Shown in pieces: positions 1 through 47,465 of a stretch of DNA of 47,465 nt (the stretch's first letter is position 1; every line of letters begins with the position of its first letter). The stretch covers positions 1 through 47,465 of the forward strand of contig JAUIEA010000012.1 in the NCBI GenBank assembly GCA_030429045.1, read 5' to 3'. The translations under genes were made by a program, and so were the position numbers. The stretch comes from Bacteroidia bacterium. Lineage in GTDB: Bacteria > Bacteroidota > Bacteroidia > Chitinophagales > Saprospiraceae. The notes below the pieces were generated by a model. It did no database searches. It was not told where the DNA came from and saw only the letters and a program-made list of their open reading frames with translations.

Positions 1-1927
1 CTGTTGTGTCCGTGTCCAATCTGGAAGAAGTGATCTGGTATTTTTGATCGACCAGCTGCAGGTCGTACAGTGTTTCTGACCGGGAGGCCAGCGTATGATC
101 CAGAATATGCGTTCGACTGTTGGTCGTCGGATGAGAGAAGGCCTGGATCTCAAAAACCGGAATGGCCCAGGAACTATCGACCTGCTCCGGTGGCAGGAAG
201 GTCGGGAGCGAATCTTCATGTACGATGAGGATCTCCCCTTCAGGTAATTGGAAGGCCTGATCTGTGCGGATCAACACGGAATCCAGATAGGCGATCTTCC
301 GATTATACACGCCTGTCTCATCCGTCAGCCAGGCAAACCATGTGGTATCCAGTTGGATGGGAAGGCGTTCGTTGGATCGGGGAGTAGCGGTGATGCGCAC
401 TGCCTCTGAAGGCCGAGTCTCCAGATCGTAAAAGAAGAGGTCAAGGGTTCCTGTCGGACTTACATTATTCAGCTTCAGGCGAGCCATGGAGGTAGTTGGC
501 CGGTTGGATGTAAACAGGACACCCCTTTTTCCTTTATAGGTAAACGGTGCAGGCTCCAGGTCATCCCAGGCATCCTGGGTGATCCGGTCGGATTGCCGGG
601 TCGGGATATGATACAGGAAAAGATCTGACAAGCCACCCGTTGCCCCGCTGAACACCAGGCGCTGATTGTCAAAATAGCGCATGCTGTAGACCCGCTGGTA
701 AATGGGCGCAAGTTCCTGGACTTCATCCTCGTCCTTCAACAGGTCCTTTATCGTCAACTGGAGTCGGTCCCGCTTTTCGGACAGAATCGCCAGATATTGA
801 CTGGACGGATGCCAGTCGATCAGCGGATATTGATAGTCGGTCTCCTGAAATGGATTGCGAAAGGCATACTGCATGACCTTTTTGCGATCTCCGGTCTGGA
901 GATCCTGGACATAGACCTTGATCTTTCCATCCCGGTTGAGGACATAGGCCAGATGGCGGCCATCAGGACTGGCTTTCAGATGAAAGACAGGAACCTGCCT
1001 CCGGTTTCGAAAGGACACGATATCTGTAGATGGTGCCCCCAGGCCGGCCAGGTCAGTGGTATATCGTTCCTGAAAAAAGCTGTACCATCCGGCCGTCAGT
1101 CCGGGAAACGGTGTGCCCAATACATAGAGCATACCTTCTTCCACATCCCGATAGATCCGGGCGATATAGAGGATATTGGCGACTGAAGATGGACCAAACT
1201 GCCTGGACAGATAATACCAGAAGGCATGACCAGCCAATTCTGGATCTTCCTTGACCACATCATCAAAGGTTTTGAATCGCTCCTGCTGGAGCAGGGTCCG
1301 CAAGCGGTCATCCGCATCTGTATTCCACTCTTCGCCGATATAGGCGATCAGCCCCTCCTTGAACCAGACCGGCATATTGAAGAGGATGGCATTCTGGACA
1401 TACTCCTGCAGGTTGCCGCCGAACAGCATGGCATCGAGGTAGACCTCAGCGATGCCTTCCCGGATCTGCTTGCGCAGGTGCTGGTGGTCTCCATTGAAGT
1501 AGACAAATATTTTGTTGCCATAGATCTTGGTCTTCCCGGTGACATTGGTGAAGGCCTCTTCGGTGCCAATATTGCTTTGTTTGAGATCCGTCAGGTCGGT
1601 ATACACCAGGATCTCGATCTTGTCGTTCATCCGATGTTCCAGTAACTGCTGGATCCCATCGTGCTCCTCTTCGGCGATCATCACTGCAGCCTGCCCGACC
1701 ATGCGCCCTTCTCCATACCAGTAGGTGATGAAATTCTGGCTTTCATACTGAAGCCACTCATCAAAGTCACGTGAATATTGGACGCGATTCTTCCCAAACT
1801 CGGTTTGAATGCCTTGTGCCAGCACGGCTCCTCCGGTCAGAAGGAAGAAAATAAGCGGGATGTAACGAATACCGTAAACTTGCACTTCAGGATCTTGGTT
1901 TTGACGTTCCAATTTAGGTCTTTCCAC
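1..1927 (-). CDS. Exported TolB-like beta-propeller protein with degenerate peptidase-MA-like domain (partial, 3' end outside window)
   Basis: The minus frame is open from about 1927 to the window edge, over 640 codons, and has no ATG near its 5' end. An in-frame TAG lies just upstream of a GTG at 1927. Other possible starts are TTG at 1912 and GTG at 1885. The GTG at 1885 gives a compact signal peptide (IPLIFFLLTGGAVLA), so the true start is uncertain. The first 350 or so residues resemble the peptidase-MA-like domain of Bacteroidota TolB-type proteins. Where an HExxH would be expected the sequence reads IREGIAEVY, and a second helix has WFKEGLIAYIGEEW, so zinc-peptidase activity is probably lost. 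The rest shows PD40/WD40-like blades (SPDGRHLAY, LVFSGA, VLFTSNRP). It is probably periplasmic or surface-exposed and binds a protein or glycan, but no substrate can be named. It is divergent from the MBL gene at 1956, with starts about 30-70 bp apart. Confidence 0.85.
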   Translation of the reverse strand, partial: MERPKLERQNQDPEVQVYGIRYIPLIFFLLTGGAVLAQGIQTEFGKNRVQYSRDFDEWLQYESQNFITYWYGEGRMVGQAAVMIAEEEHDGIQQLLEHRMNDKIEILVYTDLTDLKQSNIGTEEAFTNVTGKTKIYGNKIFVYFNGDHQHLRKQIREGIAEVYLDAMLFGGNLQEYVQNAILFNMPVWFKEGLIAYIGEEWNTDADDRLRTLLQQERFKTFDDVVKEDPELAGHAFWYYLSRQFGPSSVANILYIARIYRDVEEGMLYVLGTPFPGLTAGWYSFFQERYTTDLAGLGAPSTDIVSFRNRRQVPVFHLKASPDGRHLAYVLNRDGKIKVYVQDLQTGDRKKVMQYAFRNPFQETDYQYPLIDWHPSSQYLAILSEKRDRLQLTIKDLLKDEDEVQELAPIYQRVYSMRYFDNQRLVFSGATGGLSDLFLYHIPTRQSDRITQDAWDDLEPAPFTYKGKRGVLFTSNRPTTSMARLKLNNVSPTGTLDLFFYDLETRPSEAVRITATPRSNERLPIQLDTTWFAWLTDETGVYNRKIAYLDSVLIRTDQAFQLPEGEILIVHEDSLPTFLPPEQVDSSWAIPVFEIQAFSHPTTNSRTHILDHTLASRSETLYDLQLVDQKYQITSSRLDTDTT

Positions 1928-1955
1928 ATTCTAACCCAATCCAAACGCAGGAATC

Positions 1956-2603
1956 ATGTCACAAGTTGTCTCTTTGACCTACAGTCCCTTTGCAGAAAAC
2001 ACCTATCTCGTCTATGATGAGACTCGTGAGTGTATCATTATTGATCCGGGCTGCTATACCAAAGAGGAAGAAAAACATCTGGCCCATACCATCGACCTGC
2101 ACAAGTTGACCCCGGTTCGACTCCTCAATACGCATGGGCATATCGATCATGTCTTCGGGAACCAGTTCGTGAAGGACACCTGGGGACTGGAGGCGGAGAT
2201 CCACAAGGGAGAACAGGTGGTGCTGGACAGTGTATCCCGGATTGCGCAGATGTATGGGATCCCCATGCGGAATGCCGTACCCCCTCCCGGACGCTTCCTG
2301 GAGGATCATGAAGAGATCACCTTTGGCAAGACCGCGTTGAAATGCATCCTCGCTCCTGGTCACTCCCCGGCTCACCTTTGTTTTTATAATGAAGCGGATC
2401 ATTATCTGATCGGCGGGGATGTTCTTTTCCAGGGGAGTATTGGCCGGACCGACCTCCCCGGGGGAAATCACGAACAATTGCTGGACAGCATTCGCAAACG
2501 GATCTATGTGCTTCCGGATGAGACCACTGTCTACTCCGGGCATGGGCCCGAGACCACCATCGGGTGGGAGGCTAAAACCAATCCCTTTGTCCAGCGCAGT
2601 TGA
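1956..2603 (+). CDS. MBL-fold metal-dependent hydrolase (glyoxalase II-like, YcbL type)
   Basis: This 215-residue protein has the full metallo-beta-lactamase metal site. THGHIDH at residues 59-65 gives His60, His62, Asp64 and His65. His136 lies in APGHSPAH, Asp155 in IGGDVLF, and His196 in YSGHGPET. The length and GSIGRTDLPGG segment fit the compact single-domain glyoxalase-II-like hydrolases (YcbL family) common in Bacteroidota. These hydrolyse thioesters such as S-lactoylglutathione, or related substrates. The long C-terminal substrate domain of classical GloB is absent. There is no signal peptide, so it is cytosolic. It is divergent from the TolB-like gene and about 100 bp upstream of ugd on the same strand. 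The exact substrate cannot be told from sequence. Confidence 0.92.
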   Translation: MSQVVSLTYSPFAENTYLVYDETRECIIIDPGCYTKEEEKHLAHTIDLHKLTPVRLLNTHGHIDHVFGNQFVKDTWGLEAEIHKGEQVVLDSVSRIAQMYGIPMRNAVPPPGRFLEDHEEITFGKTALKCILAPGHSPAHLCFYNEADHYLIGGDVLFQGSIGRTDLPGGNHEQLLDSIRKRIYVLPDETTVYSGHGPETTIGWEAKTNPFVQRS

Positions 2604-2678
2604 GGCCTGGATATATCCATCCGGGGTTCTTTTTCAGTCTAATCGATAAAACCTCGCTCTGCTTCGGGTGAGGTGGCC

Positions 2679-2686
2679 TATTTTTG
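2679..2686 (+). promoter_or_regulatory. Candidate Bacteroidota -7 promoter box for ugd
   Basis: TATTTTTG matches the TAnnTTTG -7 element used by the Bacteroidota primary sigma factor and lies 24 bp upstream of the ugd ATG. No convincing TTG-type -33 element is visible at the usual distance. The assignment rests on one box and its position. Confidence 0.45.
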
Positions 2687-2709
2687 CCGGCGAAACAACT
2701 TCATAGACC

Positions 2710-4029
2710 ATGCATATTGCAGTAGTGGGTACAGGATACGTAGGCTTGGTAACCGGCACCTGTTTTGCCGAAACCGGAAACGACGTGACCTGCGTCGACA
2801 TTGATGCACGGAAGGTGGCGCAGATGCAATCGGGTAAAATTCCCATTTTCGAGCCCGGTCTGGACCTGCTCTTCGACCGGAATACCCGGCAGAATCGCCT
2901 CCACTTTACCACCAACCTGAAAGAGGCGGTCGACCAGGCGGAAATCATATTCCTGGCCCTGCCCACACCTCCCGGAGAAGATGGCTCTGCAGATCTTCGC
3001 TATATCCTGGGGGTTGCAGATGACCTCAGCAAGCTGATCACCAGATACACCGTGATCGTGGATAAGAGTACCGTCCCGGTCGGTACATCCGAAAAGGTCC
3101 ACGCGGCACTGGCAAAACATTTATCCGAGGACCTGTTCGATGTGGTGTCCAATCCCGAATTCCTGCGGGAGGGTCTGGCTGTAGAGGATTTCATGAAGCC
3201 GGATCGGGTGGTCATCGGAACCAGTTCTGAACGGGCCAAGAAGGCCATGCAGCACCTGTATCAGCCCTTTGTCCGCCAGGGCAATCCCATCATCTTTATG
3301 GATGAGCGGTCGGCCGAGATGACCAAGTATGCAGCGAATTCCTACCTGGCCGCCCGGATCACCTTCATGAATGAGATCGCCAACCTGTGCGAGCGGGTGG
3401 GTGCCAATGTGGACATGGTCCGTATCGGCATGGGTACCGACACCCGGATCGGCAAACGGTTCCTCTTCCCTGGGGTGGGCTATGGAGGTTCCTGTTTTCC
3501 CAAGGATGTGCAGGCACTTGCCATGACCGCTGATGAATACGACTATGATTTTCGCATCCTCAAAACCGTGATGAAGGTCAATGACCGGCAGAAGAGCATT
3601 CTCGTGGACAAGATCCGCAATTACTATGATGGTCAACTGGCCGGAAAGACCATTGCGGTCTGGGGCCTGGCCTTCAAGCCCAATACGGATGATATCCGTG
3701 AAGCACCGGCCCTGGCCATCATCGACCTGCTGTTGGCGGATGGCGTCCGGATCCGGGCTTACGACCCCGAAGCGATGAACAATGTGCGAGAGTCCTATGG
3801 GGACAAGATCACCCTGACAGAGAATGCCTATGACGCTCTGGATGGTGCTGATGCGCTCGCCATCATTACAGAGTGGAGTGCATTCCGCTCACCGGATTTT
3901 GACCAGGTCCGTAAGCGCATGAAAGAAACGGTTGTCTTTGATGGCCGAAATCTGTTTGACCTGGAAGAGATCGGTGCAGAAGTGCAATATTATGACAGCA
4001 TCGGGCGTCATGTTATGCGTAAGAACTAG
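2710..4029 (+). CDS. ugd: UDP-glucose 6-dehydrogenase
   Basis: This cytosolic enzyme oxidises UDP-glucose to UDP-glucuronate with two NAD+, supplying precursors for polysaccharide and LPS. The 439-residue length is normal. The N-terminal Rossmann fold begins MHIAVVGTGYVG (residues 1-12), with the NAD-binding acidic end at DID (30-32). The catalytic cysteine is Cys262 in GYGGSCFPKD. The central NPEFLREG and AEMTKYAAN segments are typical of the UDPG/MGDP dehydrogenase family. The C-terminal domain has WGLAFKPNTDDIREAPA. A TAnnTTTG box precedes the gene. The lipoprotein gene follows after 27 bp, and porQ after that, so the three may be one transcript. In T9SS organisms a UDP-sugar enzyme beside porQ could serve the anionic LPS that anchors T9SS cargo, but this link is inference. 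Confidence 0.96.
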   Translation: MHIAVVGTGYVGLVTGTCFAETGNDVTCVDIDARKVAQMQSGKIPIFEPGLDLLFDRNTRQNRLHFTTNLKEAVDQAEIIFLALPTPPGEDGSADLRYILGVADDLSKLITRYTVIVDKSTVPVGTSEKVHAALAKHLSEDLFDVVSNPEFLREGLAVEDFMKPDRVVIGTSSERAKKAMQHLYQPFVRQGNPIIFMDERSAEMTKYAANSYLAARITFMNEIANLCERVGANVDMVRIGMGTDTRIGKRFLFPGVGYGGSCFPKDVQALAMTADEYDYDFRILKTVMKVNDRQKSILVDKIRNYYDGQLAGKTIAVWGLAFKPNTDDIREAPALAIIDLLLADGVRIRAYDPEAMNNVRESYGDKITLTENAYDALDGADALAIITEWSAFRSPDFDQVRKRMKETVVFDGRNLFDLEEIGAEVQYYDSIGRHVMRKN

Positions 4030-4056
4030 TTCCTGAATTAACCAAAGGCTTAGCGA

Positions 4057-4668
4057 ATGACGAAATGGTCCCTACTCCTGCTTGTTCCTCTTTTCCTGGT
4101 ATCCTGTGGCTCTGATACGGAGATCGTCGAACTCGTGGATACCGAAGGAGCGTTTACAGAAACCTTTGAACGGCTGAAAAAGACCGGTCAGAAAAATGGT
4201 TTCTACCGAATGGTATCCGATGAGGGGCTGCTGATCGAAGAAGCTCAATACCTGATGGACACCTTGCATGGGGTCCGAAAGATCTATGATGAAAAAGGGG
4301 TGATCCAGATCGAGGAAACCTATGATCACGGCCTTTTTTCAGGGCCTTACAGGACCTTTTACCCGGATGGCAAGGTCGAACTGGAGGGGTTCTACCAAGA
4401 CAATGAAACAACCGGGGTCTGGAAGAAGTACTACCCCTCCGGCGCGCTGATGGAAGAGGTCGCCTTTGCCGGGAATATGGAAAACGGCCCATTTAAGGAA
4501 TACCACGAAAATGGCAAGATCAAAACAGAAGGCACTTATCTCGATGGTGATAACGAACATGGCGAGCTGCTGAAGTATGATGAAAATGGCGAGCTGGTCG
4601 AAAAAATGGATTGCCAGCGGGGGATCTGCCGGACGGTTTGGACTCGTATCCAAAGTGCCGAGAAATGA
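4057..4668 (+). CDS. MORN-repeat (YwqK-like) lipoprotein
   Basis: This 203-residue protein begins with a lipoprotein signal (LVPLFLVSCGS, lipobox Cys17), so it is predicted to be a membrane-anchored lipoprotein. The body consists of about five MORN_2-type repeats, recognisable by the alternating pattern GxFxGPYRTFYPDGKVELEG, GVWKKYYPSGALMEE and GPFKEYHENGKIKTEG. Databases often name such proteins YwqK family antitoxin, but no partner toxin is adjacent and the name says little about function. These repeats form extended beta-sheet surfaces that may bind lipids or partner proteins. Its stop codon overlaps the porQ start (ATGA, 4665-4668), so the two are probably translationally coupled. That makes a cell-envelope role linked to the T9SS plausible. 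Confidence 0.85.
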   Translation: MTKWSLLLLVPLFLVSCGSDTEIVELVDTEGAFTETFERLKKTGQKNGFYRMVSDEGLLIEEAQYLMDTLHGVRKIYDEKGVIQIEETYDHGLFSGPYRTFYPDGKVELEGFYQDNETTGVWKKYYPSGALMEEVAFAGNMENGPFKEYHENGKIKTEGTYLDGDNEHGELLKYDENGELVEKMDCQRGICRTVWTRIQSAEK

Positions 4669-5741
4669 TGCATTCCCTACGCTTCCTGACGCTTCTTCTG
4701 GGCACAAGCTTGCTCTCTATCCAATCCCTGCAGGCACAGGTGACCGGCGGACGCCAGGCCTTCGCTTTTCTGGAACTACCCGTGTCTGCCCGGCTGACAG
4801 CGCTGGGCGGCCAGCTGGTCAGTGCCCGTGATCGGGACGTCACCCTGGGTGCCGGAAATCCGGCCCTGCTCCAGGCCGACATGCACGGCCAATTGAGCTT
4901 CAATCACGCTTTTCATGTCGGTGGTACCGGTAACGGCTATTTTGGCTACGGTCATCATATCCAACCCTGGGATCTGACCGTTCATGGTGGCGTGCGCTAC
5001 ATGCAGTACGGAGATATCCCCTGGCGAGACGAGTTCAACCAGGACCTGGGCACCTTCTCCCCGCGAGAATTGGCTGCACACATCGGTGCCGGTTGGCAAT
5101 GGCAGGAACGGATCAGTCTGGGCATGAATCTGCGGTTTGTCCAGGCCCGTTATGAAGCCTACCAGTCCACTGCCCTTGCCAGTGATATCGGCCTGTACTA
5201 TGAAAACCCGGAGTCCCGTCTGGGAATTGGTGTGGTTTTACAAAATATCGGCGGCCCCCTGACCCGTTTTTCCGATTCTGGAGAACGACAGGGTCTTCCC
5301 TTCAATCCGGTGATCGGTTTGAGCAAGAGACTCAAGTACCTGCCACTACGATTGACCGTATCGGCTCACACGCTTCACCGGTGGAATATCCGGTATGATG
5401 ATCCGGACCTTCGGACCCAAATTCTCTTTCCCGGCCAGGAAGCAGAATCTGAAAACAGCTTTGCGCAAGGCGTGGACAATGCCTTTCGCCATCTGACCTT
5501 CAGTGGGGAATTCCTCTTTGGAAAGACAGAATCCTTTCGGGTTCGCCTGGCCTATGACCATCGGATGCGTCGTGAGATGCTGGTACCGAATTATGGCGGA
5601 CTGGCCGGCTTCAGTGGAGGCTTCGGGTTTCGGGTCTATCGCTTCCATCTGGACTATGGCTTTGGGGTGTACCACCAGGCTGGCAGCTCACATCATCTGT
5701 CCATTTCTACCAACCTCAAGGAATTCTTCCCGTCCATCTAG
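4665..5741 (+). CDS. porQ: Type IX secretion system outer-membrane barrel protein PorQ
   Basis: This 358-residue protein resembles PorQ, the PorV-like beta-barrel of the T9SS attachment complex (PorU/V/Q/Z). PorQ delivers or anchors PorZ, which handles anionic LPS during sortase processing of cargo. It has a signal peptide ending LQAQ, the motif ARLTALGGQLVSARDRDVT, and ALLQADMHGQLSFNHAF near the N-terminus. Long alternating hydrophobic strands follow to the end (DYGFGVYHQAGSSHHLSIS). ATG at 4665 was chosen because it gives a standard signal peptide directly and overlaps the preceding stop as ATGA. The frame is also open upstream to 4611, but that would add a non-signal leader. It faces the YdbT-like gene convergently across 65 bp. 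Confidence 0.87.
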   Translation: MMHSLRFLTLLLGTSLLSIQSLQAQVTGGRQAFAFLELPVSARLTALGGQLVSARDRDVTLGAGNPALLQADMHGQLSFNHAFHVGGTGNGYFGYGHHIQPWDLTVHGGVRYMQYGDIPWRDEFNQDLGTFSPRELAAHIGAGWQWQERISLGMNLRFVQARYEAYQSTALASDIGLYYENPESRLGIGVVLQNIGGPLTRFSDSGERQGLPFNPVIGLSKRLKYLPLRLTVSAHTLHRWNIRYDDPDLRTQILFPGQEAESENSFAQGVDNAFRHLTFSGEFLFGKTESFRVRLAYDHRMRREMLVPNYGGLAGFSGGFGFRVYRFHLDYGFGVYHQAGSSHHLSISTNLKEFFPSI

Positions 5742-5806
5742 GGTTCTAACTCCCATTGCAGTCTACCAGTGATCATCCGTCCTGAAACTCCGGGGCACAA
5801 GTGGTC

Positions 5807-7276
5807 TTACATCCAGGAACGGGCATCCGACTCGATCCGGAACAGAACATATCGCTGCAGTTGCTCTGCCCTCTTTTTCGGGAGATAAGGTATGTTTTCG
5901 GTGCCTGCGGCGGTGTGCAGGGTAACGGTGACCAAATCATGCCAGCGTTGGATGGGATTTTGATGGAGGGATATGCTCTGGATCTTGTACACAGGCAACA
6001 GGGTTGTGACCGGAGTCAACCATCCTCGTTTCAGCAGCAGGATGTCCCGATTGATAAACCATCGCCAACGCCTGGTGACCTTCCAGGCAAAAAGAGCAGA
6101 AGTCAGGCCCCAGATCAGGGCCGGAAGCCAGAGGCTGAAATCCAGCACATAACCGCCTACGGTCATGATGACAGCTGGCAGGATACCGGTCAGGACCCAT
6201 CGCTTCCAGAAATAGCGATTGTCGATCCCGGCCCAGGCACCCTGATCTCGTTGTTCGGATGGAAAGACCAGACCCAATATGCTTTGTAACTGGTGGAGGT
6301 AGAGCCCCGGGATCGCAACCTGCTGACGCCCTTCAGGCGAATCAGATGTCGCCTGGGAAAAGTTGAGTCGAAAGATGCCAAACAGTCGCTGGATGGGGTT
6401 TTCACTCCAGGTCAGGGATTGGAGTTTTCGCTTGGTGACCACGGTCTCCCGAATGGTGAGCAATCCGTGGTTTAACCGAAATCGCTGTCCCTGGGCATAG
6501 AAGGCCAGGTCTGCATGGGCCAGTAAAATTCGGACGACGCTGGCAATGATCACGCCGATAGTGAGGATGGCCCCCAGGATGACCAGGACCATCATGGACT
6601 GGACCGCTTCGCCCACTTCGGCCAGTTTACCTTCCGGGAGAATGCCCCACTGGTTTTCAAGGTCGTCCAGAAAACCGATAATGACTGCCAGCACCACGCC
6701 AATGGTCCGGAGGTGATTCTGACTCAGTCCCACCTTGACCAGATCCAGGAAACCCAGGGTGAACAAGGCCACTTCTTCCTCTTGAAATTCTTCCTCCCGG
6801 TTCTTTCCAGCCGGATATGCAGCACGCTTGAACAACCTGGCTTGCAGCTCGGCCACGATATCCATGCTGATGGCACGAATTTCCACTTCCGCCTTGGCAG
6901 ACCCGGCCGTTTCCACCAATACTTTTCCGGTATGGGTGATCCGATGCAACAGGGTTTGCTCGACATTCACACTTTGAATCCGATCGATCGGGATGGTCTT
7001 GTTCTTTTTCTTCAACCATCCTTCCTTGACATAGAAGGTATCTTCATCTACCCGGAATGAAAAAAAGAAGTGATTGATCAGGGCTGAGATCAGCATAATG
7101 ACCAGGAATCCCAGGATGATTTGAAACCCGTATTCCCCCCTGTTTTTGGATGGCTGGACAAAGATGATCAGGAATACCGGCCATAATTGCCGGACCATGA
7201 TCCGGCCATAGTGCCAGAGAATAAACAGAATGGCCCAGGGGGATTGCCGCAGGGGACTGTGAAAATCCCGATTCAT
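5807..7276 (-). CDS. YdbT-like membrane protein with three bacterial PH (bPH_2) domains
   Basis: The protein has 489 residues, close to the length of Bacillus YdbT. Paired hydrophobic segments occur near residues 30-70, 175-245 and 365-400. Three bPH_2-type domains lie between or after them: roughly 73-150 (VDEDTFYVKEGW, IPIDRIQSVNVEQ), 260-330 (LNHGLLTIRETV, LQSLTWSENPIQRLFG) and 400-480 (NRDILLLKRGW, YKIQSISLHQNPIQRW). The recurring R(I/L)QSxxxxQ-PIxR pattern is typical of the family. It is the last gene of a five-gene overlapping operon, and its ATG overlaps the HERIH gene stop by 4 bp. B. subtilis ydbS-ydbT form a similar pair that has been linked to resistance to bacteriocins. Envelope protection is therefore a reasonable inference here, not something the sequence proves. 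Confidence 0.87.
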   Translation of the reverse strand: MNRDFHSPLRQSPWAILFILWHYGRIMVRQLWPVFLIIFVQPSKNRGEYGFQIILGFLVIMLISALINHFFFSFRVDEDTFYVKEGWLKKKNKTIPIDRIQSVNVEQTLLHRITHTGKVLVETAGSAKAEVEIRAISMDIVAELQARLFKRAAYPAGKNREEEFQEEEVALFTLGFLDLVKVGLSQNHLRTIGVVLAVIIGFLDDLENQWGILPEGKLAEVGEAVQSMMVLVILGAILTIGVIIASVVRILLAHADLAFYAQGQRFRLNHGLLTIRETVVTKRKLQSLTWSENPIQRLFGIFRLNFSQATSDSPEGRQQVAIPGLYLHQLQSILGLVFPSEQRDQGAWAGIDNRYFWKRWVLTGILPAVIMTVGGYVLDFSLWLPALIWGLTSALFAWKVTRRWRWFINRDILLLKRGWLTPVTTLLPVYKIQSISLHQNPIQRWHDLVTVTLHTAAGTENIPYLPKKRAEQLQRYVLFRIESDARSWM

Positions 7277-7614
7277 GCTTTCCCGCGTTTGAGGAAGGCC
7301 CAGAAAGGGCGATGTTGCAAATAGGTCGGATCCTGTTCATGACCGTAGGCCTCCCGTTCAAAAGAGATGGCCATGTAGGCCTCCAGGTGACCCTTACCGA
7401 TGATCCGATACCACAGGTATTCCAACAGATACCAGAGATAGAAGGGCAGGATCAACAATTCCAATTGCTGGACCAGATGGATGCGTTCATGCCGAAGCAG
7501 GACGGAATTGACCACCCCTTTACGGGCCAGTATAAATGGAAATATGGCCATTGCCCTGTTGATCTTGGGCATGAATTTCCACCACCATCCTCCTTCAATG
7601 ATCAATCCATTCAT
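7273..7614 (-). CDS. Small membrane-associated HERIH-motif protein (possible metalloprotease-like)
   Basis: This 113-residue protein has a hydrophobic N-terminal segment (AMAIFPFILARKGVV), then LRHERIHLVQQLELLILPFYLWYLLEYLWY. The HERIH segment has the HExxH spacing of zinc metallopeptidases, and it is followed by a transmembrane-like helix and then SFEREAYGHEQD. The acidic EREA could serve as a further ligand, as in some minimal metallopeptidases. Similar short proteins are common in Bacteroidota, but no characterised function is known to me. It overlaps both neighbours by 4 bp (ATGA at 7611-7614 and 7273-7276). It is therefore translated together with the two PH-domain proteins and may work with them at the membrane. 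Confidence 0.75.
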   Translation of the reverse strand: MNGLIIEGGWWWKFMPKINRAMAIFPFILARKGVVNSVLLRHERIHLVQQLELLILPFYLWYLLEYLWYRIIGKGHLEAYMAISFEREAYGHEQDPTYLQHRPFWAFLKRGKA

Positions 7615-8186
7615 TCTTCTTCGTCAGATTCCTTCTGGATTCGTCCCAGGATAAAATCCTTAAGTCTTTCGGCGACCTCCCGTTCCAGTCCGCTAATGCT
7701 TACATCGCTGCTGTTCTTACCGGCCGTATAGACCTCCAGTGTAGCGAGGCCATAGATCTTCTCGATTGGACCCTGCTCAATCTCGCAATGTTGAATGCGA
7801 TTGAATGGGACTGCCGTTTCACTCCACCAGATCCATCCTTTCCGGAAGGTAATATCCCGTTCACGAATGGCATATTTTCGGGCGGCATAGGCCTTGCGGA
7901 TGACGGTTTGAGCAAAGACGAACAGGAAGATCAGTACAGATGCCGGCAGGATATACCAAATGGACCACCCCTGAAAAATAACCAAGCCGGCCACCACCAG
8001 CAATCCAATGGTAAAGGTGACCACATTCCGCCGGGATTGCCAGCGCAGCCATGCTTTTGATAGTGGCTGGTAGTCCACTTCCTTCAGTTGTGGCAAGTCC
8101 TTCGGATGAACCGGAAGGTTTTCAAATACAGGTGTTCCCTCCGATGAGGGATCGGCAGGCTCGATCAACCCTTGTAAAACATCCAT
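7611..8186 (-). CDS. YdbS-like membrane protein with one bPH_2 domain
   Basis: This 191-residue protein has a hydrophilic N-terminus of about 55 residues. A hairpin of two membrane segments follows (FTIGLLVVAGLVIF, WYILPASVLIFLFVFAQTV). Then comes a single bPH_2 domain with AIRERDITFRKGW, VPFNRIQHCEIEQGPIEKIYG and LEVYTAGKNSSDVSISGL. It is the short partner of the YdbS/YdbT pair. It overlaps the ABC permease gene by 22 bp and the HERIH gene by 4 bp. The N-terminal extension is longer than in Bacillus YdbS (about 160 residues). Function is inferred only from family and neighbours: an envelope protein, possibly protecting against membrane-active compounds together with the ABC exporter encoded upstream. 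Confidence 0.87.
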   Translation of the reverse strand: MDVLQGLIEPADPSSEGTPVFENLPVHPKDLPQLKEVDYQPLSKAWLRWQSRRNVVTFTIGLLVVAGLVIFQGWSIWYILPASVLIFLFVFAQTVIRKAYAARKYAIRERDITFRKGWIWWSETAVPFNRIQHCEIEQGPIEKIYGLATLEVYTAGKNSSDVSISGLEREVAERLKDFILGRIQKESDEEE

Positions 8187-9481
8187 TTTCCGAGTTCCTT
8201 CAAGGTCACTTTTTTACCGTACATCAAGATCCCGATCCGGTAGATCCGACCCGAAAGCCACACAAAGAACACCACGGTCGCCGCCAATAGCACCAGTGAA
8301 AGTGCGATCTGCCACCAGGGGACATCAAAGGCCAGACGCGCCGGCATCACGATCGGAGAAAAGAGCGGGAATATCGATGCCCATACAGCCAGGGTGCTAT
8401 GGGGTGTGCGGACACTGACCATCATGATATAGAAGGCGATCAGGACCGGGATGGAGATGGGAAGTGTCAGACTCTGACTTTCGCCAATGTCGTCACCCAC
8501 AGCGGATCCTACCGCTGCGAACAGGGAGGCGTAGAGAAAGTACCCTCCGATAAAAAAGAGCAGGAAGAGCGGAATAATCACCCACCAGTCGATGGAGCCC
8601 AATTCCTGCATGGCCATCATCACCATACCCTGCATATCATCCGGATCCATCTGGGATGCTGCCATTCCCGGGGTCTGCATCTGCTGTGCATCAAATCCAA
8701 ACACCAGGTTGACCAGAACGCTGACCATTGGAATGAGAATGATCCAGACCAGAAACTGGGTCATGCCCACTGCCCCGACACCGATGATCTTGCCCATCAT
8801 TAACTGAAACGGCTTGATACTGGAGATCATCACTTCCACAATACGGTTGGTCTTTTCCTCCATGACGGAGCGCATGATCATCATGCCGTAGATGAAGACA
8901 CCCATATACATCATGATGCCCATGATAAAGCCCAGTCCCGCGCCGATGGCCGATCGCATGGAGGAGATATCCTCTCCTCCTTCGACAATGGGCTCCGGAT
9001 CAATCTCAATGGAGGTCCGAAGGCTTTCCACCAACTGGGGATCCAGGTTCATCGTAGCGATCTTGTACTCCCGGATCCGGGTGCTGACCGCCGATTCGAT
9101 GGCGCTTTCCACATCCAGACTCAACTGATCGTCCGAATAGTAGTACAGCTTGTGGTCCCTGGCCTGGATATCCGACAAGGGTGGAATCACCAGGACACCA
9201 TTGTACTCACCGCGCAAGGTCTGTGCCTTCAGGGTATCCAGGGGAGCCGTGGGAAAGCTGAAAAAGGTATTGCCATCATCCTTGATGGCTTTTTTCAACA
9301 TATTATCCTGATCGACGATAGCGATCTTGTTGGCTTCGTCACTTTCGTAGCTCATGATGAACCCCACAAAAATGAAGAAGACCAGAAAGGCCAACGGGGT
9401 TAACAGGGTGGTCAGAATGAATGATTTCTTCTGAACACGGGACAGGTATTCCCGCCGAATGATCAACCACAATTTATTCAT
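8165..9481 (-). CDS. ABC-2 type transporter permease (NatB-like)
   Basis: The protein has 438 residues and the layout of ABC-2 permeases of the NatB/ABC2_membrane_3 group. One N-terminal helix (FILTTLLTPLAFLVFFIFVGF) follows the positively charged start MNKLWLIIRREYLSRVQKKS. A large external domain of about 150 residues comes next, then five or six C-terminal helices starting near residue 185 (GAGLGFIMGIMMYMGVFIYG). The cytoplasmic loop SVMEEKTNRIVEVMISSIKP is a characteristic coupling motif (EEKxxR..E). It pairs with the ATPase gene just upstream (4-bp overlap). The exported substrate is unknown; sodium, peptides, lipids or drugs are all possible. Its 3' end overlaps the YdbS-like gene by 22 bp. 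Confidence 0.92.
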   Translation of the reverse strand: MNKLWLIIRREYLSRVQKKSFILTTLLTPLAFLVFFIFVGFIMSYESDEANKIAIVDQDNMLKKAIKDDGNTFFSFPTAPLDTLKAQTLRGEYNGVLVIPPLSDIQARDHKLYYYSDDQLSLDVESAIESAVSTRIREYKIATMNLDPQLVESLRTSIEIDPEPIVEGGEDISSMRSAIGAGLGFIMGIMMYMGVFIYGMMIMRSVMEEKTNRIVEVMISSIKPFQLMMGKIIGVGAVGMTQFLVWIILIPMVSVLVNLVFGFDAQQMQTPGMAASQMDPDDMQGMVMMAMQELGSIDWWVIIPLFLLFFIGGYFLYASLFAAVGSAVGDDIGESQSLTLPISIPVLIAFYIMMVSVRTPHSTLAVWASIFPLFSPIVMPARLAFDVPWWQIALSLVLLAATVVFFVWLSGRIYRIGILMYGKKVTLKELGKWMFYKG

Positions 9482-10413
9482 AATGGGGTATTAAGCGGTT
9501 CTTCAATAGTCATGCCCTGTTCCTGCACCGTTTGGATGAAGATTTCATTCAGGGAGGGCAGGATCTCTTCAAAACCGTTGACATAGACTCCGGCATCGAC
9601 CAGGGTCTTGAGGAACAGGTTGGAATCTCGTTCTTCGGTAAAGCGCACGGTATAGGCACCATTTGACTGATCGATGACCTCCTTGCCTTCCAGAAATGCA
9701 GGAGAGATCTCCCCGTTCACGTGATAGCGGAAGAGGTTCTTCTTCCGTCGCTGTTTGATCTCACTGACGTTTCCTTCCAGCACGTTTTGGCCGCGATTGA
9801 TCAGGACAATGCGTTCGCAGATCTCCTCGACCTGTTCCATCCGGTGTGTCGAGAAGATAATGCTGGCTCCTTCGGAACGCAGATGATCGATCTCGTCCTT
9901 GATGAGGTTGGCATTGATGGGGTCCAGTCCGGAGAAGGGTTCGTCCAGAATGATCAAACTGGGCTTGTGGACCACCGTGGCAATAAACTGAACTTTCTGC
10001 TGCATCCCCTTGGACAGTTCCTCGACCTTCTTGTTCCACCAGTCGCTGATGTCAAACTTTTCCATCCAATGGTGAATCGCCTCTTTGGCCTGTTTTTCCG
10101 AAAGTCCCTTGAGCCGGGCCAGATAAATGAGGTGATCTCCAACCTTCATCTTCTTGTACAGGCCTCGTTCTTCCGGCATATACCCGATGTCTTCCGGGTG
10201 ATCATCATTGAGGGGTAACCCGTTGATCAAAATGCTGCCTGTATCCGCCTGCGTGATCCGGGTGATGATCCGGATCAGAGAGGTCTTTCCTGCGCCATTC
10301 GGCCCCAGCATACCAAAGATGCTGCCTTTCGGCATGGAAAAACTGACATGATCGACAGCTTTGGTGGTTTGATAGGTCTTGACCACATCGGTCAACTCCA
10401 GGATATTCGCCAT
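9478..10413 (-). CDS. ABC transporter ATP-binding protein (NatA-like)
   Basis: This 311-residue ATPase powers the ABC-2 permease encoded next to it. It has Walker A GPNGAGKTS, the Q-loop region GYMPEERGLY, the signature LSKGMQQKVQ, Walker B LIILDEPFSGLD and the switch histidine in STHRMEQVEE. The C-terminal 80 or so residues after the ABC domain match the accessory domain (DUF4162) common in NatA-like exporters. It is the first gene of the five-gene operon 10413-5807. The 115 bp separating it from the divergent kinase gene must hold the promoter. In that gap the minus strand has TATTTTG, a near match to the TAnnTTTG box, about 20 nt before the ATG. Confidence 0.95.
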   Translation of the reverse strand: MANILELTDVVKTYQTTKAVDHVSFSMPKGSIFGMLGPNGAGKTSLIRIITRITQADTGSILINGLPLNDDHPEDIGYMPEERGLYKKMKVGDHLIYLARLKGLSEKQAKEAIHHWMEKFDISDWWNKKVEELSKGMQQKVQFIATVVHKPSLIILDEPFSGLDPINANLIKDEIDHLRSEGASIIFSTHRMEQVEEICERIVLINRGQNVLEGNVSEIKQRRKKNLFRYHVNGEISPAFLEGKEVIDQSNGAYTVRFTEERDSNLFLKTLVDAGVYVNGFEEILPSLNEIFIQTVQEQGMTIEEPLNTPL

Positions 10414-10528
10414 TGACTGGTATTTGGTCGCAAAATAGAACTTGATCTACTAGCTCAGAGAGAAGAATCGAAGAAAGGTCCTTTTGGTTCGATAAAAAGT
10501 TCGATTTTCCCTCAAATTCATTCGATTG

Positions 10529-11467
10529 ATGCCTCTTCGTGTTTTGTTTCTGATCAACCCTGCAGCTGGAAATGGGAAGGGGCTCAACACATGGCAAACC
10601 GTCCAGTCCTTTCTGGCACACACCGAATGGGACTGGACATCCCGACTCAGTCAACAAAAAGGGGATCTGCTTCGACTGGCCTCGGAAGCCCTCCGTGAAG
10701 ATTGGGATCGACTGGTAGTGCTGGGTGGTGATGGCTCCATGCATGAAGTGGTCAACGGGCTCCTGGCTCGTGGCTCCGGATCTCATCCCTTACCCGCACT
10801 GGCTTTGATCCCCTGCGGATCGGGCAATGACTGGTCGCGGACCTGGAACTATCCCCGTCATCTCGGGCAATGGTTTGAGCAGGTCAATACCTGGACACTT
10901 CAGGAACACGATGCTGGATTGCTCCGGTTTCAACGCGGAGGACACACAGAACAGGCCTGGTTTCTGAATGTAGCCGGGTTGGCCTATGATGCCTGGTTGG
11001 TGAAGCAGATCGAAGAACACCCGGAAAGCAAGGGACACCCGCTGATCTATCTGTGGAGCATCCTGCGCTATCTGCTTTCCTATCGTCCACAACAGGCGGT
11101 GGTCAGGAGTGGGACGAAAACCTGGAAGGGCCGTTTTTATACGATGAATGCCGGGATATGCGCCTACAGCGGTGGCGGGATGCGCGTGGTCCCCCATGCA
11201 GATCCGGCCCTGGGCCAACTCGCGTTCACCATCGCAGGGGATCTACCCCTCTGGCGGATCCTGTTGAATATCTGGCGGTTTTACAGTGGCTCCATCGGAC
11301 GAGTGAAGGATGTCCATACCCTGCATGGACAGGAATTATGGGTCGATTCCGAGGATGACAATCCGGTGTATGTGGAAGCCGACGGCGAATGGAAAGGAGA
11401 GTGCCCCTGCCGGATCAGTATTGTGCCCGGGGCCTTCCGGGTATGGGCTCCGCCACGAAAGGGATAA
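10529..11467 (+). CDS. Diacylglycerol/sphingosine kinase-like lipid kinase
   Basis: The 312-residue protein has the DAGK catalytic fold (DAGKc/YegS/BmrU family). It has the N-terminal LFLINPAAGNGKG, the phosphate-binding loop VVLGGDGSMHEVVNGL and the nucleotide motif IPCGSGNDWSRTW. The C-terminal beta-sandwich follows (GGGMRVVPHADPALGQLAFTI, ending in VEADGEW). It would phosphorylate diacylglycerol or a related lipid with ATP at the inner membrane. ATG 10529 is preferred over an in-frame TTG immediately before it at 10526. It is divergent from the ABC operon and ends 3 bp from the stop of the convergent TPR/PD40 gene, a very tight tail-to-tail arrangement. Confidence 0.92.
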   Translation: MPLRVLFLINPAAGNGKGLNTWQTVQSFLAHTEWDWTSRLSQQKGDLLRLASEALREDWDRLVVLGGDGSMHEVVNGLLARGSGSHPLPALALIPCGSGNDWSRTWNYPRHLGQWFEQVNTWTLQEHDAGLLRFQRGGHTEQAWFLNVAGLAYDAWLVKQIEEHPESKGHPLIYLWSILRYLLSYRPQQAVVRSGTKTWKGRFYTMNAGICAYSGGGMRVVPHADPALGQLAFTIAGDLPLWRILLNIWRFYSGSIGRVKDVHTLHGQELWVDSEDDNPVYVEADGEWKGECPCRISIVPGAFRVWAPPRKG

Positions 11468-11470
11468 AGC

Positions 11471-12757
11471 TTATTCCATTTGCTCCTGTGAATCCCCTTT
11501 CAGGGTCCAGTGATAGAGGTCGTCATCCTCTCCGTCGCGCGTTGAACTGAAGTATCCTTCCGTACCATCTGCGTTCATGTAGAAGGTGATATCATCCAGG
11601 GGACTGTTGAAAGGGAGACCCAGATTGACTGGATCCGACCAGTTTCCGGAGCTGTCCTGTTGGGTCACGAACAGATCATAACCGCCAAAACCGGGATGTC
11701 CCCTGGACGCAAAAAACAATCTCCCATCCGCTGAAAACCAGGGAAATCCGTCATGGCCGGCAGTATTGATCCGATCACTCAGCGGGGTGGCCCGTGACCA
11801 ACCCGACTGTTGACGATGGACGATCCAGAGATCCAGGCCTCCTTCACCTTTCCCCCGATCAGAAGCAAAAACCAGCTTCTGTCCATCCGGTGAAATGGCC
11901 GGATGCATCATGTTGATCTCGGGATTGGAGAACCCGGCAGGCCGTGGTTTGGACCAGGAGCCCCCTGTCTCCCGGGTAGATTCATAGATCTGGAGGGGAT
12001 ACACTCCGCGCTTGTTGGGCTCCTGGGTATTCCGGGTGAAATACAGGGTAGTGCTATCCGCCGACAGTGCGGTGTAGCCGACATTGATGTTGATCTCATT
12101 GAACCGGGATGTGGTGCGCTCTGGCTGGCTCCAGGTCGAATCGGTCAATGGCCGGGTGTAGAAGAGGGCCAGATAATCCCGGCCGGTCCACTGTGATTTT
12201 TCTTTGAGCAGGTGGACCCCCGGTGATCGATCCGAAGTAAAGAGTAGTCCTCCCTCCCAGGGCATGGCAGCGTGGTCATCTTCATCTGAATTGAAGGGGA
12301 GCTTTTTATACCGTGCACCGGGAAAATACGGCGGGATAGAGCCGACGATCAGGCAGGCATTCGCCCGGATCATCGCCAGTGTATCGGTGGGCACGGCCTC
12401 TGCATATTTGAGAAACCAATCTCGTGCCTGGTCATATTTTCCATTGCACATCAGGGCCTCACCATAGAGAAACCACATATCCTCATGGACCCTCTCTTCC
12501 AGGATCAGGGTATCGAGGAGGGCCTCCGCCTTGGTCCAGGCATTGGTCAGACGATAGCATGAGGCCAGTTTCTGAGCGGTGGATACTTTAAACCGCGACC
12601 TCAGGGCCTCTTCATACAAGGGTGCTGCTTTGGCATAGGAGCGAACCTTGTACCATTTGTTGGCCTTCCGCAAATCAGCACTTTGTCCGTGGACCGCCCC
12701 CGAAAAGAGTGGAACCAGGAAACTGATGACCAAAAAGAATTGTTTACATTTCGACAT
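11471..12757 (-). CDS. Exported TPR plus PD40 beta-propeller protein (PorE-like without OmpA domain)
   Basis: The 428-residue protein has a signal peptide (FFLVISFLVPLFSGAVHGQ). Three or four TPR-like helical pairs follow (residues 30-140: KANKWYKVRSYAKAAPLYEEA, KAEALLDTL, KYDQARDWFLKY). Then comes a six-bladed PD40 propeller with AISPDGQKLVFASDRG, WFSADGRLFFASRG and GTEGYFSSTRDG. TPR-PD40 is the front half of the T9SS protein PorE and its many paralogues. Those usually continue into a carboxypeptidase-regulatory fold and an OmpA peptidoglycan-binding domain, which are absent here. ATG 12757 was chosen because it starts directly at the signal peptide; the frame is open 18 codons further upstream. 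Likely periplasmic, possibly attached to other envelope proteins. Confidence 0.82.
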   Translation of the reverse strand: MSKCKQFFLVISFLVPLFSGAVHGQSADLRKANKWYKVRSYAKAAPLYEEALRSRFKVSTAQKLASCYRLTNAWTKAEALLDTLILEERVHEDMWFLYGEALMCNGKYDQARDWFLKYAEAVPTDTLAMIRANACLIVGSIPPYFPGARYKKLPFNSDEDDHAAMPWEGGLLFTSDRSPGVHLLKEKSQWTGRDYLALFYTRPLTDSTWSQPERTTSRFNEININVGYTALSADSTTLYFTRNTQEPNKRGVYPLQIYESTRETGGSWSKPRPAGFSNPEINMMHPAISPDGQKLVFASDRGKGEGGLDLWIVHRQQSGWSRATPLSDRINTAGHDGFPWFSADGRLFFASRGHPGFGGYDLFVTQQDSSGNWSDPVNLGLPFNSPLDDITFYMNADGTEGYFSSTRDGEDDDLYHWTLKGDSQEQME

Positions 12758-12801
12758 AGGAGCAGAATGCCTGACTTCTACAAACGCATATACCACCCGA
12801 A

Positions 12802-13524
12802 ATGATTCCAAAAATGAGATTGTTACTTTCTTTCATCTTCAGCTTCTCCCTGTTGGTCGCCTTTGGCCAGGATGATACAGCCGTCACTTCCGATCAGATG
12901 AGGAAGCCCGTTTATCAGGTTCATGAAGGCGAGCGGGATCTGCTGGATGGCAGCAGCAATGCCCTGACCGTTGATCTCCCGGAGATCAAAAGCCGGACAG
13001 CCGAGAAGATCTGGAAGGATTATATCAACAAGTTTGGCGGCAAGACCAAAAAAGACAGAAAAGTCAAGGGTTACCGGACGGAGAATACAGAGATCTATGC
13101 CATTGGTGGCCTGCAGAAAATGAATGTCTATGCCCGGGTTGAAGATGACCATGACCGGGTCACCCTGACCGCCTGGTTTGACACCCCGAAGGGTATGTTA
13201 CGATCCGACACTGATAGTAAGGCCTATCTGGCTGCTGAAAAGTTCCTGCAGGATTATGCCCTGGAGGTAAAGATCGCGCAGGTGGAGGAAGATCTGGAGG
13301 ACGAAGAAAAAGCCCTCAAGAATCTGGAGCGTGACTTGGATCGACTCAAGCGCGACAATGACGGATATCACAAGGATATTGAAGATGCCAAGGACAGGAT
13401 CAAAAAGGCGGAGGACAATATTGTAGAAAATGAACGAGAACAGGAAGCCACTTCTGCCCGAATTGAGGAACAGGATGAAAAGGTGAGCAAGGTCAGAGAT
13501 CGCCTCGCCTTCTTGAAAAAATAG
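12802..13524 (+). CDS. Exported protein with long C-terminal coiled coil, function unknown
   Basis: The 240-residue protein has a signal peptide (RLLLSFIFSFSLLVAFGQ). A globular part of about 125 residues follows, rich in charged and beta-forming residues (KGYRTENTEIYAIGG, VNVYARVEDDHDRVTLTAWF). The final 95 residues form a continuous, highly charged heptad coiled coil (LEDEEKALKNLERDLDRLKR through the terminal RLAFLKK). The start could be ATG 12802 or 12814; both keep the signal peptide. I do not recognise a named family. Proteins of this layout are seen in Saprospiraceae-like genomes without known role. It is divergent from the TPR/PD40 gene across 44 bp, and the dnaB gap follows. Confidence 0.82.
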   Translation: MIPKMRLLLSFIFSFSLLVAFGQDDTAVTSDQMRKPVYQVHEGERDLLDGSSNALTVDLPEIKSRTAEKIWKDYINKFGGKTKKDRKVKGYRTENTEIYAIGGLQKMNVYARVEDDHDRVTLTAWFDTPKGMLRSDTDSKAYLAAEKFLQDYALEVKIAQVEEDLEDEEKALKNLERDLDRLKRDNDGYHKDIEDAKDRIKKAEDNIVENEREQEATSARIEEQDEKVSKVRDRLAFLKK

Positions 13525-13555
13525 GAAACATCCTGTTTTATATTGTCGCATTTCA

Positions 13556-13578
13556 ATATTCGTTAATTTTTAATACGA
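13556..13578. repeat. Inverted repeat in AT-rich gap
   Basis: ATTCGT and ACGAAT form a perfect 6-bp inverted repeat around an 11-base spacer made of T and A. It sits in the lowest-GC part of the gap and could be an easily melted element. End coordinates are accurate to a few bases. Confidence 0.4.
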
Positions 13579-13632
13579 ATCTTTTTGCACACATCCTGAT
13601 CCCGGACTGTTGATGCACTAATTCAGTCCATC

Positions 13633-13654
13633 AGATTATTCATTTATATAATCT
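13633..13654. repeat. Inverted repeat AGATTAT/ATAATCT
   Basis: A perfect 7-bp inverted repeat with an 8-base A/T-rich spacer, upstream of dnaB. It could be a protein-binding site or hairpin; there is no T-run, so it is not a terminator. Confidence 0.4.
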
Positions 13655-13681
13655 CTTCTGATCGTGTGGGTTGTCAGAATC

Positions 13682-13701
13682 CAGACGAGATGAATCGTCT
13701 G
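13682..13701. repeat. Inverted repeat CAGACGA/TCGTCTG
   Basis: A perfect 7-bp inverted repeat with a 6-base spacer, 42 bp before the DnaA box. It could be an operator for a dimeric regulator. Confidence 0.45.
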
Positions 13702-13742
13702 AGGTGTGTGACCATTGAGGAGTATTTAAACAGATGCTCGAG

Positions 13743-13751
13743 TTATCCACA
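13743..13751 (+). promoter_or_regulatory. Consensus DnaA box TTATCCACA
   Basis: This is an exact match to the strong DnaA-binding 9-mer, 92 bp upstream of the dnaB ATG in an AT-rich gap. One exact 9-mer would occur by chance in a 318-bp gap well under once in a hundred times. That it lies before a replication gene supports function, but does not prove an origin. Confidence 0.5.
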
Positions 13752-13816
13752 TGGTATTGTGAGTATGTGAAACTTCCAATGTTCTGTGTGATTTCGGGAC
13801 TGGAGCTCCGGTCAAC

Positions 13817-13824
13817 TATCTTTG
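13817..13824 (+). promoter_or_regulatory. Candidate -7 promoter box for dnaB
   Basis: TATCTTTG matches TAnnTTTG and ends 18 bases before the dnaB ATG. Transcription starting 5-7 bases after the box would give a leader of only about a dozen bases. No clear -33 element is visible. Confidence 0.45.
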
Positions 13825-13842
13825 CCTGACCGATCAAACATT

Positions 13843-15375
13843 ATGGCAGAAGCACCTAAAAAAACAAGAACCGGAACGGAATTCCGCGGTCGCCGTGAGC
13901 GTGAAGCAGACCTGTCCAATCTGGTTTTTGGCAAGGTGCCGCCACAGGCCAGGGATCTGGAAGAAGCTGTACTGGGAGCCATAATGCTCGACAAGGATGC
14001 CCTTCCGATGGTCCTCGAGATCCTCAACCCGGAATCTTTTTACGTCGATGCGAACCAGGAGATCTTCAAGGCCATGCTTGCCTTGTTTGAACACTCCAAG
14101 CCGATTGACCTGCTCACCGTGACGGAGGAATTGAAGCGGATGGGCAAACTGGAGGGGATCGGCGGGCCTTACCAACTGGTCGAACTGACCAATCGCGTTG
14201 CCTCCTCAGCCAATATTGAATTCCATGCCCGGATTGTCGCACAAAAACACATTCAACGAGAGTTGATCCGTGTTTCCAATGTCACCATTCGGGATGCCTA
14301 TGAAGATTCAACAGATGTCTTTGACCTGTTGGACAATGCTGAAGCGGGACTGTTCAAGATCACCCAAACCAATATTTCCAAGAGTTACGAGCCGATCGGG
14401 GCGCTGAGTGGCCTGGCGCTCAAACAGATCGAGGAACTCTCCAAGAAGGAGGACGGCCTGACCGGTGTCCCGTCCGGTTTTCGGGATCTCGATCTTCTGA
14501 CCAGTGGTTGGCAGCCATCCGATCTCATTATCATTGCGGCCCGTCCGGCTATGGGAAAAACAGCCTTTACCCTGAATATGGCCCGAAATGCCGCTGCCGA
14601 ATTCAAAAAGCCGGTGGTGGTCTTTTCCCTGGAGATGGCCAATCTCCAACTGGCCATGCGACTGATCTCGGCTGAAGCAGAAGTGCCGGGAGACCGGTTG
14701 CGCAATGGTCGCTTGCACAATGATCAGGAGTGGGCTCGTGTCCATCGGGCGATCGAAAAGTTCAACGATGTCCCCATCTTTATCGATGATACGCCAGCGA
14801 TCAACATTTTCGAACTCCGGGCCAAATGCCGGCGTCTGCGGAAACAGCATGGCATTGAGATGATCATCATCGACTACCTGCAGTTGATGTCCGGAAGCGG
14901 GGATGCCAAGGGCAATCGCGAACAGGAAGTATCCGGTATTTCCCGTGCCCTCAAGGCCATGGCCAAGGAACTCAACGTGCCGGTTGTAGCCCTTTCACAG
15001 TTGAGTCGGAATGTCGAATCTCGAGGGGGGTCCAAGCGCCCTATGCTCAGCGATCTTCGTGAATCAGGTGCGATCGAGCAGGATGCGGATATCGTCACCT
15101 TCCTGTACCGCCCGGAATATTATGGCATTTTCCAGGATGAAGAAGGCCGGGATACCCAGGGGATGACCGAGGTGATCGTGGCCAAGCACAGGAATGGTGC
15201 TGTCGATACGGTTCGATTGCGATTTATCAAGGAATTCGCCCGATTTACGGATTGGGATGATATCAGCTTTGACGACCTGCCCATGCCTGATCCGATGAGC
15301 GGTAGCGGGGCCATGCCCAATGTCATTACCCGGTCCAGCCGGATGAATGACGATACCTCTGACATTCCGTTTTAA
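13843..15375 (+). CDS. dnaB: Replicative DNA helicase DnaB
   Basis: This 510-residue hexameric helicase unwinds DNA at the replication fork and recruits primase. The N-terminal domain begins after a basic leader (VPPQARDLEEAVLGAIMLD near residues 35-55). The RecA-like domain has Walker A AARPAMGKTAF, VFSLEMANLQLAMRL, Walker B MIIIDYLQLM, ALSQLSRNVE and the arginine-finger segment (SDLRESGAIEQDAD). The acidic, proline-containing tail ends DTSDIPF, a single-stranded-DNA-binding-protein-like tip that is a small oddity. ATG 13843 was chosen over an upstream TTG in the same frame (13822), which overlaps the promoter box. No intein is present. Confidence 0.97.
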   Translation: MAEAPKKTRTGTEFRGRREREADLSNLVFGKVPPQARDLEEAVLGAIMLDKDALPMVLEILNPESFYVDANQEIFKAMLALFEHSKPIDLLTVTEELKRMGKLEGIGGPYQLVELTNRVASSANIEFHARIVAQKHIQRELIRVSNVTIRDAYEDSTDVFDLLDNAEAGLFKITQTNISKSYEPIGALSGLALKQIEELSKKEDGLTGVPSGFRDLDLLTSGWQPSDLIIIAARPAMGKTAFTLNMARNAAAEFKKPVVVFSLEMANLQLAMRLISAEAEVPGDRLRNGRLHNDQEWARVHRAIEKFNDVPIFIDDTPAINIFELRAKCRRLRKQHGIEMIIIDYLQLMSGSGDAKGNREQEVSGISRALKAMAKELNVPVVALSQLSRNVESRGGSKRPMLSDLRESGAIEQDADIVTFLYRPEYYGIFQDEEGRDTQGMTEVIVAKHRNGAVDTVRLRFIKEFARFTDWDDISFDDLPMPDPMSGSGAMPNVITRSSRMNDDTSDIPF

Positions 15376-15445
15376 GACAAGGCAAAACTCTCCGGCCTTC
15401 GTCAGGTTCGATCACGGTTCCTCCTGCTGGGAAAGAAATAGTCTG

Positions 15446-15556
15446 CCTCCCCCGGTTTAGCGCTTCTCGAAGTCTTCTCCATGTTTTCCCGCCGTCGCCA
15501 AACCACCCCCTCATGACGGTATTCGTCTCCGGGTGCGAGTGGCCAGTGGGAGGGGG
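15446..15556. repeat. Composite hairpin repeat, unit A
   Basis: This is a 111-bp unit of a family present six times in full in the window. Its order is CCTCCCCC, GGTTTAGCG (one mismatch to the family), the mini-hairpin CTTCTCGAAG, CGCCAAACC (inverted partner), CCCCCTC, and closing GGGAGGGGG. CCTCCC and CCCCCTC can both pair with the final G-tract, so alternative folds exist. A tail with GCCTGTCAGTCCACCCTC follows and recurs after unit F. Confidence 0.85.
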
Positions 15557-15644
15557 ACATTTGCCTGTCAGTCCACCCTCGGACTCAACCAGGAACCTGC
15601 CCCGGGTTCTCGGGGGAGCAAACGCAGGAACCAGGAATCTTCTG

Positions 15645-15754
15645 CCTCCCCCGGTTTGGCGCTTCACGAAGTCGTCTCCCTGTTTACTCTCCATCGCCAA
15701 ACCACCCCCTCTTGACGGTATTCGTCTCCGGGTGCAAGTGGCCAGTGGGAGGGG
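15645..15754. repeat. Composite hairpin repeat, unit B
   Basis: A 110-bp unit with perfect GGTTTGGCG (15653-15661) and CGCCAAACC (15695-15703) arms. The inner mini-hairpin is CTTCACGAAG, so its loop differs from unit A while the stem is kept. The inter-arm segment is the most diverged copy. Confidence 0.85.
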
Positions 15755-15763
15755 AGTGTCCCT

Positions 15764-15856
15764 CCCGAGTACTCGGGACGGGGGTGGCTATTCACTTGAC
15801 CGCAGGTCATGTGAATAGACGGGGGTGGCCCAACGTGCTCTTTATTGTGAATTTCT
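15764..15856. repeat. Palindromic linker cassette 1
   Basis: This linker joins units B and C. It starts with the perfect palindrome CCCGAGTACTCGGG (15764-15777). A 14-bp stem with one mismatch follows (CTATTCACTTGACC, 15788-15801; GGTCATGTGAATAG, 15805-15818) around a GCA loop. It then has a GGGGGTGGCC box and a short A/T-rich spacer. Confidence 0.8.
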
Positions 15857-15857
15857 G

Positions 15858-15968
15858 CCTCCCCCGGTTTGGCGCTTCTCGAAGTCTTCTCCATGTTTTC
15901 CCGCCGTCGCCAAACCACCCCCTCATAACCGCATCCGTCTCTGGGCTTGAATGTGGTGTAGGAGGGGG
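15858..15968. repeat. Composite hairpin repeat, unit C
   Basis: A 111-bp unit with perfect inverted arms GGTTTGGCG (15866-15874) and CGCCAAACC (15908-15916), closed by GGAGGGGG. Its right end lies 25 bp from the stop of the DUF559 gene. Confidence 0.85.
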
Positions 15969-15992
15969 ACATGAAATTTGTTTTTCGTATTA

Positions 15993-16403
15993 TCAATGCC
16001 CATATTGAAATTTTTCGATTTCAATTTGTTCGATTGTTATTTCCAATGTTCTCACCACTTCACGCAAATCTGAAAGTACTTCCTGATCAGAGAACCGCAG
16101 TACTCTAAAACCAGCTTTTTTTAACACTAATTCTCTTCTCAGATCTTTTTCAAGAACTTCTTCAAATTGATGTGTAAACCCATCAACTTCAATAATAAGA
16201 TGAAGTTCCTTACACATAAAATCAGCAATGTAATTGAGGACAGGGCGCTGTCTTCTAAACTGATAACCTTTCATCATTCTCGCTCTGAGTACATACTTCC
16301 ACAAACAGGCTTCAGCTTTCGTCATATTTCCTCTATTTGAGTGGGCAAACCGTCTTAATCGGAAATTGTAGTGAAAAAAGTTTAGAGGGGAGGCCTTCAT
16401 CAA
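15993..16403 (-). CDS. DUF559 (Vsr/restriction-like) endonuclease-domain protein
   Basis: The 136-residue protein matches the DUF559 family of the PD-(D/E)xK-like nuclease superfamily. It has TKAEACLWKYVLRARMMKGY, FRRQRPVLNYIADFMC, the core LIIEVDGFTHQ and RRELVLKKAGFRVLRFSDQE. The putative catalytic acids are the Asp of IADF and the Glu and Asp of IIEVDG. No methyltransferase, transposase or helicase is adjacent. The gene is clearly AT-richer than its neighbours and sits inside a cluster of hairpin repeats, with a full unit 25 bp downstream of its stop and a centre-deleted unit about 70 bp upstream of its start. This suggests it arrived with, or was inserted into, the repeat cluster. Substrate and role of DUF559 proteins are not well established. 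Confidence 0.88.
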   Translation of the reverse strand: MMKASPLNFFHYNFRLRRFAHSNRGNMTKAEACLWKYVLRARMMKGYQFRRQRPVLNYIADFMCKELHLIIEVDGFTHQFEEVLEKDLRRELVLKKAGFRVLRFSDQEVLSDLREVVRTLEITIEQIEIEKFQYGH

Positions 16404-16472
16404 TGGGTAGTTTGGTGACTAATATAAAACAATTTGTGTTGTATTTATAAGGATAGGTTGGACAGAATCCAG

Positions 16473-16535
16473 CCTCCCCATTTATCCTCATCAAGAAGGC
16501 ACCCATCTCTGGTATGGAGTGGCCACAGGGAGGGG
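16473..16535. repeat. Composite hairpin repeat, centre-deleted unit G
   Basis: The left end CCTCCCC (16473-16479) and the whole right half (CCTCATC through GGGAGGGG, 16528-16535) are present. The paired GGTTTGGCG/CGCCAAACC core is replaced by about six bases. It lies directly upstream of the DUF559 gene start. Confidence 0.65.
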
Positions 16536-16544
16536 AGTGTCCCT

Positions 16545-16638
16545 CCCGAGTACTCGGGACGGGGGTGGCTATTCACTTGACCGCAGGTCATGTGAATAGA
16601 CGGTCGGGGGAGCAAACGCAGGAACCAGGAATCTTCTG
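16545..16638. repeat. Palindromic linker cassette 2
   Basis: Near-identical to linker 1 over CCCGAGTACTCGGG (16545-16558) and the GCA-looped stem (16569-16582 with 16586-16599). It then switches to the AGCAAACGCAGGAACCAGG spacer otherwise found before unit B. This shows that linkers and spacers are shuffled. Confidence 0.8.
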
Positions 16639-16750
16639 CCTCCCCCGGTTTGGCGCTTCACGAAGTCGCCTCCCTGTTTTACCGCCGTCGCCAAACCACC
16701 CCCTCATGATCGCATCCGTCTCCGGGCTTGAATGTCCGGTAGGAGGAGGA
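16639..16750. repeat. Composite hairpin repeat, unit D
   Basis: Perfect inverted arms (16647-16655 and 16689-16697) with the CTTCACGAAG mini-hairpin seen in unit B. The closing G-tract is weaker (GTAGGAGGAGG). It ends about 110 bp before the dienelactone-hydrolase-like gene. Confidence 0.82.
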
Positions 16751-16860
16751 GCAACCAGGCAGTTGAATTCGACAGTCACCCATGGTCGAGTCAGACCCCT
16801 GAAATCTGCCAGGTGGCCGGAAGGAAAATTGATTTTCCGGGCATTCTATACCTTCGAAGC

Positions 16861-17694
16861 ATGACGAATCGACATAGCATCAGCCTGGTTATCACTTTTG
16901 TGGTTGCCGGAACCTTGTTCAGCTGCCAATCCACCCCTTCATCCTCTGAAGCGGGGATGGCAAAGTTTACCACCGACGATACGTTCAAAACCGCTCATGA
17001 AATACCGGAAGAGCTGGATTTCGAGGGCCGGGGAGAAATGGTCGGGTTTCCGACCCCTGATGGAAAAGAAGGGCATGCCTATGTCTTGCATCCCTCTGCA
17101 CCCTCCAACAAGCATCTCCTGGTCATTCATGAATGGTGGGGATTGAATGATCACATCAAGCAGGAAGCAGAGCGATTGTTCGACTCACTGGGTGTTCATG
17201 TATGGGCATTGGACCTGTATGACGGTCAGGTTGCGGCAGACCGGGAAACGGCTGGTTCACTGATGCAAAGTCGGGTACAGGAACGACTGGAATCGATCAT
17301 CAGAGGGGCCTTAGACCAGTGTGGGCCTTCCGCCCGGATCGCCACTACAGGATGGTGCTTTGGTGGCGGGTGGAGTTTGCGCGCATCCATTCTGGCCGGT
17401 GATCGATCCACCGGATGTGTCATCTACTATGGTATGCCGGTTGAAAATGCCCGTGAGCTGGCACCACTAAAGGCCGAAGTATTGGGCTTGTTTGCCAGTC
17501 AGGACAAGTGGATCAATGCGGAAGTTGTCCGCAAATTTGCGGCGCTGTGTCAGGCCACCGGCAAGACATTTACGTATCATTTCTATGAAGCTGATCATGC
17601 CTTCGCCAATCCGAGCAGTCCCCGATTTGATGAGGCATCGGCACAAGACGCAAATCACCAGTCCCTGACCTTCTTGCGGAACAAACTCCAATGA
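16861..17694 (+). CDS. Dienelactone-hydrolase-family alpha/beta hydrolase, lipoprotein
   Basis: This 277-residue protein starts at ATG 16861 with a lipoprotein signal (VVAGTLFSCQ, Cys22), so it is probably tethered to the periplasmic or outer membrane. The alpha/beta-hydrolase body has the dienelactone hydrolase triad: Cys166 in TGWCFGGGW, Asp215 in FASQDKW and His246 in YEADHAF. The conserved IHEWWGLNDHIK (residues 89-100) is also present. The Cys nucleophile and EWWG are diagnostic of the family, which opens lactones or cleaves esters. The physiological substrate is unknown. The frame is open upstream to 16732 through repeat unit D, but that extension is repeat-derived and lacks a signal. 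The kinase gene follows after 40 bp. Confidence 0.9.
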   Translation: MTNRHSISLVITFVVAGTLFSCQSTPSSSEAGMAKFTTDDTFKTAHEIPEELDFEGRGEMVGFPTPDGKEGHAYVLHPSAPSNKHLLVIHEWWGLNDHIKQEAERLFDSLGVHVWALDLYDGQVAADRETAGSLMQSRVQERLESIIRGALDQCGPSARIATTGWCFGGGWSLRASILAGDRSTGCVIYYGMPVENARELAPLKAEVLGLFASQDKWINAEVVRKFAALCQATGKTFTYHFYEADHAFANPSSPRFDEASAQDANHQSLTFLRNKLQ

Positions 17695-17734
17695 CCTCAT
17701 CCCAAGGGGTGTATCTTTACCTACTGGGAGCTGT

Positions 17735-18895
17735 ATGGATATCTATCGCCTGAAAATGATCTGGAAATGGGGACTGGCCCTGGCAGGAATGCTGGTAGTC
17801 GTCCTGTCTCTGCTGGTGATCCGGCAGGTGGTGACGAAGATCAAGGCCTTCGAACATCAGAAAATCGTCTTTTTCAAGACCGCAGTTGAGGATCTCCCCA
17901 GCAATCCGGACAATGCCTCCTTCGTCCTGCATGATGCCATTCTCACGGCGGATCTTCAGGTCCCCCTCATCCTGGTCAACGAGCGGGGAATTATTGAAGA
18001 TGCCCGCAATTTTGGCCCAGAACGTGATACCTCCCGTCAATTCCTGAGCGAACGCCTCCTGAAGATCCAGGAAGAAGGATACCCGCCTGTGGAACTGGCG
18101 GATGGGAAAAAGATCTACTACGAGGACAGTGACCTGGTCGCCAACCTGCGATACCTTCCATTCATCCAGATCGCTCTGGTTCTGGTGCTGATCTTTCTGG
18201 GGTATCTGGGATTCAATGTTTCCAGGCGGGCGGAAGAAAATCGGATCTGGGTCGGTATGGCCCGGGAAACGGCTCATCAGCTCGGCACACCCTTGACGGC
18301 GATCGTCGCATGGGTCGAATATCTCCGCAATCATGCCAGTGGCAACAGTCAGGTCACCTTCGCTGCAACAGAGATCGAGCGGGATGCGGAAAAGCTGGAA
18401 TTGATCGCGGATCGATTCAGCAAGATCGGCTCCAAGGCTGAATTGGAGCCCCACAATCTGCTCACCTGCCTGGATCGAACCCGATCCTATATGCAGGCAC
18501 GGGCACCGAAACGGGTCGAGTTTCATTTCCCTGACCCGACTGCCCCACCTGTCTTTGTCATGATCAATACCCATCTGTTTGAATGGGTGATCGAGAACCT
18601 CCTGCGCAATGCCCTGGATGCGATGGAAGGAGAAGGCACGATCCGCGCGGAGGTCCGTCAGGAAGGCCGATGGGTGATGATCGACATCAGTGATTCGGGA
18701 AAAGGCATTCCCTCCTCTCGATTCAAACGGGTATTCAAACCCGGATACACCACCAAAACCCGTGGGTGGGGACTGGGGCTTTCCCTGGCCAAACGGATCG
18801 TCGAATCCTACCACAAAGGCCGCATTTTTGTCCGTTCGAGTGCTCCCGGTAAGGGGACCACTTTCGGGATCTTACTACCCGTGCCGAAGGGGTGA
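17735..18895 (+). CDS. Orphan two-component sensor histidine kinase
   Basis: The 386-residue kinase has two membrane helices (residues 11-30 and 144-162) enclosing an extracytoplasmic domain of about 110 residues. The cytoplasmic part has an H-box ARETAHQLGTPLTAI with phospho-acceptor His181. It is followed by the N-box ENLLRNALDAM (287-297), G1 DSGKGIP (320-326), F-box FKPGYTT and G2 GWGLGLSLAKRI (344-355). No HAMP or PAS domain is obvious between TM2 and the H-box. The HQLGTPL variant is frequent in Bacteroidota kinases. No response regulator is encoded nearby, so the partner is elsewhere. A near-match box TATCTTTA (17712-17719) precedes the gene. Confidence 0.93.
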   Translation: MDIYRLKMIWKWGLALAGMLVVVLSLLVIRQVVTKIKAFEHQKIVFFKTAVEDLPSNPDNASFVLHDAILTADLQVPLILVNERGIIEDARNFGPERDTSRQFLSERLLKIQEEGYPPVELADGKKIYYEDSDLVANLRYLPFIQIALVLVLIFLGYLGFNVSRRAEENRIWVGMARETAHQLGTPLTAIVAWVEYLRNHASGNSQVTFAATEIERDAEKLELIADRFSKIGSKAELEPHNLLTCLDRTRSYMQARAPKRVEFHFPDPTAPPVFVMINTHLFEWVIENLLRNALDAMEGEGTIRAEVRQEGRWVMIDISDSGKGIPSSRFKRVFKPGYTTKTRGWGLGLSLAKRIVESYHKGRIFVRSSAPGKGTTFGILLPVPKG

Positions 18896-18899
18896 TTTG

Positions 18900-18948
18900 T
18901 TGTTCCTTGTTCCTTGTTCCTTTGTTCCAAGTTCCAAGTTCCAAGTGG
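18900..18948. repeat. Heptamer tandem repeat (TTGTTCC/AAGTTCC)
   Basis: Four TTGTTCC units (one preceded by an extra T) are followed by two AAGTTCC units and a partial one, starting five bases after the kinase stop. This resembles the short tandem heptamers known from other bacteria and may reflect slippage. Confidence 0.8.
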
Positions 18949-19001
18949 ATCCTATGTGCTTGCCTGATTAGGGTTGATCCGAGGATACCAATCTTGTCCG
19001 T

Positions 19002-19054
19002 CCCGAGTACTCGGGACGGGGGTGGCCTAATGTGCTCTTTATCGAGAAGGACTG
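19002..19054. repeat. Palindromic linker cassette 3 (short form)
   Basis: Contains the CCCGAGTACTCGGG palindrome (19002-19015) and the GGGGGTGGCC box, but lacks the GCA-looped stem found in linkers 1, 2 and 4. It leads directly into unit E. Confidence 0.75.
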
Positions 19055-19159
19055 CCTCCCCCGGTTTGGCGCTTCTCGAAGTCGTCTCCTTGTTTTCCCG
19101 CCGTCGCCAAACCACCCCCTCATGACGGCTGGGCTTAAATAAATGACCCATGGGTGGGG
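19055..19159. repeat. Composite hairpin repeat, unit E
   Basis: Perfect inverted arms at 19063-19071 and 19105-19113. The right third is shortened and diverged, ending in GGGTGGGG in place of GGGAGGGG. Confidence 0.8.
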
Positions 19160-19164
19160 AGTGT

Positions 19165-19253
19165 CCCCCGCTGGCGGGGGTGGCTATTCACTTGACCGCA
19201 GGTCATGTGAATAGACGGGGGTGGCCCAACGTACTCTTTATTGTGAATTCCTG
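19165..19253. repeat. Palindromic linker cassette 4 (exchanged palindrome)
   Basis: It has the same layout as linker 1, but the first palindrome is CCCCCGC-TG-GCGGGGG (19165-19180), an unrelated sequence that still forms a perfect stem. The GCA-looped stem (19184-19197 with 19201-19214) is unchanged. Confidence 0.8.
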
Positions 19254-19364
19254 CCTCCCCCGGTTTGGCGCTTCTCGAAGTCGTCTCCTTGTTTTCCCGC
19301 CGTCGCCAAACCACCCCCTCATGACGGCATCCATCTCCGGGTTCGAGTGGCCAGCGGGAGGGGG
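19254..19364. repeat. Composite hairpin repeat, unit F
   Basis: A 111-bp unit with perfect arms (19262-19270 and 19304-19312) and closing GGGAGGGGG. It is followed by the GCCTGTCAGTCCACCCTC tail shared with unit A, running to about 19407. Confidence 0.85.
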
Positions 19365-19440
19365 ACATAAGCCTGTCAGTCCACCCTCACGCTAAACCAG
19401 GAACCCAAAACAAAGGAACCCGGAATTATTCCGAACCAGC

Positions 19441-19448
19441 TACATTTG
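19441..19448 (+). promoter_or_regulatory. Candidate -7 promoter box for mfd
   Basis: TACATTTG matches TAnnTTTG and ends four bases before the GTG start of mfd. A start of transcription 5-7 bases downstream would fall on the start codon, so the mRNA would be leaderless or nearly so. Confidence 0.45.
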
Positions 19449-19452
19449 CGCT

Positions 19453-22400
19453 GTGGAGAATCTGCAACGTCTGCTCAGTGCCTATCGGCAAGATGAGCGG
19501 ATCGTCCAGCTGACGAAGGCCCTCGATCAACAAAACGGAGGGCGCGTATCCCTGAACCAACTGGCCGGGGCGCAGGATTGCTTTGTCCTGTTGGCAACCT
19601 ACCTTCAATCACCCCGCCTGCATCTGTGGGTGGCCCAGGACCTGGAAGAGGCCGCCTATATCCAGAATACCCTGGGCAACCTGATGCCGGACCGGGCTGT
19701 CCGTTTTCTTCCGGATTCTTTCAAACGCCCCGGGTACTTTGCCGAGCTCAGCAATCAGAATATCCTGCTGCGAACCGAGGTGGTCAACCAGATCAGCACA
19801 GATAGTCAGACCCCGGAACTGATCGTTACCTATCCGGAAGCCCTGATCGAAAAAGTGCTCCAGCCACAGGCCCTGGCCAAGAACCGGATCAGTATCATAA
19901 AAGGGGAGAACCTGGACCTGGATTTTATCCTGGAAGTCCTGCTGGAATATGGATTCGAGAAGATGGACTTTGTCTACGAACCCGGTCAGTTTTCCATTCG
20001 CGGAGGAATCGTCGATATATTCTCCTATGGCAATGAATGGCCCTATCGGGTAGAGCTGTTTGATGTGGAGGTCGAAAGTATTCGAACGTTCGACCCGATG
20101 ACCCAGCTTTCCCGCCAGCGGGTGGAACGGGTGAATATCATTCCGGACGCCCACAAGGGATACGACCCCAAACAAAAAACAGACCTCTTTTCCATCCTTC
20201 CGGACAATGCCGTGGTCTGGCTGCGTGATCCTGAATTCCTGTTGGATAAATGTCAGGATGCCTATGCCAAAGCCATGGACTTTGTGCCCGATGTATTACC
20301 GGGAGAAGCGGAAAAACTGGTGGCACTTTTCAAGGAAAAGCCCTTTGTCCCCCCTCGGGAGGTGATCGAAGGGATGGGGCGATACAGCCTGATCTTCACC
20401 GACAAGGTACCCCGGGGCTATACGGCAGATCTGACCCTGGACATGAAAGGCCGGCCCCAGCCCAGCTTCAACAAGAACTTCGATCTGCTGATCCGTGATC
20501 TGCGGGAGAATGACCAGAAAGGCTACACCTTTTTCCTCTTTACGGACAACCCGCGCCAGGTCGAACGCTTCCATGCTATTTTTGAAGAACTGGATGCCAA
20601 GGTCATCTTTCATCCGGTCGTGAAGGGCTTGCACCAGGGATTTATTGACGATGATCAAAAGATCCTGTGCTATACCGATCATCAGATCTTCAACCGGTAT
20701 CACGCCTACAAACTCCGGCGTGGTTTTACACGTGATCAGGCCATGAATCTGCGGATGATCCGTGAACTGGTGGCAGGGGACTTTGTTACCCATATCGATC
20801 ACGGTGTCGGCCGGTATTCCGGTCTGGAAAAGATCGAGGTCAATGGCCATGTCCAGGAGTCTGTCCGGATCATCTACAAAAACAACGATATCCTCTATGT
20901 GGGGATCAACTCCCTGCACAAGCTGGCCAAGTACATCGGCAAGGATGGCACCGAACCTCAACTGAGCAAACTGGGCTCCGAGTCCTGGAAAAACCTCAAG
21001 GCCAAGACCAAGAAGAAGGTCAAGGATATTGCCAAAGAACTGATCGCATTGTATGCCCGCCGGCGGGCTGCCCCCGGCTTTGCCTTCGCTCCGGACGGCT
21101 ATCTCCAAAACGAGTTGGAAGCCTCGTTTATCTATGAGGATACCCCCGACCAGTTCACCTCCACCCAGGAGGTCAAGGAAGACATGGAACGGGCCAATCC
21201 GATGGACCGACTGATCTGCGGGGACGTGGGATTCGGAAAAACGGAAGTCGCCGTACGGGCGGCTTTCAAAGCTGTGGTGAACGGCAAGCAGGTAGCCATT
21301 CTGGTGCCCACCACCATCCTGGCCCTGCAGCATCAAAAGACCTTTCATGACCGCCTGGGCGATTTTGGATGCAAGGTGGATTACATCAATCGATTCCGGA
21401 GCAGTGCGGATAAAAAGCGGATCCTCGGCGAACTGGCCGAAGGAAAAGTGGACGTGATCATCGGCACCCATGCGCTGTTGGGAAAGGATGTCAAATTCAA
21501 GGACCTGGGTCTGTTGATCGTGGATGAGGAACAGAAATTCGGGGTCAGCTCCAAGGAGAAACTCCGGTCCATCAAGGTGAATGTGGACACATTGACGCTG
21601 ACGGCAACCCCCATTCCGAGGACGCTGCAATTCAGTCTGATGTCCGCCCGGGATATGTCCATTATCCGGACGGCACCACCCAACCGGCAACCCATCCATA
21701 CCGAGGCCAGGATCTTCAGTGAAGAGGTGATCCGCAATGCCATCCTGAACGAGGTCCAGCGAGGCGGTCAGGTATTTTTTGTCCATAACCGGGTCAAGAG
21801 TCTGGGGGAGGTGGCCGGACTGGTTCAGCGTCTTTGCCCGGATGTGAATATCGCCTTTGCCCATGGTCAGATGGAGGCCAATACCCTGGAGAAGACCTTG
21901 ACCGCGTTTATCAATGGCGAGTTTGATGTCCTAGTGAGTACCAATATCATCGAGACGGGTCTGGACATTCCGAATGCCAATACCATGATCATCAATAATG
22001 CCCACCAATATGGGCTGAGTGATCTCCACCAGTTGCGGGGTCGCGTCGGGCGTTCGAACACCAAGGCCTATTGTTACCTGATCCATCCTCCGCTGTCCGT
22101 GATGACACCCGAAGCCAGAAAACGGATCAAGACCATCGAGGATTTCAGTGACCTGGGCAGCGGATTCCATATTGCCATGAAAGACCTGGACATTCGGGGT
22201 GCCGGGAACATGCTGGGCGGTGAACAGAGCGGTTTTATTTCGGAGATCGGGTTCGAGACCTTCCAGCGCATTCTGGATGAGGCCATCCAGGAATTGAAAG
22301 AAGAGGACTTCGCCGATTCCTTTCATGAGGAACAGGGCGTACATCGGTTGTTTGTCCGGGATGTCACCGTGGATACCGATGCCGAGATGCATATCCCGGA

Positions 22401-22833
22401 TGAATATGTGTCGAGTATCCAGGAGCGATTGAATCTCTATACCCAGCTGGATGAGGTTGAAAACGAAGAGGATCTGCAAACATTCAGCGAGATGCTCACG
22501 GACCGTTTCGGGCGCATACCGGAAGAAGTGAATGAACTTTTTGACGGCCTGCGGCTGCGGTGGATCTGCAAGGAGATGGGCTTTGAGCGCCTGGTGCTGA
22601 AAAACGGTAAACTTCGGGCGTATTTCGTCCAGAATCCCCAATCGGCATTTTACGACAGTTTGACCTTCAAAAACCTGTTTTCAGTGATGGCCAGCCGGGG
22701 TCAGGAGTTGGGCTTGTCGATCAAGGAAGTTCGCAGTCACCTTCTGGTGGCCAAGGATGCCGTTCATGACCTGCGAGAGGCCCGGAAGGTGCTTCAGGAT
22801 TTGAAGGAGGCGTTGGATGGAGTGGAGGTGTGA
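19453..22833 (+). CDS. mfd: Transcription-repair coupling factor
   Basis: This 1126-residue ATP-dependent translocase removes RNA polymerase stalled at DNA damage and recruits UvrA. In order it has an N-terminal UvrB-like region (FLPDSFKRPGYFAELSNQN, GGIVDIF). The CarD-like RNA-polymerase-interaction domain follows (DFVTHIDHGVGRYSGLEKI, near residue 445). The helicase motor has Walker A CGDVGFGKTEVA, LLIVDEEQKFGV, TLTATPIPRTLQF and the TRG-type STNIIETGLDIPNANT through QLRGRVGRS. The C-terminal TRCF domain ends the protein. The start is GTG 19453, since homologues begin at this point of the fold and no ATG fits. The plus strand upstream is filled by hairpin repeats, and an octamer array begins at the stop codon. 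Confidence 0.97.
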   Translation: MENLQRLLSAYRQDERIVQLTKALDQQNGGRVSLNQLAGAQDCFVLLATYLQSPRLHLWVAQDLEEAAYIQNTLGNLMPDRAVRFLPDSFKRPGYFAELSNQNILLRTEVVNQISTDSQTPELIVTYPEALIEKVLQPQALAKNRISIIKGENLDLDFILEVLLEYGFEKMDFVYEPGQFSIRGGIVDIFSYGNEWPYRVELFDVEVESIRTFDPMTQLSRQRVERVNIIPDAHKGYDPKQKTDLFSILPDNAVVWLRDPEFLLDKCQDAYAKAMDFVPDVLPGEAEKLVALFKEKPFVPPREVIEGMGRYSLIFTDKVPRGYTADLTLDMKGRPQPSFNKNFDLLIRDLRENDQKGYTFFLFTDNPRQVERFHAIFEELDAKVIFHPVVKGLHQGFIDDDQKILCYTDHQIFNRYHAYKLRRGFTRDQAMNLRMIRELVAGDFVTHIDHGVGRYSGLEKIEVNGHVQESVRIIYKNNDILYVGINSLHKLAKYIGKDGTEPQLSKLGSESWKNLKAKTKKKVKDIAKELIALYARRRAAPGFAFAPDGYLQNELEASFIYEDTPDQFTSTQEVKEDMERANPMDRLICGDVGFGKTEVAVRAAFKAVVNGKQVAILVPTTILALQHQKTFHDRLGDFGCKVDYINRFRSSADKKRILGELAEGKVDVIIGTHALLGKDVKFKDLGLLIVDEEQKFGVSSKEKLRSIKVNVDTLTLTATPIPRTLQFSLMSARDMSIIRTAPPNRQPIHTEARIFSEEVIRNAILNEVQRGGQVFFVHNRVKSLGEVAGLVQRLCPDVNIAFAHGQMEANTLEKTLTAFINGEFDVLVSTNIIETGLDIPNANTMIINNAHQYGLSDLHQLRGRVGRSNTKAYCYLIHPPLSVMTPEARKRIKTIEDFSDLGSGFHIAMKDLDIRGAGNMLGGEQSGFISEIGFETFQRILDEAIQELKEEDFADSFHEEQGVHRLFVRDVTVDTDAEMHIPDEYVSSIQERLNLYTQLDEVENEEDLQTFSEMLTDRFGRIPEEVNELFDGLRLRWICKEMGFERLVLKNGKLRAYFVQNPQSAFYDSLTFKNLFSVMASRGQELGLSIKEVRSHLLVAKDAVHDLREARKVLQDLKEALDGVEV

Positions 22834-22870
22834 AGGAGTTAAGGAGTTAAGGAGTTAAGGAGTTAAGGAG
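22833..22870. repeat. Octamer tandem repeat AAGGAGTT
   Basis: Almost five perfect copies of AAGGAGTT begin at the last base of the mfd stop codon. Together with the heptamer array at 18900, such short tandem repeats bracket the mfd locus. Confidence 0.85.
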
Positions 22871-22891
22871 AAAATAAAGATTAAATCGGAC

Positions 22892-23014
22892 CTAAACCTC
22901 GGGATTAAACTTCCATCCCATACCTATGGTTATTCTACCTGTGACACCGGTGGTGAAAAGGCGATAGGCGGTTGAGATACCTTGATCGCTCTTCATTGCT
23001 CTTGTGGCGTATTC
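22892..23014 (-). pseudogene. Possible C-terminal remnant of an outer-membrane-type protein
   Basis: A minus-strand frame of about 40 codons ends at 22892 and reads ...STAYRLFTTGVTGRITIGMGWKF..., with the alternating pattern of a terminal beta-barrel hairpin. It lies just downstream of the giant type B T9SS gene. That is where PorP/SprF-type partner genes commonly sit in Bacteroidota. No upstream part of such a gene is present. It may be a relic or may be chance. Confidence 0.3.
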
Positions 23015-23074
23015 AGGAGGTCAATGGAAGTGCCCAAAACATTTTAGGCTCCTTTAATCCGGCAATATTGCGTC

Positions 23075-26000
23075 TTACCGCACCAACGTCACATCTCCCC
23101 GTCGGACCATGGAGCCCCCCACCGGATCGGCAAATGAGATGACATAAGCATACACTTCCATGGGCTGAGGAACACCTCTGGCGATACCATCCCACATCGG
23201 ATCCTTACTCGTCTCTTCAAAGACCACCTGACCCCAGCGATCGTAGATCTTCATGGTGATCAGCACATCACAATCCTTGACCAGTCGGAAGAGGTCATTG
23301 ACACCATCACTATTCGGGGTGAAGAGGTTGGGGATATCCAGGTGGCAGGGGCCGCAATATCGGGTGGACAGGTGAATGCTGTCGATTGCCATTTGACCGC
23401 AACTGTCTACCACAGTCAAGACATAAGTCCCTTCCATATCCACCGGTCTGTTCAATACAGGATAGCCATCCGACCAGAACCAGGATACTGCTTCATTGGT
23501 CAGGGTAGGGGTGATCAGGTAGACTGAATCTTCGCAGAACGTGGTATCCAAACCCAGGTTCACCCCGGGAGGCGGAATGGCATCCACCCGGATGGTGGCT
23601 GTATCCGCCTTGCCGCAGAGGTTCCAGACAAAGAGCGAATAGGTATTGACTGGTGTCACCGGGCGCAGGAGGTCGGGCCATCCGTCCTCCCAATCGTATA
23701 AGGTATTCGCAGGATCGAGTGTCGCTTCGATCCAGGCTGTATCCCCGGGACACAGGAGTGTATCGCCGGGCAACGCGATCGCAGCGGATGGGAGGAAGGT
23801 CAAGGTGAGACACACGGTACTGTCACAACCGGTCGGGGTGATAGCCGTGTGACAATAAGTCCCCGGCTCAGTGAGGATTTCACCAAAAAAGAAAACGCTT
23901 TCACCTTCGCACAATGTATCCACCAAATCTGTGAACAGGCTGTCAGAAAGGACTACCTGGATACAGGTGATGCTCAGACACCCCGGAAAGAGCATCATCG
24001 TATCACAATACTCTCCTGCTGTTCCTACCGATTCCCCGAAAATCTGAACTGTCTGACCCGGACAAATCTGGAGCGTATCCCGGGACAGAGATTCATTTTC
24101 TTCTGGCAAGATGGTCACCTGATCAACGCCTGAACACCCGTCCAGGTTGATGGCCGTCACCTGGAAAGTCTGAGGCGTCAAGACTGGAATCTTCACATGA
24201 CCGCATCCGGGATCCAGACAGATCACCGGGCTGGCGGGAGACCAGGTATAATCCGTCCCACCACTTAACATGAAAAAAGCGGTATCTCCGGGGCAGGCCC
24301 GAAACGTATCCGGCAATCCGGTGATCACCAGCGAATCCAGGATGGTTAACGCGACAGTGTCAATGGATTGACAGAAGCCATTGTTCATCACCAGGACAAA
24401 ATCAAAGGACTCCTTGATCAGCACCTTCGGTTTGGGTGAGGTCGGGTCACTCAGTCGGGAGCCTGCATTTTTCCAGAAATACACTGTTCCTGGCACTTGC
24501 GGCACGGACAGATAATGCTCGCCATTACCGCAGAAAGCCGTATCCGATGGTGGGATGGGCAGATTGATCACCTGGACCATGGCCGAATCCATTCCAGGGC
24601 AACCCACTTCATCCAGGATCAACACCGTATATACTGATGTTTGCCCTGGAGACACCTGGGCGGATTGCCCGGCTCCTGGGAGAATGTCGGGTCCCGTCCA
24701 GGTCCAACTGCTTCCCGGAGTGGTCAGCAAGGTGGCTGTATCCCCCTGACAGATGGTGACATCAGCCGTTAACAATCGAGGTAACGGATGGACGTCGATC
24801 ACATATTCGGTTATGATATCACACCCTTCCGGCCAATGTGCCGTGGCCAGAACGATATAAGTCTGGACATCCGTCCCGGTGTTGGGGATGGCAAACCAGG
24901 GTTGTGGACAGTTGGTACAGGACAGACCCGGGCCTTTCCAATCAATCTGAATAACAGAGTCGGGACTACCCAATTGAATGGAATCATTCCAGCAGACGGG
25001 AATACGTGTCTGGGCAGGAAAAATGATGGGGGTAGAGATGGGTTCAACCAATGATCCACAGGTGCAATTAGTCGCCTCATCGATCACCACGAGGAGGTGA
25101 CACCATTCCTGGGGCAGCAGATCCAGGGGACCAAAAATGATCTGTGTACTCCCATTAATGCTAGTCAACATAAATGGCTTGTTTGCCAAAAAAACATCGT
25201 CTCCGGACACCTTGCCGTCACTGTCTTTATCCAGCCAAAGGTCGACACTTCCATGCCCGGGTGTTGTGCCGCCGATCTGGGTCAGATTGACCTGGACTCC
25301 CTGGCCTCCCAGGTAGGGTACGGCTTTCACGGAGGAGAAGTCGTATGCTGGACGATCGATCAAAAACGGAATGTACCGACTGCCCGTGATCACCTCAATG
25401 GTACAATCCTGACCCGTCGTTTCGCACAGGGCATTGGTTGTTGCCGTGGTGTAAACCGGGATGAGCAGCGGATCACAGGGCGCATCGGGATCCAGATAGA
25501 GGACTACAGTGAGCGTCGTGATCGGAATGCCAGGTTCCAGGGGCCAAATCAACCGGTTGCCGATCAATTGCGGTTCACTCACCGACAAATTGGTGACACA
25601 ATTTCCAGAAGTATAGGTCAGTCCCTCGGGCAACTGAATCGTCACGGATTCGTTGGAGCTGCTGATCAGATCAGTCGGGATCTGAATTTCCAAGACAAGG
25701 GATTGCTGACAATCCGCTGTATCCGTCAGATTGACCTGGATATCCAGATCATGGGGTGGGGAGACCCCTTGTATGACATAGGGACCAGAAAGCTTGGTCA
25801 CCACATTGGTAGGTTGATCACAGATCTTATTGGCCTTGAAGGTATAGATCAATTTAGCTCCAGAAATAAACCCGCAGGAGGAAATGGTTTGGAATTCAAA
25901 ATCTAGGCTGTTGTATGGGCTGTTCAACACCCCTGGCAATCCTTGTTTCAATTCTGAAACTAACGTATCAAGCATCCATTTCAGACGTCCATCCGGCAGG

Positions 26001-29000
26001 ATCTCAGGGTCGTCAATCGGATACTTCGTGCCGGAACCCGCTTCATAGACTATAGTGGCCGAACCCGAAAGGTAGCTCAATCCAAAAGGAAGTGTCACAA
26101 TCGTTGTCAAATCGTAAACGGCACCTTTTGCCGCATCGAAATGCAGAGAACGGCTGATGGGCATGGTGTCACACAATTCCGCACGGATGGTATCCTGGTC
26201 AGGTTTTAATTCCAGGACACCCGGAGGTGCACTAAATGAACAGGTATCGTATTGAACTACACAGGCATTGTCGAGATCGGTCGAATCGCAGCTCCATCCC
26301 CAGGCCATGTAAAGTTTCTCATCACCGCAAGAGTGATTTTCGGCAGACAATTCAAGAATTAAAGTATCGCATACTCCAAGTTCACCTAATAGAAATCTGT
26401 CTCCTGTAAGCGGATATGTTGCACCGCTCACTGTGTTGGTTAAGGTAAATTTGGATAACGTCTGATTGGATGCACTAGGCTGGATCCAAAAATTCGGCAT
26501 CGGAACAACATTCAATAACACATCAAAACAATTTTCGATCTGCAATTTCCAGGTTGACTTCGTATTATAAAATGTCTGATCACATGTTTTCAGTTTGAAT
26601 CCAGGAACAGGCCGTCGCCAAGTAAAAGAACTTTTTTTATTCAACTCTATTTCTCCTTTATTCCAGCGCTTTGAATATGGCGCCATAACTAGAGAGTAAC
26701 TTGTTTGTTCTCCACTATTCTGTCTCTCACAAAGTAGAGAAGTCAAATACAAAATAAATTTAAACTCATTATCTTCTTCTTGTAGAGATAATAACTCGGC
26801 AGGAAATTCCAACAAATACTTGCCGGGCACAACCTCAACTACAGATATCGGCAAATCTATCAATTTGACCTTCCCATTGATTCTGACTTCAAACAACCTT
26901 GAAGAATCTATTCGAAAGCCATCAACATTAATCGTGAAACTGAGAATTGAATCTAATAGTGTCCTATATTCATAAGGGAAAAAATTGGTTAATCCACCAA
27001 TCTTAAACCTACTGGATGGCGAGGCATTCCCAAAGCAAATGGGAAAGAATCCAGCGTTGGTTAAAAATTCTTCCTCCACACATGTATACTCGATGTGATC
27101 TTCCGGGCAAGGACAGACACGGCGTACAATTTTATCAGTAAAAGGCCCATTAAACAAGAAGACGTTACTTTCCCCTCCGATCTTCACTGAAAAACGTTCA
27201 TAATCAGGTGGATATGGTCTGAATATACGCTTCATCAGATAGCGACATTCCAGGGATACAGAATCAAGGTTTGTTAAGCGGAAGTTCTCAGGAACTTGAG
27301 AAAAGCTATTTGCTAAGGTATCAAAATGGACACGACACCAGAGCAAACTGTCTAATGGATTAAGTTCGAACTGTAGTGGAACTTCAAAAGCATAACTGGA
27401 CTGTTGATCAACAATGCGTAGCGTATTCCCAATATTTGTTATCCCATTCAACAACTTAAAAAATTCAGCCTTTTGCTTTTCGGGAGATAATGGAATGCCA
27501 CCCCTGTTGCCAAATTTTATCCGAAACCAGATGGACTCATAGGCTTCAGAGGCTGAATCCGTTTGTACCACACCATCAATCACCAATCGAATAGTATCTC
27601 CAGGCATAGCCCGATCCAGTCTGATCTTGCTGAAATCCAAATCACCGCTGGCATCCGGACGGTAATCATCATTATTATCGGGTAACCCCAGACTCAACCG
27701 TTCCATTTTTAAGGTGTGGTCCAAAAAGGCAGTCAATGAATCCGGGCATTCTCCTTCAAAACAATCCACAGGAATTCGCCTGGCTGTACAAATAGTGGGA
27801 TTGAAGCCTGGCGGACAATCCTTTTCCAAATGGAATCGTGCAGTCGCCTGAAGCAATAATTCCGCAACAGGACCTACACAATTATCATCACAATTACTGA
27901 TCAGGGAATACAAACAAGGTAATGATGTGCAAATACTGTCACATATCAGTTGTACATGCAACGGAATAGAGGCTTCCTGAAAAGGAATAGGTAGGGGATA
28001 GGTCAATTGAACAACTGTTCCATATCCTGTATTCAGGATTGACGAAGTTAAAGGATTTACAGGGCCAATCGGAAACAAACTATCGACCAGCACAAACCCA
28101 CATGGAATTAAAAGATCCACAGTCCAAAATCCGGAATCCTTAGGATTTAACATTCCCTCAGGAACAAACAGATTTAAATTCAGATCCTGTCCATCCAAGA
28201 CCGTACCATTTAGCTGCCCTTCAAACGACATGCCACCAATAAACAGTGGCGAATTATTAAAAATTGAATCCTGCCCCTGAAAGAATTGATCACCAGGCTT
28301 GGCGCAGCTTTTTTCATACGACATAGCCCACTTCCATTTGCCTTGAAATAAAGTACAACTCTCCGGCCCACAGAAATAATGATCAAACGCGATCTTCATG
28401 GTTTGACCGGGAGGAATGTTGGGCAATGTCAGGCTTACTGATTTGGTGCCTGTCTCCCCGCAAGAAATGGAGATTAGAGCTCCTGAATTGACATCGATCG
28501 ATACTGGCACTCCATTCAAAACTGCATGAAAGGATGAGGGGAGAATATGAATATTCGGGTCGTCCTGAATAACCATATTCAACTCTAGATCCACAATTGA
28601 AGAATACGCACTTGTATTCTTGATCGACCAGGTTTGTTCAAATCCTTGTCCGTCATAGCAAGTCGCATTAGTTGTCGTGACACTGACCTCATGTATCTTC
28701 CCTTTTTCAGGAAGAGGCTCGATATAGACTAAAGCTTTGACTTCGGATGCCTGGCATTCAGACTGATCGCATCCCCAGGTTGCCTTGATAGTAGAAAGGG
28801 CATCCGTTCCATCAAATGAACAGAAGGCCACATGGATCTGCTCGGTAATGACAATCTCTTCATTAAAATCCAGGAACCCGTCCTGGTTACCGATCTTCTG
28901 AAAATCAGCTGCAGAAATATATCGGGACAGGAGTTGGGGAGTGGTACCTGCATCAATTCCGTTACTCGAGGTAATCAGCAGTTGTTTGGGTATCTCATCG

Positions 29001-29575
29001 GTGAAGGTAAATCCGCTTAAGCGACCCAATCGGGTATTGCGAATGGTAAAGGTGCGGGTCAGGGTCTGCCCTTGTATCGCTTCGATATACGACTTGTTGA
29101 CCTTGGTGATGACCAGGTGGGGTGTCTCTACATGGTATGAATTGGAAGAAGAGGTGGAAGTGTTTCCGTTAATGACCAGGAGGGCATTGGTTTTGAATAA
29201 TAGTCCCTGATTCAGGCAGGGCAATGCCGAACATTCGGTTAGTACCGTCATAGCCACCGAGGTCATTGAAGCAGCGGGTAATTCCGGAAAAGCAAAAATC
29301 GGTTGGTTCAGATCGGATAGATCCGCTTCACTACCCTCCGTAACGGAACCAGGGATATAGGTCATCCCACAGGGCAGCTGTATGGTGACTTCAATATCTC
29401 CAGTAATGGCACCTCCTGAATTGTGGATCACAAACCGTTGTACATGCTCCTGGCATACGGTGGGGATTTCAGTAAAGGAGGGAAAGGAGATGGATTGTGA
29501 CCATAAACTTGTCCCGATCAAATTCAGTAGTGCGAAAACGCTGAAATTTAGCAGCATGCGGATGGATTGGTCCAT
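23075..29575 (-). CDS. Giant exported protein with T9SS type B (gliding-motility-associated) sorting domain
   Basis: The 2166-residue protein has a signal peptide (residues 1-27, ending LIGTSLWSQS). The first 1500 or so residues are repeated DUF11-like beta-sandwich modules with phrases such as VTIQLPCGMTYIPGSVTEG, LPFGLSYLSGSA and IQLPEGLTYTSGN. PKD/Ig-like modules follow (VCPGDTAFFMLSGG, CEGESVFFFGE). The end is a type B sorting domain: NLFTPNSDGVNDLFRLVKDC, MKIYDRWGQVVFE, DPMWDG. Such proteins are exported by the T9SS and placed on the surface or released, often as adhesins. The sequence is compositionally mosaic: one sampled line near 26.7 kb has 30 percent G+C and one near 24.7 kb has 67 percent. 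It is the last gene of the minus-strand surface-protein run. No intact PorP/SprF partner follows. Confidence 0.92.
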   Translation of the reverse strand: MDQSIRMLLNFSVFALLNLIGTSLWSQSISFPSFTEIPTVCQEHVQRFVIHNSGGAITGDIEVTIQLPCGMTYIPGSVTEGSEADLSDLNQPIFAFPELPAASMTSVAMTVLTECSALPCLNQGLLFKTNALLVINGNTSTSSSNSYHVETPHLVITKVNKSYIEAIQGQTLTRTFTIRNTRLGRLSGFTFTDEIPKQLLITSSNGIDAGTTPQLLSRYISAADFQKIGNQDGFLDFNEEIVITEQIHVAFCSFDGTDALSTIKATWGCDQSECQASEVKALVYIEPLPEKGKIHEVSVTTTNATCYDGQGFEQTWSIKNTSAYSSIVDLELNMVIQDDPNIHILPSSFHAVLNGVPVSIDVNSGALISISCGETGTKSVSLTLPNIPPGQTMKIAFDHYFCGPESCTLFQGKWKWAMSYEKSCAKPGDQFFQGQDSIFNNSPLFIGGMSFEGQLNGTVLDGQDLNLNLFVPEGMLNPKDSGFWTVDLLIPCGFVLVDSLFPIGPVNPLTSSILNTGYGTVVQLTYPLPIPFQEASIPLHVQLICDSICTSLPCLYSLISNCDDNCVGPVAELLLQATARFHLEKDCPPGFNPTICTARRIPVDCFEGECPDSLTAFLDHTLKMERLSLGLPDNNDDYRPDASGDLDFSKIRLDRAMPGDTIRLVIDGVVQTDSASEAYESIWFRIKFGNRGGIPLSPEKQKAEFFKLLNGITNIGNTLRIVDQQSSYAFEVPLQFELNPLDSLLWCRVHFDTLANSFSQVPENFRLTNLDSVSLECRYLMKRIFRPYPPDYERFSVKIGGESNVFLFNGPFTDKIVRRVCPCPEDHIEYTCVEEEFLTNAGFFPICFGNASPSSRFKIGGLTNFFPYEYRTLLDSILSFTINVDGFRIDSSRLFEVRINGKVKLIDLPISVVEVVPGKYLLEFPAELLSLQEEDNEFKFILYLTSLLCERQNSGEQTSYSLVMAPYSKRWNKGEIELNKKSSFTWRRPVPGFKLKTCDQTFYNTKSTWKLQIENCFDVLLNVVPMPNFWIQPSASNQTLSKFTLTNTVSGATYPLTGDRFLLGELGVCDTLILELSAENHSCGDEKLYMAWGWSCDSTDLDNACVVQYDTCSFSAPPGVLELKPDQDTIRAELCDTMPISRSLHFDAAKGAVYDLTTIVTLPFGLSYLSGSATIVYEAGSGTKYPIDDPEILPDGRLKWMLDTLVSELKQGLPGVLNSPYNSLDFEFQTISSCGFISGAKLIYTFKANKICDQPTNVVTKLSGPYVIQGVSPPHDLDIQVNLTDTADCQQSLVLEIQIPTDLISSSNESVTIQLPEGLTYTSGNCVTNLSVSEPQLIGNRLIWPLEPGIPITTLTVVLYLDPDAPCDPLLIPVYTTATTNALCETTGQDCTIEVITGSRYIPFLIDRPAYDFSSVKAVPYLGGQGVQVNLTQIGGTTPGHGSVDLWLDKDSDGKVSGDDVFLANKPFMLTSINGSTQIIFGPLDLLPQEWCHLLVVIDEATNCTCGSLVEPISTPIIFPAQTRIPVCWNDSIQLGSPDSVIQIDWKGPGLSCTNCPQPWFAIPNTGTDVQTYIVLATAHWPEGCDIITEYVIDVHPLPRLLTADVTICQGDTATLLTTPGSSWTWTGPDILPGAGQSAQVSPGQTSVYTVLILDEVGCPGMDSAMVQVINLPIPPSDTAFCGNGEHYLSVPQVPGTVYFWKNAGSRLSDPTSPKPKVLIKESFDFVLVMNNGFCQSIDTVALTILDSLVITGLPDTFRACPGDTAFFMLSGGTDYTWSPASPVICLDPGCGHVKIPVLTPQTFQVTAINLDGCSGVDQVTILPEENESLSRDTLQICPGQTVQIFGESVGTAGEYCDTMMLFPGCLSITCIQVVLSDSLFTDLVDTLCEGESVFFFGEILTEPGTYCHTAITPTGCDSTVCLTLTFLPSAAIALPGDTLLCPGDTAWIEATLDPANTLYDWEDGWPDLLRPVTPVNTYSLFVWNLCGKADTATIRVDAIPPPGVNLGLDTTFCEDSVYLITPTLTNEAVSWFWSDGYPVLNRPVDMEGTYVLTVVDSCGQMAIDSIHLSTRYCGPCHLDIPNLFTPNSDGVNDLFRLVKDCDVLITMKIYDRWGQVVFEETSKDPMWDGIARGVPQPMEVYAYVISFADPVGGSMVRRGDVTLVR

Positions 29576-29681
29576 GACTTAAATTTAGGCAGTTTACATC
29601 AGATTCTGAAACGGTTAATTCTTTTCCTTCTTGATGTTTCAAATCAATTTATTAAGGGCCAGTTAAGTCCCACAGACAAAG

Positions 29682-29717
29682 ACCGGCACCATGCAGAAAC
29701 ATCCACATGATGCCGGT
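29682..29717 (-). terminator. Hairpin downstream of the 200-residue secreted protein gene
   Basis: On the minus strand ACCGGCATCATG and CATGGTGCCGGT pair over 12 bp with one G-T wobble around a 12-base loop, followed by CTTTGTCTG. The T-run is poor. It could be a weak terminator, or a stem that protects mRNA between the two genes. Confidence 0.45.
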
Positions 29718-29785
29718 GATGATTAAACTTCAATTATTGATCTCATTCCATTCATGTTTGATCTGTAGAGTGTGCTTCCGGCTTT

Positions 29786-30388
29786 CTATTTGTTCCGCTG
29801 ACAGGATAGCGCAAGTACTGGCTGGCTCTTCAGACCATAATTTCGATCAGGGTCATAATTCGTTGTATACTCCTGAAAGGTTATTGATCCCAAAGTGGTC
29901 AACGTTATTTCTTCACTAGAATTCAAAAACCCTGGGGCCAAGTCTCCAATAGAATCATTTCCGTCAGACAACCTGGTCTCGGATGCCACTGTTGTATTCA
30001 GTTCTACAGATGGCTCTATAGGGGTGATGTTCAGGATCAATTGGCCATCACAGATCTGATCCCACATCAGTTTGAAAGATTCTCCTTCAGCGATAAAGGT
30101 GCTACCATTGGCTGGGTCTTTTTCGATCTGGGAGCCATTCTTCAAGTTGAACCACTCCATACATTCGCGGCTGTCTCCAATGATCTCCAAACGATACTCC
30201 TGGCCCGGCGTGAGGTCTTTGACCACGACTGCTGCCAATCCTTCATGCATCTCTAATGGATGCCAAACAACCGGAGCAGAGATCGTCGTACACCAAGGTG
30301 AAAGAGCCGTAGCCATAGTAGTGGACAACAGTGCACAGAAGATCAATAAGCATGTAAGGAGGCTGCGGAAGTGAATTGACGTGTTCAT
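29786..30388 (-). CDS. Short exported protein, paralogue of the N-terminus of the choice-of-anchor L protein
   Basis: The 200-residue protein has a signal peptide (SLLTCLLIFCALLSTTMATA). It shares a spaced pattern with residues 30-150 of the choice-of-anchor L protein encoded upstream: LTPGQEYRLEI against MIPGHTYHLYL, a Cys, an NGS, an F-A segment, and then LxW. The homology stops before the anchor-L domain, and the protein lacks a T9SS sorting domain. It may be a truncated duplicate that still produces a secreted single-domain protein, or an unrelated family member. A conserved upstream element shared with two other genes precedes it. Confidence 0.7.
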   Translation of the reverse strand: MNTSIHFRSLLTCLLIFCALLSTTMATALSPWCTTISAPVVWHPLEMHEGLAAVVVKDLTPGQEYRLEIIGDSRECMEWFNLKNGSQIEKDPANGSTFIAEGESFKLMWDQICDGQLILNITPIEPSVELNTTVASETRLSDGNDSIGDLAPGFLNSSEEITLTTLGSITFQEYTTNYDPDRNYGLKSQPVLALSCQRNK

Positions 30389-30457
30389 GGTGTTCTCTTT
30401 TCAATTTTCAGGAATCAGGGTCACGGGTTCTGGATCATCTCCGTTCGTTTCCGTGTT

Positions 30458-30520
30458 CTCCTATTTATTTGAAGACCACCATGAAGGTTACACAGCCTAT
30501 TCAAGGATTCTGGACCATGC
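30458..30520 (-). promoter_or_regulatory. Conserved upstream element, copy 3
   Basis: Read on the minus strand, GCATG is followed by GTGTAACCTTCATGG, TCAAATAAATAGG and GAACAC. This aligns with copies 1 and 2 upstream of two other genes. It lies 70-130 bp before the 29786-30388 gene start. Confidence 0.45.
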
Positions 30521-30577
30521 ATTCATGACCCATCGCCGGTTGACCGGGCAGGATATGGCCCCACCCAGGCTATCCTG

Positions 30578-30614
30578 AAAAAAGAGGGACAGCCCGGTTG
30601 CCCGGACTGCCCTC
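30578..30614 (-). terminator. Intrinsic terminator after the choice-of-anchor L gene
   Basis: On the minus strand a 13-bp stem (GAGGGCAGTCCGG with CCGGGCTGTCCCTC, one bulge) closes a GCAA tetraloop and is followed by six T residues. It lies about 215 bp after the stop at 30828. Confidence 0.85.
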
Positions 30615-30827
30615 ATTCGCAATTTCCATCTTTAGGGTACCTCTATTAACCTCCGAAATAGACCAAGACTAATGAAAACCAAGCGAGACAAGGCATTTCG
30701 AAAGAGCTTAGCCATAGCCAAGTGATTGAGAAATAACGAAGTATCGCGTAGGTTTTCCCTAGTAAAAAGCCTGAAAGGATTTGCTTGGTCATTGAGTGGG
30801 GTTGATAGATGTGCCCATAATTGTCGG

Positions 30828-32819
30828 TCAATGCTGGATCAGCATCTTCCCGACCAAGACTTTCCTTCCTTCATCTTGCACCAACCGAATGGCATACATA
30901 CCTGATGGCCAGGTCTGCACATGGATGGTCGTATCCGGAGAACGGATCTCTTGTTGAAAAACGACCCGACCTGAAATATCATAAATGATCATCTCCCCGT
31001 TTGAAAAGCTGATCGCTGGATCCAACCTGAGTTGTACCTGATCTGTAGCCGGCTGAGGCCAGACTTGCAACACCTCCGTCAATGTTTCGATCCGTTGAAT
31101 GGCACTGCCCAGATCCTCCTCCACCTCGACGCAGAAAGTAGCTGTACAGCCTTCCGGTCCGGTCACCTGCAGGCAATAGCTCCCTGGCTCAGTGACCAAT
31201 AGCAGGCTGTCCATGCCGATGGCATTGCCCAGGGTATCCGTCCATGTCAGGAGACTGCCGTCCGGATAGCCCGTGGCCAACAGGGAGACCACTGTATCGG
31301 TTTTCGTCAACGGACCACTGACCTCCACATCCAGAAAGGCTAACAGGTTGACGATGTCGAAACGAATGATACTGTCGCAATACGGATAGGTACTTTTTGA
31401 GATGATGATCTCCTGGATACCTTCATCCTGAATTGTCCAGTGGATACCCGCAACAACCACGGTATCCTCAGCACAGAGGAAGAACGTACCCAGATCCTCC
31501 TCAACATGCTCATCTGAAGAAATGGTCAGGATAACCAGAGAATCCATGCCATTTGGCGTCGGGAACAGAACCTCATATATCCCGGGAGCATATTCATCTC
31601 CATTGTAGTTATAGGTATCATCTTCACAGATCAGATACTCAAGGAAGGTGGTATCCTGAGGCAGATACGGACTGGTCTCGCCAGCGGCAATGAAGAAACC
31701 TGAATCACCGATCCCATCACCTGTATCCGCAATGACCAATTTGATGGTGTAGGTCTTATAGGGGATCACATCAATTCCTGTTTGAAACGGACGTGTATAA
31801 CCGTCATGTTCGATGAACTGTCCTCCGGTATTGTCCACATACATCGAGTCATAATCCAGACTCAGGCAATTCGCCGGATTTCCATTCGCTCCAGTCATAC
31901 CCGGGTTTACAGAATTAGCGCAGACGGGCAATCCATTTTCTCCTGTCTTTGCGATATTCCGGGCATTATATGTGTACGGCCAAGTCGGAGATGGACCACT
32001 AATAAAGATGCCAATGGCATCATGAAAAATGCCACACACATTTTCAGGATATTCCTCCGAAGCAAACACAAACTGAAGATCGATCCGGTCACTGGAAGGG
32101 ATGATGTCAAATGTCAATCCGGCTGCATCAATTATGGTTGCATCGGGAAAGACCTTCTTAAGATCTGAATCTCCAGGCCTGCCGTAGGCGTTTCCGGTGA
32201 TGACAGACTCATTCGGCCCCATGGCATTGAAAAACCAACCGGTGGTCAACAACAATCCTTTCTGCATGTCGATCGCCTCCAGACCATTGGTAAATGCACT
32301 GATCGCTGAATCACTTCCAAAAGGCTGAATGTTGCTCACCAGGACGCCGCTTTCAGCGATGAACAATGAAGCCAGGAGTGAATCGAGATTGGGCTTAGTG
32401 GTGATGGCAAAAGTAGAATCCATCCGCACAACCGGCTTAGCGGCCACTTCTCCTTCTGTAACCACCGTGAGCTTGACAGGAACGCCGGAAGTATTGAACC
32501 AGGAAAGGTCAGCCTCTGTGTCCAGCGCGACGAACTTCTCGAAGCATTCCACGGGTTGAGCCGATCCATTCTCCCAGACCAGTTCCTTCCCAGTCAGGGT
32601 AGAACAGTTTGACACGGTCAGATAAAGATGGTAAGTATGACCGGGGATCATCTTGCGCAGGTGAACTGTCACCTTCCCACTTTCAGCAGGAAGTTCATAC
32701 CGGGTGACCGGCACATTCATGGTCAGGCTTGATTGCGCGAATAATCCAAGGGCAGGCAAAAGGACCATTAGTGCAAAGAGCAGGGTCAGGCGGGAAAGCG
32801 GGTTGGTCAACATGTTCAT
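30828..32819 (-). CDS. Choice-of-anchor L domain protein with T9SS type A sorting domain
   Basis: With the start at ATG 32819 the protein has 663 residues and opens with a signal peptide (LLFALMVLLPALGLFAQSS). An N-terminal beta domain spans roughly residues 30-150. The choice-of-anchor L domain follows (LLLTTGWFFNAMGPNES, QFVFASEEYPENVCGIFHDA, GIFISGP, VIADTGDGIGDSGFFIAAG). Two short Ig-like segments come next. The C-terminal type A sorting domain (about 590-663) has VWPQPATDQVQLRL, IYDISGRVVFQQE and WPSGMYAIRLV. The T9SS would export it and anchor it through LPS. The frame is open 33 codons further upstream, but those lack signal features and overlap the conserved upstream element. Confidence 0.93.
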   Translation of the reverse strand: MNMLTNPLSRLTLLFALMVLLPALGLFAQSSLTMNVPVTRYELPAESGKVTVHLRKMIPGHTYHLYLTVSNCSTLTGKELVWENGSAQPVECFEKFVALDTEADLSWFNTSGVPVKLTVVTEGEVAAKPVVRMDSTFAITTKPNLDSLLASLFIAESGVLVSNIQPFGSDSAISAFTNGLEAIDMQKGLLLTTGWFFNAMGPNESVITGNAYGRPGDSDLKKVFPDATIIDAAGLTFDIIPSSDRIDLQFVFASEEYPENVCGIFHDAIGIFISGPSPTWPYTYNARNIAKTGENGLPVCANSVNPGMTGANGNPANCLSLDYDSMYVDNTGGQFIEHDGYTRPFQTGIDVIPYKTYTIKLVIADTGDGIGDSGFFIAAGETSPYLPQDTTFLEYLICEDDTYNYNGDEYAPGIYEVLFPTPNGMDSLVILTISSDEHVEEDLGTFFLCAEDTVVVAGIHWTIQDEGIQEIIISKSTYPYCDSIIRFDIVNLLAFLDVEVSGPLTKTDTVVSLLATGYPDGSLLTWTDTLGNAIGMDSLLLVTEPGSYCLQVTGPEGCTATFCVEVEEDLGSAIQRIETLTEVLQVWPQPATDQVQLRLDPAISFSNGEMIIYDISGRVVFQQEIRSPDTTIHVQTWPSGMYAIRLVQDEGRKVLVGKMLIQH

Positions 32820-32839
32820 GGCAGATGTCTTTTGTGTTT

Positions 32840-32896
32840 CCCATGTATTTGACCAACCAGGAAAAGGTGACACTGACATTGAAAAAATCTCATGCA
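32840..32896 (-). promoter_or_regulatory. Conserved upstream element, copy 1
   Basis: On the minus strand TGCATGAGATT is followed by TGTCACCTTTTCC, CAAATACATGGG and AACAC, ending about 20 bp before the choice-of-anchor L start codon. The 13-mer TGTCACCTTTTCC is identical in copy 2. Confidence 0.5.
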
Positions 32897-33002
32897 GACA
32901 TCCCAAACAGCAGAACACGCTATATCATCTGGTGAGTCAAAGGCTGACCTGTTGTCTGCTTCAAGGGTCTGGTAGGGTCACATCTTCAACCTAATAACCG
33001 AC

Positions 33003-36000
33003 CTACTGGACAAGGATGAACCCTGCCCACTGCAAGGGATCATATCCAAGCGCCCGCATGTCGGCCTGTGCCGCCCGAAAAGCCTCTGGAATGGACATTT
33101 TGTCCTCGAGCCATTTGGTATAAAAAGTCTTCATCAAAAGGGAGGTTGACTCATCAGGCACCTTCCAGAGAGACATGATCAGGTACTTCACACCGGCAAT
33201 ACGAAATGCTCGTTGAAGGCCGTATACACCTTCGTTTCCGTTGATATCCCCGAGTCCTGTCTCACACGCAGACAGCACCACCAACTCGGTGTTGGACAGG
33301 TCCATCTGGCTGATCTCATATGCTGTGAGTACTCCGTCCTCCCCATCCTCCTGTCGCTTCTTCCCCCGCCATCCAGCATTGCCTCCTGCCATGATGAGTC
33401 CAGAACGCAGAAGGGGATGCTCGGAGACTTTGAATACAGGCTCCTGATCGGACCGGCGTGCAGGGGCTTCTTTCGGATCCGGGAAAAAATACCCGTGGGT
33501 TGCCAGGTGAATGACACGGGGGGAGCGATGCACCCCTGAACCAAGATCCTTGAAGGCCGTTTCTGATGCATTCTCCTCTGTATAGGTCGTTACCTTCCAG
33601 CCTTGCTGTGTGGCCAAACGGGAAATTCCATCCACCTCTTTTCCAGTTGCCGGCAATGTTGTCCAGCTACTCCCTCTCAAGGTCGAATCGGCCAGCGCGA
33701 AATGAATTTCACTTTGTGACCGATAGGCCACCATAGGACCCTCCGTCCAGCTGGTATCCGATGCATAGGCAATATCACCGAACAATACCGCAGTAGAATC
33801 ATTTGAATGTTCCAACAATGGGACAACCAATTGCCGGGTGCTATTCACAACAACTACATCCATCTGGTCAGCCAAGATCTCGTTCTCGCTCAACGGGATA
33901 GCACCCAGATTGATCCGATGTAATAATCCAGATGGGGAGACATATACTCTACTTGTATTTGCTAATGCCGATTCCAATGGCTTCCAGATCAGATCAGCAA
34001 GGGTGCGTGAAGATGGATCCTCCAACATGGGCTCATCTCCAGGTAGTGTATAAAGGAAGTTGGCTAAAGTAGACTTTCGACGGTCCATCGGGGAAAGAAG
34101 GCTATCCAGTGTACGTTCCTCAAAGAGCGTTATGAACGCCGGACTTTCCATCCCGGGACAAAGAACCAGTGCAGCGTAGAGAATGCTGTCTGTGGCCGCT
34201 TTTTCAGAGTACCGGAAATGGACAAATTCTACAGCTGCTTCTTCGGGCTGAAGAGCTGATTGAACCTCCTGCCAAGAAACCTGCCGTCGGGCATCATCAA
34301 AACCGGCAACAACACGTGTCAGTTCCTTTTCCATCTCCTCCGCCTCGATTTCCAATTGTTTAATTTGAACACTATCCCTTTTGCTCATTATTTGAGCATA
34401 TTGGGTGGCCAGTCGGCGATGATGGCCCACCCAACGAGAATACAAATCAGAATTTACCTCATCTAGCATTGCCAACCTCTTTAGTTTTGCCGAGGCCTGA
34501 AGAAGAAAGCCTTTGTAGAATAGACTGTTGTCATAGCATGTGGTTGTTAAGGAATTCCTCCTCGTCAATTGAATAAACGACAGGGTATTATCCTGGTCTT
34601 TTGTAAACCTGACCAGATAGTTATTCAACTCCTTCTCTGAAAGATGACTTTCGGCATTTTTCAGAAGGTGCCGATTGACTTCGGTGAGTTCAGTAAAAAG
34701 AAGTTCAGCTTTTTCAAGATGGCCCATATTCAAGTACATATCCGCCATACTTTTTAAAAAATTAGCATAATATGGATGATCCTTACCAAGTGATTTCAAC
34801 AAGATTGGCATAGATTCTAAATGGAGCGACTCAGCTTCTTGATATTGACCCAGATTAGAATATACAATTGCTAGGTCATTCAAATTTATTGCGTAATCAA
34901 CCCCCGCTTTTCCAAATTTTCTTTCAAATATTGCTATAGCCTCAAGGAACAACAACCGAGCTTTTTCAAGTTGATGCATGTAAGTATATAATATCGCTAA
35001 ATTATGTAGGCCCTGAGCATACTCAGGATGATCTATTCCAAAGCTATTTTTTCGAATTGAAATGGACTCGATGTAGCATTCTTCAGCCAAAATATATTGG
35101 CCAGTATTTCGGTAAAATCTACCAATATTTTGCAACGCAGCAGCACAATTGTGATGTTCCTTACCCAATGTTTTTCTCCATATCGATAAAGCTTCTTGAT
35201 AAAAATATTCAGATTCTTCGTTTTGACCTAGATCTGTATATAAAGACCCAAGAGCATTTAAAGCTACAGCATAGTTAGGGTGTTCCTTACCTAAGAATTT
35301 TTCAAAAATTTCCGTGGCATCGAGCAAAATCCGTTCCGCGCTTATGTAATTACCTATTTTATAATAAAAATTTCCAAGGTTGATTTGACATTCCGCAAAT
35401 AATGGATGACTTCTACCTACGGTTCTCTCAAGTATTTCACTCACTTCAAGAAAGGCAAACTCTGCTTTCTTATATAGTCCCATTTCTTGATACAAAATTG
35501 CCAAATTATCAAGACTAGATGCATATTCATGATGATCTTTATTGTAAATTATTTCCTTAAGTGACAGGCACTCGATAAACATTATCTCTGCCTTTTCATA
35601 CCACCCCATATTCATATAAATACGGCCTAGGTTGTTCAGAATTGCTACATAAACAGGTTGTATTTTATCCTTGGAATTCCCTAGTATACCTTTTGCTTTG
35701 ATATATAAGCTCTCAGCTCTTTCATAATCGCCTAATTCACTATAAAGACTTGCGAGGTTATTCAAAATTGATGCATACTCAGGGTGCTCAATGCCCAATG
35801 AATTTTCGCAAATGGATTTAACCTCAAGCCAAAATAATTCTGCTTTCTCATATTTCCCCATTTTATAGTATAAATGACCTAGATCACGCAAGCTTTGGAT
35901 ATAGTCAGGGTGATTCACCTCCAGAACTTTTTCCCGAAAAGCTTTTACTTCAATCCACAGTGGCTCAACTTTTTCATATTGGCCTAAACGCCAATAAAGA

Positions 36001-36491
36001 CCAGCCAAGTTTATCAAACTCCACAAATAATCATTATGCTCTTTACCTAATGCTTTTTCTCTGACATCTTTGGCCAGTAAAAAAAAAGATTCTGCTTTTT
36101 CATTTTGGCCTAAACTTTGGTAAAGCACAGCCAGATTATTCAAACTCCATGCATATTCCGGGCTTTCAGTACCAATTGTCTTTTCTCTGATTTCCTTTGC
36201 TTCGAGGTACCGCTTCTCTGACTCGGGATAGTCACCTTTAAAATACAAAACTCTCCCAGTGTTAAAACAACAACTTCCATACGCTGCCGATTCCCTGCCT
36301 AAGACTTCCAAGGCAATGGATTCCGCATCTGAGCTTACTTCCAAAGCTTTTGGATAATTCTTCTCAGCTGTCAGGCCTCTGGAGACTTGGATGAGACTGT
36401 CCACAACCCTGACTGCAATTAGTGAATCAAATTGCTGCCCTATCAACATAGTTGGAAGGAAAGCAAACACGAATATCCAAACACGAATCAT
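33003..36491 (-). CDS. Exported TPR-CHAT protein (caspase-like peptidase)
   Basis: The 1162-residue protein has a signal peptide (VFAFLPTMLIGQ). About thirteen kinesin-light-chain-like TPRs of 42 residues follow (roughly 50-640), each with the pattern G.EHP.YA..LNNLA.LY..LG.Y..AE. A linker with coiled-coil character comes next (near 690-750), then a C-terminal CHAT domain. The likely catalytic dyad is His999 (IHLATHGYFF) and Cys1076 (LSACETG). CHAT domains are clan CD cysteine peptidases; cytoplasmic relatives act in defence complexes such as Craspase. The signal peptide argues for a periplasmic or exported location instead. The gene starts 72 bp after the L-domain/SprB-like gene and may be cotranscribed with it. 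The TPR part is AT-rich (one sampled line 30 percent G+C), the CHAT part is not (57 percent). Confidence 0.93.
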   Translation of the reverse strand: MIRVWIFVFAFLPTMLIGQQFDSLIAVRVVDSLIQVSRGLTAEKNYPKALEVSSDAESIALEVLGRESAAYGSCCFNTGRVLYFKGDYPESEKRYLEAKEIREKTIGTESPEYAWSLNNLAVLYQSLGQNEKAESFFLLAKDVREKALGKEHNDYLWSLINLAGLYWRLGQYEKVEPLWIEVKAFREKVLEVNHPDYIQSLRDLGHLYYKMGKYEKAELFWLEVKSICENSLGIEHPEYASILNNLASLYSELGDYERAESLYIKAKGILGNSKDKIQPVYVAILNNLGRIYMNMGWYEKAEIMFIECLSLKEIIYNKDHHEYASSLDNLAILYQEMGLYKKAEFAFLEVSEILERTVGRSHPLFAECQINLGNFYYKIGNYISAERILLDATEIFEKFLGKEHPNYAVALNALGSLYTDLGQNEESEYFYQEALSIWRKTLGKEHHNCAAALQNIGRFYRNTGQYILAEECYIESISIRKNSFGIDHPEYAQGLHNLAILYTYMHQLEKARLLFLEAIAIFERKFGKAGVDYAINLNDLAIVYSNLGQYQEAESLHLESMPILLKSLGKDHPYYANFLKSMADMYLNMGHLEKAELLFTELTEVNRHLLKNAESHLSEKELNNYLVRFTKDQDNTLSFIQLTRRNSLTTTCYDNSLFYKGFLLQASAKLKRLAMLDEVNSDLYSRWVGHHRRLATQYAQIMSKRDSVQIKQLEIEAEEMEKELTRVVAGFDDARRQVSWQEVQSALQPEEAAVEFVHFRYSEKAATDSILYAALVLCPGMESPAFITLFEERTLDSLLSPMDRRKSTLANFLYTLPGDEPMLEDPSSRTLADLIWKPLESALANTSRVYVSPSGLLHRINLGAIPLSENEILADQMDVVVVNSTRQLVVPLLEHSNDSTAVLFGDIAYASDTSWTEGPMVAYRSQSEIHFALADSTLRGSSWTTLPATGKEVDGISRLATQQGWKVTTYTEENASETAFKDLGSGVHRSPRVIHLATHGYFFPDPKEAPARRSDQEPVFKVSEHPLLRSGLIMAGGNAGWRGKKRQEDGEDGVLTAYEISQMDLSNTELVVLSACETGLGDINGNEGVYGLQRAFRIAGVKYLIMSLWKVPDESTSLLMKTFYTKWLEDKMSIPEAFRAAQADMRALGYDPLQWAGFILVQ

Positions 36492-36563
36492 CTGCTGAGT
36501 TTAATGGAATCCTTAAAAATCGGTTATATATTTCTCTTCTAGTACTCTCAATCGCATGTCATT

Positions 36564-39500
36564 CTACTCCTTCATAAAAACAGCCCTCGACACACCTCCG
36601 CCACTCTTCAAGATCAACAGATAAACCCCAGGCAGCAAACCAGACACATCGATCCTATTCTTTCCTACCGGCAGGTTCTCCTGAAGGACGCGCAAGCCGG
36701 TTATGCTGATCACCTCAATCTGTACTTCCTCCTGGACATCCGGCAACACCACCGTCAACCAATCCCTCACCGGATTGGGATACACCTTTATTGATGTTGT
36801 CTTTGTATCAACCAGGGCATTGATCATCACCACCATGCTATCCGTGATCGCACAGCCGACCGAGTCAGAGACGACCACAGTGTATGTTCCATTTGTTTGA
36901 GGAATAATGTAAGAGCTAACTTCATTTGTATTCCATAGGTAGGTCAATGGTGGCCATCCACCCATGGCATTGGCAAAGAGGGTATCATTGTCAAAGACCA
37001 GTTCCAACAAAATTTCCGGACTGATCATCGTCTCGATCTCTGCACTATCCGAACAGATCCCTTTTGTAACTCGAACACTATAGACATCCTCTATAGCCCA
37101 GTTGATCGATGGGGTCGTTTCTCCTGTACTCCATAGATAGGAACTGAAGCCGCCCTGGGTGTTTAATACTCCCGTCTCTCCCGGACAAATGATCGTATCC
37201 CCCAGGATCAATGGCAAGGCGGAAACCCCCTTGGCTATGACAAAACTGTCGATCATGTCTACACAACCCAGTGAATCGGTCACCGTCACTCCATACGCTC
37301 CCGCACAAAGGTTGTACACAGATGATGTATCTGCTCCATTGCTCCACAACCAGGTATAGGGCAAAATCCCTCCAGTAGCCATCCCCACAGCTTTTCCGTC
37401 ACAGGCTCCGTCGCAGGTCTCGCCTGTAGTGCTCACAGAAACGACTATTGCCTCTGGCTCACCGATCGTGACCTGAACAGCTGCAGCGCAACTATCCGCA
37501 TCCGTTACCACCACCTCATATGTGCCGGCTGTGGCAGAGATCGTATCATTGGTTTCATTGTTACTCCATGCGTAGCTATAGGGTGGCACACCACCTGCAA
37601 CGTTCACCCAGGCTTGACCTTCCTGCCCGTAACATTGGGCATTGATCACGCCTGTAGTCAGCGTGATGGTGCTACAACCAAAGGCATTCACCACAGCCTG
37701 GGCTGTGGCCGTGCATCCGTTGTCGCCTGTGACCGTCACCTTGTACGTTCCAGCGGCCAGATCCACGATGGATTGGGTAACTTCTCCATTGGACCACAGA
37801 TATTCATAACTATTCCCCCCCGATGCTGTAACAATGGCAGTTCCATCATTGCAATTGTTACAAGTCTCATTCGTCGCAGCAGCTATAGCCGTCACCTGAT
37901 TGACAATGACCAGTGTACTTGCCGAAGCAGAACAACCGTTGCCATCCGTTACAGTTACGGTATAATTCCCTGCTTGAGGAAGTTGGATATTATAAAGCGT
38001 GGGATTCTGTTCGTTCGTCTGAAATCCGGCTGGGCCACTCCACAGAAATGAAGCACCACTTCCTACCAGCAGATCCACATCCCCACCTTTGCACACCGGG
38101 CTGGTATTGATCGGCTCCACCACTGGCAGGGTATTGACCAAAACATCGGTGCTTTCCACATCTGTACATCCATTCCCGTCGGTAACCATGACGGAATAGG
38201 ATCCACTCATGGTGGATTGTGCATTGGGAATGGTGGGATTCTGCTCATTCGACGTAAAATTGTTCGGCCCCGTCCAGCTATACGAGGTTCCGCCTGACCC
38301 ACTCAGGTTGATGGCCATTCCCTGACAGACAGGACTGTTACTTCCTGCCGCTCCCATGGGTTGTGGATGTACCACGACCGTTGTCATGGCTGATGATGTA
38401 CATCCATTAGCTCCGGTAACGATCACGGTATAGCTCCCTGCATGTGATGATTGCGCATTGACAATCATGGGATTTTGAAGATTGGAGGTAAATCCTCCAG
38501 GGCCTGTCCAGGAATACGAACTTCCACCACTTGAAGTCAGATTGATGGGTGATCCCGGACAAACCGGGCTGTTGCTTCCTGCCGTAATAGTCGGTGCCAA
38601 ATTAATAACAACAGAAGTACTTGTCGCGGCACTACAGCCATTACTACCCGTAACGATGACAGAATAACTTCCTCCATTTACTGGTTGCGCGTTGGGAATG
38701 GTCGGATTTTGTGATGAAGAACTGAAACCATTCGGCCCACTCCAGATATAGCTGGTTCCTCCTGATGAAGTCAGGTTAATTGTTGCCCCTTGACAGATAG
38801 GACTATTGCTCCCTGCTGTAACTACTGGAGAAAGGCTGATCGTTACACTTGTACTTGCAATTGCTGTACATCCATTGCTCCCCGTAACCGTCACACTATA
38901 GCTCCCTCCATTCACAGGCTGTGCATTGCCTATTGTAGGATTCTGTGCTGACGAACTGAACCCATTTGGCCCGCTCCAGGAATAACTAATACCTCCCGAG
39001 GCAGTCAGATTAAGGGTCGTACCCTGACAAACCGGGCTATTACTTCCTATGGTCACAATGGGCAATTGCAATACGTCAACCGTCACCATTTCTGTAGATG
39101 TACAAGCATTGTCATCTGTAACTGTCACATGATATGTGGTCGTGACCACAGGAGTAACCACGATACTCGGTCCTGTCTGACCTGTAGACCATACGAATGA
39201 ATAAGGTGTCTGTCCTCCACTAGCAACAGCGGATAAAGTGGATGATTCATTCAAGCATATCGTAGTAGGAGATGCTGATATGGTCAAGCTTACGTTACAA
39301 GGAGGAACACATCCTGCCTCCACTTCAGGCCTTGTGTTGCACCCCGGATCATTATTGCTGATCGAAACTGGGTTTCCTGGATTAGACAAGTATTCGCAAA
39401 TATTCGGTGTGCTACAAAAGGTCAGTATATTATTCCCAGTAAGAAATAAATTTGTTATTGTTGCAGGATCGACGCCATCAATACCTGTTAGCTCGGTCAA

Positions 39501-40385
39501 CAGAGGATTGTTCCGAATCTCAATACTGCCATTGATTGACTGCAAGGCACTTAATCCATTTAAATCAAGAAGAGAGTTATTGTTTTCAATAGATAGACTC
39601 CCTCCTAGTTCTGTAAGATTTTCAAGGCCAGCTAAAGATGCCAAAAGGTTGTTCCCATAAAGTGACAAACCTCCTCCTATTTCTAAATCAGGGTTCAACC
39701 CAACCAAAGAAATAGAATTATTATTTTCAGATACTTGAAATGTGCCACCTATAGAGACAAGATTGCTGATACCACTGAGATTTGTGACATTGGAATTGCA
39801 GTTTCTAAAAAAACAATATGACCCCACAGTTTCCAATGACTCAAGACCTGAAAGGCCACCTACACCATAAGTGAAAACAAATCCACTGACCTCCTGGAGA
39901 TTATTAAATCCCTGTAGACTAGTTATACTTCTTAATGTTAGATTACCAGGAAGATATTCAAGTCCTTCCAAACCAAGACAATTTAAAAATCCAGAATTAT
40001 TGGTAATCTCAACATCTCCACCAATACTAATCAACTCATCAAGCCCCAGAAAATTATCCAGCCCACTATTGTTGGCTATATAAAAACTATCACCAATTGA
40101 CTCAAGGTTGTTCAATCCATTCAAATTTAAAAGGGCATCACAGTCGTCAACGATCAAACTGCCTCCGATCTCAACAATTCCGGATAGTCCAGTCAAATTT
40201 GTGATTCCGACCCCATTCAATTTGAGTGTACCACCGATCATGGTACATCCGGGATAATTCGAATTGAAGTTGTTAATCTGCGATTGCGTGGTGATGGTGA
40301 TCCCATTCGGCAAGCAACTTTGGGCAGACAAGCCTGTCCAAAGGACGATCAAGAAGAAACATGATATAGTTTGAGCAATTTTCAC
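36564..40385 (-). CDS. Leucine-rich L-domain / PKD-like / SprB-like T9SS type A surface protein
   Basis: The 1273-residue protein has a signal peptide (FFLIVLWTGLSAQS). A receptor-L-domain-like leucine-rich region follows (about 40-330), with units such as ISIGGDVEITNNSG and LTELGGSLSIENNNSLLDL. A Cys-containing cap comes next (CSTPNICEYLSNPGNP). Then there are five tandem 78-residue repeats (443-832; GSNSPVCQG, YSWSGPNGF, QNPTI, GSYSVTVTGSNGC). Three or so SprB-like repeats follow (about 835-1080; CDGACDGKAVG, GTYEVVVTDADSC). The type A sorting domain ends the protein (YPNPVRDWLTVVLP, GLLPGVYLLILKSGG). It would be displayed on the cell surface, likely for adhesion. It shares its N-terminal architecture with the gene at 40802-42238. 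Confidence 0.93.
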   Translation of the reverse strand: MKIAQTISCFFLIVLWTGLSAQSCLPNGITITTQSQINNFNSNYPGCTMIGGTLKLNGVGITNLTGLSGIVEIGGSLIVDDCDALLNLNGLNNLESIGDSFYIANNSGLDNFLGLDELISIGGDVEITNNSGFLNCLGLEGLEYLPGNLTLRSITSLQGFNNLQEVSGFVFTYGVGGLSGLESLETVGSYCFFRNCNSNVTNLSGISNLVSIGGTFQVSENNNSISLVGLNPDLEIGGGLSLYGNNLLASLAGLENLTELGGSLSIENNNSLLDLNGLSALQSINGSIEIRNNPLLTELTGIDGVDPATITNLFLTGNNILTFCSTPNICEYLSNPGNPVSISNNDPGCNTRPEVEAGCVPPCNVSLTISASPTTICLNESSTLSAVASGGQTPYSFVWSTGQTGPSIVVTPVVTTTYHVTVTDDNACTSTEMVTVDVLQLPIVTIGSNSPVCQGTTLNLTASGGISYSWSGPNGFSSSAQNPTIGNAQPVNGGSYSVTVTGSNGCTAIASTSVTISLSPVVTAGSNSPICQGATINLTSSGGTSYIWSGPNGFSSSSQNPTIPNAQPVNGGSYSVIVTGSNGCSAATSTSVVINLAPTITAGSNSPVCPGSPINLTSSGGSSYSWTGPGGFTSNLQNPMIVNAQSSHAGSYTVIVTGANGCTSSAMTTVVVHPQPMGAAGSNSPVCQGMAINLSGSGGTSYSWTGPNNFTSNEQNPTIPNAQSTMSGSYSVMVTDGNGCTDVESTDVLVNTLPVVEPINTSPVCKGGDVDLLVGSGASFLWSGPAGFQTNEQNPTLYNIQLPQAGNYTVTVTDGNGCSASASTLVIVNQVTAIAAATNETCNNCNDGTAIVTASGGNSYEYLWSNGEVTQSIVDLAAGTYKVTVTGDNGCTATAQAVVNAFGCSTITLTTGVINAQCYGQEGQAWVNVAGGVPPYSYAWSNNETNDTISATAGTYEVVVTDADSCAAAVQVTIGEPEAIVVSVSTTGETCDGACDGKAVGMATGGILPYTWLWSNGADTSSVYNLCAGAYGVTVTDSLGCVDMIDSFVIAKGVSALPLILGDTIICPGETGVLNTQGGFSSYLWSTGETTPSINWAIEDVYSVRVTKGICSDSAEIETMISPEILLELVFDNDTLFANAMGGWPPLTYLWNTNEVSSYIIPQTNGTYTVVVSDSVGCAITDSMVVMINALVDTKTTSIKVYPNPVRDWLTVVLPDVQEEVQIEVISITGLRVLQENLPVGKNRIDVSGLLPGVYLLILKSGGGVSRAVFMKE
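37890..39059 (-). repeat. Five tandem 234-bp coding repeats
   Basis: The units run 39059-38826, 38825-38592, 38591-38358, 38357-38124 and 38123 to about 37890, in phase with the 78-residue protein repeat. The first two units are the most alike and the last is the most diverged. Copy number could change by recombination without breaking the frame. Confidence 0.85.
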
Positions 40386-40417
40386 TTTTTCCAGATTTTA
40401 TTTGATATTTATTCCTG

Positions 40418-40745
40418 TTACTGCCTTACAAATAAGGCCCAGTACACCTTCCCCTCTTCCGTCAAAACCAACAGATAGGCTCCAGGTATTAAAGAAGATA
40501 CATCAACTGTATTCTTTTCTAGTGGCATTACAATTCGAAGCACAGGTTGACCTGTCAGTGAATTCAACTTCTGGTAGGTCGGTCTGCCATATAGTAGTGA
40601 CGTGGGCTTGAGCGAAAGATAAAGAACATGGTAGCAATAAAGCCACCATTGAAAGAATGAGGAATAGTATGATTCCCAAATGTCCTTGTTTAGAACTGCT
40701 TTCTTTTACTGCTTTTACCACATTCATCGGATGTATATTTCTCAT
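40418..40745 (-). pseudogene. Collapsed T9SS surface-protein gene (signal peptide joined to sorting domain)
   Basis: One minus frame starting at ATG 40745 or 40727 gives a signal peptide (IILFLILSMVALLLPCSLSFAQ) and HVTTIWQTD, a start typical of BspA-like surface proteins. After about 70 codons the homology jumps to another frame. That frame encodes a type A sorting tail (LTGQPVLRIVMPLEK, VSSLIPGAYLLVLTEEGK, ALFVRQ) and stops at 40418. The central domains are missing, so this is best explained as an internal deletion with frameshift. The intact reading frame alone continues only to 40503. It lies between the two L-domain genes. Confidence 0.72.
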
Positions 40746-40801
40746 TCTGCCATTATTTATTTTCCACCCCTCGCAACAGGTTTGGGTATTATGTACATCA
40801 C

Positions 40802-42238
40802 TTATTCTCTGACCAGTTTTTTCACTACATGTCCCTGGTTGGTTTGGATATGGATGTAGTACAGGCCCGGTGGCACTGTCCGGATATCCCATTGTCCGTT
40901 CGTATTCACTAAGGTTTCCATAGGTAGTGTCCGACCGAAAGGATCTGTGAGGGTCATCTCCAGGACGACCAGGTCCCTGGTGTCGATTGAAAACGGTCCT
41001 GAAGTCGGATTGGGGTAGGGATCGCCGATTGTATGTTGAAAGGCATCAGAATGGCCGTCCACAGCATTGATCATACAGGCTTCCTCCACTTGCGGCCTGG
41101 AAGCGCATCCCACTGAATTATCCATAATGGCGGCCGGGAGTAAGGGGTCTGACAAGTAGCTACAAATACTCTGGACCTCGCAGGTGGATAAATTCTTACA
41201 GTTTGCGATCAACAGATCCTGAATACCGGCAGGATCGATCTGAGCCAGACCATTCAAGCTTTCCAATTTTGGACAATACCCCAAACGAAGGGTGCCCATT
41301 ATGCTGGACAAGGATGATAGCTCTGACAGAGAACCCAATTCCGCAGCCCCGTAGATCACCAGGTCGCCACCAATGGATGTCAGGCCCTCAATTCCGGATA
41401 TGCTGGCCAGAGAATTATTATACTCAATGATCACACTGCCCCCAACATCAGTGAGACTATTCAGTCCGTCCAGGGTAATGAGGTTATTGCTTTCCAGATG
41501 AAGATCGCCTCCAATGTGGGTCAAATGATCAAGTCCATTCATCGACTCCATCAGAAGATTACTTGATAGATGTAAATCTGCCCCAATTGTCTTCAGTTCA
41601 TTAAGACCTCGTAAATCAGTCAGACTCAAGTCAGATATCTCCATGTTGTTTCCAACATATGCCAGATTGTCCAAGCCAGAGAGACTGTCCAATCCATAAT
41701 TTCCCTTGATGATCATGCTACCCCAGACAGAATCCAACTGATTGATACCATTCAGGTCCTTCAACAACTGTACATCCCAGATCTGAAAGTCACCTCCAAT
41801 GGAAGTCAATGCGCCCAATCCCTGGAGGGAAGTCAAAGCATCGTCATCCTGAAAGTAGAGATCACCCCCGATGGTTGTCAGGGCACTAAGGCCGGAGAGA
41901 TCATTCAGTTTGTTGTTCCACCTGATTTCAAGGTCACCAGTCACCTCCTTCAGATTGTTCAATCCTTGAAGGTTGGTCAACGAAGTGTTTAACCATATGG
42001 AAAGTCTGTCATCAACTTTCTGAAGCTGGCTTAGGCCACTCAAATCGGTGATCAGATCTCCGGAGATGGATACATGCCCCAGGATCTCTACGCAACCGGG
42101 ATAGTTGCAGAGGAAGTTATTCACCTGGGCTTGCGACTGGAAGGAATAGCCGTTGGGCAGACAGGTCTGGGCGGTCAGAAGGGGAATCAAACCGAAAAGA
42201 CAGCCTGACAGGATGAAGAAGGTGCGAGATAGCCACAT
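40802..42238 (-). CDS. Leucine-rich L-domain T9SS type A surface protein
   Basis: With the start at ATG 42238 the protein has 478 residues: a signal peptide (FFILSGCLFGLIPLLTAQ), then CLPNGYSFQSQAQVNNFLCN, nearly matching the start of the larger paralogue. About ten receptor-L-type leucine-rich units follow (TIGGDLYFQDDDALTSLQGL, HIGGDLHLESNNLITLDGL). The same Cys cap (CEVQSICSYLSDPLLP) and a short type A sorting domain end it (PYPNPTSGPFSIDTRD, TVPPGLYYIHIQTNQG). It lacks the PKD and SprB-like parts of the 36564-40385 protein. The frame is open 59 codons further upstream, but those residues show no signal features. Probably a surface adhesin or ligand-binding protein. Confidence 0.9.
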   Translation of the reverse strand: MWLSRTFFILSGCLFGLIPLLTAQTCLPNGYSFQSQAQVNNFLCNYPGCVEILGHVSISGDLITDLSGLSQLQKVDDRLSIWLNTSLTNLQGLNNLKEVTGDLEIRWNNKLNDLSGLSALTTIGGDLYFQDDDALTSLQGLGALTSIGGDFQIWDVQLLKDLNGINQLDSVWGSMIIKGNYGLDSLSGLDNLAYVGNNMEISDLSLTDLRGLNELKTIGADLHLSSNLLMESMNGLDHLTHIGGDLHLESNNLITLDGLNSLTDVGGSVIIEYNNSLASISGIEGLTSIGGDLVIYGAAELGSLSELSSLSSIMGTLRLGYCPKLESLNGLAQIDPAGIQDLLIANCKNLSTCEVQSICSYLSDPLLPAAIMDNSVGCASRPQVEEACMINAVDGHSDAFQHTIGDPYPNPTSGPFSIDTRDLVVLEMTLTDPFGRTLPMETLVNTNGQWDIRTVPPGLYYIHIQTNQGHVVKKLVRE

Positions 42239-42626
42239 ACAATCTAGAAATTTCTGGCAGTTCAAACGAAATGACCGTAGTCCTTCAGGATTCGGAACAA
42301 CCTTCTTCATTTTATAAAACCGTGCCAATATAATTCTTCCCTTCCATCCAGCCAATACCCCGGGCACCCTGAACGGCCATATTCTGCCAGACAATTGATC
42401 GAGTGGGACCTTCATGATCGCTGGCCTCCCTTCCCTGTAGAAAGAGGGAGTACACTTCCAGGGCCTGCCACGGCGGCATTCTAATGCTCATAATGTCCGA
42501 TCAGTACCTTACCAGAAGACCGATGACCGGCCCTCTGTTGAGGTACCGGCCCGGTCGGGTAAAGGGGTGAAAATCATCAAATTTTGCAGCCAGACCTCAG
42601 TCAGGACCACTGCCCAGATGCAGAAA
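42239..42626. other. Intergenic region without a clear gene
   Basis: The 388 bp between the L-domain gene start and the next small gene hold GC-rich partial inverted repeats around 42533-42560 (CCGGCCC and GGTACCGGCC stretches). Short frames end in phrases reminiscent of T9SS tails (GKVLIGH). Nothing can be called with confidence. Confidence 0.4.
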
Positions 42627-42851
42627 CTATCTTGGTGGGGGCATCATCCTGGACTTCTCCTCTTCCTCGTTCACCTCGACAACATAGCCGACGATGTAGC
42701 CAATGGCAGCACCAATGATGGCGATATTGGCACAAACTTCAATAAGTTGATCCGGCCTGCCCCCTCCTTCATCCGTGATGTAAATGAAGAGGCCCAGTGC
42801 AAAGATGACGGCTCCCGAGGCTGTAAAGATTCCCGTTTTTGATCTGTTCAT
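42627..42851 (-). CDS. Small two-helix membrane protein
   Basis: The 74-residue protein starts MNRSKTGIF. It has two hydrophobic segments (GAVIFALGLFIYI and ANIAIIGAAIGYIVGYVVEV) and ends in an acidic then basic proline-rich tail (EEEEKSRMMPPPR). The first segment is followed by a charged loop, so this is a hairpin in the inner membrane. I do not recognise the family. It lies 107 bp after the other small membrane gene on the same strand. Confidence 0.6.
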   Translation of the reverse strand: MNRSKTGIFTASGAVIFALGLFIYITDEGGGRPDQLIEVCANIAIIGAAIGYIVGYVVEVNEEEEKSRMMPPPR

Positions 42852-42958
42852 TGTTTAATTGCTTTGATGTGATTAAAAGACTTACTTAACCCGCTAGTCA
42901 CACTACGGCAGGCATTCAACTCATAGGAGTTGGCAATCGAAAAGATGCAGGCCTGTCT

Positions 42959-43234
42959 CTATTTCTTGTTGGTCTTCTCAGCCGCCATGACGGCCCAGAT
43001 CACGCTTCCGATCCAGGCCAGGGGCAGGCCAAATCCCAGGGTAATGATGCCGACAAAGAGTCCGACAAAGAACATGACGATGGCACCCTGAACAGAGGCA
43101 TAGAGCAGTCCCAGAGGTCCAAACAACAGAGCAAGCAGAAAGGCCATGCCTACGCTTTTTTTGTTTCCTGCCACTACGATGGTGTGGGTGACATTTTGTG
43201 AGGATGGATTGGATTGTTCCATGGGTTGTTTCAT
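42959..43234 (-). CDS. Small glycine-rich two-helix membrane protein
   Basis: The 91-residue protein has a polar N-terminus of about 28 residues (HTIVVAGNKKSVG). Two long helices follow (MAFLLALLFGPLGLLYASV and IVMFFVGLFVGIITLGFGLPLAWIGSVIWAVMAA) and a basic tail (EKTNKK). The GPLGLLY turn between helices is typical of small TM2-like or YqaE-like inner-membrane proteins. Function is unknown. It follows the second CHAT gene by 185 bp and is preceded by the conserved upstream element, copy 2, so it probably has its own regulation. Confidence 0.72.
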   Translation of the reverse strand: MKQPMEQSNPSSQNVTHTIVVAGNKKSVGMAFLLALLFGPLGLLYASVQGAIVMFFVGLFVGIITLGFGLPLAWIGSVIWAVMAAEKTNKK

Positions 43235-43268
43235 TTAAAGGTGAATGAATACTGGATCATCTGATCCG

Positions 43269-43320
43269 CCCATAGATTTGGTCAGGAGGGAAAAGGTGAC
43301 ATGGGGGGCAATGTCATGCA
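43269..43320 (-). promoter_or_regulatory. Conserved upstream element, copy 2
   Basis: On the minus strand TGCATGACATT is followed by TGTCACCTTTTCC and CAAATCTATGGG, then AGATGATCCAG, ending about 35 bp before the 42959-43234 gene start. The downstream AGATGATCCAG recurs in copy 3. Confidence 0.5.
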
Positions 43321-43419
43321 AAACCAGGTGGACCTCCAACCCCATTTTCTGAGCCCTACACAAACCTTGCTGCCACAAACCGGTGGCCGGTCCACTCTCC
43401 TTTGGTCCGAACGCTGGAC

Positions 43420-46400
43420 CTACTGCAACAACACAAACCCGGCCCACAAATACGGGGAGTCGGGATATTGTTGGCGGAGATCCTTTTGTGCTGAATAGAA
43501 AGCTTTGGACAGTGACATTTTGTCCTGGATCCAATAGGTATAAAATTTTGTAAAGAACTGCATGGACACCTCATCATTCACCTTCCAAAGAGTCATGATC
43601 AGGTTCTTCGCACCAGCGATACGGAAAGCACGTTGCAAGCCATAGACCCCCTCAGTACCGATTATATCTCCTAAGGCGGTCTCACAAGCAGATAGGACCA
43701 CTAATTCGGTATTCCGAAGGTCCATCTGTGCGATCTCATAGGCGGTGAGAACGCCGTCATCCCCTTCTCCCTGATGACTTCCAGCCAACCAGGCCGGTGA
43801 AGAACAGGCCATGAGTAGGCCGGACCGGATGAGCGGATTGGTTGCTGAGCGATATGCATTATGGTCTGCTACTAATTGATCCTCTTCCTTAGGGTCCGGG
43901 AAGAAATATCCGTGGGTGGCAGCATGAATGATCCGGGGAGAGGGCCCTACTGATCCGAGCTCCTTGAACGCAGTCTCTGTTGCCATGTATCCAGTATCCA
44001 GCTGGACACCATACCCATTTTGTTCCAGGATCTCTGCTATTTCCAGGGATTCCACTTTTGAATGGGGCAGATAGCGGAGGACGGAACCGCGGTAGGTGGA
44101 GTCCATCTCCTCTTCTTCTTCCAAGCCACTATTCCGATAAACGATTAAGTCTTTTCCTTCAGCCCAAGTAGTATCGCATTGGTAGTGGATACCACCTACT
44201 ACAAAATCCGAGGCAGTCACAAATTGATTCTTCTCAAGTTTCATTTCAGCCAACTGATGTGTACTTCCCAATAATACCAACTCATATTGATCTCCAATTC
44301 GGGATACTTCAGAAACAGGCACCATGGCTAAATTCACCTTATGCATCTCCCCAGATGGAGAAAAATATATTTTGGCTTTTCCACTTAAAAATAAATCAAT
44401 AGGCTCCCATAATACAGAATATAAGTCCCGATGTTCATTCAAGCTACTAATTGAATATACTTGGGCAATTTTAGACCTTGAGCTCAAAATACCAATTATA
44501 TCCCGTAGTGAATCCTCATCAACAAGTGGTACAAATTTGGGGTCAACCATCTCACCAGTCAAAACAAAAGCACCATAATAAACACCTCCATCAATGCTCC
44601 CAAACTTAGTAAACTCAATAATGGCCTCGTTATCAGCCAATAATTCACGATAAAAATCAATAGAATACCCATCAGGATCCTTACTAGAAACCAACAATAA
44701 TCTTGCTATTCTCTTTTCAAGAAAACTAATATTTTCATTTAATTTCACAAATTCCAAACTATCGTATGATGCACTTACAATCGCATTTGCAAACTGACCT
44801 CTAAATTCTTTCAATTGATCCTTCAATTCAACCAACTCTCCAGAATCTCTATTAGCCATAATAATCCTATTCGCTATATCTAATAGAAAGTTCTTTTTAT
44901 ACAAAATATAATTAAATCCATAGTGCAATAATTTACTATAATATATGCATGAATCATTCGATGCTCTAATTAGACTCATTAGATACCCTTCATCCTCATC
45001 AAATAATTGTACATACTTCTCCAATTGATCACTTGACATAAATGATGCAGATTCATTCATGCTATTTTTGTCTAAATCAATTAGATCGATTATGCTTTTC
45101 ACATATTCGTCCCAATTACTTAATTTATAATTAACTTTCAGCTCCCCTATTAGTCCTTTCCTGTAAAATTCATGTGAAGTAATATTCAATGAATCTCCTA
45201 AAATATCAAGTGCGCGTTTGAAAAGCGAATCCGCTAGGATCAAATTGTTAAATTTCAGATATACTTCACCCAGATTTATTAGCCCTCCAGCATAATCCGC
45301 ATGAACACTGCCGATAATTTTCTCCTTTATCTGTAATGATTTCTGAATAAAATTAGACGCTGAATCCAATTCCCCTTTAGCCATTAATACATTGCCAATA
45401 TTGTTCAAACTTCCCGCATAACTAATACTATTCTCTCCTTCACTAATTCTTCTAATTTCAAGTGCCAACTTGTAATACTTCATGGAAATATCATATTTTC
45501 TTTGTTCCATATACACCATGCCGAGATTATTATATGAATTAGCTAACCTTGGATGCATGTCGCCCAATAACCCAATTTGAAGATGGATTGCTTCTATCAA
45601 TAATGGCTCCGCTCTTTCAAAATTTCCTGTATTTAAATAAAGAACCGAAAGATTATTCAATGTCCTTGCATAATAGGGATTTTCCACTCCCAGAGAATCA
45701 TGCCGAATCTTTAGTGCTTTTAAATACAATGGCTCCGCATTTTTATAATCCCCTTTTCGATGATAATTTATCGCCAAATTATTGCAAATTAATGCCACCT
45801 CAAGGCTATTTATTCCATACTTACTTGATTCAATATTTAGCAATTGGAGGTAAACTTTTTCAGCCCTCCGCAAATCACCCATGGTTGAGTAGAGACCTGC
45901 CATATTCGTTAAACTTTGCAAGCAATCAGAATGATCAATATTCAATTTCCTTAATCGTATTTTGAATGCCTCATTATGCAGACTATCTGACAAATTATAA
46001 TTTCCTACATACATAAGAGATAATGCTAGATTATTCAAACAAGTAGCATACTCTAAGTCATCTGTTCCCAAAATGTTTTTCCTAATTTCAAGCAATTCCG
46101 TATAATATTTTATTGCCTCATCCTCATTCCCAGCGTCGCTGTAATAGTTGCCAAGGTTATTGAGACTACCTGCATATACCAAATTATTTTTACCGAGTAT
46201 TTTTTCACGAATACGCTTGGACTCCAAGTAAAGAGCTTCAACCTTTTGAAGTTCATTCATTTCGACATACAATACCCCTAAATCATTTAAGCTTTCGGCA
46301 TAGTCCAGATTTTCCTTACCCAAATAATCTAATCGGATGTTTAATGCAATATGATACCATGGCTCACTTGATAAATAATCCTTTTTATGATAAAATACAC

Positions 46401-46635
46401 GTCCAAGATTGAAGCAAGCACTTGCATAAAGAGCAGAATCAATAAGGTTCTTTTTCGATACATTTTCAGCTAGGAATCCAAAATTTAGTGCTGAATCGTA
46501 ATTCCCTTCCTCTGTAAGAATTCTCGATAAATTAACTAGGCTATCAACTCTATTCACCACTTCCAAGTAGTTTTCACTTTGGGATTGAGAGCTAAAAGGA
46601 ACAAGAAATATTAAAATTATAATTATATATTTCAT
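43420..46635 (-). CDS. Exported TPR-CHAT protein (caspase-like peptidase), paralogue of 33003-36491
   Basis: From ATG 46635 the protein has 1071 residues. A signal peptide (IIIILIFLVPFSSQSQS) is followed by about eleven 42-residue TPRs (LNNLGNYYSDAGNEDEAIKY, LNNLSVLYLNTGNFERAEPL). A helical linker comes next, then a CHAT domain with His908 (IHAATHGYFFPDPKEED) and Cys984 (LSACETALGD). The last 170 residues are strongly similar to the other CHAT protein (EGVYGLQRAFRIAGAKNLIM against EGVYGLQRAFRIAGVKYLIM), while the TPR part differs much more. The TPR region is very AT-rich (a sampled line 28 percent G+C against 47 percent in the CHAT part). A second possible start lies five codons upstream at 46650. 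It is transcribed ahead of the surface-protein genes. Confidence 0.93.
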   Translation of the reverse strand: MKYIIIILIFLVPFSSQSQSENYLEVVNRVDSLVNLSRILTEEGNYDSALNFGFLAENVSKKNLIDSALYASACFNLGRVFYHKKDYLSSEPWYHIALNIRLDYLGKENLDYAESLNDLGVLYVEMNELQKVEALYLESKRIREKILGKNNLVYAGSLNNLGNYYSDAGNEDEAIKYYTELLEIRKNILGTDDLEYATCLNNLALSLMYVGNYNLSDSLHNEAFKIRLRKLNIDHSDCLQSLTNMAGLYSTMGDLRRAEKVYLQLLNIESSKYGINSLEVALICNNLAINYHRKGDYKNAEPLYLKALKIRHDSLGVENPYYARTLNNLSVLYLNTGNFERAEPLLIEAIHLQIGLLGDMHPRLANSYNNLGMVYMEQRKYDISMKYYKLALEIRRISEGENSISYAGSLNNIGNVLMAKGELDSASNFIQKSLQIKEKIIGSVHADYAGGLINLGEVYLKFNNLILADSLFKRALDILGDSLNITSHEFYRKGLIGELKVNYKLSNWDEYVKSIIDLIDLDKNSMNESASFMSSDQLEKYVQLFDEDEGYLMSLIRASNDSCIYYSKLLHYGFNYILYKKNFLLDIANRIIMANRDSGELVELKDQLKEFRGQFANAIVSASYDSLEFVKLNENISFLEKRIARLLLVSSKDPDGYSIDFYRELLADNEAIIEFTKFGSIDGGVYYGAFVLTGEMVDPKFVPLVDEDSLRDIIGILSSRSKIAQVYSISSLNEHRDLYSVLWEPIDLFLSGKAKIYFSPSGEMHKVNLAMVPVSEVSRIGDQYELVLLGSTHQLAEMKLEKNQFVTASDFVVGGIHYQCDTTWAEGKDLIVYRNSGLEEEEEMDSTYRGSVLRYLPHSKVESLEIAEILEQNGYGVQLDTGYMATETAFKELGSVGPSPRIIHAATHGYFFPDPKEEDQLVADHNAYRSATNPLIRSGLLMACSSPAWLAGSHQGEGDDGVLTAYEIAQMDLRNTELVVLSACETALGDIIGTEGVYGLQRAFRIAGAKNLIMTLWKVNDEVSMQFFTKFYTYWIQDKMSLSKAFYSAQKDLRQQYPDSPYLWAGFVLLQ

Positions 46636-46792
46636 ATATTGATATACCATCTAAGTTAATTATAAAATCTCCTGCAAATTTTATGCGGAACAGAGATATT
46701 CAACTCTTGAACAGACCAAAGCACAAGCCAAAAGTACTTTAGACCTATTCTTCAAAAGTAAAGAATCCCCAATCATTGTACAATCATTTCAC

Positions 46793-46829
46793 AAAAAAGA
46801 CCGAACTCCCAGTTCAGGAGATCGGTCTT
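46793..46829 (-). terminator. Intrinsic terminator of the FISUMP remnant
   Basis: On the minus strand AAGACCGA and TCGGTCTT form a perfect 8-bp stem, extended inward by CTCC/GGAG, and run into six T residues. It lies just after the last recognisable residues of the FISUMP remnant. Confidence 0.85.
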
Positions 46830-46839
46830 CTTGATCAAA

Positions 46840-47302
46840 TTGTGGTCTTTCTAAAGGAATAAAACGACAATGATTTGCATAGCAAATGGAAGTCCCACCC
46901 CCCATCCTGCACACACCGGCTGGGGATACGTCGTGAAGGAGCCTCGGAGCCCAAACTGAAGTAGTTCTGTATCGTATAGTTGAATCGGCTAAGGAAGACA
47001 CATGCAAAACCTGTAAATAAAGTCCCTGCACCCCATTCGGATCAGAAGAAGATGGAGTTACAAAATACCGGCCAGGTACAGTGTCGGCCATAGGTAGTGA
47101 GCAATACCGGATCAATCAGATTCGACGTATCAACTCCAGCAAGTGGCGTATCATATCGCCGATTCTCAGTCATCCAGCACTTGCCGGCAAACTCCACCGC
47201 ATCATATACATCTCCATACCGGACATCTGTAAAGCTGGTGTTGCAGTTTTGCTGGAAAGGAAGGACATTTTTGAAAACCAGAATATTCTTGTTGCCGACC
47301 AA
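46840..47302 (-). pseudogene. Frameshifted FISUMP-domain (Fibrobacter succinogenes major paralogous domain) remnant
   Basis: Three minus frames must be joined to follow the domain. The first, from about 47250, reads TDVRYGDVYDAVEFAGKCWM, TENRRYDTP and YGRHCTWPVFCNS. A second reads PSSSDPNGVQGL and HVSSLAD. A third carries the normal domain end (IQNYFSLGSEAPSRRIPSRC, then VQD) at about 46980-46895. Roughly 80 residues between the second and third parts are missing. The pieces occur in the right order, so this is a decayed gene rather than chance. It lies between a terminator and the end of another gene. Confidence 0.75.
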
Positions 47303-47328
47303 GGACGGTTAGCTTGACACTCCAATAC

Positions 47329-47465
47329 CTATCCTGCAAAATACCGCATCGTCACACGTACCTCCTTGTCCTCCAATGACTTGATGGCATACTTCTCCTT
47401 GGTTGGGATCTCCACTCTTGGCTCATTGGGTCCGGTGACCAGGTAGGTGGAAGACCACCAGTCTG
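47329..47465 (-). CDS. C-terminal end of an unidentified protein (partial)
   Basis: A minus frame entering from the right edge ends at a TAG (47329-47331) after 44 codons, with ...STYLVTGPNEPRVEIPTKEK... and a final VRVTMRYFAG. The sequence has ordinary coding character (mixed charged and beta-forming residues). It is too short to identify, and its 5' part lies outside the window. Confidence 0.55.
   Translation of the reverse strand, partial: DWWSSTYLVTGPNEPRVEIPTKEKYAIKSLEDKEVRVTMRYFAG

Follow-up and report, generated by a model that had tools for sequence, protein, structure and literature searches.

Palindromic repeats bracket DUF559 nuclease genes in many bacterial groups: a candidate small mobile element of homing-like character

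The locus described here raises the question of why a gene for a DUF559 nuclease lies nested among copies of a palindromic repeat, and whether gene and repeats form one mobile element. We analysed a stretch of 47,465 nucleotides from a member of the Saprospiraceae (genome G000), referred to as the window, in which six full repeat units of about 110 bp and one collapsed unit had been predicted. When one 117-nt unit was searched against the whole genome, 11 matches were returned: six in the window, three on contig C50, one on C99 and one of 22 nt on C177. All window units are placed on the forward strand. Unit 1 (15442..15558) consists of a C-tract, a GGTTTAGCG/CGCCAAACC hairpin, a second C-tract, a loop and a G-tract. 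The genome search and a count of arms also placed unit 2 (15641..15754), unit 3 (15854..15970, seen in the flank comparison as well), unit 4 (16635..16750), unit 5 (19052..19165; search match 19052-19129) and unit 6 (19251..19366), and a short unit with edges set by eye lies at about 16472..16537. This short unit is the collapsed one that was expected; however, unit 5 keeps its 5' half and is degenerate in its 3' half, so the six full units are better counted as five full and one partial. Exact GGTTTGGCG/CGCCAAACC arms occur in 5/6 window units (chance expectation 0.00), confirming that the units share nested inverted arms, and unit 1 has a GGTTTAGCG arm that differs from the GGTTTGGCG arm of the other five. 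The proposed folding held in part: the arms are conserved, but as single-stranded DNA unit 3 alone folds clearly better than its own shuffles (z -2.5), the other six window stretches not folding clearly better than theirs (z +0.9 to -1.1). No Rfam family matched in the window at gathering thresholds. In G000 the window units and other repeat families are clustered at a single intergenic site.

The nested gene (15993..16403, minus strand, 136 aa) encodes a DUF559 (PF04480) protein, with a Pfam E-value of 1e-29 and 103 bits against a gathering score of 20.6. It sits between two units, as the original prediction had it: unit 3, the left bracket, adjoins its 3' end, and the short unit, the right bracket, lies upstream of its start. 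The left and right flanks share 268 nt at 82% identity (E 1e-67), and the window's near relatives (L131, L118, L106, L071) are likewise bracketed by matching repeats. The GC content of the DUF559 gene is 0.367, against 0.53-0.55 in the genes on either side; a distant gene of the window (43420-46650) is equally low at 0.374. A structure model and profile comparison point to a Vsr/EDxHD-like fold, and the residues D61 and E72 of the protein are at invariant acidic positions. In Foldseek the AlphaFold2 model (pLDDT 89.6) was closest to 3hrl (NGO0050, E 4e-8) and next to the homing endonuclease I-Bth0305I (E 3e-3), which the protein also matched by profile (E 1.1e-5); the predicted fold therefore resembles both. 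DUF559 genes had dN/dS values of 0.06-0.28 in the 5/8 pairs that were computable. A defence-system reading of the window was dropped, the PADLOC matches being weak (E 0.003 and 0.026). DUF559 has been noted both in fusion with a methyltransferase and on its own (PMC1829167), and a Thermosynechococcus DUF559 gene has been termed an EDxHD homing endonuclease (PMC9403480).

We also compared filled and empty sites, as had been proposed. The window locus, delimited on the left by a DnaB-helicase-like gene (13822..15375, plus strand) and on the right by a dienelactone-hydrolase-like gene (16864..17694, plus strand, start codon uncertain), both named from sequence, contains DUF559 in G000. The same site lacks it in two sister genomes, G355 having three units there and G354 one short unit. 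Among the five genomes of the genus, window-type units gave 11, 9, 1, 0 and 0 matches and DUF559 genes numbered 2, 1, 0, 0 and 0, respectively. The pairing of the GGTTTGGCG unit with this particular DUF559 was seen in G000 only; G355, with nine unit matches, does not carry this gene. Across 296 Bacteroidota genomes, a CTCACCCC..CCCTCTCC repeat was found in 59 and a DUF559 match in 170. DUF559 was present in 47/59 repeat-bearing genomes versus 123/237 others (Fisher p 1e-4, relatedness uncorrected). Repeats equally common in genomes without DUF559 would have spoken against a link. However, 12 of the 59 repeat-bearing genomes do lack the gene, including G082 (23 matches) and G145 (20).

Bracketing was then scored with a test blind to sequence type, in which the left and right 450-bp flanks of a gene had to share a repeat at E<=1e-3. 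The Bacteroidota set comprised 60 regions from the first 61 DUF559 matches listed, best first, one at a contig edge being skipped. The named set took the 80 highest-ranking loci among 104 relatives of a single DUF559 domain, so it leans to that type; one member (L173) is from Bacteroidota. Comparators were RAYT loci and mechanically called ORFs, for this test up to four of 90-220 aa per region lying more than 2.5 kb away (in an earlier survey of the regions the ORFs measured 90-200 aa and their distance exceeded 2 kb). Loci whose flanks were too short were left uncounted (1/60 and 8/80 here; 1/60 and 9/80 for the layout test below). Matching repeats bracketed 113/131 DUF559 loci versus 13/227 control ORFs, made up of 49/59 Bacteroidota and 64/72 named loci against 10/137 and 3/90 controls. 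DUF559 genes thus lie between repeats far more often than control ORFs do, and the suggestion that they might usually be distant from repeats proved false; in many bacterial groups palindromic repeats often stand on both sides of them. A motif search in the 60 Bacteroidota regions found none in two (L081, L128).

Most of these repeats have the layout of the BoxC or PIT repeats, which were recorded from E. coli in the 1990s and are reported from more than 260 bacterial genomes (PMC4666352). That 2015 study found the copies in MG1655 to be always intergenic and reports no mobility gene or function in the vicinity of its E. coli copies; the word endonuclease is absent from its main text (PMC4666352). 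We found no report linking DUF559 to palindromic repeats in the accessible parts of the open-access literature. Our BoxC/PIT/TM criterion was a Y-stem, a loop and an R-stem plus a second R tract able to pair with the same Y stem. Such palindromes lie within 300 bp of DUF559 at 51/59 Bacteroidota and 69/71 named loci (averages of 0.6 and 3.2 with shuffled flanks), and on both sides at 31/59 and 42/71 (a separate count gave 50/71; 42 was adopted). Their density is 3.3 and 4.5 per kb within 250 bp of the gene and 0.03-0.16 per kb beyond 1 kb. In an orientation analysis of 135/140 loci, the purine tails pointed toward the gene in 81/104 cases upstream and 73/100 downstream, and 53/81 loci with both sides had inward-facing pairs. 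No BoxC-like palindrome was present at 12 of the 135 loci, including the two nearest relatives of the window, and longer loops excluded the window's own units from the strict layout (no match at loop lengths of up to 11 nt); their block order is similar. In E. coli, where some BoxC copies are inverted pairs, ycjD has a copy (CCCCTCGCCCCTCTGGGGAGAGGGTTAGGGTGAGGGG) on one side only, and a gonococcal homologue has them on both. Strains lacking ycjD were rejected as empty sites because the eef operon occupies the place instead, and the ycjD pattern is tied to that operon and to phylogroup (PMC12817139). BoxC copy number against ycjD presence was confounded by phylogroup and left unused (60 of 5385 matching records). 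Palindrome likeness tracks nuclease likeness in pooled genomes (Spearman 0.33, permutation p<=0.002) but not between the Bacteroidota and named sets (0.012, p 0.40), so the correlation may reflect shared ancestry of whole cassettes, and we do not claim coevolution.

From these features, the basic unit, called R below, would consist of two inverted hairpins that carry C/G-tract tails, arranged as in BoxC/PIT/TM at most loci. One explanation would be that a RAYT/TIRYT-type HUH transposase moves R in trans and that DUF559 is cargo caught between two copies. PF01797 proteins were indeed found in 18/20 chosen genomes, four of them in that of the window, and the terminal inverted repeats of some TIRYTs share GGGGWSAS, which GGGGTGAG fits (PMC3733652). 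However, BoxC-like palindromes lay within 300 bp of none of 10 RAYT genes (at one locus the flank on one side was limited to 173 bp), and by eye other palindromes accompany those 10 loci. No PF01797 match was found in G260, which has DUF559 and 12 repeat matches, or in G082 with its 23 matches, and DUF559 is bracketed much more often than other small ORFs (113/131 versus 13/227). We therefore regard a RAYT acting in trans as unlikely.

In addition to intergenic copies, DUF559 lies inside a frame of at least 360 aa in 20/60 Bacteroidota regions, one of which (L086) runs through masked bases. All 16 in-frame cases scanned with Pfam combined DUF559 with other domains, the hosts including MetH, LeuRS, methylmalonyl-CoA mutase, UvrD, HsdM, Eco57I, HisF and HemF, among others, and the insertion sites were variable loops. 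No intein family (protein-splicing Hint domain) was among the Pfam matches of these 16 fused proteins at E<=0.001; the look for a transposase inside bracketed stretches consisted of Pfam scans of the same proteins and the window gene. At the same LeuRS and MetH codons, relatives are empty, have a solo or half R, or carry palindrome-DUF559-palindrome, and these states also occur within single genera. The table of states counts five loci twice (L115/L288, L129/L289, L097/L257, L258/L304 and L281/L303), and since the filled loci of LeuRS site b and 4/7 filled MetH loci were found via DUF559, the ratios of filled to empty are not rates. In seven Azospirillum replicons filled sites were seen and no empty ones. 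No clean target-site duplication was present at the LeuRS and MetH sites compared, the comparisons being between different species. ATAGAA at LeuRS site a was considered as a duplication and dropped because I/V-E residues flank that loop in relatives without R.

These inserts bear on a further explanation, that DUF559 acts in repair or in resolving DNA structures as a Vsr-like nuclease and is kept beside triplex-prone palindromes because it processes or protects them, the palindromes being themselves immobile and products of slippage. The Vsr fold is consistent with this, as is Caulobacter VsrA, a DUF559-domain protein needed for the SOS response of cells without a cytosine methyltransferase (PMC12907096), and triplex formation in vitro and an association with local instability have been described for BoxC motifs (PMC4666352). 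Such a role would leave unexplained both the DUF559 genes and palindromes inside MetH, LeuRS, UvrD and other proteins and the empty, solo and filled states at fixed codons, and a repair enzyme acting in trans need not lie between its own substrates; we consider it quite unlikely. It is very unlikely that DUF559 is an ordinary horizontally acquired accessory gene without a mobility role, brought in by illegitimate recombination at fragile palindromes: palindromes do favour rearrangement, and the G000 units share their intergenic site with other repeat families, but bracketing is specific to DUF559 over other small ORFs, the palindrome tails face inward, the arrangement recurs in distant groups and dN/dS is low in the five computed pairs.

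We propose instead that a DUF559 gene and its bracketing palindromes probably make up one small mobile, homing-like nuclease element. This builds on the widespread bracketing, the occurrence of three states at fixed sites, the in-frame copies, the low dN/dS in the tested pairs and the fold. The element would exist as R alone, as R with DUF559 inside, or as DUF559 between two R copies. The compact nuclease may nick or cut a gene-free R copy or DNA close to it, and repair from an R-DUF559-R copy, with R as homology arms, would then copy the gene in. A solo or half R could be restored when the brackets recombine with each other or when part of the element is deleted, and solo copies may in turn owe their movement to DUF559 cutting, so that the palindromes would be moved by the nuclease. 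Some observations weigh against the model: R without DUF559 in 12/59 repeat-bearing Bacteroidota genomes, the want of a clean target-site duplication, the departure of the window units from strict BoxC grammar and the one-sided palindrome of ycjD. A segment that holds both a transposase and DUF559 is present three times in Legionella pneumophila, its copies being reported as recombination hotspots (PMC12308824), and there the transposase could be the mover.

A broader version, which we put forward tentatively and rate somewhat below an even chance, is that DUF559 supplies the autonomous half, and the BoxC/PIT palindromes the non-autonomous half, of a single bacteria-wide superfamily of mobile elements without a transposase, in which a homing-fold nuclease spreads by cutting palindromes and can live in frame in essential proteins such as LeuRS. 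If so, BoxC in E. coli would represent a ycjD element in its non-autonomous form, and this would be a new class of element whose palindromes are spread by a homing-type nuclease rather than a transposase. The link gives both the repeat and the protein family testable roles, makes the origin of BoxC addressable in E. coli K-12, which carries both ycjD and BoxC, and may explain nuclease-containing inserts in some bacterial LeuRS, MetH and UvrD proteins.

Finally, the proposed element can be set beside known systems. It has the three-block layout of BoxC/PIT/TM repeats at most DUF559 loci, but its linked gene is DUF559, some copies sit within coding genes in other bacteria and the window units are longer-looped. 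We know of no nuclease gene inside Rickettsia palindromic elements. Those elements are similar in that their palindromes are in-frame insertions within protein genes (PMC3733652). The Legionella segments likewise place a DUF559 gene in a repeated, recombining segment, although a transposase is also present and palindromes go unmentioned in the available text (PMC12308824). Vsr endonucleases and Caulobacter VsrA share the nuclease fold and domain, whereas the DUF559 genes studied here are bracketed by repeats. EDxHD homing endonuclease genes such as that of I-Bth0305I are alike in fold and profile match, in lying inside conserved genes and in having occupied and unoccupied alleles between species (LeuRS, MetH and the window locus). 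However, the DUF559 insert stays in frame, has no splicing domain that we could see and is bracketed by palindromes, and the 136-aa window protein lacks an extended DNA-binding part like the one known from I-Bth0305I (PMC3943268). REPtrons, formed by REP/REPIN sequences and RAYTs, have a palindrome, an inverted pair and a bracketed nuclease gene, and some REPs lie inside genes (PMC3733652); R is similarly found singly, as inverted pairs and around an enzyme gene at the LeuRS and MetH sites. The palindromes differ, the bracketed enzyme here is a PD-(D/E)XK/Vsr-like nuclease and not an HUH tyrosine transposase, and R bracketed 0/10 RAYT genes of such genomes. The idea that a nuclease occupies the place of RAYT in REP systems is strongly supported as an arrangement, well beyond this genome, and the nuclease may also mobilise the repeats.

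The 47,465-nt contig (C243), one of 256 in a genome of 4.27 Mb, carries at 15442-19366 six palindromic units of one family plus a short unit. A long unit runs in the order C-tract, GGTTTGGCG/CGCCAAACC hairpin with a mini-hairpin, second C-tract, loop and G-tract; the single G-tract is able to pair with either C-tract, in agreement with the alternative folds of the original prediction. The DUF559 (PF04480) nuclease gene (15993-16403, minus strand) is flanked by unit 3 and the short unit. At 0.367, its GC content is below that of the adjoining genes (0.53-0.55), and its two 450-bp flanks have in common a 268-nt direct repeat of 82% identity. The source genome contains 11 unit matches, 6 of them in the window, and the window-type unit had no match in 55 relatives outside the genus. 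Within the genus, unit matches in the five genomes number 11, 9, 1, 0 and 0, and DUF559 genes, in the same order, 2, 1, 0, 0 and 0. The second DUF559 gene of the source genome (contig C239) is likewise bracketed, by cassettes unlike those of the window (CCTCACCCC-hairpin-spacer-hairpin-GGGGTGAGG), and its orthologue in sister genome G355 has similar brackets. Thus, one genome carries two repeat families, each around its own DUF559 gene.

We also compared the window site, between an upstream dnaB-like gene and a downstream hydrolase-like gene, in sister genomes. In G355, whose dnaB piece is 96% identical, the site as judged by eye holds three units and lacks DUF559; in G354 (95% identical) it holds a single short unit. 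In G357 and G356, the hydrolase-like gene was not found within 1.5 kb downstream of dnaB.

Other repeats accompany the units. By eye, the units of the source genome and G355 are interspersed with members of a second palindromic family, GTCCC..GGGAC / GGGGGTGGC, several of which have an inner arm resembling TTCACTTGACC..GGTCATGTGAA (window about 15755-15833, 16536-16603, 18998-19033 and 19158-19230; locus L016 about 5470-5535; L219). A third palindromic element (L016 about 5335-5410; L225) lies in L016 within a unit, between the CGCCAAACC arm and the second C-tract, an apparent nested insertion as judged by eye. The units are flanked by a minisatellite-like GGAACCAGGAA repeat, itself at about 15580-15640, 18900-18945 and 19395-19425 of the window; CAAGAATCAAGA-type repeats resembling it occur in frame at leucyl-tRNA synthetase (LeuRS) site a in other Bacteroidota (L295, L300, L301). 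Elsewhere in the window, 33003-36491 and 43420-46650 are large genes that, on sequence alone, were assigned tetratricopeptide-like and CHAT-like parts; the second gene has a low GC content (0.374).

At family level, 28 of 61 genomes contain PF04480; at phylum level, 170 of 296 do. Bracketing was examined in 60 Bacteroidota regions, each of at most 16 kb around listed PF04480 matches, and in 80 named loci, mostly from Proteobacteria, Chloroflexi, Nitrospirota, Desulfuromonadales and others, with one from Bacteroidota; paired counts below follow that order. Three tests agree. C/G-tract hairpins reach 2.25 per kb within 250 bp of DUF559 in Bacteroidota vs. 0.02-0.06 beyond 2 kb, and 3.67 vs. 0.06-0.12 far off in the named set. 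They occur on either side in 40/60 Bacteroidota loci and on both in 17/60 (control ORFs, 9/152 and 0/152), and in 60/71 and 42/71 named loci, respectively. A three-block layout like that of the E. coli BoxC repeat lies within 300 bp of DUF559 on either side in 51/59 and 69/71 loci, and on both sides in 31/59 and 42/71; the either-side count averaged 0.6 and 3.2 loci when flanks were shuffled ten times. Finally, a sequence-blind search for a repeat common to the left and right flanks was positive for DUF559 in 49/59 and 64/72 loci at E≤1e-3 (control ORFs, 10/137 and 3/90) and in 33/59 and 55/72 at E≤1e-5 (3/137 and 3/90). The two closest relatives of the window DUF559 have brackets of other sequence, which failed the BoxC-like test and passed the sequence-blind one. 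Purine tails of the closest palindromes are directed at the DUF559 gene in 81/104 cases upstream and 73/100 downstream. BoxC itself (also called PIT or TM) has the same layout as the BoxC-like palindromes beside DUF559 loci, and in K-12 a copy lies between ycjD, annotated as DUF559, and fabI; the same layout test was negative on the opposite flank of ycjD. A gonococcal DUF559 gene has BoxC-like palindromes on both flanks.

DUF559 is also found inside host proteins. In 20 of the 60 Bacteroidota regions the domain lies within an open frame of at least 360 aa (that of L086 crosses masked bases), and all 16 of these proteins that were scanned combine it with other domains: methionine synthase (MetH), LeuRS, methylmalonyl-CoA mutase, UvrD-type helicases, HsdM, Eco57I-type and ISP-type enzymes, HisF, HemF and M23 peptidase. 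DUF559 is N-terminal rather than mid-protein in the HisF and HemF fusions. The linkers are translated palindromes (e.g., SPLPLGEDLGEG in L047), and no intein family was listed for the 16 proteins. We searched LeuRS in 81 genomes and MetH in 76, reading the fetched loci alongside the DUF559 loci, and found empty, solo, half and filled forms of the basic palindromic unit (R) at fixed codons, where filled denotes R-DUF559-R and a full solo R is GCCTCACCCC..hairpin..spacer..hairpin..GGTGAGGC or a near variant. The 49 rows for LeuRS site b comprise 31 empty (with 14-15 aa), 7 in which a solo or half R can be recognised (degenerate in one), 5 filled (3 loci) and 6 of other kinds, and the 30 for MetH comprise 19 empty, 1 solo, 1 unclassed (26 aa) and 9 filled (7 loci); these counts are not rates, because the search for DUF559 itself supplied many of the filled loci. 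States differ within genera: for MetH in g124, G513 is filled, G141 solo and G503, G235 and G511 empty, and for LeuRS site b in g234, G394 is empty, G427 has a full R and G448 a half R. No target-site duplication was definable at the compared sites. Among the six LeuRS site b rows of other kinds, that of G181 (L290) has a 146-aa insert lacking the DUF559 motif at the position where other genomes hold DUF559.

The AF2 model of the 136-aa window protein is confident (pLDDT 89.6, pTM 0.83). Its best Foldseek match is 3hrl (NGO0050 of Neisseria gonorrhoeae, E 4e-8), followed by the homing endonuclease I-Bth0305I (E 3e-3), with which a profile search concurs (3r3p, 1.1e-5). DUF559 dN/dS was 0.06-0.28 in five of eight pairs, the other three being saturated. 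In the portions of the literature consulted, YcjD was already placed in PD-(D/E)XK (PMC1189080), a Thermosynechococcus DUF559 gene was once labelled an EDxHD homing endonuclease (PMC9403480), the Caulobacter DUF559 protein VsrA was needed for the SOS response in cells lacking a methyltransferase (PMC12907096), and Legionella segments that all pair DUF559 with a transposase were reported as recombination hotspots (PMC12308824).

What are DUF559 and its brackets? Most likely, they form a homing-like element. DUF559 would nick or cut DNA at a solo R, an action that we infer, and repair from R-DUF559-R, with R serving as homology, would copy the gene in. This would account for the two-sided brackets, for sites that also occur with a solo or half R, for insertions being tolerated within proteins and for a fold of the homing type. 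Counting against it, 12 of the 59 genomes that carry R lack DUF559, nuclease and palindrome showed no co-variation between the Bacteroidota and named sets, and no strain-level gain or loss was seen. The main rival is that RAYTs (PF01797), the transposase partners of REP palindromes, act on R instead of DUF559. RAYTs are indeed present in 18 of 20 genomes tested; however, the ten RAYT loci inspected have palindromes of other kinds, none has the BoxC-like layout within 300 bp, and the R-rich genomes G260 and G082 have no RAYT. RAYT-like genes with their own palindromes (L308-L317) occur in these genomes, the source genome among them, so that two palindrome-nuclease pairs coexist in a single genome. 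Separately, the Bacteroidota genomes G082 and G145 carry 23 and 20 CTCACCCC..CCCTCTCC repeats, respectively, and no DUF559 match.

A link between DUF559 and palindromic repeats was not found in the parts of the open-access DUF559 literature consulted. The homing-like element would work like REP/RAYT systems but without their defining enzyme, and like homing endonuclease genes but without an intron or intein setting. If DUF559-driven movement were proved, it would merit a class of its own.
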